A DNA stretch of 64,000 nt from Clostridia bacterium (lineage in GTDB: Bacteria > Bacillota > Clostridia > Christensenellales > Aristaeellaceae): the NCBI GenBank assembly GCA_017512985.1, contig JAFWEJ010000006.1:1-64000 (forward strand), given 5' to 3'. Each line of letters begins with the position of its first letter. Position 1 is the stretch's first letter. Position numbers and translations under genes: made by a program. The notes below the pieces were generated by a model. It had not been told where the DNA came from. It saw only the letters and a program-made list of their open reading frames with translations, and searched no databases. This document shows positions 1-64,000 of this stretch, piece after piece.

Positions 1-39
1 CCAGGCATTTTGTTTAGTAATAGAAAAAGGTGCAGTTGA

Positions 40-1260
40 TTATTGCGTATTGTCAATCTCTCTCAAACCGGGTAGTAAAAATACGGCAAGCGCAACGATG
101 ATAATGCCAATTCCGCAAATGACAAACCATTTCTCAACTCCCAGCCGCTCCGCCAGAGGCCCGGAAATGACAAGGCCAAACGGCATGGCGAGGGAAGCGG
201 CGCTTGTCAGTAGAGAAAAAACTCTCCCCAGATATTCTGGTTTGACCGTTTCTTGAAAAATCGCATTTTGCACACCGTAAAATGGAGCGGAAATTCCCAT
301 AACAGTACAGCACACAACAAAGACAAGAAATGCGTCTGGCGGCAAAAGCCCGGAGAGCATATTGCTAACGCCCATCAGGAGAACGGAAAGACCGATGGTG
401 TACCGCCGTTTCTTAAAACCGCCCCAAATGCTCAGAATGACTCCGCCAAGCAGCATACCAACCGCAAAAGCAATTTCAGCGGCAGAGGCATGGGCCGGTG
501 TTCCTTTGAAGTATGACATACAGATGAGAGGAAAAAGCGTACTGATTGGCATATAAAAGAACATATAAATTACACCAATCCAGAGCAGAGCAAAGAGGCC
601 CCTGTTTTGCTTTAATACCACATACCCCTCTTTCATATCCTGTAAAAACTGTTGTCTTTTCGTTTCTGGACATAGTTCAGGCGTTGGTATGGACGAAATC
701 GCAACAGTCACACAGGCAAGGATTGCACCCACAATATCTAACAATATAATTGCATTAAGAGGCCAAACAGCATATAAAAACGCTGCGGCAGCTGGACTGA
801 TAATCGCACTTACTGCTTGCATGGTCTGCGTGTAACCAGCGCATTTTGTAAGTTCCTCTTTTGGCACAATCATAGGTGTTGCTGCGCTGAATGCTGGAGA
901 ATGAAAAGCAGTTCCCGCACTTCGGATTAACAGGACAACCATAATAGACCATACGGGCAATTCCATGTAAAACGCCACCAGCGCCAGAATACCGCCAGCG
1001 GCGGCAATTATCAAATCCGCACCAATCATTACGCTTTTACGGCTGTGCCGGTCAACAAAAGCACCTGCAAACGGGCCTAAACAGGCTTGCGGCAAAAATC
1101 CAATCAGTGTTGCCGCCGTCAATATGATTGCAGAATTAGTTTTCGCAACCAAATAAAAGATAATGGCCATTTGCAAAATACCGCTGCTAATAAAGGATAT
1201 TGCTTGTCCGGCAAGAAGTGTAAAATAAGTTTTTCTCCATGAATTGTTGTTTTGGGTCAT
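40..1260 (-). CDS. Mef-like MFS (DHA3) drug efflux protein
   Basis: A 406-residue inner-membrane proton antiporter of the major facilitator superfamily, most like the Mef macrolide efflux pumps. It shares with them the stretches QAISFISSGILQMAIIFYL near the N terminus, FVDRHSRK in the loop after TM2, RSAGTAFHSPA, LTKCAGYTQ and the late KPEYLGRVFSL loop. About twelve hydrophobic segments are visible and the length is normal for Mef. The start at 1260 is chosen because AAAGGAGG lies 9 nt upstream; an in-frame upstream extension to 1386 runs through the leader hairpins and is unlikely. Expression is probably controlled by the leader described separately. It lies in the accessory island. The substrate (macrolide or another drug) is inferred from similarity only. 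Confidence 0.85.
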   Translation of the reverse strand: MTQNNNSWRKTYFTLLAGQAISFISSGILQMAIIFYLVAKTNSAIILTAATLIGFLPQACLGPFAGAFVDRHSRKSVMIGADLIIAAAGGILALVAFYMELPVWSIMVVLLIRSAGTAFHSPAFSAATPMIVPKEELTKCAGYTQTMQAVSAIISPAAAAFLYAVWPLNAIILLDIVGAILACVTVAISSIPTPELCPETKRQQFLQDMKEGYVVLKQNRGLFALLWIGVIYMFFYMPISTLFPLICMSYFKGTPAHASAAEIAFAVGMLLGGVILSIWGGFKKRRYTIGLSVLLMGVSNMLSGLLPPDAFLVFVVCCTVMGISAPFYGVQNAIFQETVKPEYLGRVFSLLTSAASLAMPFGLVISGPLAERLGVEKWFVICGIGIIIVALAVFLLPGLREIDNTQ

Positions 1261-1307
1261 AATGCGAACCTCCTTTTTTATTGCATTGTTCCTTTGTTTC
1301 TGCAATA

Positions 1308-1357
1308 AAAAGCAGGCGTTGTCCCACAGAGAGGGCAGACGCCTGCATAACAACAAA
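1308..1357 (-). terminator. Attenuator-type terminator in efflux gene leader
   Basis: Minus-strand GCAGGCGT pairs with ACGCCTGC and is followed by CTTTTTATT, about 45 nt before the efflux gene start. A smaller CCAC/GGTGG hairpin followed by CTTTTTTT sits upstream near 1430-1455. Two terminators between a promoter and its own gene indicate conditional read-through. Confidence 0.6.
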
Positions 1358-1480
1358 GCACGAAAAAACACCACGATACAGTTCAAAGACTGCTCGTGTC
1401 AAACCTACGTGTTCCTTTGCATACGCACGCAAAAAAAGCCCACCATCATGTGGAAAGGTACTTCTACTTTTTATTGCTTA

Positions 1481-1501
1481 TTAGCGTACACAAATTAACA
1501 C
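1481..1501 (-). CDS. Putative 6-codon leader peptide of the efflux gene
   Basis: GTG followed by five sense codons and TAA, encoding MLICVR. A perfect GGAGG (1509-1513) lies 7 nt before the GTG, and the promoter at 1536-1565 places it near the transcript 5' end. Short translated leaders that stall ribosomes on macrolides control many Mef, Msr and Erm genes by attenuation. Here two terminator-like hairpins follow before the efflux gene. The role is inferred; an alternative GTG two bases earlier would give only a dipeptide. Confidence 0.4.
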   Translation of the reverse strand: MLICVR

Positions 1502-1535
1502 ACGTAAGCCTCCTTCCAATCTCAAACTGTCGCAC

Positions 1536-1565
1536 AGTATAACACACATCCGATAGACTTGTCAA
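1536..1565 (-). promoter_or_regulatory. Promoter of the efflux gene leader
   Basis: On the minus strand TTGACA (1560-1565) and TATACT (1536-1541) are separated by 18 nt. The transcript would have a leader of about 270 nt before the Mef-like start at 1260. Confidence 0.7.
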
Positions 1566-2315
1566 CCATTTTTAACCTTGTTTTCCATCTTGTTTTTCCA
1601 TCTCTTACGGGCAGTAGCAAAGCCAGGCGAGCCAGTCAACGGTCAAGATGAACGGCGCTTTCAGCGCCGCCGTTGACAGTCTCGCCCGTCTTTGCTAATG
1701 GGTAATCAAGGCGGGAAAGCCATTTTAGGGCTTTCCCGCCCATTTCAATTTTGGGAGAAGAAAGGCCCCAAAATGAACGAGTGCGGCCAAACACTTTTAG
1801 GGATTGGCCACCTTGTCCACCCATCCAGCGGGGCGGCGGGGAACGGTCAAGGCCGGGCGTCAGCCCATTCATTTCAGCCTTGACGGTTTCCTGCCGTCCT
1901 GCTACTTTTCCCGGAGTGTGGCCACACATCTGGTCACGGTGTCCAGAGCTTTGGGACTTTTTGTCCCATAGGCCGGGGGCGGAGGACGAGGGACGGGGGC
2001 TTTCATAATACGCCCTGTCTGCTGCTGAAATCAGCCCTTTGTTTCCGGCTTACCAGCCCCAAACAAAGCCCTGCTTTCCTGCCGCGTCAAATGCCCTTGC
2101 CCTCCCCGGCGGCAACGGTATTTTCAGGGCAACGCCGACAGAGCGTATAACACACTACACTTTGCTCCGCAAAGTCGTGTGCCAAATGGGGCGCTGCCCC
2201 CTTTGGAAACCCCCGCAACAAACAGGTGCTATGCACCCAGCCGGGAGCATAGCGCCGTTTGTTGTCAGCAGCCCGTTTCACGGTCTGCGTGTAGTTCCTT
2301 GTAAACTGACCTAAT
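1566..2315. other. Hairpin-rich non-coding segment of the mobile island
   Basis: No credible gene was found. The segment carries several strong inverted repeats: an imperfect palindrome at 1615-1697 (arms TAGCAAAG, GGCGAG, GTCAACGG and their complements), a 12-bp-stem hairpin GGCGGGAAAGCC/GGCTTTCCCGCC near 1709-1742, CCAAAxGGGGC/GCCCCCTTTGG near 2183-2208, and CAACAAAC...GTTTGTTG at about 2215-2263. Such structured spacers are common in Clostridia conjugative elements between modules. The function is not known; a transfer origin or a remnant of one is possible. Confidence 0.5.
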
Positions 2316-3488
2316 ATGAGGAATAAACATCCCCCACGCTCCCTTCTCTCTATTATCCTTTATGTGATTGGCCTTGGTTTGGCAGCGTGCGGCGCGATTA
2401 TCGCGTGTCAGGTGCCTGAAGAGATTCAGTACATCGTATCCGCTCCTGAAAACAGGGGGGAGATAGAAGCTGTTGTCCAGAAAGCGCAAAAAACGCTTCT
2501 GGATGTATCAGACAGAGTGGAATCCGCCTGCATTTCCGGAAAAGCTCAAAACATGATTGCTTCGACGAATGTTTCTGCGACTGCTGTTACAGTGTATGCA
2601 GTCGATACCGGATATACTGATCTGTTCTACAGAAAAATGATATCCGGGAGGCTGATCAGCAAGAGAGACGTTGAAGAATCAAAGAATGTGATCATGATTG
2701 ATCAAAAAACAGCGTATATGCTGTTCCCGGCAGGCGAAGCTCTGGATCAAACGATGTGGATTGGAGACGCTTCCTGGACTGTCATTGGGATTATGAACAA
2801 TCATTCTCAATTAGGCGAGGCAGATGATTCAATAGTATATATACCACTGTCCGCGGCCACAAAGCGGGAAATACCAATACGGACGCTGGAAATAAGGCTT
2901 CAATACAGAAGTAGGGATTCATCCGCTACGCAGATCAGAGAAATGCTGACAGGTTGGAGGAAAGGAGGCTCATTCTATAATCTGCCCAAGGAGAAGATTT
3001 CCGCAGCCATGCCATTGCTTTGGATCGCTGTGATTGTTGGTTTCTGTTTGATTCGTTGGCTGTTTAGCAACATTTTGAAATACACTAAGCGCCAATATGA
3101 GATATTTCAAAGGAAACTACGCCAGCATTACGCATACCAGATGGCTGGATGGATTTGCTGGAAACTGCAGGTTGTTATGCTGATGGGAATAGCGTTATGC
3201 GCTACGGCATATGGTGTCATTTCATTGCTCAGGCAAACAGCGTTAATGTTCCCGGAGTGGATTCCGGAGAAGCCTGTCAGTATTGCGTCGTACACCAGCC
3301 GATTCTGGGAGCTGCATCATGTCGCTTCCGCGTCTGTCCAGTACACAAGCCAATGGGAAAGCGCTGTGGCGCTGGCGGCATGGCTCATTCAATGGGGATG
3401 CTTTTTTCTGCTGGCAGCAGGGGCTGCGAATCTGTTATGTGAAAGAATCATGAAAAACACATTTTATTCAGGAGGTAAGAGACCGTGA
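2316..3488 (+). CDS. MacB-like ABC transporter permease (no ATPase partner seen)
   Basis: A 390-residue protein with the layout of MacB/FtsX-type permeases: TM1 at residues 10-30, an extracytoplasmic MacB-core-like domain at about 35-225, then three further membrane segments at about 233-253, 285-310 and 355-378. It overlaps the following adaptor gene by 4 nt (GTGA), so the two are translationally coupled and probably form one export complex. No ABC ATPase gene lies nearby, which is odd because this permease type works only with one. The ATG at 2316 lacks a clear Shine-Dalgarno sequence and stands at the edge of the hairpin-rich segment, suggesting a recombination junction. Base composition is clearly AT-richer than the chromosomal genes to the right. 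Confidence 0.65.
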   Translation: MRNKHPPRSLLSIILYVIGLGLAACGAIIACQVPEEIQYIVSAPENRGEIEAVVQKAQKTLLDVSDRVESACISGKAQNMIASTNVSATAVTVYAVDTGYTDLFYRKMISGRLISKRDVEESKNVIMIDQKTAYMLFPAGEALDQTMWIGDASWTVIGIMNNHSQLGEADDSIVYIPLSAATKREIPIRTLEIRLQYRSRDSSATQIREMLTGWRKGGSFYNLPKEKISAAMPLLWIAVIVGFCLIRWLFSNILKYTKRQYEIFQRKLRQHYAYQMAGWICWKLQVVMLMGIALCATAYGVISLLRQTALMFPEWIPEKPVSIASYTSRFWELHHVASASVQYTSQWESAVALAAWLIQWGCFFLLAAGAANLLCERIMKNTFYSGGKRP

Positions 3489-4570
3489 GGAAAGCTCTGT
3501 TATCACTTGTAATCGTTTTGACCCTGATCTTTTCCACCTGCGCTATAGCAGAAACCATTACGGTTTATGGAACAGTTGTCTCAGTGGAAAGCATAACAAT
3601 TGTCAGCAATGTAAAGGGAATTGTAGACAAAATCAATGCTCGAGTAGGTGATCGGATAGAAAAGGATGCCGTTCTGGCGGAGATCAAAACCACAGAAATC
3701 ATTGCACCTATCGGCGGGCAAATACAAGTATGGGCAAACGCAAGTAACAGCATTAGCGAGCTGAATGAGAAATATGGAGCAATTGCATATATTATTCCGA
3801 CAGAAACATATTCTTTGAAAGCAACGCCGGAAGATGCAAACGGGAAAAGAATCAAAGTGCATTCAGGGCAAAAGGTCTATTTGCGCTGCAACAAAGATGG
3901 CAGGCATTCTGGCCAGGGAATTGTCACAAAAGTCGATGAGAAAGAGTTTACAGTGCAAGTGGATCAGGGGAACTTTGTTGCCAAAGAATTGGTTGATATT
4001 TTCACGCGGGAAGACTATTCGCTTGCATCACGAATCGGACAGGCAAAAATCACAACTTCTGATGATGTGACTGTAACCGGAATAGGATATATTGTCAGAT
4101 GCCACGTCGCCTCCGGCGATATCATCAATAAAGGAGATCTTCTTTTTGAAACGATTGAAGGAAATGTTCCTTCTGGAACTATCAATGCAGATCGTATTTT
4201 GAGTCCATGCACAGGTACTCTTGCTTCGCTGTCTGTTACCCCGGGAGAAGGTGTGGAAAGCGGAAAAGTTTTTGCAGAGATTTATCCGGATGATATGCTT
4301 CGTATCAAAGCTTTGGTTCCGGAAGGCGCTCTGTCGGAAATCCACTTACAGGATACTGTCTATATTACCGGTCAGTATCAGGAAACATTTAGCGAACCAA
4401 TTTCGGGAATTGTGGAAAAGATTTCATCAATTCCTGAAAAAACTGAAATGACCGAAGCATCATATGAATCATATTATGCTGCATATATAATTGTTCCGAA
4501 CGCTAGCGTATTACGATATGGTATGAATGTAACAATTACAAATCAGTTGAATGATGCTGGAACTGAGTGA
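3485..4570 (+). CDS. HlyD/MacA-like efflux adaptor subunit
   Basis: A 361-residue exported adaptor. Residues 1-22 form a signal peptide ending in CAIAET. Next comes a biotinyl-lipoyl-like half motif (GIVDKINARVGDRIEKDAVLA), a central insert, a second lipoyl-like repeat (GYIVRCHVASGDIINKGDLL) and a beta-barrel region near residues 265-345. Start GTG 3485 has AGGAGGT 8 nt upstream and overlaps the permease stop codon. The partner permease supports a MacAB-type or peptide-export role, but the ATPase is absent from the window. Substrate unknown. Confidence 0.65.
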   Translation: MRKALLSLVIVLTLIFSTCAIAETITVYGTVVSVESITIVSNVKGIVDKINARVGDRIEKDAVLAEIKTTEIIAPIGGQIQVWANASNSISELNEKYGAIAYIIPTETYSLKATPEDANGKRIKVHSGQKVYLRCNKDGRHSGQGIVTKVDEKEFTVQVDQGNFVAKELVDIFTREDYSLASRIGQAKITTSDDVTVTGIGYIVRCHVASGDIINKGDLLFETIEGNVPSGTINADRILSPCTGTLASLSVTPGEGVESGKVFAEIYPDDMLRIKALVPEGALSEIHLQDTVYITGQYQETFSEPISGIVEKISSIPEKTEMTEASYESYYAAYIIVPNASVLRYGMNVTITNQLNDAGTE

Positions 4571-4625
4571 TTTTACAAATGCTAAAATTGTTTTACAAAT
4601 TATAAGTATACCATAAGATGAGTAA

Positions 4626-6125
4626 TCATCTTTCCGATTGATTTTGTGTTTTTTTTCTGCTCAGTACTTTCTGCTGATCGCGGGCTCTTTCTTCTGCTCT
4701 TTCGACGGTATAGGCCTGATATCTGATTTTCATGAGCCTGTCGACCTTTTTCCGGATCGGTTTGCACTGTTCTTCCAATCCGGTCTTTTTTGCCCGAAGC
4801 TGCTGCTTTTCTTTTTTCCAGGAGGAAAGAGTGATTTTCGGCACTTTGTATTTTTCTTTCAGTGTGCGTTTTGCAGAGTAGTACTGATTGATTTCTTCCC
4901 TGTGCGTCTGAGCAAATTTCTCCCGCCTGGTTTTAAAATGTATCTCGTTCATCTGGTCGATGACTGGCTTGTTTTCTACGACGGTTTCGCCCAATTGGAT
5001 TTTGGTATTCAGATCCCTGATCTGACTGTCAATCTCCCGGCATTCAGTCAGGATGCCGCTGACCTGACTGTCCAGTTCCCCGACAAACCTGTCCAGATCA
5101 TCCATGGTCTGAATTCCATTTTCCTCCATCAGCCGGATACTACTTGCCATTTCCTTCAGAAGTTTATCAGTTTCCGGACTGTTCCCGGATTTGCGGGTTT
5201 CCTGCTTGTAATACTGCCTGATTCGATCAATGGGCGTAATCGGCGCTGGTTCCTTCGATTGCAGTAGTTTTGTCTTCTGCTCTTTGATCCATTCCAGAAT
5301 GCTCTGGATTTTGGATTTCAGTTTTTCAATCAGGTTATTCGTCGCCTTGATCCACCGGTTCTTGTCGCCCTTTTCAGTCGGGATGCCGCGGGCTTCCATC
5401 TGCCGAACCTGCGGCCCCTCATGAATGGTTGGAATCTGGTCAATGCCCCGTTCCTCATAACTGCGGGGATCGAGCCGGATATCGAGACCCTTGCGTTCAA
5501 AGAGTTCATTGTTCAGTTTGCACCAGCATTCCCGCCACCAGATCAGCGTTTCCGGCGTATGCCAGTCCGTGGTGTGAACGGCATTGAAGATGTAATTCCC
5601 GTTTTCATCCTTCTTCCGGTTTCCGTTTTCGTCCAGCACATACTCCCGGCGCTGTTTGCTGCCCCAGGAACCGTCCGGATTCAGCGGACGCATGGTTGTC
5701 ATCACATGGAAGTGCGGATTCGGGATGCCATCATCCCCCTTGTCCGGTTCATGGATCGCCAGATCCGCGATCATCCCTTTATCAACCAGGCATTCCTGTA
5801 CGAATGTCCTGGCAAGCTCAAGGTTTTCTTCCGGCGTAAACTCATTCTGAAGCGCGATATCAAAGCTGTACGCCAGCTGCGCTTTCTTGTGCTTCTCCAC
5901 TTCTTCCACCGCGTTCCAGAGCGTCTGTCGGTCTTTGTATTCCGGCGGCGCGTTTGGCGGCAGCATGATCTCCGTATAGGTCACGCCGCCTTTACGAGTG
6001 AAATCGTTGGTTTCCCCGTAGTATCCGCTGTAGAGCTCTTCTCCCGCACGGTAGGCGGCGGACGCGATGGCGCTCTGGCCGCCGGCGCGTCCGATATGGC
6101 CTACATGGAAATGACACAGTGCCAT
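4626..6125 (-). CDS. MobA/MobL family relaxase (MobQ type)
   Basis: This 499-residue protein starts conjugative mobilization by nicking oriT and binding the 5' end. The relaxase domain covers residues 1-250. Tyr25 (in SAAYRAGEE) is the expected nucleophile. His125 and the HFH pair His138/His140 form the metal-binding three-histidine motif. Residues 260-499 are helical and charged, typical of the MobQ accessory tail. AAGGAGG stands 9 nt before ATG 6125. The DUF3847 gene is directly upstream and the candidate oriT lies about 550 nt upstream. No type IV secretion genes are visible, so the element is probably mobilized in trans. Confidence 0.9.
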   Translation of the reverse strand: MALCHFHVGHIGRAGGQSAIASAAYRAGEELYSGYYGETNDFTRKGGVTYTEIMLPPNAPPEYKDRQTLWNAVEEVEKHKKAQLAYSFDIALQNEFTPEENLELARTFVQECLVDKGMIADLAIHEPDKGDDGIPNPHFHVMTTMRPLNPDGSWGSKQRREYVLDENGNRKKDENGNYIFNAVHTTDWHTPETLIWWRECWCKLNNELFERKGLDIRLDPRSYEERGIDQIPTIHEGPQVRQMEARGIPTEKGDKNRWIKATNNLIEKLKSKIQSILEWIKEQKTKLLQSKEPAPITPIDRIRQYYKQETRKSGNSPETDKLLKEMASSIRLMEENGIQTMDDLDRFVGELDSQVSGILTECREIDSQIRDLNTKIQLGETVVENKPVIDQMNEIHFKTRREKFAQTHREEINQYYSAKRTLKEKYKVPKITLSSWKKEKQQLRAKKTGLEEQCKPIRKKVDRLMKIRYQAYTVERAEERARDQQKVLSRKKTQNQSER

Positions 6126-6126
6126 A

Positions 6127-6438
6127 TCAGCCTGCCTCCTTTTCCGGAGGAGGATCTACATGCAGGGCAGCCCTTTCCTGAAACAGTGCCTTCACGGCGG
6201 GAATGTCATGCAACATTTCCGCCAGATCGTAAAACTCCCTTTCCGTAAGGCACTTGATTTCAGGAAAGAAGTGCTCGATTTCGGCTCCGCGGGTAATCAG
6301 GCGATGCGCACGCTCTTTTTCCTTTTTCGAGCGCTGATACGCCTTCTTGTTTTCTTCCCGCTGGAGACGATGCTGCGCCTGACTGAGCTGACGCTCGGCG
6401 TCAGCCAGAGTGATGGGAGGCTGCTCCTTCTTTTTCAT
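6127..6438 (-). CDS. DUF3847 family mobilization-associated protein
   Basis: A 103-residue, charged, mostly helical protein. The central stretch KERAHRLITRGAEIEHFFPE is the recognisable core of DUF3847, a family that regularly precedes MobA/MobL relaxases in Clostridia elements. A GAAGGAGG site lies before ATG 6438; longer in-frame starts run through the oriT-like region and lack support. It ends 1 nt before the relaxase gene, so the two are cotranscribed. An accessory role in relaxosome formation is inferred from this constant neighbourhood. Confidence 0.75.
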   Translation of the reverse strand: MKKKEQPPITLADAERQLSQAQHRLQREENKKAYQRSKKEKERAHRLITRGAEIEHFFPEIKCLTEREFYDLAEMLHDIPAVKALFQERAALHVDPPPEKEAG

Positions 6439-6947
6439 ATGCAGCAGCCTCCTTCGTGATGGATTGCACGCTGGCAGCGTGAACAGTGATGGGAAGGATG
6501 AATGTCGCGGGCAGCGACGTTCATCCGTACTTCGGGATAGCCGCAACGCGGCGCAAGGGCGATTGAGCCCTTGGACAGAGCCGGGGAAGCAGCATTGCTT
6601 TTCCCGGCTCCACCTGGCCGCCTGCATCGGGATGCAGCGGGCAGGTCCCCCGGAGGGCGCACGAATACAGGTGGGACACCTGTATAGAAGTGCGCACTTC
6701 TCAGTGACGTATGCCGCAGGCTCCGATTGAAAACCCGCCGTCCCCGGGGCTGTTGATTTTTCCTGGTTTCCATGGGTTCTTCTCCTTTCCGTACTGGTTG
6801 GTTTTCCTGCCATTTCAGATGGCTTCGATTCCGGTTCATATTGGCTGTCCTCCTTCTATCGGAATCTCCCAAACTGGCTGCAAATCTGCTTGTTTTTGCA
6901 GCCAGTCGGGAAAAGTGGTTTCAAAATCGGGGGAAATTGGCTGCTGC
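6439..6947. other. Non-coding mobilization region with candidate oriT
   Basis: No convincing protein gene. The two adjacent palindromes listed separately lie inside. A possible minus-strand ORF (6435-6773) has a ribosome site but would be an Arg/Ser/Cys-rich peptide whose coding strand is entirely occupied by these hairpins, so it is not called. Confidence 0.5.
6665..6701. other. Candidate oriT: two abutting perfect palindromes
   Basis: The first palindrome has arms ATACAGGTG/CACCTGTAT with a 3-nt loop (6665-6685). It abuts AGAAGTGCGCACTTCT (6686-6701). The pair sits between the DUF3847-relaxase operon and the partition genes, where the transfer origin of this element class is expected. The nick site cannot be placed from sequence alone. 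Confidence 0.55.
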
Positions 6948-7334
6948 TCAGCCAAAGACGCTCAGCGCCTGATCCGCCAGCTCTCGGTTGCGCTGCGCCT
7001 GGTCGTCGGGGATCACGGTCGGTTCGTTCCTGCTTTCGGGGGCAGGAACAGTCTGGACGGTGAGATTGGCAAGGATCGGTTTCAGATCGCGGACGACGGA
7101 ATCGGACAGTTTCCGGCAGAAGGCATCTTCGCGTTCCCTGGTTTCCAGCAAAGGATCTTCCGCCAGCATCTGCTGCCGGCGGAAGAAATCATTCAGCGCT
7201 ATAACGACTGTTTTGCTGTAAGAAGGGAACAGGGTTTTATCCCTGCTTTGCAGATGCTCCCAGGCCAGACGGTCCTCCTCCCGGTTCAGGTTAAGGCGGA
7301 GATTGGTGTTGACGATAGCGCTTTTCCCGCTCAC
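6948..7334 (-). CDS. ParR-like partner of the ParM-like ATPase
   Basis: A 128-residue protein whose N-terminal 55 residues (NTNLRLNLNREEDRLAWEHL, then SYSKTVVIALNDFF) look like a ribbon-helix-helix DNA-binding unit as in ParR/StbB centromere-binding proteins. The rest is variable and charged. It starts with GTG at 7334 inside the parM-like stop region (GTGA overlap), which is the usual parM-parR order. It would bind centromere repeats and couple the DNA to the actin-like filament. The family assignment rests mainly on position and N-terminal pattern. Confidence 0.55.
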   Translation of the reverse strand: MSGKSAIVNTNLRLNLNREEDRLAWEHLQSRDKTLFPSYSKTVVIALNDFFRRQQMLAEDPLLETREREDAFCRKLSDSVVRDLKPILANLTVQTVPAPESRNEPTVIPDDQAQRNRELADQALSVFG

Positions 7335-8269
7335 AGCATTCCCTGCCTCTCCAGTTTTCCCTGAGCGAGGTACTCATAGCCCTTGGCCGCGGCCATGATG
7401 TCGTCGTTGATCGTGACCCGGCTTTCGTCATACGTTCCGAAGTTTTTGATGATGCACCCGCCGCCTCCGACGATGTGCAGGTTCATCAGGTCCGGAGTGT
7501 ATCCGAGTTCCCGGAGCAGTCCCATGACTTCATCCGCGTACTTCGTCGCTTCTTCCCGGATGATGGCCAGCGCTTTTTCTCCCATCCTGGCGGTGCCGGT
7601 GATCAGGACTTCCTCAACGAGTTTCTCTTCCGCGGAAGTCCCGTATTCCTGCTGCATCCTTTCCTGAATCCGGATCATGCACTGGTTGACGCCGAGCCTC
7701 CGCGTATAACACGCTGCCTGGCTCGGAATCCCATTGGTCAGCTTCATCACGTTGATCGTGCCGTTGCCGATATCACAGATCATGGTGATTCCTTCCAGCT
7801 TGGCGATATAGGGAGCCACATGGGCGAATCCCTGGGGAAAGATCTCCACGCCGTCGATGTCAACGGTGTACTGCTCGCCGTTCAGCCAGAACACCACATG
7901 CCTGTTCGCCTGCAGGTATTTCCGGAAGCGGTCACGCTGTTCGGAAATCCAGTTCAGGGGAACGCCGACTGCCAGGAAGACAAGGGCGTAATTCATTCCT
8001 GCCAGCTTCATTTCTTTGGCGATAGCCGCAAGGGTGAGGACGTAGTAATCCTCATCTTCATCCTTATCCTTGATGAAGGCCTTGTGCTGTTCGCCGATGA
8101 CATAGTACTTCCCGCCATAGAAGACCATGTCTCCCTTGAAATAGGGATCCTTGTCATAGACGGTGACGCCTGCTTTGAAGCAGGCGTTCGCCGTCTTGAT
8201 GTTGCCATACCCCTGATCAACACCGATGATCACGTGGTAGGACTTCAGTTCACGAGAATCAGTAATCAT
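7331..8269 (-). CDS. ParM/StbA-like actin-family partition ATPase
   Basis: A 312-residue actin-fold protein. It shows the phosphate-1 motif GVDQGYGNIKTA near residue 16, the phosphate-2 motif ICDIGNGTINV near residue 165 and the adenosine motif IVGGGGCII near residue 270. Such filament-forming ATPases segregate plasmids; in integrated elements they may stabilise the excised circular form. GGAAGG precedes ATG 8269. It is followed, with a 4-nt overlap, by the ParR-like gene. Its presence suggests that the element has, or once had, an autonomous circular stage. Confidence 0.85.
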   Translation of the reverse strand: MITDSRELKSYHVIIGVDQGYGNIKTANACFKAGVTVYDKDPYFKGDMVFYGGKYYVIGEQHKAFIKDKDEDEDYYVLTLAAIAKEMKLAGMNYALVFLAVGVPLNWISEQRDRFRKYLQANRHVVFWLNGEQYTVDIDGVEIFPQGFAHVAPYIAKLEGITMICDIGNGTINVMKLTNGIPSQAACYTRRLGVNQCMIRIQERMQQEYGTSAEEKLVEEVLITGTARMGEKALAIIREEATKYADEVMGLLRELGYTPDLMNLHIVGGGGCIIKNFGTYDESRVTINDDIMAAAKGYEYLAQGKLERQGML

Positions 8270-8330
8270 AACTTACCTTCCTTTCATAGTTTTGCCGATT
8301 TGCCGCATCGGCAATGCGGTTTTGCTTTCA

Positions 8331-8549
8331 TCAGGCACTGCACGGGGCGGGAGTAATCCGGTCGTTCTGATCGAACTCAAGTCCGTAGAACTTCTTCCGG
8401 AAGTAAGCGATGGGGCACTTACCGGAGATGGTAATGAACCCCTGCGCCTTCAGCTCACGATTCATGCCCTGAACGATCTGGTAAGCCTTGCTGCGGCTTA
8501 CACCCAGGACATCCTGAACTTCCTCCGCGGTGATAAACTGCGCTTTCAT
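8331..8549 (-). CDS. Small helix-turn-helix protein, excisionase-like
   Basis: A 72-residue protein with one HTH motif (ITAEEVQDVLGVSRSKAYQIVQGMNREL) of the MerR/excisionase type followed by a short basic tail. Start ATG 8549 has GGAAAGGAGGG upstream; the ten-residue N-terminal extension has no support. It is divergent from the repressor gene and is the first gene of the leftward mobilization operon. It may act as excisionase or as a regulator of the partition and transfer genes. Confidence 0.65.
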   Translation of the reverse strand: MKAQFITAEEVQDVLGVSRSKAYQIVQGMNRELKAQGFITISGKCPIAYFRKKFYGLEFDQNDRITPAPCSA

Positions 8550-8644
8550 GGACAACCCTCCTTTCCAATCTCGATTCATGCATCTTTCATGCGGCTATCT
8601 TGGAATCTGTTTTCCAAAAAACGCACTTATAATGCATATTTCAA

Positions 8645-8672
8645 ATTATAGCATCCAAAATGCATTTGTCAA
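8645..8672 (-). promoter_or_regulatory. Leftward promoter of the mobilization/partition operon
   Basis: Minus-strand TTGACA (8667-8672) and TATAAT (8645-8650), 16 nt apart. An AATGCATT motif (8659-8666) lies inside the spacer, with further copies AATGCATA (8631-8638) and AATGCACT (8691-8698). These are probable operators for the cI-like repressor. Confidence 0.75.
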
Positions 8673-8697
8673 CATCAAAAAGAAATAAAAAATGCAC

Positions 8698-8726
8698 TTG
8701 CAATTCGTATACGTTTGTGATATCTT
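8698..8726 (+). promoter_or_regulatory. Rightward promoter of repressor/integrase
   Basis: TTGCAA (8698-8703) and TATCTT (8721-8726), 17 nt apart. It overlaps the AATGCACT half-site at 8691-8698, so the repressor may regulate both directions. Confidence 0.55.
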
Positions 8727-8745
8727 ATGTACGAGGTGATACTTC

Positions 8746-9354
8746 GTGGAGACTTTCGACTATTCCGCTGTCGGGGCAAGAATCAAGGCGCTCCGTAAGA
8801 AAAAGCATCTGAACCAGATCGAGCTGGCGAACCTGATCGGGAAATCTCTGCGCACTGTTCAGAAATATGAAACGGGCGAGATTGAGGTTTCTGTCGGGGT
8901 GGTCAATGATCTGGCGAAGGTACTGGACAGCACGCCGACCTATATCCTTGGCTATGATACGGAGGTTACACCGATCACGAGTATGGCGGACGTGCTGAAC
9001 TTCCTCTTCCACATTGAGCAGGTGGACGGACTGAATTTCTCAATTAATGTAAACCGTCCTCCGCACAGCCGGGAATGGCAATGCGCACTGACTTTCAGGG
9101 GGAAAGATAAACAATCTCCCCTGAACGCGGACATGTGCCTGTTCCTGGAAGACTGGGAGGGACAGCGGGTAGAACTTCGCAGGTACGCTCTGACGCAGGC
9201 AGCCTATCAGAAGTGGCAGGAACAGACGCTGGCGTATTACGCGGCGATGCCTGTAGAGCTTGCCGAACCGAAGGAACTGTCGAAAGAAGAGCGGATTAAG
9301 CGGAGAAACGAGTATCTGGAAAGTCTGCAACAGGAGGAATCACCGAATGAGTAA
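8746..9354 (+). CDS. cI/XRE-type repressor of the mobile element
   Basis: A 202-residue regulator. Residues 8-65 are a classical HTH_3 domain (ARIKALRKKKHLNQIELANL ... KSLRTVQKYETGE). The C-terminal 130 residues have no catalytic Ser/Lys motif of LexA-like repressors that I can see and end in a charged helix. Start GTG 8746 follows AGGTG at 6 nt. It is divergent from the leftward operon and directly upstream of the integrase, the usual position of the element's lysogeny-type switch. Confidence 0.75.
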   Translation: METFDYSAVGARIKALRKKKHLNQIELANLIGKSLRTVQKYETGEIEVSVGVVNDLAKVLDSTPTYILGYDTEVTPITSMADVLNFLFHIEQVDGLNFSINVNRPPHSREWQCALTFRGKDKQSPLNADMCLFLEDWEGQRVELRRYALTQAAYQKWQEQTLAYYAAMPVELAEPKELSKEERIKRRNEYLESLQQEESPNE

Positions 9355-9395
9355 TAACGGAATGGCGGATATAAGTCTGAGGGAAAGGAGGTACT

Positions 9396-10514
9396 ATGTC
9401 GGTAACCAGGGATGGCGATACGGGGCGTTGGATGAGTCAGCTCCGGATCACGGACTGGACGGGTAAAACCGTTCATAAGAAGAAGCGCGGCTTCGCGACA
9501 AAGCGTGAAGCCGTACAGTGGGAACAGGAATTCATCAGTCAATCCACTGGCAATGTCGGGATGAAATTCGGGAGCTTCGTGGAGATCTATAACGAGGACA
9601 TGAAGCAGCGCCTGAAGGAAACCACCCTGAGCAGTAAAAAGTGGCTGATTGATACCAAGATCCTTCCGTACTTCAGGAAAATCCCGCTGAACGAGATTAA
9701 GCCCACGGATATCCGTAAGTGGCAGAACTCGCTGACCAAGTATCGGGATGAGGATGGAAAGCCTTATTCGCAGACTTACCTGCGGACGATACAGAACCAG
9801 CTGGTTGCGATCTTCAATTACGCGGTGAAGTACTACGGACTGAAGGAGAACCCCTGCCACAAGGCGGGCGGCATGGGGAAGAAGCAGGCGGACGAAATGC
9901 AGTTCTGGACGCAGGACGAATTCCAGAAATTCATTGAATCCGTTGAAGATGAGCCGGTCTGGTACGCAATCTACATGACGCTGTACTATACCGGAATCCG
10001 GGAAGGGGAACTGCTGGCGCTGACACCGGCGGACATCGATCTGGAAAAGAAGATGCTGACGGTGAACAAGAACTATCAGTACCTGAACGGAAAGGAGATC
10101 ATCACGACGCCCAAAACGCAGAAAAGCATCCGCACGATATCCATGCCGGATAAGCTGTGCGAATGCCTGGAAGAATACATGGGACTGTGTTACGGGCTGA
10201 AAAAGGATGACCGGATCTTCCCCTACAAGAAAGAATTCCTGTACAAGATTATGGAAGAAGGGTGCAGGCGCTCCGGAGTGAAAAAAATCCGGGTCCATGA
10301 TACGAGACACAGCCATGCGTCGCTGCTGGTGGAGAAGGGGTTCTCCCCGCTGCTGATCGCGGAACGGCTGGGCCACGAAAAGGTTCAGACCACCATGGAC
10401 ATCTACAGTCACCTGTATCCCAACAAGCAGCAGGAAGTGGCCAGAATACTGAACGAGACGATCGACCCGAAAAGCTCGGACAGTGCTGGCTACAAAAAAA
10501 GCGAAAAAATGTAG
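9396..10514 (+). CDS. int: Tyrosine integrase of the guaA-inserted island
   Basis: A 372-residue phage/Tn916-type site-specific recombinase. It has an N-terminal arm-binding domain (residues 1-45), a SAM-like core-binding domain (about 55-155) and a catalytic domain (170-350). The catalytic residues are Arg202 (TGIREGEL), Lys near 230-233, His301 and Arg304 (HDTRHSHAS), His327 (RLGHEKV) and Tyr337 (MDIYSHLY). GAAAGGAGG precedes ATG 9396. It ends 84 nt from the guaA stop codon, so that gene end is the probable attachment site. All catalytic residues are present. Confidence 0.93.
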   Translation: MSVTRDGDTGRWMSQLRITDWTGKTVHKKKRGFATKREAVQWEQEFISQSTGNVGMKFGSFVEIYNEDMKQRLKETTLSSKKWLIDTKILPYFRKIPLNEIKPTDIRKWQNSLTKYRDEDGKPYSQTYLRTIQNQLVAIFNYAVKYYGLKENPCHKAGGMGKKQADEMQFWTQDEFQKFIESVEDEPVWYAIYMTLYYTGIREGELLALTPADIDLEKKMLTVNKNYQYLNGKEIITTPKTQKSIRTISMPDKLCECLEEYMGLCYGLKKDDRIFPYKKEFLYKIMEEGCRRSGVKKIRVHDTRHSHASLLVEKGFSPLLIAERLGHEKVQTTMDIYSHLYPNKQQEVARILNETIDPKSSDSAGYKKSEKM

Positions 10515-10528
10515 CCAATTTGTAGCCA
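10487..10528. repeat. Putative integrase arm-type sites
   Basis: Three copies of TGGCTACA or its complement TGTAGCCA at 10487-10494 (inverted), 10510-10517 and 10521-10528. They overlap the integrase 3' end and lie between it and guaA, as expected for arm-binding sites at an att end. Confidence 0.5.
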
Positions 10529-10589
10529 GGGAAAAGAAAGCATCCCCGGAAGCGATTGAAAATCAACCGATCCGAGGATGAGGAAGTTA

Positions 10590-10612
10590 AGAAATCATCA
10601 TTCCCACTCAAT
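10590..10612. other. Probable attachment site at the guaA 3' end
   Basis: The last guaA codons and stop (CATTCCCACTC in plus orientation, coding ...EWE-stop) border the integrase gene. The guaA 3' end is a known integration hot spot. No second copy was found to the left within the window, so the other att site is probably outside. Confidence 0.55.
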
Positions 10613-12142
10613 ACTCGCCGGGGGTTTAGTTGTCACGTCCAGGACGACGCGGCTGGCATGGGGGACCTCATTGACGATGCGGGCGGAAACCCGGGCGATG
10701 AGGTCGTAGGGGAGGCGTGCCCAGTCGGCGGTCATGAAGTCGTCGGTGGTGACGGCGCGCAGGGCGATGGTGTAGTCATAGGTGCGTTCGTCGCCCATGA
10801 CGCCGACGCTCTGAATGCCGGTGAGCACGGTAAAATACTGGTTCACATGGCGGTCCAGGCAAGCGGCGGTAATCTCCTCACGGAAGATGGCGTCGCTCTC
10901 CCGGACGATCTCCGCCTTTTCCGGGGTCACTTCCCCGATAATCCGGATCGCGAGGCCGGGACCGGGGAAGGGCTGGCGCCAGACCAGTTCCCGCGGGAGG
11001 CCCAGGGTTTCGCCCAGGGCGCGGACTTCATCCTTGAAGAGCATGCGCAGGGGTTCGATAAGCTCCGTGAAGCCGAGCTCCTTCGGCAGGCCGCCCACGT
11101 TGTGATGGCTCTTGATGACGGCGGCGTTGGTGCCCTGGCCGCTTTCGATCACGTCCGGATAGATGGTGCCCTGGGCAAAGTAGTCCATTTTGCCCAGCGC
11201 TGTTGCTTCCTTCTTGAAAATCTCAATGAAATCCCGGCCGATGATATGCCGCTTTTCCTCCGGCTCGGTGACGCCCTTCAGGTCCGCGAAGAAGCGGTCC
11301 GCGGCGTCCGCCCGGATAAAGCGCACCGGGAAGAGATGGCTGAACACATGGCAGACCTGGTCGCTTTCACCCTTGCGCAGGAGGCCGTGATCCACGAAGA
11401 CGCAGGTAAGCCGTTTGCCGATGGCCCGGTAGATCAGCGCGGCCACAACGGAGGAGTCCACGCCGCCGGACAGGGCAAGCAGGACGGTGCCGGTCTCGCC
11501 GACCGTTTCCCGGATCTGCCTGATCGCTGTTTCCGCGAAGGCGCTCATGGTCCAGTCGCCGGAGCAGCCGCAGAAGCGGAACAGGAAGTTCCGGATCAGC
11601 ATCGTGCCGTCTTCGGTATGGGTGACTTCTGGATGGAACTGGACGCAGCAGATCTTCTTTTCCTCGTTGATCATGGCGGCAACGGGACAGTTGTCCGTTT
11701 CCGCGATGACGCGGAAGCCTTCCGGGCAGGCGCTGACCTGCCAGGTGTGGCTCATCCAGCAGCTGGAGGCGGGCTTCATGCCGCCCAGCAGGCCGGCCTG
11801 TTCCCTCATCCGGACCGTAACCCGGCCGTATTCCCGTTCTTTCGCCCGCTCCACGCTGCCGCCGAGCAGCAGGGCGGTGAGCTGCATGCCGTAGCAGATG
11901 CCCAGCACCGGAACGTCCGCTTCATACAAGGCGGGATCGATGCGGGGCGCGCCATCGTCATGGACGCTGGAGGGACCGCCGGAAAGGATGACGCCCTTCG
12001 GATTGCGGGCGAGGATGTCCGTCAGCGGCGTATTCCAGGGGATCACTTCTGAATAGACGTGGCATTCGCGGACGCGGCGGGCAATAAGCTGGGTATACTG
12101 GCCGCCGAAGTCCAGGATGAGGATTAACTCTTTTTGCTGCAT
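10598..12142 (-). CDS. guaA: GMP synthase (glutamine-hydrolysing)
   Basis: A 514-residue enzyme that converts XMP, ATP and glutamine to GMP. The N-terminal class I glutaminase domain shows SGGPSSV, the nucleophile motif [10 protein letters not shown] and the catalytic His/Glu in HPEVTH. The ATP-pyrophosphatase P-loop is [11 protein letters not shown] near residue 215. The C terminus ends in the conserved [12 protein letters not shown] 12142 has GGAGG 6 nt upstream; the longer ORF start is unsupported. It is the third gene of the dapL-asnB-guaA direction, and its 3' end is the island insertion site. The coding sequence appears intact after insertion. Confidence 0.97.
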
Positions 12143-12226
12143 AAGTGCCTCCGGGGGAATACTTAATTCAGAATTCATAATTCAGAATTATAGAATGTCG
12201 CCCAGCAAAGCATTCCAAAGGGGGCA

Positions 12227-13807
12227 TCAAACTCCACTGTTTCCGTAGTTGGAAAGCACCCTCGCTGAAGGATCGTCGACGTTGCAGCCTGGCCAGTCCT
12301 TGTTCGGCATCCAGAAGCCGGGGATCATGTGGGCCTGGCCGGGATAATACTGCTCGAACAGCTCCCGGTAGAGGAGACTCTCCTTCGTAAAGGGACGGCA
12401 GTAATCGTATTTCGCCGCCTTCTCCTCAAATTCCTTGTCCGTATATGTTCTTTCCGCGAGCGCTTTCAGGTCGTTGACCATGCTGTGGCCGACGGCATCG
12501 GAGAAAGCGGCCTTCTGGCGCCAGAGGATCTCATCCGGCAGGATGTGGTCGTCCGCGAAGGCTTTGCGGATCAGGTATTTGCCCATGTTGTGCCGGTTCA
12601 TCTTCAGCTCCGGATCGACGCTCATTGCGTAGCGGACGAACTTCAGGTCGCCGAAGGGTACCCGGGCCTCCAGGGAGTTGACGGAGATGCAGCGGTCCGC
12701 CCGGAGCACATCATAGGCGTGCAGCTCGCGGATGCGCTTTTCTGCTTCCTCCTGGAAGGCGGCGGCGGAAGGCGCGAAGTCTGTATATTTGTAGCCGAAA
12801 AGCTCGTCGGAGATCTCGCCGGTCAGCAGGACGCGGACGTCGGTGTTCTCATGGATCCACTTGCAGACCAGGTACATGCCGATGGACGCGCGGATGGTGG
12901 TGATGTCCCAGGTGCCCAGGAGCTCAACCACCGTGGGCAGGGCGTCCAGCACGTCCTTCTCGCTGATGATGACCTCCGTATGCTCGCTGCCGATATAGTC
13001 CGCGACCATGCGGGCGTATTTCAGGTCGATGGCGTCGATATCCATACCGATGGCGAAGGTGCGGATCGGCTTGTCCAGCATTTTCTGCGCGATGGCGCAG
13101 ACCAGGGAGGAGTCCAGGCCGCCGGAGAGCAGGAAACCGACCGGCGCATCCGCGTCCAGGCGCTTTTCCACGCCTTCCATCAGCAGGCGGCGCAGTTTGG
13201 GGCAGACTTCCTCTTCCGTTTTCATGGTGAAGTAACCGACATATGCGGGATCCGCGTACTGGACGAACTCACCGTCAATCCAGTAGTATCCGGGCGGGAA
13301 AGGAAGGATCGTGTCGCACATGCCGATCAGGTTTTTCGGTTCGCTGGCGAAGGCGATGCCGCCGTCCCGCACTTTGCCGTAATAGAGCGGGCGGATGCCG
13401 ATGGGATCACGGGCGGCGATCAGCTTTTTCTGCCGGTCGTCCCAGAGGATCAGGGCAAACTCCGCGTCCAGGGTTTTGAACATTTCCACGCCGTATTCGC
13501 GGTAGAGCGGAAGCAGGATCTCGCAGTCGCATTCGCTTTTGAGATCGTAGGTTTCCATCAGGCGGGCCCGCAGGGGGCGGAAGCCGTAAAGTTCGCCGTT
13601 GCAGACCACATAGTCGCCGTCCAGCCGGAAAGGCTGCATGCCTTCTTCGTGCAGGCCCATGATTGCCAGGCGGTGGAAACCGAGGACGCCGCCGGGGATG
13701 TCCACCATGCGGGTCATATCCGGGCCGCGGGAAACGGTCCGGTCAAAACAGGTTTTCATCAGGTCCCGGGGAAAGCGGGAGCCGATTGTACCGAAAATGC
13801 TGCACAT
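12227..13807 (-). CDS. asnB: Asparagine synthase (glutamine-hydrolysing)
   Basis: A 526-residue enzyme that makes asparagine from aspartate, glutamine and ATP. Met is followed directly by Cys2 (MCSIFGTIGSR), the Ntn glutaminase nucleophile exposed after Met removal, which fixes the start at 13807. GGAGTG lies 9 nt upstream. The synthetase P-loop is FLLSGGLDSSL near residue 220 and the substrate-loop motif SLEARVPF is near 375. Length fits AsnB. It follows dapL by 120 nt in the same direction; the gap contains two strong hairpins (CCAAGGGGC/GCCCCTTGG and TCGCACC/GGTGCGA) without T-runs. Confidence 0.96.
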   Translation of the reverse strand: MCSIFGTIGSRFPRDLMKTCFDRTVSRGPDMTRMVDIPGGVLGFHRLAIMGLHEEGMQPFRLDGDYVVCNGELYGFRPLRARLMETYDLKSECDCEILLPLYREYGVEMFKTLDAEFALILWDDRQKKLIAARDPIGIRPLYYGKVRDGGIAFASEPKNLIGMCDTILPFPPGYYWIDGEFVQYADPAYVGYFTMKTEEEVCPKLRRLLMEGVEKRLDADAPVGFLLSGGLDSSLVCAIAQKMLDKPIRTFAIGMDIDAIDLKYARMVADYIGSEHTEVIISEKDVLDALPTVVELLGTWDITTIRASIGMYLVCKWIHENTDVRVLLTGEISDELFGYKYTDFAPSAAAFQEEAEKRIRELHAYDVLRADRCISVNSLEARVPFGDLKFVRYAMSVDPELKMNRHNMGKYLIRKAFADDHILPDEILWRQKAAFSDAVGHSMVNDLKALAERTYTDKEFEEKAAKYDYCRPFTKESLLYRELFEQYYPGQAHMIPGFWMPNKDWPGCNVDDPSARVLSNYGNSGV

Positions 13808-13927
13808 ATCATTTTCACTCCAATTCAAAATAGAAGAGGATTTCGCACCTGCGGGTGCGACCAAGGGGCTTTCCGATTGCCCCTTGGAACCCTTCGGTCA
13901 GTATGCAATAAGGGGAAAGTATTTCAT

Positions 13928-15112
13928 TTATTTCTTTAACAGTTTTAACAGCCTTTTCGCGGCTTCGCGGGTGTCGGCGGGATCGCCGAAGGTGGAGAAG
14001 CGGAAAAATCCTTCGCCGCAGGCGCCGAATCCTTCGCCGGGGGTGCCGACGACCTGGATCTCGTTGAGCAGTTTATCGAAGAACTGCCAGCTGCCCATGC
14101 CGTCCGGGCACTGCATCCAGATGTAGGGCGCGTTCCTGCCGCCCCAGTAGCGGATCCCGGCTTCGTCCAGGGCTGCCATGAGCACCCGGGCGTTTTCCTT
14201 GTAGATCCGGATGTTGTCGTGGATCTGCTTCTGGCCTTCGTCCGTGAAGACGGCCGCGCCGCCTCGCTGCAGGATATAGGAAACGCCGTTGGTCTTAGTG
14301 GTGCGGTTCCGTACCCACATGGCGTTCAGGTTCAGGCCGCAGCGTTCCAGCGCCTTCGGGATCACGGTATAGCCGAGCCGGGTGCCGGTGAAGCCCGCTG
14401 TCTTGGACAGGGAGCAGATCTCGATCGCGCAGGTTTCAGCGCCGGGGATCTCAAAAATGCTGTGGGGCAGGTCTTCCTCAATAAAGGCTTCGTATGCCGC
14501 GTCAAAGAGGATCACCGCGCCGCGGGCGTTTGCCCATTCAACCCACTGGGTCAGCTGTTCCCGGTTGTAGGCCGCGCCGGTCGGATTGTTCGGGGAGCAC
14601 AGGTAGATCAGGTCCGCGTCCAGGCCGGGCTTCGGCAGGGGAAGAAAGTGATCGTCCGGGCCGGAGGGGAGGTGCGTGATCTCCCGCCCGGCCATGATAT
14701 TGGCGTCCACATAGGCGGGATAGGCCGGTTCCATGATCAGGGCACGGTTCGACTTATCGAACAGGTCGAGGATATCGCCCAGTTCATCGCTGGCGCCGCT
14801 GGAAACGAAGACCTCTTCCGGGGAAAGGAACACGTCGCGCTTCTGATAATGTTTCGCGATGGTTTCCCGGAGGGAGGGATCGCCGCATTCCGGCATATAA
14901 CCATGGAAGCTGGCCTTTACCCCCTGGTCGTCCACCGCCGCGTGCAGCGCCTCAATGACCGCGGGAACCAGGGGCAGGGAAACGTCCCCGATGCCCATGC
15001 GGTACAGGTGCTTGTCCGGGTGCTCCGCCAGGTAGGCTTTGGTCTTCTGGGCAATATGATAGAAGAGATAGGACTCTTTCAGATTCGCGTAGCTGAGGTT
15101 TGGTGTCAGCAT
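13928..15112 (-). CDS. dapL: LL-diaminopimelate aminotransferase
   Basis: A 394-residue fold-type I PLP enzyme that converts tetrahydrodipicolinate directly to LL-diaminopimelate for lysine and cell-wall synthesis. It matches DapL through MGIGDVSLPL, SDELGDI, the CSPNNPTGAA motif and the PLP lysine in SLSKTAGFTGTRLGY. GGAGGTGATCC stands before ATG 15112. It is the first gene after the nitrogen-type promoter and leader hairpin at 15241-15318, so the dapL-asnB-guaA run is probably under the same control as glnA. Confidence 0.93.
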   Translation of the reverse strand: MLTPNLSYANLKESYLFYHIAQKTKAYLAEHPDKHLYRMGIGDVSLPLVPAVIEALHAAVDDQGVKASFHGYMPECGDPSLRETIAKHYQKRDVFLSPEEVFVSSGASDELGDILDLFDKSNRALIMEPAYPAYVDANIMAGREITHLPSGPDDHFLPLPKPGLDADLIYLCSPNNPTGAAYNREQLTQWVEWANARGAVILFDAAYEAFIEEDLPHSIFEIPGAETCAIEICSLSKTAGFTGTRLGYTVIPKALERCGLNLNAMWVRNRTTKTNGVSYILQRGGAAVFTDEGQKQIHDNIRIYKENARVLMAALDEAGIRYWGGRNAPYIWMQCPDGMGSWQFFDKLLNEIQVVGTPGEGFGACGEGFFRFSTFGDPADTREAAKRLLKLLKK

Positions 15113-15240
15113 GGGATCACCTCCGAATCAATGAATAATGTACAATGAATAATGAATAATGATCCGCATCGATCTGCGCGGACGGGGAATTATTCCACTC
15201 CGCTTCGTTCCGGTCGAAATGACACAGAAATGGAATGAAA

Positions 15241-15282
15241 AACAAGGCAAACGGTCCTGTCGCAGGACGCCTTTGCCTTGTT
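15241..15282 (-). promoter_or_regulatory. dapL leader: hexaloop hairpin versus terminator
   Basis: The minus-strand transcript can form CAAGGC-[AAAGGC]-GUCCUG (15263-15280, one A-C mismatch). Alternatively it forms a long terminator-like stem, AACAAGGCAAA with UUUGCCUUGUU plus inner GUCCUG/CAGGAC, followed by a run of U. The two structures share the GGCAAAGGCGUCC segment. It matches the glnA, purF and amt leaders. Confidence 0.65.
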
Positions 15283-15289
15283 GGGAGGT

Positions 15290-15318
15290 ATGGTAACATT
15301 CAACTAACTGCTTGTCAA
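15290..15318 (-). promoter_or_regulatory. dapL-asnB-guaA promoter
   Basis: Minus-strand TTGACA (15313-15318) and TACCAT (15290-15295), spacer 17 nt. The leader hairpin begins within about 10 nt of the -10 box. Confidence 0.7.
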
Positions 15319-15371
15319 GGCGATACAGGGGAAGGGAAAACGCGAATACAAAGGGAAAACAATCGGGGGGA

Positions 15372-15400
15372 TTGACAGCCATCTGGCCCGGTGATAGGAT
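15372..15400 (+). promoter_or_regulatory. glnA promoter
   Basis: TTGACA (15372-15377) and TAGGAT (15395-15400) are separated by 17 nt. The predicted start lies just upstream of the leader hairpin. Confidence 0.75.
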
Positions 15401-15408
15401 ACGCGCAT

Positions 15409-15454
15409 CAGGGCAAGGGTGTCGTGCTTTCGACGCACCTTGCCCTCTTGTTTT
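15409..15454 (+). promoter_or_regulatory. glnA leader: hexaloop hairpin versus terminator
   Basis: CAGGGC-[AAGGGU]-GUCGUG (15409-15426, one G-G mismatch) overlaps the 5' arm of a terminator-like stem GGGCAAGG/CCUUGCCC (15411-15445) followed by a U-rich tract. The loop has A at position 1 and G at position 4, the rule described for ANTAR-protein targets. An ANTAR regulator is encoded directly downstream of glnA. Confidence 0.65.
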
Positions 15455-15480
15455 ATTGAATGACGAGGAGGTCACCAATT

Positions 15481-16812
15481 ATGAGCAAGTACACGAAGGA
15501 AGACATCATCCGTATGGTACGGGAAGACGACGTGGAATTTATCCGCATGCAGTTTACCGATATCTTCGGCCAGCTGAAGAACGTGGCGATTACCGCCAGC
15601 CAGATCGAAAAGGCCGTCAATAATGAGATCATGATCGACGGCAGCAGCATTGAGGGTTTTGTCCGCATTAATGAGAGCGACCAGTACCTGCGGCCCGACC
15701 TGGACACCTTCGCGATCCTGCCCTGGCGGCCCCAGCACGGAAAAGTCGCCAGGCTGATCTGCGACGTATACAACCCCGACGGAACGCCCTTCGCGGGAGA
15801 TCCCCGCGGCGTGCTGAAGAAGGTCCTGAAGCGGGCGGCCGACATGGGCTACTCCTTCAACGTCGGACCGGAGTGCGAGTTCTTCCTCTTCCAGACGGAC
15901 GAGGACGGCAACCCCACCACCACGACCTCGGACGAAGCAGGATACTTCGACCTCGGACCGCTGGATCACGGCGAGAGCACCCGCCGCGAGATCTGCATGG
16001 CGCTGGAGCAGATGGGCTTTGAAATTGAAGCCAGCCATCATGAAGTGGCTGCCGGCCAGCATGAGATCGACTTCCGCTACGCCGACGCGCTGACGGCCGC
16101 CGACAACATCATGACTTTCAAACTGGCGGTCAAGACGCTGGCCCAGAAGAACGGCCTGCATGCGACCTTCATGCCCAAGCCCGTGTTCGGCATCAACGGC
16201 AGCGGCATGCATACCAATATGAGCCTGTTCAAGGACGGCAAGAACGTCTTTGCAGATCCCGCCGACAAGCGCGGCCTGAGCAAGGAAGCCTATTCTTTCA
16301 TCGCCGGCATCCTGGCCCACATCCGGGGCATGGCCGCGATTACCAACCCGCTGGTCAACAGCTACAAGCGTCTGGTGCCCGGCTATGAAGCGCCCTGCTA
16401 CCTGGCCTGGAGCGCCAGCAACCGCAGCGCCCTGATCCGGATTCCCGCCGCCCGCGGCATGGGAACCCGTGTTGAACTGCGCTGCCCCGATCCGAGCGCG
16501 AACCCCTATCTGAACATGGCTGTCTGCCTGGCCGCCGGCCTGGACGGCATTGAGAAGGACATGACCCCGCCGGATGAAATCACCGAGAACATCTTCGCCA
16601 TGGATGCCGCAACCCGCGAAGCCAAGGGCATCAAGTCCCTGCCCGGCACGCTGAAGGAAGCCGTTGACTGCCTGAAGCAGGACGAAGTGATCTGCGCCTC
16701 CCTTGGCGAGCATGTGCTGAGCCAGTATGTGGAAGGCAAGGAAAAGGAGTGGGACGCTTACAGGACCCACGTCAGCAAGTGGGAGACTGACCGCTACCTC
16801 GTCATGTATTAA
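15481..16812 (+). CDS. glnA: Glutamine synthetase type I
   Basis: A 443-residue dodecameric enzyme that fixes ammonium onto glutamate. Length and motifs match Gram-positive [14 protein letters not shown], the metal site [20 protein letters not shown] and the ATP/glutamate region [21 protein letters not shown]. Start ATG 15481 has GAGGAGG 11 nt upstream; the longer ORF start is unsupported. The adenylylation loop of the enterobacterial GSI-beta type is absent. It opens the glnA-ANTAR-gltB-gltD unit and is preceded by the leader hairpin described separately. Confidence 0.97.
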
Positions 16813-16919
16813 TGAATAATGAACAATGAATAATGAACAATTGAATCATGGCACGGTATACCTGCAAAACGGTATATAGCATTATTCATTCTTAATTATC
16901 AATTATTCATTAATTTATT
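16810..16919. repeat. AT-rich inverted-repeat element between glnA and the ANTAR gene
   Basis: The left end begins TTAATGAATAATGAACAATG and the right end, inverted, begins TTAATGAATAATTGATAATT. The arms are about 35 nt and flank a 45-nt centre. Related TGAATAATG repeats occur near 15126-15166, with AATTCATAATTC at 12161-12192 and 39174-39186. It resembles a small MITE or REP-like intergenic element. In the transcript it would form a long hairpin. Confidence 0.5.
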
Positions 16920-16932
16920 GGAGGTGAAATCT

Positions 16933-17463
16933 GTGGCCAGGATTGTGATTGTCAGCCAGTCTGAAGACAGCCGAAACAAGCTATTCCGGCTTCTTACCTC
17001 CTCCGGATTTCAGGTATTCCGCAGCTGCTCATCGGGAAGTGAGCTGCGGCGGGCGCTGAGCGAAAGCGAAGACTGCGTTGTAGTGATGATCGGTTTCACA
17101 CCGGACTGCAAACCGGATGAACTGATGTGGGACTATAAGGACAGCATCCAGATCCTGCTGATCGCAAAGCAGCCGGTGCTGGAGAACATCGAATCGCCGG
17201 AGGTTTTCCGGCTCACGATGCCGGCCTCCGGGCAGGCCGTGATCGGCGCCGTGGAAATGCTGTCGCAGCTGCACCGGATGAAGCTGCCCCGGCGGACCGG
17301 AGAAAGCAAGGACATCGTGGACCGCGCGAAAGCCGTGCTGATGAAGCAGAAGGGGCTTTCCGAACCGGAAGCGCACCGCTCCATGCAGCAGTACGCGATG
17401 AACCACGGGATGAAGATGGCTGAATTCGCACAGCGGATTCTTGAGCAATCGGGGGAATTATAA
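16933..17463 (+). CDS. ANTAR-domain RNA-binding antiterminator of nitrogen genes
   Basis: A 176-residue protein with an N-terminal response-regulator-like fold (residues 1-110) and a C-terminal ANTAR domain (about 115-170: KDIVDRAKAVLMKQKGLSEP, then AHRSMQQYAMNHGMKMAEFA). The receiver lacks the phospho-acceptor Asp (VVMIGFTPD in its place), so it is a pseudo-receiver that probably senses by ligand or partner rather than by phosphorylation. Start GTG 16933 is chosen for GGAGGTG upstream; the TTG start at 16918 has none. It overlaps gltB by one base. Family members bind hexaloop hairpins and prevent termination, often at glnA, amt and glt genes. Confidence 0.9.
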   Translation: MARIVIVSQSEDSRNKLFRLLTSSGFQVFRSCSSGSELRRALSESEDCVVVMIGFTPDCKPDELMWDYKDSIQILLIAKQPVLENIESPEVFRLTMPASGQAVIGAVEMLSQLHRMKLPRRTGESKDIVDRAKAVLMKQKGLSEPEAHRSMQQYAMNHGMKMAEFAQRILEQSGEL

Positions 17464-20400
17464 TGAGGGACCGACAGTATCCTCTTTATCATGAAGAACT
17501 GGAACATGACAGCTGCGGCGTGGGCGCCGTGGTGGATCTGAACGCGAAAGCGACCCACCGGACCGTGGACCAGGCGCTGTGCATTGTGGAACGCCTGGCT
17601 CACCGGGCGGGCAGCGACGCGCAGGGAACTACCGGCGACGGCGTCGGCATTATGACGCAGCTGCCCCACACACTGTTTGCCGCCTGGGCCAGGGAAGAGG
17701 GAATTGCCCTGGGCAACCCGGGAGACTACGGCGTGGGTATGTTCTTCCTGCCGGAGGATGAGGTCGGCGCCCGGAATACGGCCGGAATTTTTGAACAGCT
17801 GGCGGAATCCGAAGGGATCCCGGTGCTGGGGTGGCGGGAGGTACCCTGCCACCCGGCCCAGCTGGGCGCCGGAGCGCGGCGGACGATGCCGTGCATCCGG
17901 CAGTGTTTTCTGAAAAGGCCGAAGGAGACCGCCGCCGGGCAGGACTTTGACCGGCGGCTTTATGTTTTACGCCGCGTTTTTGAACACCAGGACACGGACG
18001 CCTACGTCTGCTCCTTGTCCAGCCGCACGATTGTCTACAAGGGCATGATGCTGGTGAACCAGCTGCGTTCCTTCTACGACGACCTGCAGGATGTACGCTA
18101 CGCCAGCAGCATGGCGATGGTGCATTCCCGTTTTTCCACCAATACATTCCCTTCCTGGAGCAAGGCGCATCCCCAGCGGATGCTCCTGCACAACGGAGAA
18201 ATCAATACGATCCGGGGCAACCACGACCGCATGAAGGCCCGCGAGGAGACCATGCGCTCCGACGTGATGGGCGACGAGATGCGGCGGGTGCTGCCCGTGG
18301 TCGACAACGACGGCAGCGACAGCCAGATGCTCGACAATACGCTTGAGTTCCTGACGATGAACGGTTTCCCGCTGCCGCTGGCCGGTATGATCCTGCTGCC
18401 GGAACCCTGGCAGGGGCAGAAGAAGGAAACGCCCTGGAAGGATCTGTACCGTTATTATGCCACGATGATGGAGCCCTGGGACGGCCCAGCGGCGATCCTT
18501 TATTCCGACGGCGACACAGTCTGCGCGTCCCTGGACCGGAACGGCCTGCGGCCGCTGCGCTGCGCGCTGACTGACGACCGGCGCCTGATCCTCACATCCG
18601 AGGCGGGGGTGCTGTTTGAGGAGAACGCCCATATCCTGCGCCGGTGGAAACTGAAGGCCGGCGACGTGCTGGAAGCAGACCTGAAGACCGGCCGGCTCAC
18701 AGAGAGCGGCGAACTGAAATCCCGCTTCGCGCAGGAGCATCCCTATACCGAATGGATGAAGAAACTGGTGCGCCTGGCGGACCTGCCGGAGACGGAAGTG
18801 CCAGCGGAAGACCTTTCCGACGAACAGCGGGAGAAGCTCTGCAGGGCATTTCACTATACCTGGGAAGACATGCAGGACGTGGTGCTGCCGATGGCGGCGA
18901 AGGGTACGGAACCCATTGTTTCCATGGGCGCGGACGTGCCGGTGGCGGCGCTGTCGAAGACTCACCCGTCCGTTTACGATTATTTCCGCCAGCGTTTCGC
19001 GCAGGTGACGAACCCGCCGATTGACGCGCTGCGGGAAGAAGTGAAGACCGACTGCTCCATCTATGTCGGCGACGACGGCAACCTGCTTTCCCGGGAAGCC
19101 GCGAACAGCGCCGTGCTGGAGCTGCCCTCCCCGGTGCTGACCGAAGAGGAGCTGCAGCGGATCCGCGAGATGAAGCATGAGGACTTTTCCGTCCGTACTG
19201 TCTCCCTGCTCTATGACAAAAAAGGCAGCCTGCGGAACGCGCTGGAGCAGTTCTTTGCCGTGTGCGACCAGGCCTGCCGCGACCATATCAATATCCTGAT
19301 CCTGTCCGACCGGGGCGTGAGCGCAGAGAAGATGGCGATCCCGTCGCTGCTGGCGGTTTCCGCGCTGGAGCAGCACCTGATCCGGATCAAGAAGCGCACC
19401 GCGGTTTCCGTGATCCTGGAGAGCGGCGAGCCCCGGGATGTCCATCAGCTGGCCATGCTGATTGCCTTCGGCGCCCGGGCGGTGAACCCGTACCTGGCCC
19501 ATGCCTGCGTCCGCGCGATGTGCGCTGACGGACAGGTTGAGAAGGCACCGGAGGACGCGATCCGGGATTACGACAGGGCACTGACGGCCGGCGTGCTGAA
19601 GATCGCCTCGAAGATGGGCGTTTCCGTACTGCAGGCTTACCAGAGTGCCCAGCTGTTTGAGGCGGTCGGCCTGGACAGCGGGTTTGTCGACACCTATTTC
19701 ACGAACACCCCGTGCTCGCTCGGCGGGACAGACCTGAACCGGGTGGAAGCGGACAGCCGCTACCATCACGACGCGGCGTTCGCACCGGCGGCGCTGCCGG
19801 GCCTGCCCAGCGTGGGCACGCACAAATACAGGAGGAGTCCCGAAGCCGAGGAGCACCTCTATGCGCCGGAAACCATCCACCTGCTGCAGCAGGCGGTCTG
19901 GACGGACGACCGGGCAACCTTTGACAAATATGCCGCGCGGGTGGAGAACGAGGGACCGCAGACGATCCGCTCCATGCTCTCCTTCCGGTTTGACGCGTGC
20001 CGGCCTGTTCCGCTGGATAAGGTGGAACCGGCCAGCGAGATTGTCAAACGCTTCCGTACAGGCGCCATGAGCTACGGCTCCATTTCCCAGGAAGCGCACG
20101 AGTGCATGGCGAAGGCCATGAACCGCCTGGGCGGCCGCTCCAACAGCGGCGAGGGCGGCGAGCTGCCGGAACGCTTCGGCACGGAACTGAACTCCGCGAT
20201 CAAGCAGGTGGCCTCCGGCCGCTTCGGCGTGACGCGGGAATACCTGCTCTCCGCAAAGGAAATCCAGATCAAGATGGCGCAGGGCGCCAAGCCCGGCGAG
20301 GGCGGGCACCTGCCCGGCGCAAAGGTGACCGACAGCGTGGCGAAGACCCGCTGCTCCACTCCGGGGATCTCCCTGATTTCCCCGCCGCCGCACCATGATA

Positions 20401-21782
20401 TCTATTCCATTGAGGACCTGGCGGAACTGATTTACGACCTGCAGTGCGCGAACGAGGACGCGAAGATCACCGTGAAGCTGGTGGCGTCCGCGGGCGTGGG
20501 CACCATTGCCAGCGGTGTGGCCAAGGCCGGCGCCGGCGGCATCCTGATTTCCGGCGGCGAGGGCGGCACCGGCGCCGCACCCATGAGCAGCGTGCATCAC
20601 GCGGGCCTGCCCTGGGAGATCGGCCTGGCCGAAGCGCACCAGGTGCTCTGTCGCAACCGGCTGCGCCAGACGGTTACTCTGGAGACCGACGGCAAGCTCA
20701 TGACCGGGCACGACGTCATGGTGGCGCTGCTGCTCGGCGCGGAACAGTTCGGTTTTGCCACGGCGCCCCTGGTCACCATGGGCTGCCGGATGATGCGGGT
20801 CTGCCAGCTGGGCACCTGCCCGTTCGGCATCGCGACCCAGAATCCGGAACTGCGCAAGCGCTTCAAAGGCAAGCCTGAATATGTGGAACGGTTCATGCTC
20901 TTTATCGCGGAACAGATGCGGGAGATCATGGCGAAGCTCGGCGCGCGCACCGTGAACGAGCTGGTGGGCCGCAGTGACCTGCTGGCCGTGAAGGACAGCG
21001 CTGCAATGGATCTTTCCGACCTGACCGGATTTGCCCGGAACACTCACTTCCAGCCCGCCGCGAAGCATGACTTCCACCTGACGGAACGGGCTGACGCGCG
21101 GCTGTACCAGGACCATGTGCACCTGATGACCACCGACCGCGCCTTCGGTACGATGCTGAAGGGCGACCGGCATATCCAGGCCCAGGGCTGCGGCGGACAG
21201 AGCTTCGGCGCGTTCCTGGCCCGCGGGCAGGAGATCACGCTCTACGGCGTAGCGAACGACTACCTGGGCAAGGGCCTTTCCGGCGGCACGCTGGCGGTCT
21301 GTCCGCCCGCGGACAGCATCTGGAAGAAGGAAGACACCCTGATCGGCAATGTGGCACTCTACGGCGCGACGAGCGGCTACGCCTTTGTGGCCGGTATGGC
21401 GGGTGAACGCTTTGCCGTGCGCAATTCCGGCGCGTGGGCGGTTGTAGAAGGCGTGGGTGACCATGGCTGCGAGTACATGACCGGCGGCCGGGTGGCCGTG
21501 CTGGGCCCGGTGGGCGACAACTTTGCCGCGGGGATGAGCGGCGGCGTGGCGTGGGTGCTGGATGAGGACGGGCAGCTGCAAGACCGCCTGAACACCGGCC
21601 ATGTGAAACTCTATGAAGTATCCGACAAACAGGCGGATGAGCTGAACCGGCTGCTGGAGATGCACTTAAAAGCCACCGGTTCCGCAAAGGCAAAAGAGAT
21701 CCTGGAGCATTTCAAAGACTGGTTGCCGAAGTTCAAAGCGGTCATCTCGGACGAATACCTCAACTGGCTGAAGGGAGCGTGA
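17463..21782 (+). CDS. gltB: Glutamate synthase large (alpha) subunit
   Basis: A 1439-residue ferredoxin/NADPH-type GOGAT large subunit that transfers the glutamine amide to 2-oxoglutarate. The Ntn nucleophile is Cys18 (EHDSCGVG), so a 17-residue propeptide is expected to be removed. The FMN-binding synthase domain carries GEGGELPERFGTELNSAIKQ, KPGEGGHLPG and GAGGILISGGEGGTGA. The 3Fe-4S motif is CRMMRVCQLGTCPFG near residue 1115. A GXXGXXXG beta-helix region ends the protein. The ATG overlaps the ANTAR stop (TAATG), which implies translational coupling. Confidence 0.98.
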   Translation: MRDRQYPLYHEELEHDSCGVGAVVDLNAKATHRTVDQALCIVERLAHRAGSDAQGTTGDGVGIMTQLPHTLFAAWAREEGIALGNPGDYGVGMFFLPEDEVGARNTAGIFEQLAESEGIPVLGWREVPCHPAQLGAGARRTMPCIRQCFLKRPKETAAGQDFDRRLYVLRRVFEHQDTDAYVCSLSSRTIVYKGMMLVNQLRSFYDDLQDVRYASSMAMVHSRFSTNTFPSWSKAHPQRMLLHNGEINTIRGNHDRMKAREETMRSDVMGDEMRRVLPVVDNDGSDSQMLDNTLEFLTMNGFPLPLAGMILLPEPWQGQKKETPWKDLYRYYATMMEPWDGPAAILYSDGDTVCASLDRNGLRPLRCALTDDRRLILTSEAGVLFEENAHILRRWKLKAGDVLEADLKTGRLTESGELKSRFAQEHPYTEWMKKLVRLADLPETEVPAEDLSDEQREKLCRAFHYTWEDMQDVVLPMAAKGTEPIVSMGADVPVAALSKTHPSVYDYFRQRFAQVTNPPIDALREEVKTDCSIYVGDDGNLLSREAANSAVLELPSPVLTEEELQRIREMKHEDFSVRTVSLLYDKKGSLRNALEQFFAVCDQACRDHINILILSDRGVSAEKMAIPSLLAVSALEQHLIRIKKRTAVSVILESGEPRDVHQLAMLIAFGARAVNPYLAHACVRAMCADGQVEKAPEDAIRDYDRALTAGVLKIASKMGVSVLQAYQSAQLFEAVGLDSGFVDTYFTNTPCSLGGTDLNRVEADSRYHHDAAFAPAALPGLPSVGTHKYRRSPEAEEHLYAPETIHLLQQAVWTDDRATFDKYAARVENEGPQTIRSMLSFRFDACRPVPLDKVEPASEIVKRFRTGAMSYGSISQEAHECMAKAMNRLGGRSNSGEGGELPERFGTELNSAIKQVASGRFGVTREYLLSAKEIQIKMAQGAKPGEGGHLPGAKVTDSVAKTRCSTPGISLISPPPHHDIYSIEDLAELIYDLQCANEDAKITVKLVASAGVGTIASGVAKAGAGGILISGGEGGTGAAPMSSVHHAGLPWEIGLAEAHQVLCRNRLRQTVTLETDGKLMTGHDVMVALLLGAEQFGFATAPLVTMGCRMMRVCQLGTCPFGIATQNPELRKRFKGKPEYVERFMLFIAEQMREIMAKLGARTVNELVGRSDLLAVKDSAAMDLSDLTGFARNTHFQPAAKHDFHLTERADARLYQDHVHLMTTDRAFGTMLKGDRHIQAQGCGGQSFGAFLARGQEITLYGVANDYLGKGLSGGTLAVCPPADSIWKKEDTLIGNVALYGATSGYAFVAGMAGERFAVRNSGAWAVVEGVGDHGCEYMTGGRVAVLGPVGDNFAAGMSGGVAWVLDEDGQLQDRLNTGHVKLYEVSDKQADELNRLLEMHLKATGSAKAKEILEHFKDWLPKFKAVISDEYLNWLKGA

Positions 21783-21786
21783 GACT

Positions 21787-23196
21787 GTGGGCAGTACAAC
21801 AGGTTTCCTGGATACAGTCAGGATTGAAAATCCCTTCCGGAATGCGGATGTGAGGCTCGGTGATTTTGCAGACCTGCATATGCCCCAGTCCCGGGAAGCC
21901 AGGCATGCGCAGGCGTCCCGCTGCATGAACTGCGGCGTGCCCTTCTGCCAGTCTGATTTCGGCTGCCCGCTCCATAACCTGATCCCGGAGTGGAACGACC
22001 TGCTTTACCGCGGACAGGAAAAGGAAGCGCTGGCGCGCCTGCTGCGCACGGCGCCGTTCCCGGAGTTCACGGGACACGTCTGCCCCGCCCTGTGCGAGAA
22101 GGCGTGCAACCTGGAGAACGACGCGACAACCAACAAGGACAATGAGCTGTACCTGATTGAGACAGGCTTCGAGAAGGGCTGGATCCGGCCGCGGATTCCC
22201 GCGACGCGCTCCGGCAAGCGTGCGGCGGTGATCGGCAGCGGACCGTCCGGCCTGGCCGCGGCGGACCTGCTGAACCAGCTGGGGCATGAGGTGACGGTGA
22301 TCGAAAAGGCAGACCGCCCCGGCGGCCTGCTGATGTACGGTATCCCGAACATGAAGCTGCCCAAGGAGATTGTGGAACGCCGCGTCCGCCTGATGGAGGC
22401 GGAAGGCATCCGCTTTGCCCTGAACACAGAGGCGGTGCCGGAGGAACTGCAGGGCTACGACGCGGTACTGCTGTGCGGCGGCGCGCGCAAACCTCGCTCC
22501 CTGAACGTGGAGCATATGGACGCGAAGGGCGTTATGTTTGCTGTGGATTATCTGACGGCGGCGACCCGCGCCGTGCTGGGGAAGACGGATTCCGAAGCGT
22601 CCGCGAAGGACAAGTTTGTGATTGTGGTCGGCGGCGGTGATACCGGCAACGACTGCGTGGGCACAGCCCTGCGGCAGGGCTGCGTCTCCGTGACACAGCT
22701 GGAGATGATGCCCGCCCCGCCGGGGGAGCGGACGGCGAACAATCCCTGGCCGGAATGGCCGCGCACGCTGCGCACCGACTACGGCCAGATGGAAGCGATC
22801 CACCGCCAGGGGAGCGACCCCCGGATCTATGAGACCACGGTAAAACAGATCATCACTGATGACTACGGCAACATTACCGCCCTGGAGACCGTGAAGCTGC
22901 AGCGAACCCCGGAAGGGAAGTTCGCGCAGGTGGAAGGCAGCGAACAGACGCTGCCCTGCGGCCTGCTCCTGATCGCGGCGGGCTTTGTCGGCTGCGAGGA
23001 AAAGACGCTGGATCGTTTTGCACTGACGCCGGACACCCGCGGCAGGCTGCTGCCGGAGGACGGCGGCCATCACCTGACCGGCAGGCTCTTCAGCGCCGGC
23101 GATATGCGCAACGGGCAGTCCCTGGTCGTGCGAGCCCTGGCTGACGGCCGGAACGCCGTCCGGGAAGTGGACACGTGGCTGAAGGGCCAGGATTAG
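21787..23196 (+). CDS. gltD: Glutamate synthase small (beta) subunit
   Basis: A 469-residue FAD-dependent NADPH oxidoreductase that feeds electrons to GltB. The N terminus has two Cys clusters for 4Fe-4S centres (CMNCGVPFCQ ... GCPLHN and CPALCEKACN). The FAD motif is GSGPSGLAAADLL near residue 148 and the NADPH motif is VVGGGDTGNDCVG near residue 282. Start GTG 21787 lies 4 nt after gltB with GGAG upstream. A strong terminator follows directly. Confidence 0.97.
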   Translation: MGSTTGFLDTVRIENPFRNADVRLGDFADLHMPQSREARHAQASRCMNCGVPFCQSDFGCPLHNLIPEWNDLLYRGQEKEALARLLRTAPFPEFTGHVCPALCEKACNLENDATTNKDNELYLIETGFEKGWIRPRIPATRSGKRAAVIGSGPSGLAAADLLNQLGHEVTVIEKADRPGGLLMYGIPNMKLPKEIVERRVRLMEAEGIRFALNTEAVPEELQGYDAVLLCGGARKPRSLNVEHMDAKGVMFAVDYLTAATRAVLGKTDSEASAKDKFVIVVGGGDTGNDCVGTALRQGCVSVTQLEMMPAPPGERTANNPWPEWPRTLRTDYGQMEAIHRQGSDPRIYETTVKQIITDDYGNITALETVKLQRTPEGKFAQVEGSEQTLPCGLLLIAAGFVGCEEKTLDRFALTPDTRGRLLPEDGGHHLTGRLFSAGDMRNGQSLVVRALADGRNAVREVDTWLKGQD

Positions 23197-23206
23197 ACAG
23201 GAACAC

Positions 23207-23240
23207 ACCGGCTTTCCGCAACAGCGGAAGGCCGGTTTTC
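23207..23240 (+). terminator. gltBD terminator
   Basis: ACCGGC(T)TTCCG pairs with CGGAA(G)GCCGGT across a 6-nt loop and is followed by TTTTC, 10 nt after the gltD stop. The next 220 bases to the STAS gene hold only a TATAAT at 23410-23415 with no convincing -35. Confidence 0.85.
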
Positions 23241-23462
23241 TCTGCCCTGCCGCGGTTGGCGGATGGTTTTCGGACAGCCCGGGATAAAGCCGGGGCGGCG
23301 GCCGGACATGAAATCCCGCAGGCTGTCTGCAGGTTTCGGCGCGGGATCATGACGGACAGAATACTTTCAGGACATGGATTTGCCTGTTTATTTTGTCGAT
23401 AATGTGTTGTATAATACAAAAAAACAACAACAAATACCGCTATAACCAAGGAGGAACAGATC

Positions 23463-23759
23463 ATGACCATAACCAAAGAATGGAATGGAACCGAACTGAA
23501 GATTGCCCTGGAAGGACGTCTGGATACCATGACTGCCCCGGAACTGGAGGCGGAATTAAATCAGAATCCGGGAAACGCGGAAAGCCTGATACTGGATTTC
23601 AGCAAGCTGGATTATATTTCTTCTGCCGGACTGAGAGTGCTTCTGTCCGCTCATAAGGCAATGAGCGCAAAAGGCGGAATGAAGGTCACGAATGTCAATG
23701 AGATCGTACGTGAAGTATTTGAAGTCACCGGTTTCGCGGACATCCTGACGATCGAATAA
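23463..23759 (+). CDS. STAS-domain anti-anti-sigma factor
   Basis: A 98-residue single STAS domain like SpoIIAA/RsbV. The phosphorylatable serine lies in DYISSAGLRVLLSAHK near residue 58. Unphosphorylated forms free a sigma factor or another target by binding the cognate kinase. AAGGAGG precedes ATG 23463. The next gene, 20 nt downstream, is an ATPase-fold kinase/anti-sigma candidate interrupted by a stop codon, so the switch may be broken or recoded. A sigma factor partner is not encoded next to it. Confidence 0.9.
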   Translation: MTITKEWNGTELKIALEGRLDTMTAPELEAELNQNPGNAESLILDFSKLDYISSAGLRVLLSAHKAMSAKGGMKVTNVNEIVREVFEVTGFADILTIE

Positions 23760-23779
23760 CAGAGAAAGGATAAGCAGCG

Positions 23780-24316
23780 ATGAAATCCAATGTGATCATT
23801 ATCGATAACTAGGGAAACGGATTTGAGAAAACAATAGAAGAAGCCCGGAAAGTAGCCGCGTATGAGACGCTGAGCCACAAAGACTCCCTGCATCTGCAGC
23901 TGTGCGCAGAGGAAATGCTCAGCCTGGTGAGAAGCGTGACGGGCGAGCTGAAGGCATCTTTCTGGATCGAGTCAGAAGGCAGGACGTTCTGCATGAATAT
24001 GTCCACCCAGACGATCCTGGACAGGGAAAAGCGCGCGCAGCTTCTGGCATCTACCACTTCCGGAAAAAACGAGGCGGCAAAAAGCTTCCTGGGGCAGCTG
24101 CGGGATATGTTTGAACAGGCTCTGGAAGCCGAAGCAAACCATAATAACGATCTTCCTGACGATGTGCTGGATGATCTTGCAAATCATACAATTGAGTGCA
24201 CGGATCCGGAATGGGACGAATATGAACAGTCCACGCTGAAAAAACTGGCGAATACCATCAAGATCGGTATCCGCGGCGGCACTGTCAATATGACGGTAAT
24301 CACATCCTTTGCTTGA
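23780..24316 (+). pseudogene. HATPase-type anti-sigma kinase with in-frame amber codon
   Basis: The reading frame from ATG 23780 gives MKSNVIIIDN, then TAG at 23810-23812, then continues open for 167 codons in the same frame (GNGFEKTIEEARKVAAYETL, SHKDSLHLQLCAEEMLSLVRS ...). The sequence around the stop is continuous protein-like, and LHLQLCAEEML resembles the N-box helix of serine-kinase ATPases. GAAAGGA precedes the ATG. From memory, related proteins carry Ser or another residue at this point. After the stop at 24316, frame +1 reads a plausible tail (VQVVIRLQVQQVAEDLRKLI) to 24401, so a second lesion near the 3' end is possible. It is either a pseudogene, a sequencing error or a read-through case. 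Confidence 0.6.
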
Positions 24317-24434
24317 CCGGAACAGCGTGCAGGTTGTGATCAGGCTGCAGGTGCAGCAGGTGGCGGAAGATCTGAGGAAACTGATAAATGATGTAAAGTG
24401 AAAAATCAAAAACAGCCGAAGAACAATCCGGTTG

Positions 24435-24463
24435 TTGACAAGCTGATCTGATCCATGTTATTT
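24435..24463 (+). promoter_or_regulatory. Promoter of the T-box-controlled ECF operon
   Basis: TTGACA (24435-24440) and TTATTT (24458-24463), spacer 17 nt, directly before the T-box leader. Confidence 0.6.
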
Positions 24464-24735
24464 TTTCTCACGAATACTGAAACCTTAGAGGCGAAAGTCA
24501 AACCGGAAGGGACGCCTACAGAGAGCGGGGAGCGCTGAGAACCCGCGGAAGGTTCACCGGCAAATGGTTCGCTGAGGGAAAGGGGAAACGGGATCTTCCC
24601 GGAGTATCCGGACCGTGGGCTCGCGTTAAGGGCAGAGTGTGTGTTGGCACACTCGTGAGAGAGAACCGGTTTCCGGTTCAAATGAAGGTGGCACCATGGA
24701 TTAACAATCCGTCCTTTACAAGGGACGGATTTTTC
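24464..24735 (+). promoter_or_regulatory. T-box riboswitch, probably tRNA-Trp
   Basis: The Stem I distal part contains AGAGAG followed by a hairpin with GGGGAGCGCTGAGAACCC. The T-box core GAAGGTGGCACC is at 24684-24695. The terminator ATCCGTCC/GGACGGAT plus TTTTT ends at 24734. The specifier loop 3' strand reads CAAAUGGUUCGC, so the codon is UGG (24565-24567) or AUG in a shifted register. The antiterminator bulge is UGGC, which pairs with discriminator base G73. tRNA-Trp has G73 and tRNA-Met has A73, so Trp fits best. Confidence 0.85.
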
Positions 24736-24829
24736 TGTTGCCGGACTTCCTTTCACGCACCGGGGTGGCAACCGGTACCAACAACATTATTTTGTGAAGC
24801 CCCACAGGGGCAGAAAGGAAGGAAACCCC

Positions 24830-25369
24830 ATGACTGAAAAGAGAGTACTTAAAACCCAGGAGACCAAAGGATTCTCCATCCAGGACCTGATCATCGTCGC
24901 CGTGCTGCTTGCGGCCGGTACCGTGCTGAAGCTGTTTGTCGGCAGCGTGATCAACTTCTTCGGCATGAAGCCGAACTTCATCATCGCTTCCTATTGCCTG
25001 GCAATCCTGCTGGTCCGGCCCAACCTGGTCGGATGCGCCATCATCGGCATCCTGGCCGGCGCCATCTGCCAGTTCCTGCCCGGAACCCCGTACCTGAACT
25101 TCATCTCTGAGCTGCTGGGCGCCGTGGCCATGTACTTCATGATCAAGATTCCCTTTAAGTTCGGGAAGCTGGACCTGAACCCGCTGCTGTCCACCTTTGT
25201 TTCCACGGTGATTTCCGGCGGCAGCTTCGTAATCTGCCTGCTGGTGTTCATGGGCGCGAGCTCTTCCAGCCTGGTGGCTTACATCCCGATCGTGCTGGGC
25301 ACCGCCGCCATCGGCAGCGTGATCGTCCAGCTGCTGTACCTGCCACTGAAGAAAGTGCTGAACAGATGA
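24830..25369 (+). CDS. ECF transporter S component, TrpP-like
   Basis: A 179-residue membrane protein with five or six hydrophobic segments. Sequence and length are like the TrpP/YhaG tryptophan-uptake family (FGMKPNFIIASYCLAILLV, GAICQFLPGTPYLNFISELL). It would bind substrate and work with the two ATPases and the T protein that follow. Start ATG 24830 has AAGGAAGG upstream; an extension to 24794 has no ribosome site. It is the first gene after the T-box. The T-box specificity and the family point to tryptophan. Confidence 0.75.
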   Translation: MTEKRVLKTQETKGFSIQDLIIVAVLLAAGTVLKLFVGSVINFFGMKPNFIIASYCLAILLVRPNLVGCAIIGILAGAICQFLPGTPYLNFISELLGAVAMYFMIKIPFKFGKLDLNPLLSTFVSTVISGGSFVICLLVFMGASSSSLVAYIPIVLGTAAIGSVIVQLLYLPLKKVLNR

Positions 25370-25417
25370 TGCGGAGGACGGCAATACTGACCGCAATGAC
25401 TTGAGGAGTCAAACAAG

Positions 25418-26257
25418 ATGATTGAGATTCAGGATCTGACCTTTATCTACAAGGACGAGAAAAAGCCCGCCCTGCAGGATATCCGCCTGACCATTCCGGA
25501 AGGCGGATTCCTGGGGGTGATCGGCCCGGCCGGCGCGGGAAAGACCACGCTGGCCAGGGCTGTCAGCGGCATGATTCCCCATCACTATACGGGGGATTAT
25601 TACGGCAGCGTCACGGTGAACGGCATGGACACCGTGGAAACCTCCCTGGAGGATATTTCCCGGCTGGTGGGCATGGTGTTCCAGGACGTGGACAGCCAGA
25701 TCATTTCTCCCGTGGTGGAGGATGAGCTGCTTTACGGGCTGGAGAACTTCGGCATCCCGCGGGAGGAGATCCCGCAGCGGATCGACGAAGCGCTGCAGAA
25801 GGTCGGAATCGCGGACCTGCGGGAGCGCGCGGTCGGCTCCCTGTCCGGCGGACAGCGCCAGAAGGTGGCCATCGCGTCCATCATCGCGCTGAGGCCCCGG
25901 ATCCTGGTGCTGGACGAGCCGACAGGTGAACTGGATCCCCGGAGCAGCCGCCAGGTGTTCTCCCTGCTGAAGGAACTGAACGAGGAGCAGAGGATCACCG
26001 TCATCATTATTGAACAGAAGATCATGCTGCTGTGCGAGTTTGCCAGGCAGCTCGCGGTGCTGAGCGAAGGAAAGATCGTCCGGCAGGGCGATACCCGGGA
26101 CGTGCTTGCGCACGCGGAGGAACTGGAAGCGCTGGGCGTCAACTGCCCGCGAGTCACCACGCTTTCCCGTGCCGTTTCTGTAAAGACCGGGGAGGAACAG
26201 CCCGTCTGCCTTAACCTGGACGAGGCGGAAGCCATGGTAAGGAGGCTGATTTCATGA
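25418..26257 (+). CDS. ecfA1: ECF transporter ATPase 1
   Basis: A 279-residue ABC ATPase of the energy-coupling-factor type. Walker A GPAGAGKTT (residues 36-44), Q-loop MVFQDVDSQI, signature LSGGQRQK, Walker B ILVLDEPTGELDP. The switch (H-loop) position reads IIEQK where EcfA proteins normally have EHK or THD, so the catalytic His is replaced by Gln. The second ATPase retains His, so this dimer probably has one degenerate catalytic site. It overlaps the second ATPase gene by 4 nt. Confidence 0.92.
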   Translation: MIEIQDLTFIYKDEKKPALQDIRLTIPEGGFLGVIGPAGAGKTTLARAVSGMIPHHYTGDYYGSVTVNGMDTVETSLEDISRLVGMVFQDVDSQIISPVVEDELLYGLENFGIPREEIPQRIDEALQKVGIADLRERAVGSLSGGQRQKVAIASIIALRPRILVLDEPTGELDPRSSRQVFSLLKELNEEQRITVIIIEQKIMLLCEFARQLAVLSEGKIVRQGDTRDVLAHAEELEALGVNCPRVTTLSRAVSVKTGEEQPVCLNLDEAEAMVRRLIS

Positions 26258-27081
26258 TAAACCTCGATCATGTCAGCTTTGCCTATCCGGAGCAGGGCCC
26301 GTCCGTGAACGACGTGTCCTTCCGCGTGGAAGACGGGGAGTTTGTCGCGATTCTCGGCGCCAACGGCGCCGGCAAGACGACCACGGTCCGCCTGATTGAC
26401 GGCCTGATCCGCCCGACGGCGGGAAAGGTGGAGATCAACGGCACCGATACCGTAACCAGTTCCGTTTCAGAGCGCGCGCGGAAGGTGGGCTTCCTGTTCC
26501 AGAACCCGGACCGCCAGATCTGCAAGAACACCGTCCGGGAGGAGATCCTGTTCGGCCTGCAGACCGTGCGGGGCGACGAAGGAGAGGAAGCGCTGCGGGC
26601 GCGGTGTGAAGAAGTGCTGAAGGATTTCGGCTTTTCCGGCGACGAAGAACCCTTCTCCCTCAGCCGCGGCCAGCGGCAGCGGGTTGCGCTGGCGTCCATC
26701 CTGGCGGTGGAGCCCGAGATCCTGATCCTGGATGAGCCGACCACCGGCCTGGATTATTTCGAATGCTGCCATATCATGGACCGGATCCGCAGGATGAACG
26801 AGGAGAACAGGGTTACGGTCATCATGGTCTGCCACGACATGGAGGTTGTGCTGGACTACGCGAAGCGCGCCCTGGTGATGGCCGGCGGGCACCTGCTGGC
26901 GGACGGGCCGGTGAAGGAGATTTTCCGGGACGCCGCCCTGATGGAGAAGGCTTCGATCCTGGCTCCCCAGATGATCAGCCTTTCCACGCGCCTGGGCGAG
27001 GGCTTTGAGGACGCCGATTCGCCGGAGTCCGTTGCGGACGCCGTGCTGGCCCTCCGGAAGGGAGGCGCGCGGCATGCATAA
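26254..27081 (+). CDS. ecfA2: ECF transporter ATPase 2
   Basis: A 275-residue ABC ATPase. Walker A GANGAGKTTT near residue 35, Q-loop FLFQNPDRQI, signature LSRGQRQR, Walker B ILILDEPTTGLDY and H-loop VCHDMEVV are all present. It couples ATP hydrolysis to uptake together with the first ATPase. Its ATG overlaps the previous stop (ATGA), and its own 3' end overlaps the T component by 8 nt. Confidence 0.94.
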   Translation: MINLDHVSFAYPEQGPSVNDVSFRVEDGEFVAILGANGAGKTTTVRLIDGLIRPTAGKVEINGTDTVTSSVSERARKVGFLFQNPDRQICKNTVREEILFGLQTVRGDEGEEALRARCEEVLKDFGFSGDEEPFSLSRGQRQRVALASILAVEPEILILDEPTTGLDYFECCHIMDRIRRMNEENRVTVIMVCHDMEVVLDYAKRALVMAGGHLLADGPVKEIFRDAALMEKASILAPQMISLSTRLGEGFEDADSPESVADAVLALRKGGARHA

Positions 27082-27820
27082 CCTGTTCCAGTATGTCCCC
27101 GGCAATTCCATTATTCATCGGATGAACCCGATCACCAAGATCTTCCTGACGATCGTGATCTGTATCGCGGCGTTTGTTTCAGGCAATCTGCTCTTTCTGG
27201 CCGGACTGCTGGCCGTCGACCTGCTGATCGGCTTTATCGCGGGGATTCCGGAGAAGACACTGACGATTTTCAAGGGCCTGCTGAAGATCGCGATCTTCCT
27301 GTTTGTGCTGCAGATCCTGCTGGTGCGCGGCGGCACGCCGGTGTTCTGGATCATTACGGACGAGGGCCTGCTGACGGCCGCGAGGGTCGTGCTCCGCCTG
27401 GTGATCGTCTGTATGCCGCTGGCACTGGTACTGGCTGTGACCAGGGTGACCGACCTGACAAATTCCCTGGTGCAGGTGCTGCATGTGCCGTACAAGTACG
27501 CGTTTACCCTGTCCACCGCGATCCGTTTCATCCCCCAGTTCCTGGAAGAGATGAGCGGCATCATGGAAGCGCAGACCGCGCGGGGCGTCGCGTTTGACAA
27601 GGCAAAGGGCCTGAAGAAGTTCTCAATGATCCTGCCGCTGTGCGCGCCGCTGCTGATTTCCTCTGTCCGCAAGACGGACCTGACGGCCGCCGCTGCGGAG
27701 GTCCGCGGTTTCCGCCTGAGGACCCGGCAATCCGGATACAAGCGGTATCCGTTCACGATTCTGGATCTCGGCGCCGCGGCCTTCTGCCTGCTGCTCCTGG
27801 CCGCCGCGATCCTGCTGTAA
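27074..27820 (+). CDS. ecfT: ECF transporter T component
   Basis: A 248-residue membrane scaffold that links the S component to the ATPases. It has four or five membrane segments. The two conserved coupling-helix motifs of EcfT are visible: AQTARGVAF near residue 165 and AAEVRGFRL near 205. Start ATG 27074 lies inside the end of the ATPase gene, downstream of GGAGGC; the longer in-frame start is unsupported. Last gene of the T-box operon, followed by a bidirectional terminator. Confidence 0.92.
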   Translation: MHNLFQYVPGNSIIHRMNPITKIFLTIVICIAAFVSGNLLFLAGLLAVDLLIGFIAGIPEKTLTIFKGLLKIAIFLFVLQILLVRGGTPVFWIITDEGLLTAARVVLRLVIVCMPLALVLAVTRVTDLTNSLVQVLHVPYKYAFTLSTAIRFIPQFLEEMSGIMEAQTARGVAFDKAKGLKKFSMILPLCAPLLISSVRKTDLTAAAAEVRGFRLRTRQSGYKRYPFTILDLGAAAFCLLLLAAAILL

Positions 27821-27836
27821 CAACTGAACAGACGAC

Positions 27837-27868
27837 AAAAGCACTGCCGGACGGCAGTGCTTTTATTT
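27837..27868. terminator. Bidirectional terminator between two convergent transport operons
   Basis: AAAAGCACTGCCG pairs with CGGCAGTGCTTTT and is followed by ATTT on the plus strand and an A/T tract on the minus strand. It serves the ECF operon and the facing ABC operon. Confidence 0.9.
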
Positions 27869-27882
27869 CGCGCAGGCTGTCT

Positions 27883-28692
27883 TCAGGTCAGGAGCATGCG
27901 GTCGTTGGCAAGCTCCCGGCCGCTGGCCTTTTCAAACTGGGCCAGCAGGTCTTCCACGGTCATATGCTGTTTCTGTTCTTCGTTCAGGTCCAGGATGATC
28001 TTTCCCTCGTGCATCATAATGGTCCGGTTGCCGAGGGCGAGCGCGTCCTTCATGTTATGGGTGACCATCAGGGCGGTGAGGCTGTTTTCTTTGATCAGAT
28101 GGCGGGTCAGGCGCAGCACCTTTTCCGCGGTCTTCGGATCCAGGGCGGCGGTGTGCTCGTCCAGGAGGAGAAGTTCCGGCTGCTTCAGGGTGGCCATCAG
28201 CAGGGTCAGCGCCTGGCGCTGTCCGCCGGAAAGCAGGCCGACTTTACTGCCCATGCGGCTTTCCAGACCGAGGTCCAGCGAAGCCAGTTTTTCCCGGTAC
28301 AGGGCGCGCTCTTTCGCGGTGATGCCCCAGCGGAGGCCGCGGGACTGGCCGCGGCGGCTGGCCAGGGCAAGATTTTCCTCAATGTTCATGGAAGCGGCGG
28401 TGCCGGTCATGGGATCCTGGAAAACACGTCCCAGGAAGGCCGCGCGCCTGTGCTCCGGCAGGTGGGTCACGTCCCTTCCGCCCAGGAGGATGGCGCCGTT
28501 GTCAATCTGGAAGGTGCCGGCGATCGCGTTGAGCATGGTGCTCTTGCCGGCACCGTTGCCGCCGATGACTGTGACAAAATCCCCTTTGTTCAGGGTCAGG
28601 TCCACACCGGCCAGGGCCATTTTCCGCATGACGGTGCCGGGGTTGAAGGTTTTCCGCAGGTCTTTGAGAACCAGCATTTCATTCTCAGCCAT
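27883..28692 (-). CDS. ABC transporter ATPase (TrpZ-like)
   Basis: A 269-residue ATPase of the COG1101 type. Walker A GGNGAGKST near residue 45, signature LLSGGQRQAL, Walker B LLLLDEHTAALDP and H-loop VTHNMKDAL. Note DEHTAAL where most ABC ATPases have DEPT, which is normal for this family. It starts 8 nt inside the permease gene end with GGGAGG upstream. It energises the amino-acid importer formed with the two upstream genes. Confidence 0.9.
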   Translation of the reverse strand: MAENEMLVLKDLRKTFNPGTVMRKMALAGVDLTLNKGDFVTVIGGNGAGKSTMLNAIAGTFQIDNGAILLGGRDVTHLPEHRRAAFLGRVFQDPMTGTAASMNIEENLALASRRGQSRGLRWGITAKERALYREKLASLDLGLESRMGSKVGLLSGGQRQALTLLMATLKQPELLLLDEHTAALDPKTAEKVLRLTRHLIKENSLTALMVTHNMKDALALGNRTIMMHEGKIILDLNEEQKQHMTVEDLLAQFEKASGRELANDRMLLT

Positions 28693-29629
28693 GGCGACGC
28701 CCTCCCTTCAGCTTCCGGGCAATGATCCTGTTTTTCCAGTAAGGCATGGCCAGGAACAGGGCCACCACCAGCGCGGTGAGCAGTTTCAGGTCGTCCGTGT
28801 TGAGGCCGAGCCAGAGCACAACCTGGATGACCAGGTAATAGATGATGGCACCGAGGGAAACCGCCAGCAGTTTCAGGGCGAAGTTCCGGAACAGTTTTCC
28901 GAAGATGACTTCGCCGATGATCACGGCGGCCAGGCCGATGACGATGGCGCCGCGGCCCATGGATACGTCTGCGAAGCCCTGATACTGGGCCATAAGCGCG
29001 CCGGAAAAGGCGACCAGGCCGTTGCTGATCATCAGGCCGACGAGCTTGCCGGTGTTCGTGTTGATGCCCTGGGCCCGGGCCATCTGCTGGTTCGCGCCGA
29101 CGGCGCGCAGGCTGCAGCCGTACTCGGTTCCGAAGAACCAGTACATGACGCCGATCAGGATGACGGTGATTGCCAGCATCAGCCAGATGGGGTTTTCCAG
29201 GGCAAACTTGCCGACGTTCCGCAGGGACACCAGCATGTTTTTATACTTGTTGATGCTCATCGGGACGTTCGCCCTGGAACCGAGATCGGTTCCGATGCCC
29301 TGGATCCGCAGGTTTACGGAATACAGGGCCAGCTGGGTCAGGATACCGGCGAGAATCGCCGGGATACCCATGGCGGTGTGGAACACGCCGGTGACAGCGC
29401 CGGCGATCATGCCGACAAGGAAAGCGATCAGCGTAGCCAGCCAGGGATTGACTCCGTTGGTGATCAGGATGGCCGCGACGGCGCCGCCGGTGGCGATGGA
29501 ACCGTCCACCGTCAGGTCAGCAATGTCCAGAATCCGGAAGGTGATATATACCCCGATGGCCATGATGCCCCAGATGAGGCCCTGGGCGACGGCGCCGGGC
29601 AGTTGGTTGAGCAGTTGCGCGATGTTCAC
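28685..29629 (-). CDS. ABC transporter permease (TrpY-like)
   Basis: A 314-residue, eight- to nine-segment permease of the branched-chain-type fold (COG4120). It carries the conserved SIATGGAVAA and GLMISNGLVAFSGALMAQYQ stretches. Located between the binding-protein and ATPase genes of the same operon, with TrpXYZ-type order. Confidence 0.9.
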   Translation of the reverse strand: MNIAQLLNQLPGAVAQGLIWGIMAIGVYITFRILDIADLTVDGSIATGGAVAAILITNGVNPWLATLIAFLVGMIAGAVTGVFHTAMGIPAILAGILTQLALYSVNLRIQGIGTDLGSRANVPMSINKYKNMLVSLRNVGKFALENPIWLMLAITVILIGVMYWFFGTEYGCSLRAVGANQQMARAQGINTNTGKLVGLMISNGLVAFSGALMAQYQGFADVSMGRGAIVIGLAAVIIGEVIFGKLFRNFALKLLAVSLGAIIYYLVIQVVLWLGLNTDDLKLLTALVVALFLAMPYWKNRIIARKLKGGRRHG

Positions 29630-29650
29630 GGTTTTCCTCCGTTAAAGGGA

Positions 29651-30607
29651 TCAGTCTTCGGCGATCGCCTCATAGTCGTCGGGAATGGCCACGCCCAGCT
29701 CGGCCGCGTTGACTGCGTTGTATTTCTTGGTGAACTGGGGCGCGTAGGCGATGGGCATGGCGGTGATGTCCGCGCCGTTGACGAGGATATCATAAGCCAT
29801 CTCACCGGTCTTGTATCCGATATCATAGTAGCTGATTGTCAGGGTCGCCACGCCGCAGCCCTTGCAGATGCCTTCTTCACCGGCGACAACCGGGACACCG
29901 GCGGGGATCACGATGTTGGCGATTGCTTCCGTGTTGCCGGCAGCGGTGTTGTCCGTGGGAATGTAGATCACGTCGCACTCCGTCGCGCTCTGGACAACAG
30001 AGGCCAGGTCGTTGGAGTCATTGAAGCCGTACCGTTTGGTCTCGTAGCCCAGTTCAGCCAGGCAGCCTTCGATGCCCTTGATCTGGAAGATGGAGTTCGG
30101 CTCAGCGTTGCAGTAGATCAGGCCGACGGTCTTTGCTTCCGGGAACAGTTCCTTAATCATGTCCGCCTGGCCGTCCAGGGGAGCCAGGTCGCTTGTGCCG
30201 GAAACGTTCAGGCCGGTGGCGCCTTCCGCGGTCAGCTCGATTTCCATGGCGGATTCATAGTTGGTGATGGAGGTGGCCAGCACCGGGATATCCTCGGTGG
30301 CAGTGGCGCAGGCAAGCATGGCGGGGGTCGCGTTGGCCATAATCAGGTCCACCTGTTTGGAAACCAGCTGGCTGGCGATCTGTGCGCAGTTGTTGGAGTC
30401 GCCGGAGGCGTTGCCTTCGTCAAAGGTGACCCTGTCGCCCAGCTTTTCGGTCAGGGCGTCCCTGAAGCCCTGGGTGGCCGCGTCCAGCGCGGGATGCTGG
30501 ATCAGCTGCAGGATGCCGACGGTATAGGTTTTATCCTCGGCGGACGCACAGGCGCACAGGCCCAGGAGCAGGGAAAGGGCTACCAGCATGGAAACGATCT
30601 TTTTCAT
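29651..30607 (-). CDS. ABC transporter substrate-binding protein (TrpX-like)
   Basis: A 318-residue exported binding protein of the ABC_sub_bind family (COG2984). Residues 1-24 are a signal peptide ending LCACASAED; either a lipobox cysteine or cleavage after ASA is possible. The mature part has the family's two Rossmann lobes (GILQLIQHPALDAATQGF near the N terminus, VGLIYCNAEPNS in the middle). ATG 30607 has GGAGG upstream. It is the first gene downstream of the second T-box. TrpXYZ systems import aromatic amino acids. Confidence 0.9.
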   Translation of the reverse strand: MKKIVSMLVALSLLLGLCACASAEDKTYTVGILQLIQHPALDAATQGFRDALTEKLGDRVTFDEGNASGDSNNCAQIASQLVSKQVDLIMANATPAMLACATATEDIPVLATSITNYESAMEIELTAEGATGLNVSGTSDLAPLDGQADMIKELFPEAKTVGLIYCNAEPNSIFQIKGIEGCLAELGYETKRYGFNDSNDLASVVQSATECDVIYIPTDNTAAGNTEAIANIVIPAGVPVVAGEEGICKGCGVATLTISYYDIGYKTGEMAYDILVNGADITAMPIAYAPQFTKKYNAVNAAELGVAIPDDYEAIAED

Positions 30608-30670
30608 GGGGGAATCCTCCTTTGATTGATCTCAATCTATCTTTTCTCCCCGGAGGGAAGGAAAAGCGGG

Positions 30671-30944
30671 AAATAATAAAGTCCTTCGGACCCTTCCGAA
30701 GGACGACTCATCATCGTGGTACCACCTTGGTTCGCCGCGCCATTGCGGCCTCAGGGGCGAACAATCATTCACCCTGCGGAAGATAACGGCCGCATTCCGT
30801 CGCCGCCTACACGCCTGAACGGTTTCAACGGGAAGCTACAAGGGGAATTTCACCGGCCGGCAGTCTCCCCGTTCTCAGCGAAACACGGGGCTCTCTGGAC
30901 ACTGCCATGATCCGGCTACTCGCCTTGATCATCGCTTTTGCGGT
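30671..30944 (-). promoter_or_regulatory. T-box riboswitch of the TrpXYZ-type operon
   Basis: Read on the minus strand: AGTA specifier-loop motif, AGAGAG, apical GGGG-stem with CGCTGAGAA, T-box core AAGGTGGTACCAC (30713-30732 region), and terminator GTCCTTCGG/CCGAAGGAC followed by TTTATTATTT. The specifier strand reads GGUGAAAUUCCCC, so the codon is UUC (Phe) or AUU (Ile). The bulge UGGU pairs with A73, which both tRNAs have. By analogy with the register of the first T-box (AAA before the codon), UUC is preferred. Confidence 0.85.
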
Positions 30945-30973
30945 ATTATACGGTCAGGACAAAGCCCTGTCAA
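30945..30973 (-). promoter_or_regulatory. Promoter of the TrpXYZ-type operon
   Basis: Minus-strand TTGACA (30968-30973) and TATAAT (30945-30950), spacer 17 nt: a consensus promoter feeding the T-box leader. Confidence 0.85.
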
Positions 30974-31022
30974 TAAAACGCGGAACGGAAAAACACACGG
31001 AATACAGAGCCCTTTTCCGGAC

Positions 31023-31052
31023 TTGACGGGAAGGCGCAAAGCGCTATACAAT
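31023..31052 (+). promoter_or_regulatory. Promoter of the alpha/beta hydrolase gene
   Basis: TTGACG (31023-31028) and TACAAT (31047-31052), spacer 18 nt, 46 nt before the start codon. Confidence 0.65.
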
Positions 31053-31097
31053 GCACACACTGTGAGAACAGACTTATACCGTGGAGAGAAAAGACGA

Positions 31098-31895
31098 ATG
31101 AAGCTGAAGAGCAGCATCCGCAGGATCGGGACGCCCGCGGGCGGAATCCGGGCAATCCTGATGCGGCCGGAGCATACGGACGGGCCTGTGCCGGGCATGG
31201 TGTGGATCCACGGCGGCGGATACGTGACAGGGATTGCGGCCATGGCATATTACACCATGGGGCATGTGCTGGCGGAACACTTCGGCTGCGTGCTGATTGC
31301 CCCGGAATACCGGCTGGCAATCAGGGCACCGTATCCCGCCGCGCTGGAGGACTGCTACGCGTCGCTGGAATACATGTACAGACATGCGGAGGAACTGGGC
31401 GTGGACCGGAACCGGATCGTTGTCGGCGGAGAGAGCGCCGGCGGCGGGCTGGCCGCGGCTGTCTGCATCTATGCGCGGGACAGGGGTGAGATCCCGGTTT
31501 CCTTCCAGCTTCCGCTGTATCCGATGCTGGACAGCAACGACACGGATTCCTCCCGCCACAGCCATTCCCACGGCTGGGGCACGCGCAGGAACCACTGGGG
31601 CTGGCACACATACCTGCGGGAAATGTACGGCACGGATGAAGTGCCGCCCTACGCGTCGCCCTCCCGGGAGGTCAACTACGCCGGCCTGCCGCCATGCTAT
31701 ACCTACGTGGAGGACGGAGAGCCCTTCCTGGACGAGACGGTCACCTATGTGAAGAACCTGCAGGACGCAGGCGTAGAGGCGCACATGGATATCTTCCACG
31801 GCAACATCCACGGATTTGACGTGATGACCTGGACAAAGAACGCGAAAGCCGCGAAACAGAAGCTGCTTGCGGCCGCGGAAAAGTATATGGGATAA
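31098..31895 (+). CDS. HSL-family alpha/beta hydrolase (esterase)
   Basis: A 265-residue cytoplasmic carboxylesterase of the hormone-sensitive-lipase family. The oxyanion-hole motif HGGG (VWIHGGGYVTG near residue 38) and the nucleophile elbow GESAGGGLAAA near residue 118 are clear. The acid lies in VEDGEPFLDE and the catalytic His near HGFDV at about 242. ATG 31098 is used because the longer frame runs through the promoter. Stands alone between a T-box operon and purF, with its own terminator. Substrate unknown. Confidence 0.85.
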   Translation: MKLKSSIRRIGTPAGGIRAILMRPEHTDGPVPGMVWIHGGGYVTGIAAMAYYTMGHVLAEHFGCVLIAPEYRLAIRAPYPAALEDCYASLEYMYRHAEELGVDRNRIVVGGESAGGGLAAAVCIYARDRGEIPVSFQLPLYPMLDSNDTDSSRHSHSHGWGTRRNHWGWHTYLREMYGTDEVPPYASPSREVNYAGLPPCYTYVEDGEPFLDETVTYVKNLQDAGVEAHMDIFHGNIHGFDVMTWTKNAKAAKQKLLAAAEKYMG

Positions 31896-31897
31896 CG

Positions 31898-31928
31898 AAC
31901 CGGGGAGAAGAACCTCCCCGGTTTTTTA
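31898..31928 (+). terminator. Terminator after the hydrolase gene
   Basis: AACCGGGGAG/CTCCCCGGTT with TTTTTT. The U-run overlaps the purF stop codon on the other strand. Confidence 0.85.
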
Positions 31929-33348
31929 TTCCGGCTGTACCGGGATCGGCTGCTCAAAGCGGCTTTTACCCTGGTCTTCCGGAATGTCGATGGGATACTT
32001 TCCGGTGAAGCATCCGTCGCAGAAGGAACAGCCCTGTTCCCCGGCGAGGCGGCGGGCGGCTTCCACGGACAGGTAGGCAAGGGAATCCGCGCCGATTTCG
32101 TCCGCGATTTCCTTCACGGAATGCAGGCGGCAAGCGATCAGGTTCTCCGCGGAATCCACGTCTGTGCCGAAGAAGCAGGGAAAACGGAACGGGGGAGAGG
32201 AGATCCGCATATGGACTTCCTTTGCGCCGGCTTCCCGCAGCAGGCGGACGATCCGTTCGCTGGTGGTGCCCCGGACGATGGAGTCGTCGATCAGGACGAC
32301 CCGCTTGTCCCGGACGGTATCCGCGATCACGTTCAGCTTGATCTTTACGGCGGTTTCGCGCATATCCTGGCTCGGGGCGATGAAGCTCCGGCCGATGTAT
32401 TTGTTCTTCAGGAAACCGACGCCGTAGGGGATGCCGCTTTGCCGGCTGTAACCCAGGGCCGCGTCGATGCCGGAGTCCGGTACACCGATGACCACGTCCG
32501 CCTCCACCGGACCCTCCTGCGCCAGGAACCGGCCGGCACGCAGCCGCGCCCGGTGAACCGGGGTTCCCTCAATGACGGAGTCCGGACGGGCAAAATAGAT
32601 ATATTCAAACACGCACAGGGCGCGGGCACCGCCGCACAGGCGGCGGTCCGAAACGACGCCCTCCTTGCCGAAGACAAGGATCTCTCCGGGATCAATATCC
32701 CGGATCAGTTTCGCCCCGACGGCGTCCAGGGCGCAGGATTCCGAGGAGACGACGTACGTGCCGTCCGGCGTCTGCCCGCAGCAGAGCGGGCGGAAGCCGT
32801 TCGGGTCCCGGAAAGCAATCAGTTTGGTCGCGGTCATCAGCACGCAGGAATAAGCCCCCTGCAGCTGCCGCATGGTCCGGTGGACGGCCTCCTCCGTGGC
32901 GGAAACCTTCAGCCGCTCGGACACGATGGTATAGACGATGGTTTCCGTGTCGGCCGTGCCGTGGAAGATGCCGCCGCTGAGCTCGTGCTGCGTGCGCAGG
33001 GAGCGGGCGTTCACCAGGTTGCCGTTGTGGCACAGGGCGAGGTTGCCCCTTCATATGGCTGATGACGATGGGCTGGATGTTGTTGTGGTTCTTTCCGCCG
33101 GTGGTGGAATAGCGGACATGGCCGACGGCAATGTTTCCTTCGCCGAGCCGGTCCAGGCGCTGACGGTCGAACACTTCGCCGACCAGGCCGTCGCCTTTGT
33201 GATGATGGAATACGCCGTCGCAGGAGACCGCGATGCCGCAGCTTTCCTGCCCCCTGTGCTGCAGCGCGTAGAGTCCGAGATAGACATCCCGGGGGACCGG
33301 CCTTTTTTCAGGGGACCAGACGCCGAAAACGCCGCATTCCTCATGCAT
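31926..33348 (-). pseudogene. purF: Amidophosphoribosyltransferase with a +1 frameshift
   Basis: First enzyme of purine synthesis, transferring glutamine amide nitrogen to PRPP. The N-terminal part (MHEECGVFGVW, Cys5 as nucleophile after a four-residue propeptide, LQHRGQESCG, GHVRYSTTGG) reads from 33348. The remainder (CHNGNLVNARSLR, the PRPP motif VVLIDDSIVRGTT, and the Fe-S-type CSFCDGC near the C terminus) is in another frame. The shift maps to the G4 run on the coding strand (CCCC, 33046-33049); three G would restore one 473-residue protein. Everything else is intact, so a homopolymer sequencing error is as likely as a mutation. It is preceded by a nitrogen-type promoter and leader hairpin. 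Confidence 0.85.
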
Positions 33349-33364
33349 ACAGGCTTCCTCCGAT

Positions 33365-33412
33365 AAAAGGAAAAGCGTCCTTCAGCCCGTGCCGAAGGAC
33401 GCCTTTGCCCTT
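33365..33412 (-). promoter_or_regulatory. purF leader: hexaloop hairpin versus terminator
   Basis: The minus-strand transcript can form the perfect six-pair hairpin AAGGGC-[AAAGGC]-GUCCUU (33395-33412). Alternatively it forms a terminator-like stem GCGUCCUUC/GAAGGACGC extended by GGCAAAG/CUUUUCC and ending in CCUUUUAU. The structures exclude each other. It is the best-formed of the four related leaders. Confidence 0.7.
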
Positions 33413-33422
33413 TGATATTCGG

Positions 33423-33451
33423 ATTGTACAACAGCGCCGCGCCGGTGTCAA
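33423..33451 (-). promoter_or_regulatory. purF promoter
   Basis: Minus-strand TTGACA (33446-33451) and TACAAT (33423-33428), spacer 17 nt; the hairpin starts about 10 nt downstream. Confidence 0.8.
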
Positions 33452-33531
33452 CCGGACGGATTGTTCTTTTGCGGCATCTTCGGAGGCATAAGACTGGCTT
33501 AAGGTTTGGATGGGAGAATAGCGTCCGGAGG

Positions 33532-33560
33532 TTCACATGGCAGCTTTCCCCATGTATAAT
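33532..33560 (+). promoter_or_regulatory. Promoter of the two-component operon
   Basis: TTCACA (33532-33537) and TATAAT (33555-33560), spacer 17 nt, 24 nt before the response regulator start. Confidence 0.6.
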
Positions 33561-33583
33561 GGAGAAAAAGGGAGGGGATACGG

Positions 33584-34258
33584 ATGAGGCTTCTGCTTGC
33601 GGAAGACGAAGAGGCAATGGCCGAGGCGGTCGAGGCCTTTCTGGAATACCATCACTACGACGTGGACTGGGTGAACAACGGCACGGACGCACTGGAAACA
33701 GCCCGGATGGGCATTTACGACGTGCTGATCCTGGATATCATGATGCCGGGCGTGGACGGGCTGACGGTGCTCCGCACCCTGCGCGGGGAAGGAAACACTA
33801 CGCCGGTGCTGCTCCTGACAGCCAAGGGCGAGATCCGGGACAAGGTGCTGGGTTTTGAAACCGGCAGCGACGACTATCTGACAAAACCCTTCGCGATGGA
33901 CGAGCTGCGGGTGCGGGTCGACGCGCTGACGCGGCGCAGCCAGAATTACCAGGGCGACCAGGCTTCCTTTGGCGGCCTGGTGCTGGACAAGAGCGGGTAC
34001 GCCCTGCGCGCGGGAGAAAAAGCCTGCCCGCTGAGCCACAGGGAGTATCACCTGATTGAGCTGTTTATGCGGAACCCGCATATCTATTTCTCGGCGGACA
34101 CGCTGCTGGACCGGGTCTGGGGCATGGACGCGGAGGTGGACTACGGAACGGTATGGGTGCACATATCGGGCCTGAGGAAGAAACTGGAATCCCTGGACGC
34201 GGGCGTTGAGATCCGGTCGAAACGCGGCGTCGGATATGCCCTGGAGGAAACGGAATGA
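33584..34258 (+). CDS. OmpR/PhoB-family response regulator
   Basis: A 224-residue transcription factor. The receiver (residues 1-115) has the acidic pocket AEDEE, phospho-acceptor Asp51 (VLILDIMMPG), Thr in LLTAKGE and Lys in TKPF. The C-terminal winged-helix DNA-binding domain covers about 125-222 (SHREYHLIELFMRNP, RKKLESLDAG, KRGVGYAL). GGGAGGGG precedes ATG 33584. It overlaps the histidine kinase gene by 4 nt. Target genes are not evident. Confidence 0.95.
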   Translation: MRLLLAEDEEAMAEAVEAFLEYHHYDVDWVNNGTDALETARMGIYDVLILDIMMPGVDGLTVLRTLRGEGNTTPVLLLTAKGEIRDKVLGFETGSDDYLTKPFAMDELRVRVDALTRRSQNYQGDQASFGGLVLDKSGYALRAGEKACPLSHREYHLIELFMRNPHIYFSADTLLDRVWGMDAEVDYGTVWVHISGLRKKLESLDAGVEIRSKRGVGYALEETE

Positions 34259-35496
34259 AACGATACTACCGGAACAGGATCATGCTCAGCGCCATGCTCT
34301 CGTTCCTGATTATCCTGATCATCGCGGTGGCGGGAATCTGGCTGTTCAGCTACAGGCAGATTGAGCAGAACACGGACAGATTCATCGCGTCCCGGCTTGA
34401 GCCCCGGGAGGAGAAAGAGGAGAAAGAGGAACGGACGCCGCGCTTCCGGCAGGAAGCGACGCCGGCAATGTTCGGCTACACGCCCGGACGCCGGAACATT
34501 CCTTCCGGTTTCTATGAGATCACCTTTACGGCGGACGGGGAGCTTGACAACATCAGCAAGTTCGGTATCTCGGAGGACGCCAGCGCCGAAGTGCAGGCAT
34601 ATGTGCAGGACGTCGTGAAAAAGGATACCGAAAAGGGCAAGATCGGTTCCTACAAGTTCGGCATCCGGAGAAATGAGGACGGTTCCGGCACGATCGTGCT
34701 GGTGGATAATTCCATTCAGCTGCATATGCTGTACGATATGCTGAAGAGCGCGGGCCTGGTCGGCCTGGGGATCTTCCTGCTGCTGGTTATCGTTCTGTTT
34801 CCAGTATCCAACCGGATGGCCGACATCTTTGTACGGAACGCGGAACAGCAGCGCCAGTTTATTACCGACGCGGGGCACGACCTGAAGACGCCGGTGGCCA
34901 TCGCCCGGGCCAACCTGGACGTGCTGGAACTGCGGGAAGGGCCGAACAAGTGGAGCAGCAACGTCCGGGCGCAGGTGGACCGCATGGAGCACCTGGTGCA
35001 GGACCTGATCCTGATGGCCCGCCTGGACGAGGAGAAGAGCGAGGAAGCGCTCAATGAGATCAATATGACGACCCTCGCGGACGAAATCTGGGAAGAATAC
35101 CAGCCCTCGATGAAGCAGAAGCAGATCGCGGGCGAAGCCGCCCTGGAGGAAACGACACCCATCAAAGGGACGGGCAGCTTGATCCGGCGGATGCTCTGCC
35201 TGCTGATGGATAACGCGGTGCAGTATACGCCGGAGGAGGGAAGCATCCGACTGTCCGTTGCGTCGGACAAGAAGAAGGTCCGGATTGTGCTGGAGAATTC
35301 CGTGGCGCAGCTGCCTTCCGAGAAACCGGAGAAGCTGACGGAGCGCTTTGTGCGCGGGGACAGCGCCCGTACCCAGAAGAACGGCGGATCCGGCATCGGG
35401 CTTGCTGCGGTCCGGAGGATCTGTGAGAAGCATCACGGGAAGCTTGTGATAGATTATCCGGACGAACATACCTTCCGGGTGAAGGTTGAAGTGTAA
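34255..35496 (+). CDS. Sensor histidine kinase
   Basis: A 413-residue membrane kinase with TM1 at residues 10-32 and TM2 at about 163-185 flanking a 130-residue extracytoplasmic sensor region that begins with a charged EEKEEKEER stretch. The H-box has His208 in FITDAGHDLKTPVA, the N-box DNAVQYTP near residue 320, and the G-box GGSGIGLAAVRRI near residue 378. It lacks an obvious HAMP domain. Pairs with the response regulator directly upstream. Signal unknown. Confidence 0.93.
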   Translation: MKRYYRNRIMLSAMLSFLIILIIAVAGIWLFSYRQIEQNTDRFIASRLEPREEKEEKEERTPRFRQEATPAMFGYTPGRRNIPSGFYEITFTADGELDNISKFGISEDASAEVQAYVQDVVKKDTEKGKIGSYKFGIRRNEDGSGTIVLVDNSIQLHMLYDMLKSAGLVGLGIFLLLVIVLFPVSNRMADIFVRNAEQQRQFITDAGHDLKTPVAIARANLDVLELREGPNKWSSNVRAQVDRMEHLVQDLILMARLDEEKSEEALNEINMTTLADEIWEEYQPSMKQKQIAGEAALEETTPIKGTGSLIRRMLCLLMDNAVQYTPEEGSIRLSVASDKKKVRIVLENSVAQLPSEKPEKLTERFVRGDSARTQKNGGSGIGLAAVRRICEKHHGKLVIDYPDEHTFRVKVEV

Positions 35497-35503
35497 CAGG
35501 AAA

Positions 35504-35534
35504 ACAGGCGTGAAAGCTCACGCCTGTTTTTTGT
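35504..35534 (+). terminator. Terminator of the two-component operon
   Basis: AACAGGCGTGA/TCACGCCTGTT with a TTTTTT tail, directly after the kinase stop codon. Confidence 0.9.
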
Positions 35535-35602
35535 GCGCGTCAGATTCAGATAAGGTTGAACCGGTAAGATGGCGGTACAGAACGGAAAGGAGCAATAAAC
35601 AC

Positions 35603-36376
35603 ATGAAGAGATCAATTCGCCGGATGTTTTCCCTGCTGGCGCTGCTGGTGTTTGCCGCCGGCCTGGCGGCTTCCGCCGGCGCGGAGAGCGCGGTGGACAC
35701 CATCCTTGCCACGGGAACCACGCAGGCCTTCGCTTCGGACGCTGTTCCGGATGAGGATATTCAGACAATCCTGCAGGCCGGCGTTTCCACCTCCAGCGCG
35801 ATCAACCAGCAGCCCTGGTACTTTGCCGCGGTCACGAACCGGGACCTGATGAAGGAGATCAGCGGCGGTTCAGGTATGGGCTTCGGCGGCCGGCCGGAAG
35901 GCATGGGCACTCCGCCGGATGGCGCGGGCAGCCCGCCGGAAGGCATGAGTATCCCGGAAGGAATGGCTCCGCCGCCGGGAGGCATGCCGGAAGGCGGCAG
36001 TATGCCCGCTATGCCCTCCATGCCCGGCGGTGGGGCGGGAGGCGCGAAGGCGTCCCTGGGTGATTCCCCGCTGGCCATTATCGTCTATATGGATACGAAT
36101 TCCAAATCCCCCTCACCGGAATACGACTGCGGACTGGCAACCCAGAACATGGTGATCGCGGCTTCCGCCCTGGGATACGGCGTCAAGATTGTTTCTTCCC
36201 CCACAATGACATTGAACGGGGACAAACATGACGAGATCTGCCGGAAGCTTGGCGTGGATACCGGCCTGAAAGCCGTCGCGGTCCTGCTGATCGGCAAACC
36301 CGCGGAAGGCGTTGACGCGACCACCGGCGCGTCCGTGCGGGAAGCGGTGGACAGCAAGTCCGTGATTCTTCACTGA
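35603..36376 (+). CDS. Exported nitroreductase-fold protein with Gly/Met/Pro-rich insert
   Basis: A 257-residue protein. Residues 1-27 are a signal peptide (SLLALLVFAAGLAASAGA). The nitroreductase part begins VDTILATGTTQAF and carries the family's STSSAINQQPWYFAAV near residue 62 and the FMN-pocket region GLATQNMVIAASALGYGVKI. Between them, residues 88-149 are an insert of PEGM, PPEGM and PGGMPEG units, probably disordered and surface exposed. Nitroreductases are normally cytosolic and need FMN, so an exported one would need extracellular flavin or may have a non-catalytic role. GAAAGGAG precedes ATG 35603. Confidence 0.75.
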   Translation: MKRSIRRMFSLLALLVFAAGLAASAGAESAVDTILATGTTQAFASDAVPDEDIQTILQAGVSTSSAINQQPWYFAAVTNRDLMKEISGGSGMGFGGRPEGMGTPPDGAGSPPEGMSIPEGMAPPPGGMPEGGSMPAMPSMPGGGAGGAKASLGDSPLAIIVYMDTNSKSPSPEYDCGLATQNMVIAASALGYGVKIVSSPTMTLNGDKHDEICRKLGVDTGLKAVAVLLIGKPAEGVDATTGASVREAVDSKSVILH

Positions 36377-36422
36377 CATGGCGGCCCCGGCCGGACTGTG
36401 ATATACTGATCCGGGTGATGAT

Positions 36423-37007
36423 ATGCAGACCGATCGGATCACGCAGGAAGCCATTGAATATATCCGCAGCCTGTTCCGGGGAAACGCGGACGGCCACGGG
36501 TTCGACCACTCCCTCCGGGTGTGGCGCAACGCCATGATGATCGCGGAGAGCGAAGACTGCGACCCGCGGATCGTATCCCTGGCCGCGCTGCTTCACGACG
36601 CGGACGACTACAAGCTGTTCGCCACGGAGAACAACGCGAACGCCCGGCAGTTCCTGGACGCGCACGGCGTGACGCGGGAAGACGCGGACCGGATCTGCGA
36701 CGCGGTCAACGCTGTGTCCTTCAGCAAAAACAGGGGAAAATGCCCGGAGACCGCGGAAGGCCGCATTGTGCAGGACGCGGACCGGCTGGACGCCCTGGGC
36801 GCGGTCGGGATCGCACGGACCTTCGCCTTCGGCGGGGGCCACGGTCGGCCGCCGGAGGATTCCATCGGGCACTTCCACGAGAAGCTGCTTCTGCTGAAGG
36901 ACATGATGAACACGGAGAAGGCCAGGGAGATTGCGGAGGAACGCCACGAGTTCATGGAGGAATTTCTCCGGGAATGGGATAAAGAAACAAAGATCCCGGA
37001 AACATAA
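36423..37007 (+). CDS. HD-domain phosphohydrolase
   Basis: A 194-residue metal-dependent hydrolase of the YedJ type. The HD motif is formed by His28 in HGFDHSLRV, HD at about 58-59 (LLHDADDYK) and Asp near 119 (VQDADRLDALGAVGIAR). Family members hydrolyse nucleotides or related phosphoesters; the substrate here is not known. It follows the nitroreductase-like gene by 46 nt and has its own terminator. Confidence 0.85.
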   Translation: MQTDRITQEAIEYIRSLFRGNADGHGFDHSLRVWRNAMMIAESEDCDPRIVSLAALLHDADDYKLFATENNANARQFLDAHGVTREDADRICDAVNAVSFSKNRGKCPETAEGRIVQDADRLDALGAVGIARTFAFGGGHGRPPEDSIGHFHEKLLLLKDMMNTEKAREIAEERHEFMEEFLREWDKETKIPET

Positions 37008-37013
37008 AAACAG

Positions 37014-37045
37014 GGAACGGTTCGGATGAACCGTTCCCTTTCCTT
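37014..37045. terminator. Bidirectional terminator between the HD and amt genes
   Basis: GGGAACGGTTC/GAACCGTTCCC with TTTCCTTT on the plus strand, located between convergent genes. Confidence 0.85.
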
Positions 37046-37057
37046 TGGAGGAGAAGA

Positions 37058-38776
37058 TTATTCGTCTTCGGACTGGAGGGCGTCGTATCCTTCTTCGCCG
37101 GTACGGACACGGACCACATTTTCAACATCCTGGACAAAGATCTTGCCGTCGCCGATATGGCCGGTATACAGGACGCTGCGGGCGGTTTCGATGACTTCGC
37201 TTACAGGCACCTTGCTGACGACAATATCCACCTGGACCTTCGGCAGGAGCGTGACTTCCACAGGAGTGCCGCGGTAATACTCGGGCTTGCCCTTCTGCGC
37301 GCCGTAGCCCATGACGTTGGTGACCGTCATACCGGTGATGCCGATGCCGTTCATGGCCTTCTTCAGGCTCTCCAGGCTGGCAGGGCGGCAGATGATCTGT
37401 ACGCGGGTGTAAACCGGTTCGCCTTCCGCCTTCGCGGGCTTCTTTGCCACGGGTACGGCTTCCGCGACGGGAGCCGCTTCAACCATGGGCGCGGCGGCAG
37501 CGGCGGGAACCTCATATCCTTCTTCAGGAACAATCGCAAATCCGGAATAAGCGGTGAGCAGGCCGTGTTCGCTGCGGTCCATACCGATGATCTCGTCCTC
37601 GGTGCTTGCCCGCAGACCGATGGTCTTTTTGATCACCTGGAAGACAACGGTGATGACCGTCGCGGTCCAGGCGATTGTGCACAGCACGCCGAGGGCCTGG
37701 ACACCGAGGAATTTGAACCCGCCGCCGTAGAAGACACCCTTCATGGTGGTGCCGCCGGTGGCGAACAGGCCGGTCAGGATTGTGCCCAGGGCGCCGCAGA
37801 CGCCGTGGACGGAGATCGCGCCGACCGGGTCGTCGATCCTGGCGACTTTGTCGAAGAATTCAACCGCGAGGACGATCACGATGCCGCAGGCCAGGCCGAT
37901 GATCGCCGCGCCGAAGGGATTGACCGCGTCGCAGCCCGCTGTGATGCCGACCAGGCCGGCCAGAGCGGCGTTGAAGGTCATGGAAACATCCGGCTTGCCG
38001 TAGCGCAGCCAGGTAAAGATCATGGTGGTCAGAGTCGCGACGGCAGCGGCCAGGTTCGTGTTGAAGAAGACCAGCGAAGCGCTGCCGATCGCGTCATCGC
38101 TGTCCATGGCCACGGTGGAGGCACCGTTGAAACCGAACCAGCAGAACCAGAGGATGAACACGCCCAGGGCCGCGATGGACAGGTTGTGGCCGAGGAACGC
38201 GCGGGGCTTTCCGTCCTTGCCGTACTTGCCGACGCGGGGTCCGAGGATCTTCGCGCCGACCAGGGCGCACACGCCGCCGACCATATGCACGGCCGTGGAA
38301 CCGGCAAAATCATGGAAACCCATTTCAGCCAACCAGCCGCCGCCCCAGATCCAGTGGCCGGAGACCGGATAGATGAACAGCGAAATCGCCGCGGAATAGA
38401 TGCAGTAAGCGGAGAACTTTGTGCGCTCAGCCATGGCGCCGGAAACGATCGTGGCGGAGGTGGCGCAGAAGACGGTCTGGAAGATTGCGAACGCCCACAG
38501 CGGAACGCCCGCCGGGAGGATATGGCTGTAATCCTTCATGATGAAAGGATCGATCCAGCCGAACAGCGCGGTGCCCGCGCCGAACATGATACCGTAACCA
38601 ATGAGCCAGTAGAGGGGAGTACCGATGCAAAAGTCCATCAGGTTCTTCATCAGGATGTTGCCTGTGTTCTTCGCGCGGGTGAAGCCCGCCTCGCACATTG
38701 CGAAGCCCGCCTGCATAAAGAAGACCAGCGCGGCTCCGAGGAGTACCCAGATTGTGTTTGCTGCAGAGAATGCCAT
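37058..38776 (-). CDS. amt: Ammonium transporter fused to a PII signal-protein domain
   Basis: A 572-residue fusion. Residues 1-410 are an Amt channel with eleven membrane segments, the [21 protein letters not shown] terminus and the pore twin histidines His164 (TAVHMVGG) and His324 (ISVHGVCG). Residues 424-455 are an Ala/Pro/Val linker. Residues 456-572 are a complete GlnK/GlnB domain with the T-loop [13 protein letters not shown] (Tyr501 at the usual Tyr51 position), VDIVVSK and the C-terminal [20 protein letters not shown]. Normally amt and glnK are separate genes and GlnK plugs the channel; here the regulator is tethered. GGAGTG precedes ATG 38776. The gene has a nitrogen-type leader hairpin. 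Confidence 0.95.
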
Positions 38777-38831
38777 ACAGATCACTCCGTTTCTGAGAAT
38801 ATTCCCGGCAGTACGCCTTTGTACAAAGAAA

Positions 38832-38867
38832 GAGGCGCCAGGTGCTTTAAGCACACCTTTGCGCCTC
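38832..38867 (-). promoter_or_regulatory. amt leader: hexaloop hairpin versus terminator
   Basis: The minus-strand transcript can form AGGCGC-[AAAGGU]-GUGCUU (38849-38866; six pairs including two G-U). Alternatively it forms a terminator-like stem GAGGCGC/GCGCCUC with inner AGGUGxGCUU/AGCACCU, followed by UUUCUUUG. Same layout as the glnA, dapL and purF leaders. Confidence 0.7.
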
Positions 38868-38881
38868 ATCGGGATGCACGG

Positions 38882-38910
38882 ATTTTATGCCTGTCGCAAA
38901 CGTTTGTCAA
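38882..38910 (-). promoter_or_regulatory. amt promoter
   Basis: Minus-strand TTGACA (38905-38910) and TAAAAT (38882-38887), spacer 17 nt. Confidence 0.8.
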
Positions 38911-39309
38911 GACGGTAAACAATCAAAATACAAATTGGATACAGTATACAGAACTTTATTCTGCGATCGCTGTATTCCGCAATCTCAAAGGCCGTGACTC
39001 TCCACTGGAGAGATCACTCCCTTTCGATTGACCTCAGAACCGATGAAATATCCGCCACTGGCGGTCATCGGTTCTTCGCCCAAAGTGCCCTGGCACTTTG
39101 ACAGCTGCAGCATGGCAACTGTTACCCAAATGCCCATAAAGGGCACAGGTCTCCGATTTGGACAGTTGCTCAACAATTCATAATTATACAGGAGGTATTC
39201 TCTTGCACAGAGCCGTTGAAAATGATAGAATTGTTGCGTAACAAGGATTGAAGGAACTGCGCGGGCGTTCGGGTGGATGCCGGGAAGAAGCACGCAGACG
39301 GAGGGTCAA
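38911..39309. other. Intergenic region between amt and a Na/Pi cotransporter gene
   Basis: No gene with a start signal was found. A plus-strand frame around 39090-39190 reads PKVPWHFDSCSMATVTQMPI and on to a TAA without any ribosome site; it may be a remnant or chance. The AATTCATAATTATAC repeat lies at 39174-39188. A probable promoter TTGCAC-17-TAGAAT (39203-39231) serves the cotransporter gene. Confidence 0.45.
39203..39231 (+). promoter_or_regulatory. Promoter of the first Na/Pi cotransporter gene
   Basis: TTGCAC (39203-39208) and TAGAAT (39226-39231), spacer 17 nt, 78 nt before the start codon. Confidence 0.55.
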
Positions 39310-41088
39310 ATGGATATTCTGGATTTTGTAATGCTCCTGGGCGGAGTGGCGATGTTCCTCTACGGCATGTCGCTGATGGGAGACGGACTGAAAAAGGTCG
39401 CGGGCAACAAGCTCGAGCTGATCCTTTACCGTCTTTCCAGCAATCCGCTCAAGGGCATTTTGCTTGGTACGGGGGTCACCGCGGTGATCCAGTCCTCTTC
39501 CGCAACGAGCGTCATGGTGGTCGGTTTTGTCAACTCCGCCATGATGAAGCTGCGCCAGGCGATCGCAATTATTATGGGCGCGGTCATCGGCACGAGCATC
39601 ACCGGGTGGATCATCTGCCTGTCCAGCGTCGGAACGACATCCCCGGCACTGAAACTGCTGAGCACGGAAGCACTGGCCGCGATCACGGCGATCGCCTCGA
39701 TCCTGCTCAAAAAGACCGTTAAAAAGCGCAGCACGCAGCATGTGGCGGACATCCTGATGGGCTTCGCCGTGCTGATGTTCGGCATGAAGACCATGAGTGG
39801 ATCCGTGTCCGCCCTGAAGGAAGATCCCGGGTTCATCTCTTTCCTGACCAGCTTTTCGAATCCTGTGCTGGGTATCCTGATCGGTATCGTCTTCACGGCC
39901 ATCCTGCAGAGCGCGTCCGCTTCGGTCGGTATCCTGCAGGCGCTGTCCAGCACGGGCCTGATCACCTTTGACGAAGTCCTGCCGATCATCCTGGGTATCG
40001 CCATCGGCGCGTCCGTGCCGGTGCTGATCTCTGGCATGAGCTCCCCCAAGGACGGCAAGCGTACCGCGATCTCCTACCTGGTGATCGAGATCCTGCGGGT
40101 GATTCTGTTTGCCGCGGTGTTCTACGGGCTGAACGCCATCATCCATTTCTCCTTCCTGCACCAGACGATGGACATGTTCTCCATCGCCCTGCTGAACACG
40201 CTGTTCCGCGTCAGCACGGTAGCCGTGCTGGCCTGGTGCATACCGGTGATCGAGCAGCTGGTGGTGAAGCTGGTGCCCGGCAATCCCGCAGACGAAGAGA
40301 AGACCCGCGACATGGACCGGCTGGAGGAGCGCTTCCTGGCCTATCCGACGCTGGCGGTTGAGCAGACCCGGCTGACGATCAACAAGATGGCGGAACTGAC
40401 AGAGAAGTCCATGAACATTGCCATCGGCATGCTGAGCAGTTATTCGGACAAGGACTATGCCGAGGTGGAAGACCTTGAAAGCATCGTGGACCGGTATGAA
40501 GACAAGATCGGCAGCTACCTGATGAAGCTGACCGGCCGAGAGATGACCGAAACCCAGAACAAGGCGGTGAGCCAGTATCTGCGCGCGATCACGGACCTGG
40601 AACGGATCAGCGACCACGCGATGAACATCGCGGAACGCGCGCAGGAACTGAAAGAAAAAAAGATCTCCTTCTCCGACAAGGGAACGAAGGAGATGAACAA
40701 CCTGACCGCGGCGATCCGGGAGATCATGGCGATCACTTTCGGCTGCTTCCTGAGCGATGAAGCGGACGAAGCGTACCGGGTAGAACCGTTGGAGCAGGTG
40801 ATCGACAGGCTGTGCCAGAAGATGCGGGAGAAGCATACCGCCCGTCTGCAGAAGGGCAAGTGCACGATCGGCCAGGGCTATGTGTTCAACGACCTGATCG
40901 GCGATTTTGAGCGCGTGAGCGACCACTGCTCGAACATCGCCATCGTGATCGTGGACCTGATGGGCAACTCACTGGACGTGCACGAACTGAGCGAGGCCAT
41001 GCACGAAGGGCATCCGGACCGGTACGACGAGTACTATGAGGAATTCGAGGCAAAGTACCTGAAGAAGAAGGACAGGGACGAGGATTAA
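39310..41088 (+). CDS. Na/Pi cotransporter with PhoU-like C-terminal domain (copy 1)
   Basis: A 592-residue NptA/YjbB-type phosphate transporter. Residues 1-320 carry the two inverted Na_Pi_cotrans repeats with the glutamine-serine motifs VIQSSSATSVMVVGF near residue 63 and ILQSASASVGILQAL near residue 203. Residues 345-560 form a PhoU-like helical domain that probably regulates flux. ATG 39310 has GGAGG 5 nt upstream; the longer ORF start is unsupported. A second paralogue is encoded at 43257-45128. Confidence 0.92.
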   Translation: MDILDFVMLLGGVAMFLYGMSLMGDGLKKVAGNKLELILYRLSSNPLKGILLGTGVTAVIQSSSATSVMVVGFVNSAMMKLRQAIAIIMGAVIGTSITGWIICLSSVGTTSPALKLLSTEALAAITAIASILLKKTVKKRSTQHVADILMGFAVLMFGMKTMSGSVSALKEDPGFISFLTSFSNPVLGILIGIVFTAILQSASASVGILQALSSTGLITFDEVLPIILGIAIGASVPVLISGMSSPKDGKRTAISYLVIEILRVILFAAVFYGLNAIIHFSFLHQTMDMFSIALLNTLFRVSTVAVLAWCIPVIEQLVVKLVPGNPADEEKTRDMDRLEERFLAYPTLAVEQTRLTINKMAELTEKSMNIAIGMLSSYSDKDYAEVEDLESIVDRYEDKIGSYLMKLTGREMTETQNKAVSQYLRAITDLERISDHAMNIAERAQELKEKKISFSDKGTKEMNNLTAAIREIMAITFGCFLSDEADEAYRVEPLEQVIDRLCQKMREKHTARLQKGKCTIGQGYVFNDLIGDFERVSDHCSNIAIVIVDLMGNSLDVHELSEAMHEGHPDRYDEYYEEFEAKYLKKKDRDED

Positions 41089-41263
41089 CGCGGGATGGCT
41101 GTTCAGCGTGTTCCGTATGATGGAAATGCCGGCCGATATCCTGAAAAACCGTATACAGCATTCCGGCTGTTACCCTATCCAGAGCTTCTGCTCTTCGGCA
41201 TACAGGGTTATGCAAGTTTTATTTGTCAGTTTGTATGCAGGAAACAGAAAGAAGGGAAACACA

Positions 41264-41821
41264 GTGAATATCCTGTTTGTTGATGCCTGCGTCAGGATGA
41301 ATTCCAGGACAAGGTTCCTGGCCAGACATATACTGGCTCAACTGGACGGAACCGTTACTGAAGTGAACCCGGCAACAGAGACGAAACCAATTGTATCGGA
41401 ACAATTCATTAACAGACGAAACAAGTCGTCGGAAACGGGCGAGTTTTCCGACCCGGTTTACACACCTGCGCGCCAGTTCTCAGAAGCGGATATCATTGTG
41501 ATCGCAGCGCCATACTGGGATCTTTCGTTTCCTGCTGTCCTGAAGGCATATTTTGAGCAGATTAACGTTCTGGGACTGACATTTGAATACACGGATGACG
41601 GTTTCACGAGAGGGCTGTGCAGGGCAAAGAAGCTGATTTACGTTACGACAGCCGGCGGACCGATTGTTTCAGATGAGTACGGCTACGGCTATGTCAAAGC
41701 GCTTGCGCAGAACTTTTACGGGATTCCTGATGTATGCCAGGTCAAAGCTGAAAGGCTTGACATGATCGGCGCCGATGTGGCTGAAATATTGAATGAGGCG
41801 CTGAAGGGATTCATTGAATGA
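41264..41821 (+). CDS. Flavodoxin-fold NAD(P)H:FMN oxidoreductase
   Basis: A 185-residue quinone/azo reductase-like protein. The FMN phosphate loop lies near residues 8-16 (ACVRMNSRTR), the central strand motif is IIVIAAPYWDLSFPAVLKAYFEQI, and the late loop TTAGGPIVSDEYGYGY surrounds the isoalloxazine. Start GTG 41264 follows GAAGGG by 7 nt; upstream in-frame starts at 41108 lack a ribosome site. Single gene; substrate not predictable. Confidence 0.8.
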   Translation: MNILFVDACVRMNSRTRFLARHILAQLDGTVTEVNPATETKPIVSEQFINRRNKSSETGEFSDPVYTPARQFSEADIIVIAAPYWDLSFPAVLKAYFEQINVLGLTFEYTDDGFTRGLCRAKKLIYVTTAGGPIVSDEYGYGYVKALAQNFYGIPDVCQVKAERLDMIGADVAEILNEALKGFIE

Positions 41822-42149
41822 TTCTGCAGTTACGCTCTCTTCATCACCGACCGGCCGGCGGGCAATGAAAAAACGGGATCAGGGAACAAGCGCGGGACCT
41901 GACTGAATAATATTATACATAGAGTATTAGATACATATAATCAATTTAGATCTATCTAAAACATTGAAAACAAATATTAACAAATACTTTTTTTCTGAAG
42001 ACGGTATTGACAAATTAGTCTTGTCTTACTACGATATACCCAGCGGTTAGACGAAACTAACAAAATTAGTACGGCAGAACAGCTCCATCGATATGGTGGC
42101 CGCGCTGAAGACAGAAGAATAACCTGAACGGGTAAGGAGAGATCACAGC
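41822..42149. other. Regulatory region upstream of the DtxR-type gene
   Basis: No gene. An AT-rich stretch is followed by the promoter TTGACA (42007-42012)-17-TACGAT (42030-42035). An inverted repeat TTAGACGAAACTAA at 42047-42060 lies just downstream of the start point and is a likely operator; AATTAGTC inside the promoter spacer resembles a half-site. Confidence 0.6.
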
Positions 42150-42521
42150 ATGCATACGCACAGATCCGCGGAAGATTATCTGGAACAGATACTCATCCTG
42201 CTTGAATCGAAAGGGTATGCGCGGTCGGTTGATATCGCCGATGCGCTGGAAGTCAAAAAGCCGTCGGTTTCCATTGCCATGAAAAAGCTGCGGGAAAGCG
42301 GATATGTTTCCATGGAGAAGAGGGGCAAGATCTGCCTGACGGACAAGGGGTACCCGATCGCCCGGCAGACCTATGAACGGCATAAGGCCCTGACGCAGTT
42401 TCTTGTAAAGCTCGGAGTGGATGAACAGACTGCACGGGCAGACGCGTGCAGAATGGAACACGCGCTGTCAAACAAAAGCTTCGAAGCGATCTCGGGCATT
42501 TTTACAACCGGGAACTGCTGA
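42150..42521 (+). CDS. DtxR/MntR-family metal-dependent regulator
   Basis: A 123-residue metalloregulator. The N-terminal winged helix (residues 5-65: SAEDYLEQILILLESKGYAR, SVDIADALEVKKPSVSIAM) is followed by a dimerization/metal domain with His near 78, Cys and Glu-His in DACRMEHALS near 100. This is the MntR-like short form without an SH3 domain. AAGGAG precedes ATG 42150. The inverted repeat in its own promoter suggests autoregulation. No metal transporter gene lies next to it. Confidence 0.88.
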   Translation: MHTHRSAEDYLEQILILLESKGYARSVDIADALEVKKPSVSIAMKKLRESGYVSMEKRGKICLTDKGYPIARQTYERHKALTQFLVKLGVDEQTARADACRMEHALSNKSFEAISGIFTTGNC

Positions 42522-42777
42522 GACTGTGATTCGACACTTCGGATATGGATCCTGTTCCGGCTGATGACCCGGCCCGGGCAGTGTTTATACCAAAGAAGCA
42601 AGCCTTCAGGCAGAAAGAAACCCTAAAAAGAGCAGGCGGAAGACGCCGCGTCGGATCCGGATCTGATATGATCACGATGATTTCAAAACTGATTTACGGA
42701 AGCAACAGACAGTTGCTTGCATCTGTACCGCGGGCAGCTTATGATGCAGGTGAAGTAACGACAGGGAGGTCCCATCA

Positions 42778-43221
42778 ATGTCAACATGCGAAATCCTGAA
42801 GGATCTGAGGGAAAAACACAACCTGACCCAGGAGGAACTGGCTGAGCGGGTGCTGGTGACCCGGCAGGCTGTAAGCCGCTGGGAAACCGGGGAAACCCAG
42901 CCGAATACGGAAACGCTCAAGCTTTTATCCCGTGAATATGATGTTTCCATCAATACCCTGCTTGGCTCCCCGAGGCAGCTTTTCTGCCAGTGCTGCGGGA
43001 TGCCGATGAATGAAGACCAGCTGATCAGTAAGGATCCGGACGGCTTCTTTGACGAGGATTATTGCAAATGGTGTTACGCGGACGGAAAATTCACATATAC
43101 GTCAAAGGACGCGCTGCTTAATTTCATGATTGAGCATATGCCCAATCCGGAAGGGCTGCCGGCGGAAGACCGGCGCAGCCAGTATGACGGATGGCTTTCC
43201 CAGCTGAAGCGCTGGAAATAA
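42778..43221 (+). CDS. XRE-type HTH regulator with C-terminal zinc ribbon
   Basis: A 147-residue protein. Residues 1-60 are an HTH_3 domain (LREKHNLTQEELAERVLVTR ... VSRWETGETQP). Residues 68-100 hold a putative zinc ribbon with CQCCG and CKWC pairs (LFCQCCGMPM ... YCKWCYADG), and the rest is a helical tail. GGGAGG precedes ATG 42778. The combination is common in Clostridia but its targets are not known. The 256 bases upstream, after the DtxR-type gene, hold no convincing gene. Confidence 0.85.
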   Translation: MSTCEILKDLREKHNLTQEELAERVLVTRQAVSRWETGETQPNTETLKLLSREYDVSINTLLGSPRQLFCQCCGMPMNEDQLISKDPDGFFDEDYCKWCYADGKFTYTSKDALLNFMIEHMPNPEGLPAEDRRSQYDGWLSQLKRWK

Positions 43222-43256
43222 ACGATGAAAAGGGATACCGCGGTGTTTTCAGACGC

Positions 43257-45128
43257 TCATGGGGTCGTATCCGGCAGGGATGCGCCTGCCGGATCATCCA
43301 AAGTGATTTCAAGCTGCTGGTATTGCGGGGTGTTTTCCGCGGCGTTGAGCTGATCAAAATATTTCTTATGCGTCTGCTCCAGCACCGTCCTGTACTCAGC
43401 GTTTCCGCTCTTGTCCAGCGTTTCCAGGAACAGGTGTTCCCGTGAAGCCAGTTCCGGATGAATGCTGACAAGGACAGCCATACCGGTGTTGGAACAGGTG
43501 CCGGCGATACGCTTGTATTCCGCCATCAGATTGGAAAACACCGCGTCCGCCAGCATCGAACACTCGCCGGCGCTCATCCTGGCAAAATGATTTTGTGTCA
43601 TCTCATCGATCAGGTCGGATACCACATGAACCTTCGGTTCGATCATGGACGAGGCCTTTTCACTCTGTTCCGTGAATGCTCTTTCCGCGTCGTCCAGGAT
43701 ATCCCGGATCAGTTCCTGCAGCACGGCAATCTCTTTTTTGAACGTTTCCGAGAAATCGGTGTTGTTGTCGGACAGCTTTGCCGCGATATCGGCAATATTC
43801 ACGGCCTGGTCCCCCAGCCGTTCAAATTCTGTTGACAGCTTATAATACTGGTTCAGGACCGAAATATGGTCCTCGCTCTGCAGATGCGGGAGCAATTCAA
43901 CCAGGTACCGACTCAGGTTGTCTGTCAGCCGGTCAACCTGCATTTCTTCAGCCGCGATTTCTTCCTGCAGCGGCGCGCTGTATTCCTCCAACTGTTTCTG
44001 CGCCCTTTCGAGATTGTTCCTGGAAAGCTGAAGCATTTTCTGCAGCACGTCATAGCAGCTTTGCAGCGCGATCGCCGGTGTGGCAAAGAACACCGGATTC
44101 AGTCCCTTGATCAGTTCGCCGTGGGGATCTTTTTCTTCTTTCTTGTTTTTGACAATCCGGTCGCTCATCCGCTCAAAGACCCGGATCATGGGGAGAAGGC
44201 AGATTGCGCAAACCAGATTGAAGACGGTATTGGTGTTGGCGATCATACCGGAGTTTACAACGGCGTCCCACAATCCGTTCAGCAGTCCGATCTGATGAAT
44301 GATTGTAATCACAACCAGAACCATAATGGATTTGCCCAGGTTATACAGGATATTCACAATCGCGACCCGCTTGGATTCCCTGTTGGCCCCGATATAAATC
44401 ACGATGGCTGTCGTGACACAGTCACCGAGGTAAATGCCGACAATCACCGAGTAAATGGCTTTGAAGGTCAGGAGGCCTCCGGCTGAAAAAGCCTGCAGGA
44501 TACCGACAGCCGCTGAGGAGCTTTGCAGCACAAAAGCCACGCCGGCACCGGCAATATATCCCAGGAAAGGGTTGTCTCCCAGCCCGGAAAACACCTGCTC
44601 CACAATGCCGGATTTCTGCAGGGCGTTTACCGCACTGGTCATATTCAGAAGGCCGGAAAACAGGATGCCGAATCCAATCGCAATGTTGCCGATGGATCTT
44701 GAATTCTTCAGGATCCCGGTCATGATCAGCAGGATACCGATGATCAGGGCGATGGGCGCCAGGGTGGATGGCTGGAAAAAGCGAAGGACGGAAGTTTCTG
44801 AAGCGTTCAGGTCCAGCAACCGGATGATCTGGCCGGTCACCGTTGTGCCCACATTCGCGCCGACAATGATGCCGAGCGACTGCCGCAGGGACAGGATGCC
44901 CGCGCCGACCAGGCCGGACGTAATCACAATGGTGGCGGTGGATGACTGGATCAGCGCGGTCACCGCGATTCCTAGCACGAAGGCTTTGAGCGCGTTGTCC
45001 GTCACTTTTTCCATGACCTTTTTCAGCGTTCCCGAAGAATTCTCCTTCAGGGAATCACCCATCAGGCGCATGCCATACAGGAACATGGCCAGACCGCCGA
45101 GCAGGGACAGGACGTCAAAAAAATTCAT
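43257..45128 (-). CDS. Na/Pi cotransporter with PhoU-like domain (copy 2)
   Basis: A 623-residue paralogue of the protein at 39310, with the same two cotransporter repeats (ALIQSSTATIVITSGL near residue 58, FVLQSSSAAVGILQAF near residue 208) and a C-terminal PhoU-like helical domain from about 340. GGAGG precedes ATG 45128. It starts 31 nt downstream of the P-type ATPase gene, so the two are probably cotranscribed, which links phosphate and divalent-cation transport. Confidence 0.92.
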   Translation of the reverse strand: MNFFDVLSLLGGLAMFLYGMRLMGDSLKENSSGTLKKVMEKVTDNALKAFVLGIAVTALIQSSTATIVITSGLVGAGILSLRQSLGIIVGANVGTTVTGQIIRLLDLNASETSVLRFFQPSTLAPIALIIGILLIMTGILKNSRSIGNIAIGFGILFSGLLNMTSAVNALQKSGIVEQVFSGLGDNPFLGYIAGAGVAFVLQSSSAAVGILQAFSAGGLLTFKAIYSVIVGIYLGDCVTTAIVIYIGANRESKRVAIVNILYNLGKSIMVLVVITIIHQIGLLNGLWDAVVNSGMIANTNTVFNLVCAICLLPMIRVFERMSDRIVKNKKEEKDPHGELIKGLNPVFFATPAIALQSCYDVLQKMLQLSRNNLERAQKQLEEYSAPLQEEIAAEEMQVDRLTDNLSRYLVELLPHLQSEDHISVLNQYYKLSTEFERLGDQAVNIADIAAKLSDNNTDFSETFKKEIAVLQELIRDILDDAERAFTEQSEKASSMIEPKVHVVSDLIDEMTQNHFARMSAGECSMLADAVFSNLMAEYKRIAGTCSNTGMAVLVSIHPELASREHLFLETLDKSGNAEYRTVLEQTHKKYFDQLNAAENTPQYQQLEITLDDPAGASLPDTTP

Positions 45129-45159
45129 AAAGCCTCCATCGTATTACAACTGAAAGGGT

Positions 45160-47814
45160 TTATTCCGGCCGGTCCGGGCTCTTTCCGCGGTTTCGGACTG
45201 CCTTCCGGCGGATGGCTTTTTCCGCTTCCACAACCGGAATGACGGCAAATGCCAGCGCCAGCGCGACCAGGTATTCCGCTATGGTAACGGGCTGGAAGGA
45301 AAAAGCCCTGTTCAGGAACGGAACAAACACCACCGCCGCCGTGACCAGCAGGGAAAAGGCAAGCGTTCCCCACAGCCAGGCGTTCTGCTTTCTGATACTG
45401 AACAGCGACCGGATACGGGAACGCATATTGAAGGAATGGAAGATTTCGATCATGCTCAGCGTCAGGAAAGCCATGGTCATTCCGGCGGGCGATTCCACAA
45501 CAGCCCAGGAACCGGTTTCCATCCTGTGCCCGACAAAATAGCTGAGGACTGTCAGCGCCGCGATGATGAACCCCTGAAACGCGATATCAAAGCCCAGGCC
45601 TTCAGCAAAGATGCTCTCCCTGCGGCTTCTGGGCGGACGCTGCATGACATCCTTCTCCGCGCCCTCCATGCCCAGGGCAACGGCCGGGAGCGTATCCGTG
45701 ATCAGGTTGATCCACAGGATATGGACCGGCTTCAGGATGGTGAAGCCCATCAGTGTGGCGGAGAAAACCGCCAGGACTTCCGCCAGGTTTGCTGAAAGCA
45801 GGAACTGAATGGTCTTGCGGATATTGTCATAGATCCGGCGGCCTTCCGCTACCGCTGAAACGATGGTGGCGAAGTTGTCGTCGGTCAGGATCATGTCCGC
45901 CACGGATTTGGTGACGTCAGTTCCCGTGATGCCCATACCGACGCCGATATCGGCACTCTTGATCGAAGGCGCGTCGTTCATGCCGTCCCCGGTCATCGCC
46001 GTAACCATCCCCAGGGCTTTCCAGGCATTCACGATGCGCGTCTTGTTTTCCGGCTGGACACGGGCATAGACCGAATAACGCCGGACCTCCTGCGCGAAGT
46101 CCTCGTCCGGGATCGCGTCCAGTTCCGCGCCGGTGATGGCAACCTGCCCCGGATTCAGGATCCCCAGGTCGCGGGCGATCGCAGTCGCAGTATCCTTATG
46201 GTCTCCGGTGATCATGATGGGACGGATGCCGGCCCTGCGGCATTCGTCGATGGCGGCTTTCACTTCCGGACGGATGGGGTCGATCATGCCGCACATACCG
46301 ATCCAGGTCAGGTCCTGTTCCAATCCTTCAGGCGCATTGGAGGCAGGTCGTTCGTCATATACCCGCTGGGCGGCCGCAAGCACCCGCAGCGCCTGGTCTG
46401 CCATTGCTTTATTCTCTTCCAGAATCTTCTCCCGCTGCTGTCTGGCAAGCGGTACAGCCTGGCCGTTCTGCCAGACCCTGGTACAGCGGCGGAGTACTTC
46501 GTCCGGGGCGCCTTTGGTAAACTGGATGAAGCCCTGGCCTCCCACGGCCCGATGGAGTGTGGTCATCATCTTCCGCAGGGAATCAAAGGGGGCCTCGTCA
46601 ACACGCGGCAGTTCTTCAGCCAGTTCATGCTTTGGCAGTCCGTTTCGCCAGGCATCGTTCACCAGGGCGCATTCGGTTGCTTCCCCGACAGCTTCCCCGT
46701 TTTCCGGTTCCGCGTCAGAGCACAGGGCCATGGCGGTCATCAGCAGTTTTTCATCCCCGGTTACCTTCCTGACGACGGTCATTTTATTCTGCGTCAGGGT
46801 GCCGGTTTTGTCAGAACAGATAATCTGTGTGCAGCCCAGGGTTTCCACTGCGGTCAGCTTACGGATGATGGCATTGTTTTTGCTCATCCTGGTCACGCCG
46901 ATGGAGAGCAGGACCGTCACTACGGCGCTCAGGCCTTCGGGAATGGCTGCTACAGCCAGTGAAACAGCGATCATAAAGGTATCGATCACTGCCTTGCCGC
47001 CGTTCCTGACCAGATTGACGATAAAGACGAAGGCACAGATCACCAGGATCATCGCGGACAGTTTCCGGGACAGTTCCTTCAGTTTGACCTGCAGCGGTGT
47101 TTCTTCGTCACCGGCATTGGTCAGCGCTTCAGCGATCGAACCCATTTCCGTATTCATGCCGGTACCGGTAACGACCGCATGCCCCCGGCCGTAGGTGACA
47201 ATGGATCCCATGTATACCATGTTCTTCCTGTCGCCCAGCGTGACATTTCCGTCGCCGGCGGCCTGCAGTGTTTCGCTTTGCTTTTCCACATCCGTGGATT
47301 CCCCGGTCAGCGCGGCTTCCTGGGTTCTCATGGAAGCGCATTCCACAATCCGGGCATCCGCGGGCACGGCGTCGCCTGCTTCGAGCACAAGCAGATCACC
47401 CCGGACCACTTCATCGGCGTGGATTGTCTTCTGATGCCCGCCGCGGATCACCTTTGCCGTGGCCGCGGCGACCTGCTGCAGCGCCTCAATGGCAGCCTCA
47501 GCCTTGCTTTCCTGGTAGACGCCCAGGCACGCGTTGACCAGGACGACGGCCAGGATGATCGCGGAATCGGTCAGGCTTTCACCCGCATACAGGGCGGTAA
47601 CGGCACTGACGACCGCCGCGATGATCAGCACTATTGTCATCGGGTCCTTCAATTCGGAAAAAAACTTCCGGACCAGGCTTTCCTTCCGGCCTTCCTTCAG
47701 CTTGTTGGGACCGTCCTGCGCCAGTCTTGCGCCGGCTTCTTCGTCGGTCAGGCCCTCCATGGAAGAGCCGGCTTCCGCCAGCACGGTTTCTTTATCTTCA
47801 AGATAGGGAATCAT
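45160..47814 (-). CDS. Calcium-transporting P-type ATPase (P2 type)
   Basis: An 884-residue cation pump, most like bacterial Ca2+ ATPases of the SERCA/PMR1 group. It shows an N-terminal cation-ATPase domain, the phosphatase motif LTGES, the ion-binding PEGL (AVAAIPEGLSAVV), the phosphorylation motif CSDKTGTLTQNK near residue 335, the hinge TGDGMNDAPS and about ten membrane segments. The start is set at 47814 because GGAGG lies 8 nt upstream of it and inside the longer ORF start. First gene of an operon with a Na/Pi cotransporter. The upstream tandem repeat may be a TetR-type operator. Confidence 0.9.
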   Translation of the reverse strand: MIPYLEDKETVLAEAGSSMEGLTDEEAGARLAQDGPNKLKEGRKESLVRKFFSELKDPMTIVLIIAAVVSAVTALYAGESLTDSAIILAVVLVNACLGVYQESKAEAAIEALQQVAAATAKVIRGGHQKTIHADEVVRGDLLVLEAGDAVPADARIVECASMRTQEAALTGESTDVEKQSETLQAAGDGNVTLGDRKNMVYMGSIVTYGRGHAVVTGTGMNTEMGSIAEALTNAGDEETPLQVKLKELSRKLSAMILVICAFVFIVNLVRNGGKAVIDTFMIAVSLAVAAIPEGLSAVVTVLLSIGVTRMSKNNAIIRKLTAVETLGCTQIICSDKTGTLTQNKMTVVRKVTGDEKLLMTAMALCSDAEPENGEAVGEATECALVNDAWRNGLPKHELAEELPRVDEAPFDSLRKMMTTLHRAVGGQGFIQFTKGAPDEVLRRCTRVWQNGQAVPLARQQREKILEENKAMADQALRVLAAAQRVYDERPASNAPEGLEQDLTWIGMCGMIDPIRPEVKAAIDECRRAGIRPIMITGDHKDTATAIARDLGILNPGQVAITGAELDAIPDEDFAQEVRRYSVYARVQPENKTRIVNAWKALGMVTAMTGDGMNDAPSIKSADIGVGMGITGTDVTKSVADMILTDDNFATIVSAVAEGRRIYDNIRKTIQFLLSANLAEVLAVFSATLMGFTILKPVHILWINLITDTLPAVALGMEGAEKDVMQRPPRSRRESIFAEGLGFDIAFQGFIIAALTVLSYFVGHRMETGSWAVVESPAGMTMAFLTLSMIEIFHSFNMRSRIRSLFSIRKQNAWLWGTLAFSLLVTAAVVFVPFLNRAFSFQPVTIAEYLVALALAFAVIPVVEAEKAIRRKAVRNRGKSPDRPE

Positions 47815-47849
47815 TCGATGTGCCTCCTCATTCAACCGCGACAGATCCT

Positions 47850-47882
47850 TTATATTGTAACACTGTTATATTGTAACACTGT
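47850..47882. repeat. Tandem 16-nt repeat upstream of the P-ATPase gene
   Basis: Two exact head-to-tail copies of TATATTGTAACACTGT. On the minus strand each copy contains TTACAATATA, which resembles a -10 region, and ACAGTGTTA, which matches part of the TetR operator arms. Confidence 0.7.
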
Positions 47883-48076
47883 CCGGACGCGCTGAACAGC
47901 GATTATAACCGATTAACACAGATTTAATGCAATCCGGGCAATAGATTTACAATCCGGTCAGTATAAAAGATAAAATCCGGCGCAGGGCTCCGCTTCGCCG
48001 CCTGCTGTTTTTCCGGTCGGAAGGGATCGATCCGGGAAGGGCTTTAAAAACGTTGTGGAAATCGTAAAAAAACATA

Positions 48077-48106
48077 TTGACAAAATTGCAGCGAACAGTG
48101 TATTCT
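48077..48106 (+). promoter_or_regulatory. Promoter of the TetR-ABC operon
   Basis: TTGACA (48077-48082) and TATTCT (48101-48106), spacer 18 nt; embedded in the operator. Confidence 0.65.
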
Positions 48107-48133
48107 TCTATATGTTAGCTAACACTGTTCGCT
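48090..48133. promoter_or_regulatory. TetR operator
   Basis: A 12-bp perfect inverted repeat AGCGAACAGTGT/ACACTGTTCGCT, 20 nt apart. GTTAGCTAAC lies in the centre next to the -10 box. A related GTTAG-CCATAA-CTAAC repeat precedes the ABC gene near 48812-48827. Confidence 0.75.
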
Positions 48134-48153
48134 TTGAAAGGAGGGACCTGCCT

Positions 48154-48768
48154 GTGATCCGTGATAAAGCCAGTCATCATGAGAAGATCATCGCCGCGGC
48201 ATGGGATGAGTTCCTGACTTACGGTTTCGCGGACGCCTCCATGCGGCGCATCGCTGACGCCGCGGGAATGAGCGCGGCAGGCCTGTACAAGCATTTTCCT
48301 TCCAAGGAAGAGATGTTTGCCGCCCTGGTGGAACCGGTCCGGCTGGGGATGATGGAGCTTTACCGGAAGGAAGAGATACAGGAGACAGAAGCCCTGCAGC
48401 GCGGAGAAGTCACGGAGAAGTGGGAATCCGGCGGCGAGGCCAGGATGACGATGGCCTATATCTATGACCACCTGGATGCGTTCCGGCTCCTGGTCTGCAA
48501 ATCCGCGGGCACCCGGTACGAAACGTTTCTGCATGACCTGGCTGTTGAAGAAGAGAAAACGACGATCACAATGATGGAAATGCTGAAAAAACAGGGAAGG
48601 CAGATCAATGAGATCCGCCCGGAAGAGTTTCACCTGCTTGTCACCGCGAACGTGAACGCCGTTTTCCAGGCCGTGGAACATGGATTTACCCGGGAGGAAG
48701 CCATGCATTACGCCGATACCCTGGATGCTTTTTTCCCGAAGGCATGGCAGGCTTTCTTCGGCTACTGA
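48154..48768 (+). CDS. TetR-family transcriptional regulator
   Basis: A 204-residue repressor. The N-terminal HTH (residues 10-55: KIIAAAWDEFLTYGFADASM, RRIADAAGMSAAGLYKHFPS) is typical; the C-terminal ligand domain is all-helical. Start GTG 48154 is chosen because GAAAGGAGGG stands 7 nt upstream; the longer frame runs through the operator. It is followed by the ABC exporter gene and is probably autoregulated through the 12-bp inverted repeat. Ligand unknown. Confidence 0.9.
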   Translation: MIRDKASHHEKIIAAAWDEFLTYGFADASMRRIADAAGMSAAGLYKHFPSKEEMFAALVEPVRLGMMELYRKEEIQETEALQRGEVTEKWESGGEARMTMAYIYDHLDAFRLLVCKSAGTRYETFLHDLAVEEEKTTITMMEMLKKQGRQINEIRPEEFHLLVTANVNAVFQAVEHGFTREEAMHYADTLDAFFPKAWQAFFGY

Positions 48769-48850
48769 GCCCTTTCATTTTCGTAATATAAGGGCGTTTT
48801 TTTACGCCATTATGTTAGCCATAACTAACTCACAGGAGGATGATGAATCA

Positions 48851-50392
48851 ATGGAACAGGTGACACAGAAGAGAGGCCGGGGCACGCTTGGCTGGATTGC
48901 CATGTTCGCCGGACGGCGCAAGGGGAGCTATATTGCCAGCGTGATCCTGGCGGTCCTGAACGTGATCTGCGGTTTTATTCCCTTTATCTACCTGGCAAAT
49001 ATAACCAAAGGACTGCTGGAGAAAACAGCGGACTTCTGTTACTGCCTGACGCAGTGCCTGTGGATGGCTGTGTTTTTTGTGCTGAGCAGGCTTTTCCATG
49101 CCTTCTCCACGACGCTTTCCCACCGGGCGACCTTTGAGGTGCTGGCCAACGTCCGCCGGATGCTGACCGGGAAACTGGCCAGGATGCCGCTGGGCGACGT
49201 GCTGGACGAATCTTCCGGTACTTACAAGAACATCATTGTGGAACGGGTGGACTCCATTGAGACCACGCTGGCCCACATGATCCCGGAGCTTACTTCCAAT
49301 ATCATCATTCCCTTTGTCATCTTCGGCTATATGCTGAGTATCGACTGGCGGCTGGCACTGCTGTCCCTGATCACGGTGCCGGTGGGCGCTGTCTGTTTCG
49401 GCCTGATGATGCGGGGAAGCAATGAAAGCTATCAGAATACCATCGTCAAAACCAAGGCGCTGAATGATACCGCCGTGGAATACATTAACGGCATCGAAGT
49501 CATCAAGGCCTTCGGCAAGTCGAAGACCAGCTATGAGAAGTTTATCGTCGCGGCCCGGGAAGGCGCGAACTGCTTCATTGACTGGATGCGGCGGTGCAAT
49601 GTGTACCAGAACCTGGCGCTGGCAATCATGCCCGCGAAACGTGATATCGAGCTGAAGAACGTGGATTTCTCCTATGACCGGCGGAAGATCATCGACAATG
49701 TGAGCCTGACCATCCCGGAGAAAACCACCACGGCGTTTGTAGGTCCCTCCGGCGGCGGCAAGACGACCCTGTGCCACCTGATGGCACGTTTCTGGGACGT
49801 GCAGGGCGGAAAGGTGCTGCTGGGCGGCCGGAATGTGAAGGATTACAGTTTCGATTCCCTGATGAAGAACTTCAGTTTCGTCTTCCAGAACGTCTACCTG
49901 TTCGAGGACACGATTGCCAACAATATCCGCTTCGGCGAACCGGAGGCTTCCATGGACAGGGTGATCGAAGCGGCGAAAAAGGCCCGCTGCCACGACTTCA
50001 TCATGGCCCTGCCGGAGGGTTACCAGACGGTGATCGGCGAGGGCGGCGCGAGCCTGTCCGGCGGCGAGAAGCAGCGGATCTCCATTGCCCGGGCGATTAT
50101 GAAGGACGCACCGGTCATCATCCTGGACGAAGCCACAGCCAATGTGGACCCGGAAAACGAGGCGGAACTGACCGCGGCCATTGAGGAACTGACGAAGGAA
50201 AAGACGATCATCATGATCGCCCACCGGCTCAAGACCGTCCATCACGCGGACCAGATCTTTGTGGTAGACAACGGAAAGATCGTCCAGCACGGCATGCACG
50301 GGGAACTGATCAGGGAGAAAGGCATCTACAGGACCTTTGTGGAAGGCCGGCAGGAAGCCGCTTCCTGGAAACTTTCGCAGGCAGGCGCGTGA
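48851..50392 (+). CDS. ABC exporter half-transporter lacking TM5-6
   Basis: A 513-residue membrane-ATPase fusion. Four membrane segments are visible (about residues 27-50, 62-82, 148-163, 169-187). After NLALAIMP (residue 261) the sequence jumps directly to AKRDIELKNVDFSY, the start of the nucleotide-binding domain. Normal members of this type have about 80-90 more residues here holding TM5, TM6 and the linker. The ATPase is intact: Walker A GPSGGGKTT, LSGGEKQR, ILDEATANVD, H-loop AHRLKT. The deletion is in frame. AGGAGG precedes ATG 48851. It may be non-functional or an assembly artefact. It is under the TetR gene upstream. Confidence 0.8.
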   Translation: MEQVTQKRGRGTLGWIAMFAGRRKGSYIASVILAVLNVICGFIPFIYLANITKGLLEKTADFCYCLTQCLWMAVFFVLSRLFHAFSTTLSHRATFEVLANVRRMLTGKLARMPLGDVLDESSGTYKNIIVERVDSIETTLAHMIPELTSNIIIPFVIFGYMLSIDWRLALLSLITVPVGAVCFGLMMRGSNESYQNTIVKTKALNDTAVEYINGIEVIKAFGKSKTSYEKFIVAAREGANCFIDWMRRCNVYQNLALAIMPAKRDIELKNVDFSYDRRKIIDNVSLTIPEKTTTAFVGPSGGGKTTLCHLMARFWDVQGGKVLLGGRNVKDYSFDSLMKNFSFVFQNVYLFEDTIANNIRFGEPEASMDRVIEAAKKARCHDFIMALPEGYQTVIGEGGASLSGGEKQRISIARAIMKDAPVIILDEATANVDPENEAELTAAIEELTKEKTIIMIAHRLKTVHHADQIFVVDNGKIVQHGMHGELIREKGIYRTFVEGRQEAASWKLSQAGA

Positions 50393-50435
50393 AAACGGAC
50401 TGCAACCCGGCAACAAATGCATATCATGCCTTTTC

Positions 50436-50470
50436 AATCCGGAATGATCTCCATCATTCCGGATTCTGCT
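50436..50470 (+). terminator. Terminator after the ABC exporter gene
   Basis: AATCCGGAATGA/TCATTCCGGATT with a 6-nt loop and a moderately T-rich tail. Confidence 0.7.
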
Positions 50471-50507
50471 GTTTATCCATGTACCTGCAGAAAAAATAAA
50501 AAAGGGG

Positions 50508-50548
50508 TTGACAAACCGGAAGATCACAGTTATATTAATTGCGCGCAA
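50508..50548 (+). promoter_or_regulatory. ohrR operon promoter with operator
   Basis: TTGACA (50508-50513) and TATATT (50531-50536), spacer 17 nt. A perfect palindrome TTGCGCGCAA (50539-50548) directly downstream of the -10 box is the likely OhrR site. Confidence 0.75.
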
Positions 50549-50589
50549 GTAAATAGTGCAAAATATATCAGAGAGGGGCAGGATACAGA

Positions 50590-51054
50590 ATGGAAGAAAA
50601 AACACAGGAATATGAAAGCCTGAAGCTGTGCAACCAGGTCTGTTTTCCGCTGTATGCCTGTTCCAAGGAACTGGTCCGGCAGTACGGGCCCTATCTGCAG
50701 GAGCTGGGGCTGACCTATACCCAGTACCTGGTCATGATGGTCCTTTGGGAAAAACAGACGGTTTCCTCCCGGGAACTGGCCGAATGCGTCCGCCTGGACT
50801 ATGGCACATTAACACCCGTGCTGAAGCGCCTGGAGCAGGCGGGATACCTGCAGCGGACCCGTGCCCGGGAGGATGAGCGCCTGCTGACGCTTGCGCTGAC
50901 GGAGCGGGGGAAGGATCTGCGGGATAAAGCGGTTTCCGTTCCGCCCGCTGTGGCGGAATGCATGGGACTGACCCCGGAGGAGTTCCGGGCGCTGTATATG
51001 CTGACCTACAAAGCGCTTCGCCACATGGAACAGAATGACAAAACCACAAAATGA
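50590..51054 (+). CDS. ohrR: MarR-family organic-peroxide sensor, OhrR-like
   Basis: A 154-residue winged-helix repressor. The N-terminal NQVCFPLYACSK matches the OhrR signature around the reactive cysteine, here Cys18; a second Cys24 is close by. The winged HTH lies at about residues 50-110 (SSRELAECVRLDYGTLTPVL, KRLEQAGYLQRTR). GGGGCAGG precedes ATG 50590. It is followed 16 nt later by glutathione peroxidase and then flavodoxin, so the regulator probably controls its own antioxidant operon instead of the more usual ohr gene. Confidence 0.88.
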   Translation: MEEKTQEYESLKLCNQVCFPLYACSKELVRQYGPYLQELGLTYTQYLVMMVLWEKQTVSSRELAECVRLDYGTLTPVLKRLEQAGYLQRTRAREDERLLTLALTERGKDLRDKAVSVPPAVAECMGLTPEEFRALYMLTYKALRHMEQNDKTTK

Positions 51055-51070
51055 GAAGGAGGACAAAGCA

Positions 51071-51616
51071 ATGGCAAATGTGTATGATTTTACCGTGAAG
51101 GACAGGGAAGGGAATGAAGTAAACCTCGGGGAATATGCCGGCAAGGTGCTGCTGATCGTCAATACGGCTACGGGCTGCGGTTTTACCCCTCATTATGATC
51201 CGCTTGAAGCGATGTACAAGGAATTCCGGGATCAGGGATTTGAGATCCTGGACTTCCCGTGCAACCAGTTCGCGAACCAGGCTCCGGGTTCCGAAGAAGA
51301 GATCCATACTTTCTGCACCATGAAGTTCGGGACAGAGTTCCCGCAGTTTGCCAAGATCGATGTAAACGGAGAGGATGCGGATCCGCTGTTCGCGTATCTG
51401 GCAACGGAAAAGCCTTTTGAGGGATTCGGGAAAGGACTGAAGAACGCCGCCCTGAACAAATTTTCCGACATGAACAATAAGAAGTTCGGTGAAAAAGCCT
51501 ATATCAGGTGGAATTTCACCAAATTCCTGGTAAACCGGCGGGGCGAAGTGGTCGCCCGGTTTGAACCCACCGTGGACATGAAGGAAGTCCGCAATGCTGT
51601 GGCAAAGGAGCTGTAA
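51071..51616 (+). CDS. Glutathione peroxidase family (thiol peroxidase)
   Basis: A 181-residue peroxidase. The catalytic motif VNTATGCGFTPHY has Cys36 (an ordinary TGC codon, not selenocysteine). The Gln is in FPCNQF and the Trp in RWNFTKFL. Bacterial Cys-type members usually use thioredoxin rather than glutathione. AGGAGG precedes ATG 51071; the longer ORF start lies inside ohrR. It reduces hydroperoxides and is placed in the OhrR operon. Confidence 0.93.
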   Translation: MANVYDFTVKDREGNEVNLGEYAGKVLLIVNTATGCGFTPHYDPLEAMYKEFRDQGFEILDFPCNQFANQAPGSEEEIHTFCTMKFGTEFPQFAKIDVNGEDADPLFAYLATEKPFEGFGKGLKNAALNKFSDMNNKKFGEKAYIRWNFTKFLVNRRGEVVARFEPTVDMKEVRNAVAKEL

Positions 51617-51617
51617 A

Positions 51618-52034
51618 ATGAACATGAAGATCGCTGTCCGGTATTATACCAAGACGGGAAACACAAAACGCCTCGCGGAGGCCGTCGCAGAAGCTGTCGG
51701 CGCGGAGGCGCTTCCGATCACCGTGCCGGTGACCGAAAAGACGGATATCCTTTTCCTCGGAAATTCCTATTACGCGTTCAGCATCGATCCGGAAGTGCGG
51801 GATTTTATCCGTTCACTGGACAAGGAAAAAGTCGGCAAAATCGTCAATTTCGGATCGGCGGCGATGCTGAACTCGACCTGGAAGAAGGTCAAGGCGGAAG
51901 CAGACAAAGCCGGTATTCCGATGGACGAGCGCGAGTTCCACTGCAAGGGTGAATTCAAGGGGATTCATAAGGGCAGGCCGAACGAAGACGACCTGAAAGC
52001 GGCGGCAGAATTCGCCGGAATGATCGTCAAATGA
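51618..52034 (+). CDS. Flavodoxin-like electron carrier
   Basis: A 138-residue short-chain flavodoxin. The FMN phosphate loop is YYTKTGNTKRLAEAV near residue 10 and the 60s loop is FLGNSYYAFSID. The last third is basic. GGAG precedes ATG 51618, 1 nt after the peroxidase stop codon. In this operon it may deliver electrons for peroxide reduction or repair; the partner is unknown. Confidence 0.82.
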   Translation: MNMKIAVRYYTKTGNTKRLAEAVAEAVGAEALPITVPVTEKTDILFLGNSYYAFSIDPEVRDFIRSLDKEKVGKIVNFGSAAMLNSTWKKVKAEADKAGIPMDEREFHCKGEFKGIHKGRPNEDDLKAAAEFAGMIVK

Positions 52035-52062
52035 CCTGTATATAAACTGCGCATACTTTTCA

Positions 52063-52104
52063 AAAAACCGGGCCTGTGTCACGACGGACGCAGCCCGGTT
52101 TTTT
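52063..52104 (+). terminator. Terminator of the ohrR operon
   Basis: AAAAAACCGGGC pairs with GCCCGGTTTTTT across a structured loop. The following 90 bases to the NUDIX gene hold nothing recognisable. Confidence 0.88.
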
Positions 52105-52198
52105 GCATATCATACTTTTTCAGTGCTCTTTCAAAAAGCGTCAAACCGGGATTTGCCGCAGGAAGCGCGGCAACACTCCGAAAATCCGCTGCCAGGTT

Positions 52199-52708
52199 TT
52201 ACAAAATCTCATCAGTCCTGAATACAGCGGTTCTGTTGTCATACTCATAGGATGAAAAAACGATTGAGCCATCTGCTTTCAGCATATCCGCAAGCCGCTT
52301 CGCGTACAAGGGATGCGTTACCATGCCGGCGGCTTCTTCCGGCGTAACCCAGCGTACGTCCTCTGATTCCCCGGAAACGGCGGCTTCACCGCCGGTATAC
52401 CTGCAGATGAAAGCCAGACTGACAATCGGCGGTATTGTCATTCCCTCCAGCGGACCGTAACCATCCTTCGCCACCAGGTTCTGATAAATTCCCGCCAGAC
52501 GCTCCGGCTCACAGCATATTCCGGATTCCTCACGGATCTCGCGCCTGAGCGCGTCTGTGACGGTCTCTCCCTGTTCAACCGTTCCGCCGGGAATCTCCCA
52601 TCCGCGCCTTGGATTCTTTATGAGCAAAACAAGCCCGTCCCTGTGCACCAGGCCGCAGGCCGAGATCAGGTGACAGGGCAGTTCCCTGTTTTCAAGCCAT
52701 TTATCCAT
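52199..52708 (-). CDS. NUDIX hydrolase
   Basis: A 169-residue pyrophosphohydrolase. The Nudix box G(x5)E(x7)REUxEE is present (GGTVEQGETVTDALRREIRE, then ESGI). Substrates could be oxidised nucleotides or nucleotide sugars; no specificity motif was recognised. Start ATG 52708 has AGAGGAG upstream; a longer frame overlaps the XRE gene and is not supported. Confidence 0.9.
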   Translation of the reverse strand: MDKWLENRELPCHLISACGLVHRDGLVLLIKNPRRGWEIPGGTVEQGETVTDALRREIREESGICCEPERLAGIYQNLVAKDGYGPLEGMTIPPIVSLAFICRYTGGEAAVSGESEDVRWVTPEEAAGMVTHPLYAKRLADMLKADGSIVFSSYEYDNRTAVFRTDEIL

Positions 52709-52745
52709 ATGCTTTTCTCCTCTGTAAATAATTAGGGCAGATGCT

Positions 52746-52943
52746 TTATTCCGCGTTCCAGAAGAGCTCGTCAAGGGTCTTGTCCAGCGCCTTGCAGATC
52801 GCGATGCACAGGTTGATCGTCGGGTTATAGTCACCCTTTTCGATCGCGTTGATGGTCTGGCGGGACACGTTGCACAGCTGCGCCAGTTGTTCCTGGGACA
52901 GGTCCCTGGCCGCGCGGGCGGCTTTCAGCTTCAGGTTTTTCAT
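52746..52943 (-). CDS. XRE-family HTH regulator (short)
   Basis: A 65-residue single HTH domain (KAARAARDLSQEQLAQLCNV ... SRQTINAIEKGDYNPTINLC). It overlaps the upstream membrane-protein gene by 4 nt (ATGA). Such small Cro-like proteins paired with a DUF membrane protein form a common Firmicutes two-gene unit. It probably represses its own operon. Confidence 0.9.
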   Translation of the reverse strand: MKNLKLKAARAARDLSQEQLAQLCNVSRQTINAIEKGDYNPTINLCIAICKALDKTLDELFWNAE

Positions 52944-53458
52944 TCTTCCGCCTCTTTTCTGTTCCGGACCGTCTTTACGATCAGGGTGATCAGGATCGCC
53001 AGGAAGCAGATGAACATCAGGACGGGAGCGCCGCTGTCGAAGGCCAGTGTTCCGGTCTTAAGGAACTCACCTTCCGTGATATACCGGATGGACGCGAGTC
53101 CTTCCGCCAGAACGACGAGGCTGAAGACGATAATCTGGCTTCTTCCGTCCCCGCGAACCGAGATAAAGGCGTCATGCATAATGCAGTAAACCGCGAAGAC
53201 GGTCACGCTGACAATCAGCGCGGCAAAGACCGCGAAACCGGGGGTCACGGCATTCAGCCAGTTCAGTTCATAAAGCAGGACTGCTATCATCATCAGGAAC
53301 AGAGCGGTATAGAAACCGATCTGATATCCCTTTGCCCGGATCTTCAGCTGCATTTCGTCATACTCGCAGTTTTTTTTCATCGCTTTCCGTGAAAGAAGCC
53401 ACGCGGCAATCATTACGCCAACCAGGATTCCAAGAGCCAAAGCAGTTCCGGTGTTCAT
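52940..53458 (-). CDS. Membrane protein of unknown function paired with XRE regulator
   Basis: A 172-residue protein with about five hydrophobic segments (residues 5-22, 48-66, 74-95, 108-120, 140-160). The conserved-looking CEYDEMQLKIRAKGYQIGFY follows TM1. It is always adjacent to a short XRE regulator in this type of unit (established for the general arrangement; the function is unknown). GAGGAGG precedes ATG 53458. Confidence 0.8.
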   Translation of the reverse strand: MNTGTALALGILVGVMIAAWLLSRKAMKKNCEYDEMQLKIRAKGYQIGFYTALFLMMIAVLLYELNWLNAVTPGFAVFAALIVSVTVFAVYCIMHDAFISVRGDGRSQIIVFSLVVLAEGLASIRYITEGEFLKTGTLAFDSGAPVLMFICFLAILITLIVKTVRNRKEAEE

Positions 53459-53539
53459 ATTTCATTCCTCCTCAGGTTACACCTGATTGTTTTTCACTCC
53501 GGAGAGCCGACGGCCGATACGGCTCCTGAGTACAGGGGG

Positions 53540-53568
53540 AGTGTACAACATGCTTTTCTAAATGTCAA
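53540..53568 (-). promoter_or_regulatory. Promoter of the membrane protein/XRE operon
   Basis: Minus-strand TTGACA (53563-53568) and TACACT (53540-53545), spacer 17 nt. Confidence 0.75.
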
Positions 53569-53608
53569 GTATAATTTACAAAAAGAATGATAAAAATTCC
53601 AGAAAGTC

Positions 53609-53638
53609 AAAAAAAGAGGAGCGGATAATCCGCTCCTC
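53609..53638 (-). terminator. Terminator of the beta-helix protein gene
   Basis: Minus-strand GAGGAGCGGA/TCCGCTCCTC followed by seven T. Confidence 0.9.
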
Positions 53639-53651
53639 AGGGACGATATGA

Positions 53652-55157
53652 TCAGTTGGTTCCTGCCAGCTCGACGCCGTTCACATAGAAGGTGTAGCCA
53701 TTGCTGACGATGCTTTCGGCGCTGCCGGAGAACGAGGTGACGTACGTGTCCGCCGTCAGGGTCCAGGTGCTGGTCTCATCCAGGGAGACGTTGACCGTGC
53801 CGATTTCCGCGGAGACCTGTGTGCCGCCGGCATTGGTGATCTCTCCGCTGACGCTTCCCTCAAAGGAGGAACCGTTTTTCAGGGTCAGGGTCAGGGTGGA
53901 ATTGCTGCCTACCAGCAGGGTACCGGCCATTTCCTGGGCGTCTGCGACCAGTTCCGCAATGTTGGACGCGCCGCTCCAGCCGTCGTCGCAGACGGAGAGC
54001 AGGACGTCGCTGCCTTCATTGACCAGTTTCACGCCGCTGAGCGTGATGACCGCGTGGGTGTTCGTTACATGGAACATATGCCCGCTGAGGCTGGTCAGGC
54101 TGCCGCCGGACATGGTGAAGGAGGAGGTACCGCTGTCCGCGTCGCCGGACATGGACTGGTAGATCATGATCGTGTCAAGGAAGGTGGCGTGGCCGTTGCG
54201 CTGGGTATTACTGGCGGTCAGGTCGCAGTTCTCCAGGGTGATGGAGTTCATGCCTTCAATGCATACGCCTTCGGACAGGTTGGACACCAGGGTCGCGTTC
54301 TTCACGGTGATGTCCGCGGTGGAATAGATCGCGGGGGAACCCAGGCCATTGGAGGTATAGGTGCCGCCGTCCACGACCACGGTGCCGCCGCCCCGGTCTG
54401 TGCGGATCGCCGCGGAGGACCGGCCGGAAGTGGTCACGGTCAGGTTTTCCGCCCGGGTGACGCCGCCGCCGGTGGTCATGATGCCGCCGGAGCCGTCGCC
54501 CGTGGTGGTGATGGTCGTGCCGGAAATATGCAGCACGGTGCCGTCGCCGTCTGCGCCGTTCCTGCCGCCGTTCCCGCCGTAGACAAAGACGCCGTTCGCG
54601 CCGGAGGCGGAGGACTCAACCGTGCCGCCGGTGATGGTGACGTCCGCGCCGTCCTTGACCAGGACCGCCGCGTTCAGGCCGTAGAAGTTACAGTTGTCGC
54701 CGCCGTTGGAATCGCCGGTCTTGGAGACCGTCATGTCCGTGACGGTGACACTCTCCCCGGTGCTGATGATCAGGGCGCTTTCATCCGCAGTATCGGAAGT
54801 ATAGGTCTCGCCGGATACATCCGCCGCGGAGGTGATTTCCGTTGCCGCGGTATAGGTTACGTCCGCGGAGCTGCCTCCGGGAGGTGTTCCGCCGCCGAAA
54901 CCGCCGCCGCTGGGGGGATTGCCGCCGCCGAAGCCTTCCGGCGGCTCGCCGGGGGGATTGCCGCCGCTGAAACCTTCCGGGGGTTCTCCGGGAGGATTGC
55001 TCCCGTCAAAACCTTCCGGGGGTTCCCCGGGCGGGTTGCCATCGCCGAAACCGCCTGGAGGCGCTTCAGGAGGCGTGCTTCCCGCGTCTTCCGCGAAGGC
55101 ACTGAAAGCGGTGAGCATCATCATTATCGCAAGGATGACGGATAACAGTTTTTTCAT
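53652..55157 (-). CDS. Secreted Pro/Gly-repeat beta-helix protein
   Basis: A 501-residue exported protein. Residues 1-22 are a signal peptide (LSVILAIMMMLTAFSAFA). Residues 28-95 hold tandem PPGEPPEGF-GGN units (three clear copies plus degenerate ends). Residues 95-500 are Thr/Ser/Gly-rich with repeating ITGG, VTDMTVSKTG and ITLENC rungs, typical of a right-handed parallel beta-helix such as carbohydrate-binding or adhesin proteins. There is no LPXTG anchor or transmembrane tail, so it is probably released or bound non-covalently. A carbohydrate-binding role is plausible but unproved. Confidence 0.8.
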   Translation of the reverse strand: MKKLLSVILAIMMMLTAFSAFAEDAGSTPPEAPPGGFGDGNPPGEPPEGFDGSNPPGEPPEGFSGGNPPGEPPEGFGGGNPPSGGGFGGGTPPGGSSADVTYTAATEITSAADVSGETYTSDTADESALIISTGESVTVTDMTVSKTGDSNGGDNCNFYGLNAAVLVKDGADVTITGGTVESSASGANGVFVYGGNGGRNGADGDGTVLHISGTTITTTGDGSGGIMTTGGGVTRAENLTVTTSGRSSAAIRTDRGGGTVVVDGGTYTSNGLGSPAIYSTADITVKNATLVSNLSEGVCIEGMNSITLENCDLTASNTQRNGHATFLDTIMIYQSMSGDADSGTSSFTMSGGSLTSLSGHMFHVTNTHAVITLSGVKLVNEGSDVLLSVCDDGWSGASNIAELVADAQEMAGTLLVGSNSTLTLTLKNGSSFEGSVSGEITNAGGTQVSAEIGTVNVSLDETSTWTLTADTYVTSFSGSAESIVSNGYTFYVNGVELAGTN

Positions 55158-55343
55158 CGTTCACATCTCCGTTCTTACATCATATTCAGGTCCGGGATTT
55201 CCTCCCGGCAGCATTTATTCTATTGACGAACCTTAAATAAACCTTGAAATAATTTCAATATTCCGGAAAAAGTTTCCTGCTGTCTTTCCCCGGCGGGAGA
55301 TGATATAATCTTACGGAAGAAGAGAAAAGAAGGATATTGAGGA

Positions 55344-56078
55344 ATGAAAGCCGGAGAACTGGAAGCCCTGCAGGAGATCGTCGACCGGTCGCACCGGATC
55401 GTCTTTTTCGGCGGGGCCGGTGTTTCCACGGCCAGCGGCATTCCGGACTTCCGTTCCGCGGAAGGCCTGTACGCGGAAGAGGAGGACGGCCTTTCCCCGG
55501 AGATGATCCTGAGCAAATCCTTCTTCTATCTGCAGCCGGAACGGTTCTTCGATTATTACCGGAAGCACCTGCTGTACCCGGACGCGAAACCGAACGCGGC
55601 GCACCGCAAGCTCTTTGAGCTGGAGCAGGCGGACCGGCTGCGCGGTATCGTGACCCAGAACGTGGACGGCCTGCATAAGGCGGCCGGGAACATCCGGGTG
55701 TATGAGCTGCACGGAAACGTCCACGAGAATTACTGCATGGACTGCAACGCTTCTTATCCGATGGAAACGGTCCTGTATTCGGAGGGCATTCCGCGCTGCC
55801 GGGACTGCGGCGGCGTGATCAAACCCAACGTGACGCTGTACGGGGAGCCGCTGGAGAAATATGTGTGCATCGGGGCGGTGCGGGAGATCACGAACGCGGA
55901 TACGCTCATTGTGGCCGGGACCTCGCTGGCGGTGGAACCGGCGGCGTCGTTCATCGGCCATTTCCGCGGAAAGCACCTGGCGGTGCTGAACCGGGCTCCG
56001 ATCCCGGGGGAGGAGCAGGCGGAACTGGTGATCCGCGGGGACGTGGCGGAGATCATGGACCGCATCACGGTCCGGTGA
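55344..56078 (+). CDS. cobB: NAD-dependent protein deacylase (sirtuin)
   Basis: A 244-residue class-U-type sirtuin. NAD motifs [14 protein letters not shown] near residue 24 and TQNVDGLH near 104, catalytic His in ELHGNVHE near 122, zinc cysteines CMDC and CRDC (residues about 130-157) and GTSLAVEPA near 196. It removes acyl groups from lysines using NAD. Preceded by a TATAAT near 55302 but no clear -35. Single gene. Confidence 0.95.
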
Positions 56079-56158
56079 TCGGAAACAGGAGAAATAACAG
56101 GGCTTATTTTGCCGATCCTGTCCTGTAACAACAGCCCGGGAATGATTATGATGTTACC

Positions 56159-56176
56159 GTACCAAGTGTTTGGTAC
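56159..56176. promoter_or_regulatory. Inverted repeat upstream of pspC-like gene
   Basis: GTACCAA-GTGT-TTGGTAC, a perfect 7-bp inverted repeat 30 nt before the start codon. It is probably an operator for an unidentified regulator. Confidence 0.55.
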
Positions 56177-56205
56177 AGCAGTGAAGAAACAGGAGGAACA
56201 GAATC

Positions 56206-56478
56206 ATGAGCTGGATTATGACTATTGCCGTGGGTGCCGCGATCGGATATTTCGCGTATCAGATCATCCAGAACAACAGGAACGGCGAGGCGGCCACAGG
56301 ACGCCTTCACAAGAGCACGAAGGACAGGAAAGTCGCCGGTGTCTGCGGCGGTATCGCCGAATACCTGAACACCGATCCCACGATCATCCGGCTGGTCTTT
56401 GCCCTGATGGTCCTTGGCTGGGGCACCGGCCTGCTGGCCTATATCGTCCTGGCGCTCGTCCTTCCTGAAGGGGAATAA
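56206..56478 (+). CDS. PspC-domain membrane protein
   Basis: A 90-residue protein. An N-terminal hydrophobic segment (residues 3-21) is followed by a PspC domain (RLHKSTKDRKVAGVCGGIAE, YLNTDPTIIRLVFAL) with a second membrane segment. PspC proteins take part in envelope stress responses. AGGAGG precedes ATG 56206. A hairpin CTGATCTCC/GGAGATCAG follows the stop codon. Confidence 0.9.
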   Translation: MSWIMTIAVGAAIGYFAYQIIQNNRNGEAATGRLHKSTKDRKVAGVCGGIAEYLNTDPTIIRLVFALMVLGWGTGLLAYIVLALVLPEGE

Positions 56479-56542
56479 AAAGACGCTGATCTCCCGCGCG
56501 GAGATCAGCTTTCTGTATCTTATCTGAAAGGCGGAGATCAGT

Positions 56543-57214
56543 ATGGACCGGAAACTGCTTGTACAGGGGATCGCCAAATTCCTCATCGGCGTCGTGCTGC
56601 TGGGCGCGCTGCTGTTTATCCCGGCGGGAACCCTCGCCTGGCCGCAGGGCTGGCGTTTGATGGCGATCCTGTTTGTGCCGATGCTCATTGTCGGCGTGAT
56701 CATGATCCTCAAAAACCCGGAGCTGCTCAGGAAACGCCTGAACGCGAAGGAAAAGCAGGAAGAGCAGAAGGACGTCCTGAAGTACAGCGGCCTGATGTTC
56801 CTGGCGGCTTTCATCCTGGCAGGGCTGAATTTCCGGTTCAGATGGATCGTCCTGCCGGACTGGATCTCCTGGGTGGCGGTGGCGATCTTCCTGATCTCCT
56901 ACGGGCTGTATGCCGAGGTGATGAAGGAGAACGCCTACCTTTCCCGGACCGTGGAGGTGCAGGAAGGACAGCAGGTGGTCGATACAGGCCTGTACGGCAT
57001 CGTCCGCCATCCGATGTACATGAGTACACTGTTTCTGTTCCTGGCGATGCCGCTGGTGCTCGGGTCGCTGATCTCTTTCCTGATCATGCTGCTGTATATC
57101 CTGATCATCGCCAAGCGCATCCGGAACGAGGAGCAGGTGCTGGAGGAAGGCCTGCAGGGCTATGCCGAATACAAGCAGAAAGTGAAGTACAAAGTGATCC
57201 CGTTCATCTGGTAA
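56543..57214 (+). CDS. Isoprenylcysteine methyltransferase-like membrane protein
   Basis: A 223-residue membrane methyltransferase of the ICMT/PEMT fold with about five or six membrane segments. The SAM-binding region VDTGLYGIVRHPMYMSTL near residue 150 and the late RNEEQVLEEGLQGYAEYKQK are characteristic. The bacterial substrate is not known. GGCGGAGATCAG precedes ATG 56543, and the same GGAGATCAG forms the 3' arm of the hairpin between pspC and this gene, so the ribosome site may compete with that hairpin. Confidence 0.85.
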   Translation: MDRKLLVQGIAKFLIGVVLLGALLFIPAGTLAWPQGWRLMAILFVPMLIVGVIMILKNPELLRKRLNAKEKQEEQKDVLKYSGLMFLAAFILAGLNFRFRWIVLPDWISWVAVAIFLISYGLYAEVMKENAYLSRTVEVQEGQQVVDTGLYGIVRHPMYMSTLFLFLAMPLVLGSLISFLIMLLYILIIAKRIRNEEQVLEEGLQGYAEYKQKVKYKVIPFIW

Positions 57215-57224
57215 AGCGCATTAA

Positions 57225-57262
57225 TTCAGGCCCTTCACACGCGTGTGAAGGGCCTGTTTTGT
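57225..57262. terminator. Bidirectional terminator
   Basis: CAGGCCCTTCACA/TGTGAAGGGCCTG with TTTTGTTT, between the methyltransferase gene and the convergent anti-sigma gene. Confidence 0.9.
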
Positions 57263-57280
57263 TTAACCTGCCGGGAGCCG

Positions 57281-58099
57281 TCAGTTCTGTGACCATTCCG
57301 GAACGGCATTGCGGGCTTCATCGAGCCTGTCCTGCCACGCAAAGAATTCATCTTCCAGCACGACCATGCCGTCTTCATTTTGCGGCAAAGCACTGAACCA
57401 CTGCTTATAGGCTTTTTCCAGCGCGTAATATCTTTCCATTTCTTCCGACGCCGCGGGGACCGGATCCCCCTTTTTCCAGATGGTGATATAGTTGCCGGGT
57501 GTTCCCTGGCGGATCTCATCAGCCGGATATTCCATGCTGCTTTCCATGGTCATCACGTCTGACTTTTTGATCCCGGAACCGGCTGAAGCAGGCGTATGGA
57601 TCGGCGTGGCCATGAAGCGGACATACATGATGTCCCGGCCGTCAACGAAGGCGTCTTCACTGACCGTCATCGTGTCAAAATCCAGCTGTGACGCATCCGC
57701 GGTAATGACATACAGCCCGCTTGTTGTTTTGCACAGACTCAGGGAATAGTACTGATTATCCACAGGAACGGTCATCTTCCAGAACAGCGCGTCATACGCG
57801 AACAGGCCGATCAGGACCGCGGCCATGCAGGCCAGCGCGGCCAGCGCGATCAGACGGATCCGGCGCCTGAGCTTTTTCTTTTTTACGGCCTTCAGGGCAT
57901 CTGTGAACTGCTTCTGTTCCTCTTCATATTCCGCGCGGGTTTCCTCCGGGAGGTCCGCTTTCATCGCGTCATACTGCTTCCGGCATTCCTCGCAGGAAGC
58001 GATATGGGTTTCCACGATCTCTCGGCTTTCCTCGCTGGCGACCCGGTCAAGGACCAGCGGCATCAGGTCCCGGACCACATTGCATTCATTCTTTTTCAT
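57281..58099 (-). CDS. Zinc-finger anti-sigma factor
   Basis: A 272-residue transmembrane anti-sigma factor. The cytoplasmic N terminus carries the ZAS motif HIASCEEC (His and two Cys, residues about 32-39). One membrane segment lies at about 85-105 (LIALAALACMAAVLIGLFAY). The outer domain of about 165 residues is a putative sensor. Start ATG 58099 follows AGGAG at 7 nt, inside the sigma gene end. It holds the upstream ECF sigma factor until a stress signal arrives; the signal is unknown. Confidence 0.9.
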   Translation of the reverse strand: MKKNECNVVRDLMPLVLDRVASEESREIVETHIASCEECRKQYDAMKADLPEETRAEYEEEQKQFTDALKAVKKKKLRRRIRLIALAALACMAAVLIGLFAYDALFWKMTVPVDNQYYSLSLCKTTSGLYVITADASQLDFDTMTVSEDAFVDGRDIMYVRFMATPIHTPASAGSGIKKSDVMTMESSMEYPADEIRQGTPGNYITIWKKGDPVPAASEEMERYYALEKAYKQWFSALPQNEDGMVVLEDEFFAWQDRLDEARNAVPEWSQN

Positions 58100-58601
58100 G
58101 ATCATTCTCCTTCACTGCGTCCTGCAGCATCCGGCGGGCCCGGTAGTAGGTGACCCGCGACCAGGACTCGCTTTTTCCGAACAGTTCCGCGATCTGGGTA
58201 TGGGACAGGTCGCAGAAGGTCCGCAGGGTGAACACTTCACGGTATGGCTCTTCCAGCGTGTGCAGGACACGGTGGGCGGCCATGGCCTGATCCCGGCGGA
58301 CGATCTGCTCCGTAAAGTCTCCAGGCGCCGGCAGGTCTTCCGGGATCTGCCCGGCTGGCTTTTTCCGCCGGAGGGAGTCGTAATACAGATGCCGGGCAAT
58401 GCTGCACAGCCAGGTGCTGACGCTGCTTTTTCCGTCAAAACGGGAGATGCTCCTGACTGCCTGGTAAAACGTTTCCTGGGTCAGCTCCCGGCAAAGATCA
58501 TCATTTCCGCACTGGCGCATCAGCCAGGCATATACCGTGCCGCTGTACTGCCGGTAGATCTCCTCCATATCAGCCGTTGTGTTCACCCCCCTTTCGTTCA
58601 T
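58086..58601 (-). CDS. ECF-type RNA polymerase sigma factor
   Basis: A 171-residue sigma-70 family factor of the extracytoplasmic group. Region 2 (YRQYSGTVYAWLMRQCGNDD, LCRELTQETFYQAVRSISRF) and region 4 (EPYREVFTLRTFCDLSHTQI, AELFGKSESWSRVTYYRA) are complete. The start is uncertain: ATG 58601, GTG 58586 and ATG 58568 are possible and none has an ideal ribosome site. The long upstream extension to 58850 is rejected because it crosses the self-promoter. Cotranscribed with the anti-sigma gene, with a 14-nt overlap. Confidence 0.88.
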   Translation of the reverse strand: MNERGVNTTADMEEIYRQYSGTVYAWLMRQCGNDDLCRELTQETFYQAVRSISRFDGKSSVSTWLCSIARHLYYDSLRRKKPAGQIPEDLPAPGDFTEQIVRRDQAMAAHRVLHTLEEPYREVFTLRTFCDLSHTQIAELFGKSESWSRVTYYRARRMLQDAVKENDHEKE

Positions 58602-58624
58602 TCCGGAAGCTGCTTCCGTTAAGT

Positions 58625-58652
58625 TAGTCGCAGGAGTTTCCGGTGCGTTACA
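58625..58652 (-). promoter_or_regulatory. ECF-type autoregulatory promoter
   Basis: Minus-strand TGTAAC (58647-58652) and CGACTA (58625-58630), spacer 16 nt. The AAC-16-CG pattern is typical of ECF sigma promoters, so the sigma gene is probably self-activated. Confidence 0.65.
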
Positions 58653-58685
58653 GGATTGATCCAAAAACTTTTTCGGACACAGGAA

Positions 58686-58715
58686 AGCGGCGGATCCTCC
58701 GGGGTCTCCGCCGCT
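58686..58715 (-). terminator. Terminator of the P-loop kinase gene
   Basis: Minus-strand AGCGGCGGA/TCCGCCGCT followed by TTCCT; weak U-tract. Confidence 0.6.
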
Positions 58716-58740
58716 CTGGAAACCGGGACCGGCCGGCAGG

Positions 58741-59391
58741 TCAGCCTGCGGTGATCCCGAAGGCTTCGTCCGCCAGGTCCATCGTCTGTTCAAAGGTCCG
58801 GTTCTCATCCCGCCAGATGACGGGGAAGCCGGCATTGAGCAGTTCGTCATAGCTTTCCTTTGAATGGAGCTGCGTGAGCATCTCCCGGTAATTGTCCAGC
58901 GCCGCCTGCGGATCCGGTTCCTCCAGCATGAGCTGATACAGGAACTGCTTTTCGGCGTCCGGCCGGTCGAAGAAGCGGTTGATCCCGTCCTCCGCGGGGG
59001 CCATCATGACCAACACGTGCCGCGGATCCGTGATCCGGTGCAGCGTATCAATGCCAATGTTGGTGTCCACAAAGATTTTCTTTCCCTGCGTTTCCGGCTT
59101 TGCCAGCAGTTCTTCGAGCATCTGCAGCTCGATGATCTCGCATTCCTTCTTCGTGCTTTTCAGCCAGGTGATATACTCCTCCGGCGTGCGGCGGATGAAC
59201 TCATGCCAGTCCTGCAGGTCCCGGGTGTAGCACAGGCCGGGGAATTCCTTCGCGTCCAGTTCCGGCAGTTTCGCGTCGTGGTAGTTTTCCTCCAGCGCAA
59301 TGCCGTTGTGCCGCTTCGCCAGGTTTTTGACGGCGGTGGACTTGCCCGCGTAGGAAGTCCCGATGATAAAATAAACGTTGCTCAGGTCCAT
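58741..59391 (-). CDS. P-loop nucleotide-binding protein, kinase-like
   Basis: A 216-residue protein with Walker A GTSYAGKST near residue 11 and a Walker-B-like KIFVDTNIGID near 107. The size and fold pattern suggest a small-molecule or shikimate/adenylate-type kinase (AAA_18-like), but the substrate is not recognised. Start ATG 59391 has AGAGG 8 nt upstream, better than ATG 59397. It begins a run of leftward enzymes. Confidence 0.7.
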   Translation of the reverse strand: MDLSNVYFIIGTSYAGKSTAVKNLAKRHNGIALEENYHDAKLPELDAKEFPGLCYTRDLQDWHEFIRRTPEEYITWLKSTKKECEIIELQMLEELLAKPETQGKKIFVDTNIGIDTLHRITDPRHVLVMMAPAEDGINRFFDRPDAEKQFLYQLMLEEPDPQAALDNYREMLTQLHSKESYDELLNAGFPVIWRDENRTFEQTMDLADEAFGITAG

Positions 59392-59421
59392 ATTCATATC
59401 CTCTTTTATTCCTGCCCGGGA

Positions 59422-60654
59422 TCAGCTGTCCTTTTTGCGCTTCCGGAGCAGGTATTCGTCCAGTTTGGTCCTGACGTCCTCGGGAATCTCCCGGGAGACA
59501 GGGCATTTGACGGCGTCCGCCATGTTCAGCGTGAAGTCCGAAAGGAAACCGATGTCGGAGATCAGCTGCGCTTCCGACAGCAGCGCTTTAGTGTCGTAGC
59601 GGTTGTGGATGGTGGCCTGGGAATGTGGCGCGATGCGGGCAAAGGACAGCGCCGGCACGCCGTGGTCCGCGAAGGGCGTGGAATCGCTGGAATAGACATC
59701 CTGCCGGGCGGACAGGCCCCATCCGTGCTGCGCGCAGTAATACTCCAGATAATGCAGGAGTTTGTTCTCCGCACTGACGCAGGCGATGAAGCGGCCCATA
59801 CAGGTGCCGATCATATCCAGGTTGATGTTCAGCGCAATCTTTTCCAGTTCCTTTTCATGCGCGGCGGTATACGCTTTGGAGCCAAGCAGGCCGACCTCCT
59901 CGCTGCCGCAGAAAACAAAGCGGAGGCCGTAGCGGAGCGGCGCTTTGGCGCGGAGCGCTTCCATGATCCCGAGCAGGCCGATGCAGCCGGACATGTTGTC
60001 GTAGGCGCCGCGGGACAGCGGAGTGGAATCATAATGCGCGGAAAGCACGATCCATTCATCCGTTTTCCCGGGAATTTCGGCAATCACGTTCTGTGAGGAG
60101 GCGACGGATTCTTCCTGCTCCACGCTGATGGAAACGGACTTCGGGGCGGACTGCACCAGCCTGAAGGCATCCTTCGCGTTGATATTGACGCAGGGAACCT
60201 TCCTGCCTTTGGATACATACGGACGGAGCATCTTCTGGTCGATGTCCCGGTCCGCGTAATGCACGTCTCCGTCATAGGTGACGAATCCGACGGCGCCGGC
60301 GTCCAGCAGGTCCTGGTAGACCCAGTAGGTGATGCCGGTGTCCAACAGGACGATTTTTTCCTTTGCCGCAAGCAGCGAGGCCGGATCCGTGTTGGGCAGG
60401 TAGCAAAGCGGGGCCTCCACGCTGCCGCTGCCGCAGAGCTTGTATCCCTTGCAGGGGATCTCCCGGCCGTCGGCGGTGAAGGACGCTTTCCTGATTTCCG
60501 CCACGTCCACATCAAAGGACTCCTGAAAAGCTTTTATGCCGAGCTCTTCGCACAGGCCCTGCAGATAACCGGCGGCTTTCTTTTCTTCCGCGGAGCCGCT
60601 GGTGCGGATATAGTCCATGCTGTTCAGGATTTCGCGGACGGTCTTTTTGTTCAT
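59422..60654 (-). CDS. M28-family zinc aminopeptidase with PA-like insert
   Basis: A 410-residue peptidase without a signal peptide. Zinc ligands are visible in SAHYD (near 224), YDNMSG (236), SEEVG (270, including the catalytic Glu), NLDMIG (297) and IHNRYD (371). Residues about 75-190 resemble a PA domain inserted before the catalytic part. CGAGGAAG precedes ATG 60654. It removes N-terminal amino acids from peptides; specificity unknown. Confidence 0.88.
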   Translation of the reverse strand: MNKKTVREILNSMDYIRTSGSAEEKKAAGYLQGLCEELGIKAFQESFDVDVAEIRKASFTADGREIPCKGYKLCGSGSVEAPLCYLPNTDPASLLAAKEKIVLLDTGITYWVYQDLLDAGAVGFVTYDGDVHYADRDIDQKMLRPYVSKGRKVPCVNINAKDAFRLVQSAPKSVSISVEQEESVASSQNVIAEIPGKTDEWIVLSAHYDSTPLSRGAYDNMSGCIGLLGIMEALRAKAPLRYGLRFVFCGSEEVGLLGSKAYTAAHEKELEKIALNINLDMIGTCMGRFIACVSAENKLLHYLEYYCAQHGWGLSARQDVYSSDSTPFADHGVPALSFARIAPHSQATIHNRYDTKALLSEAQLISDIGFLSDFTLNMADAVKCPVSREIPEDVRTKLDEYLLRKRKKDS

Positions 60655-60670
60655 CTGTTCTTCCTCGCTT

Positions 60671-61279
60671 TCAGTCGATAAAGTGATTCACATAATCGGC
60701 GGTGACTCTTCCGCTGTCTTCCACAGTGAAGCGGGAAAGGGAACCGCTGCGCCCGTTGAAACGGAACCGACCGCGGTCCTCCACCGACTGGCCGGACAGC
60801 ATGGACTGCAGGAAGCTGAGCGTTGTTCCGTGCGATACCACGATGACCCGTTCCCCGGCGGAAGACACCAGGTCGGTATAAAAGGGCAGGAGCCGGTTCC
60901 ACAGTTCGCGGTCCGATTCCGCGTCGGGGAAGTCCCGGTGGTCCGGATCAAATACGGGCCCCCGGGGCGCCGCGTGCTCCCGGTACCATTCCCGTGTTTT
61001 GCCGTTGCCTTCGCCTGCGTTCACTTCCCGCAGCTCCTCCCGGACGACCGGCGTGATGCCGAGGGTGCGGCTGATCTCATCCGCGGTCTGGCGGGCGCGG
61101 GCCTGGGGAGAGACGTACATGGCCCAGCCGCTGCCGCAGCCGGTGCATTTCAGCCATTCGCCGATCCGGAAGGCCTGTTCCCGGCCATGCGCCGTCAGGT
61201 TCCAGTCCTGCCACGCGCCGATGCGGCCGTTGAGATGGTGTTCTGCTTCCGTATGCTGAACCAGGATGATCGTCTTCAT
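60671..61279 (-). CDS. Histidine-phosphatase-superfamily protein with altered RHG motif
   Basis: A 202-residue phosphoglycerate-mutase-like protein. The usual catalytic LVRHGET is replaced by LVQHTEAE (His9 kept, Arg changed to Gln, Gly to Thr). Other core residues remain: SPQARARQTA (Arg), the acid in EVNAGEG and the second catalytic His in VVSHGTTLS. Loss of the first Arg may weaken phosphate binding. It overlaps the phosphorylase gene by 4 nt, suggesting a linked role in nucleotide or sugar-phosphate salvage. Confidence 0.8.
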   Translation of the reverse strand: MKTIILVQHTEAEHHLNGRIGAWQDWNLTAHGREQAFRIGEWLKCTGCGSGWAMYVSPQARARQTADEISRTLGITPVVREELREVNAGEGNGKTREWYREHAAPRGPVFDPDHRDFPDAESDRELWNRLLPFYTDLVSSAGERVIVVSHGTTLSFLQSMLSGQSVEDRGRFRFNGRSGSLSRFTVEDSGRVTADYVNHFID

Positions 61280-62052
61280 GTTTCCTCCCGCATGATCTTC
61301 AGCCCGAGCTCGAACGCCAGGAACACGATCTTCGTTTTATCGTCCAGCCGGACATCCCCGGCAAGGCTCCGCGGGTCCCAGGAGGAGTGGTCCAGGTTGT
61401 CCCCGGCGTAGAAGAACTGGAAGAATTCCGTTCCCCTGAAATCGCAGAGCGCCTGCATTCCCGCGCATTCCATTTCAACGCAGACCGCGCCTTGCTCTTT
61501 CCTGCGCTGTACTTTTTCCCTGGTTTCCCGGTAGCACGCGTCGGTCGTCCAGGTGGTCCCTTCCACCCAGGGGTAACCGCATTCATTCAGGACTTTCCTG
61601 AACTCGCCGCGGTACTTTTTATTCACTTCGATGGTATCGCTCGCTTCCGCGTAATGGTAGCTGGTTCCTTCGTCGCGGATCGCCGCTGTCGGGATGATGA
61701 TGCCGCAGTCCTCAATGGACTTGTCCAGCACGCCGCAGTTTCCCAGCAGGATCAGGCGCCTGCTGCCCATGGCGATCACGTCCTCATACTGGCCCACGCA
61801 GAGCGGCTCGCCGACAAGCGACTGGAAAAACGCGAAGCGGCGGCCTTTATACTCAACCACATAGACCGGATTACGGCCCGTCGCGGAATGGATTTCCGCG
61901 ATCTTTTCCGCGTCAAACAGCGCCAGGACGCTGTTGAACAGCTGTTTTGAAAAACAGGATACCGTCACTTCCGGAAAGTTTTCAATCCTTTGCACGACCA
62001 TTTCCGGATCGATCACGGCGTTTTTCGACGGATCAAATTCTTCAAGGAGCAT
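61276..62052 (-). CDS. Nucleoside phosphorylase family protein
   Basis: A 258-residue PNP/UDP-phosphorylase-fold enzyme. The strand-loop LILLGNCGVLDKSI near residue 100, the late GAVCVEMECAGMQALCDFRG (ribose-binding Met-Glu motif) and YAGDNLD are recognisable. It would cleave a nucleoside with phosphate; base specificity cannot be read from the sequence. GGAGGTG precedes ATG 62052. The histidine phosphatase follows with an ATGA overlap. Confidence 0.85.
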   Translation of the reverse strand: MLLEEFDPSKNAVIDPEMVVQRIENFPEVTVSCFSKQLFNSVLALFDAEKIAEIHSATGRNPVYVVEYKGRRFAFFQSLVGEPLCVGQYEDVIAMGSRRLILLGNCGVLDKSIEDCGIIIPTAAIRDEGTSYHYAEASDTIEVNKKYRGEFRKVLNECGYPWVEGTTWTTDACYRETREKVQRRKEQGAVCVEMECAGMQALCDFRGTEFFQFFYAGDNLDHSSWDPRSLAGDVRLDDKTKIVFLAFELGLKIMREET

Positions 62053-62121
62053 TGGTTCACCTCCGGGTATCAGGTTTTGACCGGATTACTTCCGGGATTC
62101 TTTTCATCATACCGGGAAGGA

Positions 62122-62583
62122 TCACTCCCCCTGGGGAACGGCCTGATTCAGGCTTTTGTTCCGGTAGTTCAGATTGGTGCGCAGCGTATATCCCTGGCTT
62201 TCCCAGAACGCGTTTGCGGTCTCGTTGTCTTTAAATACCAGTCCGAAAACTTTTGTGATTCCTTCAGCGCGCAGCGCTTCCTCCGCCTTTTGCAGAAGCA
62301 TCCGGGCAATGCCGTGGCGGCGGTACTCCGGGTGGATACACATGTGATGGATGATAGCCCGCCTTCCATCGTGTCCGGTTAGGATCACGCCGATTACACG
62401 TTGAGGGTCTTCTGCCGGACAGGCCAGAAAACAGGTGGTTGGATTGCGTCGAAGGTAACGGGCGATTCCGTCCCGGCTGTCATCCACAGGATTCAGCGCC
62501 CTTTTGGATTGTTCCGTGCTGATCCAGAGCTCATAGATTTTGTCATAATCTTCAATGGTCACATTCCTGATTGCGATATCCAT
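62122..62583 (-). CDS. GNAT acetyltransferase
   Basis: A 153-residue acetyltransferase. Motif A is HHMCIHPEYRRHGIARMLLQ near residues 79-98 (acetyl-CoA loop RRHGIA), and motif B contains VFKDNETANAFWESQGY. The substrate is unknown. It starts 1 nt after the stop codon of the threonine-aldolase-like gene, so the two are cotranscribed. Confidence 0.9.
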   Translation of the reverse strand: MDIAIRNVTIEDYDKIYELWISTEQSKRALNPVDDSRDGIARYLRRNPTTCFLACPAEDPQRVIGVILTGHDGRRAIIHHMCIHPEYRRHGIARMLLQKAEEALRAEGITKVFGLVFKDNETANAFWESQGYTLRTNLNYRNKSLNQAVPQGE

Positions 62584-62584
62584 G

Positions 62585-63619
62585 TCATTCCTCTTTCAGC
62601 GCAGCGTCCAGCGCGCGCAGGTCTTCTTCCGTGGTGGACCAGCCGGTCGCGAAACGGACGACCGTGTGCGCGTCATTCGCCTTTTCCCAGAAGCTGAAGG
62701 CCACTTTCTTCGCGAGATGTTCCATCTGCCCGTTCTCCAGCACGACAAACTGCTGGTTTGTCGGGGACTGGATATAGAAGGGAAGTCCGTGGGCGCGGAA
62801 GATCTCCTTCATCTTTTCCGCCATTTCAATGGCGTGCCGTCCGATGCGGAAATACAGGCTGTCCGTGAACAGCGCGTCAAACTGAACGCCCAGGAGCCGG
62901 CCTTTGGCCAGCAGCGCGCCGCGCTTTTTCACGGAGGTCAGGAAATGCTTCGGCATATTTCCTTTGGTGAAGACGACAGCCTCCCCGCACAGGGCGCCGA
63001 CTTTTGTGCCGCCGATATAGAACACATCGCACAGCGCGGCGATCTCCGGGAGAGCCAGGTCGGTTTCCCTGCTCGTCAGGGCATAGGCCAGCCGAGCTCC
63101 GTCCAGGAACAGGGACAGACGATATTTCCCGCAGATTTCCGCGATGCGGGACAGCTCCGCCCTGGAATACAGCGTGCCGTATTCCGTCGGATGGGACAGA
63201 TAGACCATGCCGGGGCAGACCATGTGCTCATGGTTCTCATCCGCATAGTAATCCGCCAGGTACTTTTCAAGGGCTTCCGAGACGATCTTTCCTTCGGCCT
63301 GCGGCAGTTCCAGAACCTTATGGCCGGCATACTCGATGGCGCCGGCTTCATGGGAACTGATGTGCCCGGTCTTCGCGGCGATCACGCCTTCATGGTCCGC
63401 GAGCAGGGTGGAGATTACCACGGCGTTGGCCTGGGTGCCGCCTATCAGGAAAAAGATCCCGGCGTCCGGGAGGCCGACGGCTTCGCGGATTTTCCGCTTC
63501 GCGCTTTCGCAGTAGGGATCCGAGCCGTAACCCGGCAGGGGCTCCAGGTTGGTCTCCGTCAGTTTCCGGAGGACTTCCGGATGCGCTCCGGCAATGTAGT
63601 CACTCTCAAATGAAATCAT
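62585..63619 (-). CDS. Threonine-aldolase-like PLP lyase
   Basis: A 344-residue fold-type I PLP enzyme of the beta-eliminating lyase group. The N terminus SFESDYIAGAHPEVL, the LIGGTQANAVV loop, FLDGARLAYAL and the PLP lysine in FYIGGTKVGALCGEA match low-specificity L-threonine aldolases, which cleave threonine to glycine and acetaldehyde. It overlaps the upstream GNAT gene by 4 nt (ATGA). Confidence 0.9.
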   Translation of the reverse strand: MISFESDYIAGAHPEVLRKLTETNLEPLPGYGSDPYCESAKRKIREAVGLPDAGIFFLIGGTQANAVVISTLLADHEGVIAAKTGHISSHEAGAIEYAGHKVLELPQAEGKIVSEALEKYLADYYADENHEHMVCPGMVYLSHPTEYGTLYSRAELSRIAEICGKYRLSLFLDGARLAYALTSRETDLALPEIAALCDVFYIGGTKVGALCGEAVVFTKGNMPKHFLTSVKKRGALLAKGRLLGVQFDALFTDSLYFRIGRHAIEMAEKMKEIFRAHGLPFYIQSPTNQQFVVLENGQMEHLAKKVAFSFWEKANDAHTVVRFATGWSTTEEDLRALDAALKEE

Positions 63620-64000
63620 TTCTGCATCCTTTCCAGATATTCTTCCCGCGTCAGCAGGCAGGAATCTATGTGTTTTACTTCGCCGTCCCAGGGGCGGGTC
63701 AGGTCGTAGGAACGGTCATAACGGAAACCGAAGGACTCCGCGACTTTTTTAGACCGCTCATTGTCCCGGAAATATCCGTACCGGCAGTCACTGGCGCTGA
63801 GCTTCACGAAGACCAGGTCCAGCAGGAGGCTGACGATCTCTTTCCCGTATCTTTTTCCCTGGCATTTTGTCCCGATGCAGATGCCGCATTCCTCCCAGCG
63901 GCCGGGTTCATACTCCCGGACCGCGCACAGGCCGACGGCCTCGTCTGTGTCCTTCAGGGCGACAAACCAGGCATAGTTTTCCTTCTGGTAGTTGATGCTC
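63616..64000 (-). CDS. GNAT acetyltransferase, 5' end outside the window
   Basis: The frame is open to the right edge. The visible 127 residues include the acetyl-CoA loop CIGTKCQGKRYGKEIVSLLL and the late YFRDNERSKKVAESFGF typical of RimJ/RimL-type acetyltransferases. The start lies beyond 64000. It overlaps the threonine-aldolase-like gene by 4 nt and is part of the same leftward operon. Confidence 0.88.
   Translation of the reverse strand, partial: SINYQKENYAWFVALKDTDEAVGLCAVREYEPGRWEECGICIGTKCQGKRYGKEIVSLLLDLVFVKLSASDCRYGYFRDNERSKKVAESFGFRYDRSYDLTRPWDGEVKHIDSCLLTREEYLERMQK

Follow-up and report, generated by a model that had tools for sequence, protein, structure and literature searches.

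Four nitrogen-related transcription units of a Clostridia genome, apparently from a gut bacterium, begin with the same compact leader, in which a single hexaloop hairpin lies close behind the promoter and shares bases with an intrinsic terminator. Based on sequence comparisons within the family, class, and phylum, the one-hexaloop leader is real and widespread, and it is well supported as a putative form of ANTAR antitermination. These leaders are very likely attenuators at which an ANTAR protein binds the lone hexaloop and blocks the terminator, without the upstream recruitment hairpin (P1). On balance, we also favor the broader reading that many Clostridia, along with bacteria elsewhere in the phylum, control a glutamine regulon by an ANTAR protein acting on one 5' hexaloop without a recruitment hairpin. 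In this family the protein would act without a phosphorylatable receiver and full coiled coil, and in other lineages serial one-loop attenuators would precede glnN.

Leaders and genes of the window and its genome

The window (i.e., the whole analyzed stretch of 64,000 nucleotides) carries four such transcription units, glnA-ANTAR-gltB on the + strand and dapL-asnB, purF, and an amt-PII fusion on the - strand. In all four leaders, TTGACA-17-TANNNT is followed by a C[AARGGY]G hairpin that lies within the 5' portion of a strong terminator. Promoters were located by sequence reading and a promoter-plus-loop scan, hairpins by sequence and a pattern scan, and terminators by sequence and folding. The glnA leader (+) consists of the promoter TTGACA-17-TAGGAT (15372..15400), the hairpin GGC[AAGGGU]GUC (15407..15428, loop 15415-15420), and an overlapping terminator stem with its U-rich tail (15410..15454). 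On the - strand, dapL-asnB has TTGACA-17-TACCAT (15290..15318), GGC[AAAGGC]GUC (15261..15282, loop 15274-15269), and a terminator with U-rich tail at 15238..15283. The purF leader (-) has TTGACA-17-TACAAT (33423..33451), GGC[AAAGGC]GUC (33393..33414, loop 33406-33401), and terminator and U-rich tail at 33364..33412. For amt-PII (-), the corresponding elements are TTGACA-17-TAAAAT (38882..38910), GCGC[AAAGGU]GUGC (38847..38868, loop 38860-38855), and a terminator with U-rich tail at 38826..38868. The preliminary description had read TTGACA-17-N6 and the hexaloops AAGGGU, AAAGGC, AAAGGC, and AAAGGU, closed by C-G and then G-U, and all four leaders read so. Folding of the first 75 nt (MFE -32 to -34 kcal/mol) likewise confirmed its view that each hairpin segment helps to form a terminator-like stem, which is followed by a U-rich tail.

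Promoter plus loop gave four matches in the window versus 0.01 expected, and the 10-mer GCAARGGYGT alone gave four versus 0.63 expected; in both cases, four matches were reached in 0/100 shuffles. Stem quality is unequal: the purF and amt hairpins have six contiguous pairs, and those of glnA and dapL have three pairs, a mismatch (G.G and A.C, respectively), and then two more pairs. The spacing from the -10 element to the loop is 14, 15, 16, and 21 nt across the four leaders. Transcription generally starts about 7 nt past the -10 element; if it does so here, the hairpin would begin at or just past +1 in glnA and dapL, and a few nucleotides later in amt. Directly past the amt terminator lies a second hexaloop, GUAC[AAAGGC]GUAC (38811-38824, -), which is not visible in a relative of the same genus (L109).

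The first unit encodes glutamine synthetase (glnA, 15460..16812, +; Pfam PF00120/PF03951), followed by the ANTAR protein gene (16918..17463, +; profile search) and directly 3' of it gltB, the large subunit of glutamate synthase (17463..21782, +; profile/ORF). The GGAGG preceding a GTG at 16933 makes this codon the probable true start of the ANTAR gene. The leaders proposed for "dapL" and "amt-PII" units were both recovered, and the units themselves can be described more exactly: LL-diaminopimelate aminotransferase (dapL, 13928..15112, -; TIGR03542) is followed on the same strand by asparagine synthase (asnB, 12227..13864, -; profile/ORF), and the ammonium transporter and PII domain are fused in one ORF (37058..38776, -; profile/ORF), whose start at 38776 was deduced from sequence (the longest ORF extends to 38869). 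The purF-like gene encodes glutamine amidotransferase and phosphoribosyltransferase domains (31926..33347, -; profile/ORF). Its frame is broken near 33040 (33040-33050, -) by an apparent one-base shift that may be a MAG assembly error.

The genome (89.67% complete) contains one PF03861 (ANTAR) match, encoded between glnA and gltB. A promoter-plus-hairpin RNA model (R1) was built from 50 aligned leaders, and its top seven matches in this genome precede gdhA (C12:33064), glnA, glmS (C17:92780), purF, dapL-asnB, amt-PII, and a Na+/alanine-type symporter gene (C9:211987; E 0.007). Five of these seven leaders were part of the model; the amt and symporter leaders were not. The regulon is larger than the four units first claimed, including gdhA, glmS, and the symporter in this genome and extending beyond it. 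The gene names of these R1 matches rest on Pfam matches of same-family homologues and on ORFs. The eighth match (E 0.07) directly starts a gene and looks like a ribosome site. A weak match at C14:119704 (L346; E 0.16) precedes a MAAFD/MAAFE-type protein. No Rfam family reached its gathering score in the window.

Recurrence and conservation of the one-hexaloop leader

A strict promoter-plus-stem pattern occurs in 51/150 genomes of the family and in 0/150 reversed controls. We took 80 family regions, most of them around pattern matches and ten around ANTAR genes without a match. According to ORFs and Pfam, the leaders precede glnA, amt-PII, dapL, asnB, and gltB, as well as gdhA, glmS, pyrG, symporter genes, and glnN. 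The recurrence in relatives before amt, glnA, gltB, and asnB, with covariation of the stem, is what the check proposed in the preliminary description had looked for. Behind two family leaders lies a gene whose product starts with MAAFD and matches no Pfam profile above the cut-off, and MAAFD/MAAFE proteins, of unknown function, follow the leader in L159, L163, L276, and L346. Three pattern matches look false: L121 and L170 have no terminator, and L145 looks like the ribosome site of glmS. A looser pattern matched in 126/150 family genomes and was not used for counts because many of its matches are Shine-Dalgarno-like.

A wider collection over all loci, which required a promoter, a loop with G4, a T-run, and a fold below -10 kcal/mol, yielded 148 leader-like matches, with identical leaders counted once and several loci sharing a genome. 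After dropping seven without an assigned gene, 141 leaders remained (glnA 75, amt 34, dapL 12, asnB 5, glmS 4, gdhA 3, symporter 2, MAAFD 2, pyrG 2, glnN 1, and gltB 1). The purF leader is missing from this automatic set, and a break in its U-tract (UUUUCCUUUU) is the probable cause; the pattern brought this leader into the aligned set, R1, and the covariation test instead.

Covariation was tested on an eight-pair stem in 50 motif-selected leaders against 500 shuffles, which ignore relatedness. The covariation score was 0.402 versus 0.198 in shuffled alignments (0/500 reached it), and slid versions of the stem gave 0.087-0.146. Standard pairs made up 72.8% versus 59.2% shuffled, and two-sided changes numbered 64 versus 32.8. 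Further pair types numbered 25 versus 20.9 (4/500 shuffles reached this), and the count of pairs that carry at least one two-sided change showed no excess (6 versus 5.8 shuffled). Pair 3 varies (GC 37, CG 7, AU 2, GU 2, other 2) and pair 4 is unpaired in 23/50 leaders. The loop AAAGGC also stands on wholly different stems, GAAAC/GUUUC in L174 and AAUGAAC/GUUCAUU in L177.

The new specificity elements once proposed (A2, G5, and the G-U pair) did not survive this comparison. Pair 2 is GU in 26, GC in 18, and AU in 6 of the 50 leaders, ruling out a conserved G-U pair as a specificity element, and the published eut 13-mer already contains A2 and a purine at position 5. The first loop base is A in 139/141 leaders and G in two, and G4 was required by the search.

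The terminator and the hairpin share bases throughout: in all 141 leaders, a set preselected for a T-run and a fold below -10 kcal/mol, the MFE fold of the terminator takes nine or more of the 22 hairpin bases, with a median of 14. With its closing pair forced, the hairpin alone has a median of -5.5 kcal/mol versus -23.3 for the leader, and it is the MFE structure in 0/141 leaders, as expected for a protein-stabilized antiterminator.

To avoid the circularity of motif selection, loci were also taken by similarity to the ANTAR protein. The best 80 of 198 relatives, mostly rumen and gut MAGs labeled Clostridia or Clostridiales, with some Christensenella and two Solobacterium, provided 66 distinct glnA upstream regions. 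Without any stem or closing-pair condition, all 66 have a promoter and an RRRGG-type loop 9-26 nt past the -10 element, and with G4 required, the loop starts with A in 65. Standard pairs were found at pair 1 in 64, pair 2 in 65, and pair 3 in 62 of these regions (the failing rows include L256, read in the wrong register, and L245, whose closing pair is broken). Pair 4 does not form in 57/66, where purine often faces purine. Even though folding was not preselected here, 61/66 regions fold below -10 kcal/mol with a T-run; L181 and L182 have no T-run as defined. Among the regions from these best 80 relatives, 64 were scored for a further hexaloop lying 5' of the hairpin but past the presumed start, and 0/64 had one, in a scoring that required a two-pair stem, missed L245 and L247, and included two spurious loops (ATCGGG).

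Beyond the family, the strict pattern occurs in 22/291 genomes of the class (reversed control: 1). There were 22 class matches outside the window's own genome, of which two with the loop AAAGGA (L266 and L281) were set aside and one (L275) is cut by a contig end. The remaining 19, with ORFs assigned by eye, precede glnN (12), gdhA (2), glnA (1), and, once each, a purC-like gene (SAICAR_synt), an asparagine-synthase-like amidotransferase, a probable amidotransferase, and an unknown MAAFE protein. Seven of 20 class leaders (L262, L267, L269, L270, L277, L278, and L282) have a second hexaloop module 67-98 nt on, past the T-run of the first terminator, upstream of a glnN, purC-like, or amidotransferase gene. 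Applied with strict filters to 299 phylum genomes, R1 gave 21 matches in 14 genomes other than the own one; one of these matches (L367) is a locus already in R1. Their ORFs are glnN (11), asparagine-synthase-like (3), gltB (1), and amt (1), with L372 and L379 without gene assignment; a further three encode a protein that is presumably a glutamate-synthase amidotransferase domain and had no Pfam match on its first 90 residues. Class and phylum leaders thus mostly precede type III glutamine synthetase (glnN). Eight loci searched against Rfam at relaxed stringency (E up to 1) yielded two matches, the T-box of L177 and, below threshold, an sRNA in L276. The T-box-like element (L177 2202-2403, +) scores 74.9 bits versus a gathering score of 93.

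ANTAR proteins and the number of hairpins

The ANTAR protein scores 63.5 bits against PF03861 (cut-off 27.3), and its closest solved relatives are 6wsh, 1s8n (Rv1626), 4akk (nitrate regulatory protein), and 1qo0 (AmiR). We take 6wsh to be EutV, as residue spacing fits the published EutV numbering, and 4akk to be NasR. In the alignment, the EutV RNA contacts K149, E160, and M172 correspond to the invariant K138, E149, and M161, and the G4-stacking Tyr164 and R168 correspond to His153 and Gln157. The receiver, aligned by eye, has neither the phosphate-accepting Asp nor the acidic pocket (aligned Ile58, Ser13-Gln14), so control may come via another protein, e.g., glutamine synthetase or a PII domain. 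The linker before the ANTAR domain is about eight residues shorter than in EutV, and Pro124 is invariant in two alignments, of 12 and 40 relatives; both features may interrupt the continuous coiled coil expected for dimerization. A short linker was considered as the cause of the one-hairpin design and rejected as a requirement, given that the genomes of L174 and L177 combine a long-linker ANTAR protein (L048 and L057) with a one-hairpin leader. In some family members (L044, L046, and L067), a long-linker ANTAR gene adjoins pyrG.

Leaders and ANTAR genes co-occur. In the family, ANTAR is present in 44/46 leader genomes versus 42/104 others (Fisher 1.6e-11, uncorrected for relatedness), and in the class, in 19/20 versus 126/271 (1.1e-5, likewise uncorrected). 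Genomes with no strict match other than one carrying AAAGGA, a Shine-Dalgarno-like loop (5/51 in the family, of which 1/5 has ANTAR, and 2/22 in the class) were counted as non-leader genomes; counted as leader genomes, they bring ANTAR to 45/51 and 20/22. At least two of the 46 family leader genomes (G033 and G104) rest on false-looking matches (L121 and L170), and both have ANTAR. The two family leader genomes without ANTAR are 68% and 77% complete. In the class, genome G192 (97% complete) has two leader loci (L262 and L282) and no PF03861 match, and possibly has a divergent ANTAR protein or another binder. Of the 86 ANTAR-bearing family genomes, 42 have no strict match, some of them with leaders outside the strict pattern. 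Among the best-scoring ANTAR loci, 25/30 in the family and 17/30 in the class have a glnA-like gene no more than about 1.5 kb away.

To determine whether P1 is present, 165 promoter-linked leaders were compiled (the 141, 20 at class level, and the window's four, including three repeats). A minimal P1 would fit in 14/165, and one marginal P1-like hairpin was found, UUA[AAGGCA]UGG in L094. When the promoter was ignored, the 70 nt upstream of the 165 leaders contained a single C-closed hexaloop in total. The features published for ANTAR targets are otherwise present (A1/G4 hexaloop, stem of at least 3 bp, overlapping terminator, and ANTAR in the genome); the published dual-hexaloop form, with two tandem hairpins before the terminator, is not that of these leaders.

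A dual-hexaloop scan (stems of at least 4 bp, T-run, and fold) of L001-L260 and the window (1.17 Mb) gave 13 matches. By eye, 12 were judged not to be dual leaders, being coding sequence or, in L231, L247, and L253, the one-loop amt hairpin plus an inner terminator hairpin. The amt leader of L254, which has no promoter match, may have a second hexaloop, CCUG[AGGGAU]CAGG, 16 nt upstream. No match was found in L261-L317. A like scan did reveal dual loops upstream of glnA in L320 and L324, from two further genomes of the class, showing that dual motifs can be detected and that both designs exist within the class. L247, L253, and L254 are amt-type attenuators (- strand) that follow another gene and have no promoter match; not every leader is therefore promoter-proximal.

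Proposed mechanism and relation to known systems

By default, the first 40-50 nt of the transcript would fold as an intrinsic terminator that halts RNA polymerase. Under scarcity of nitrogen or glutamine, the presumed signal, the ANTAR protein encoded in the glnA-gltB gap would bind the single C[AARGGN]G hairpin, and because this hairpin shares bases with the 5' part of the terminator, the latter would be blocked and the nitrogen gene transcribed by readthrough. One small hairpin would suffice, with no upstream recruitment hairpin P1, and control may be exerted through a protein partner. The preliminary description had already placed ANTAR control at a single promoter-proximal hairpin, and this part of it now has strong but indirect support from the single ANTAR gene, recurrence, covariation, co-occurrence, and the almost complete absence of a second hairpin; its specificity elements have been abandoned.

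The need for two hairpins comes from the eut system of Enterococcus faecalis, where the passages cited here report that EutV requires a dual hairpin with the 13-mer AGCAANGRRGCUY, that deletion of P1 abolishes induction, and that a lone stem-loop binds ANTARcc poorly (Ramesh 2012; PMC3369931). In the cited account of Walshe 2022, contacts between ANTAR and RNA are confined to one hexaloop, yet antitermination needs both; EutV binds isolated P1 or P2 about equally, and a longer linker abolishes antitermination in vitro (PMC8934654). If this rule holds generally, the second loop would have to come from another nascent RNA bridged by the dimer, from a downstream hexaloop, or from a longer transcript of an upstream promoter. 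EutV is indeed a dimer with two sites (PMC8934654), the window's amt unit has a hexaloop just past its terminator, seven class-level leaders have a second module further on, and L254 may be dual. We nevertheless regard this as unlikely, since the serial loops lie 67-98 nt on, past the first T-run, the amt loop is not seen in L109, a single upstream C-closed hexaloop was found across all 165 leaders, and Walshe et al. call binding in trans unlikely (PMC8934654).

That a nitrogen regulator other than the ANTAR protein binds the hairpin would fit the G192 leaders without a PF03861 match and the His in place of the G4-contacting Tyr, yet it is very improbable given the strong co-occurrence in two samples, the glnA-like genes near ANTAR (25/30 and 17/30 best-scoring loci), and a loop that fits both the A1/G4 rule and the eut 13-mer. 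The leaders could also be plain promoter-proximal terminators or 5' stabilizing hairpins, with the hexaloop a by-product of terminator sequence. The 61/66 glnA regions (from the best 80 of 198 relatives) that fold below -10 kcal/mol without preselection agree with this, and terminator function demands part of the hairpin's conservation. We give such an origin scarcely any weight, because the pairs of the hexaloop stem covary, L174 and L177 keep the loop on different stems, and a bare terminator would silence glnA.

Returning to ANTAR binding at a lone hexaloop: if it is true, the need for two hairpins is a property of eut-type systems and not of ANTAR antitermination. In their cited text, Walshe et al. 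posed the role of single hexaloops as a question, called for more bioinformatics, and foresaw single sites where there is no time constraint (PMC8934654); the leaders described here are a large natural set for this question. Further literature consulted comprises PMC8164766, PMC3369936, and PMC8632094. In the literature searched, with subscription journals and supplements outside its scope, we recognized no report of one-hexaloop ANTAR attenuators, and prior mention, e.g., in Ramesh's tables, is possible. Searches with a dual-hairpin model could have passed over one-hairpin leaders. The whole binding event would have to take place within about 10-20 nt of transcription before the end of the U-tract, which would put the recruitment model to a demanding kinetic test. 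The leaders also hint at the way in which many Clostridia of gut and rumen regulate the synthesis of glutamine, asparagine, purines, and amino sugars.

Among RNA families before nitrogen genes, we take RF01739 to be the glutamine riboswitch. This cyanobacterial glnA RNA resembles the present leaders in preceding PII, glutamine synthetase, and amt genes, there sometimes in tandem, and differs in being described in the cited text as an aptamer candidate (PMC2864571); Rfam gave no match to the window at gathering score. Closest is EutV/eut, with which the leaders share the A1/G4 hexaloop, a stem of at least 3 bp over an intrinsic terminator, an ANTAR protein, and nitrogen-related genes (PMC3369931, PMC8934654), and whose 13-mer with a C-G closing pair fits their loop (PMC3369931). 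Unlike eut, which has two hexaloops, they have one, at the presumed 5' end of the transcript, and unlike in EutV, the receiver of the ANTAR protein lacks the phosphate-accepting Asp, and its linker in this family is about eight residues shorter and has an invariant Pro. NasR/nasF and AmiR/amiE likewise use ANTAR antitermination by hexaloop hairpins, with two hairpins each in the published model (PMC3369931), and AmiR, too, has a pseudo-receiver (PMC8934654). A single alternative hairpin that overlaps a terminator is known from the RAT of SacY/BglG (PMC3369931), where a protein of another family recognizes the stem rather than a hexaloop. The regulon itself, finally, resembles those of ANTAR-target RNAs in Desulfotomaculum acetoxidans and other bacteria (PII, ammonium transporter, and glutamine and glutamate synthase genes); as described in the source, these targets came from a dual-hairpin model, which was not built for one-hairpin leaders (PMC3369931).
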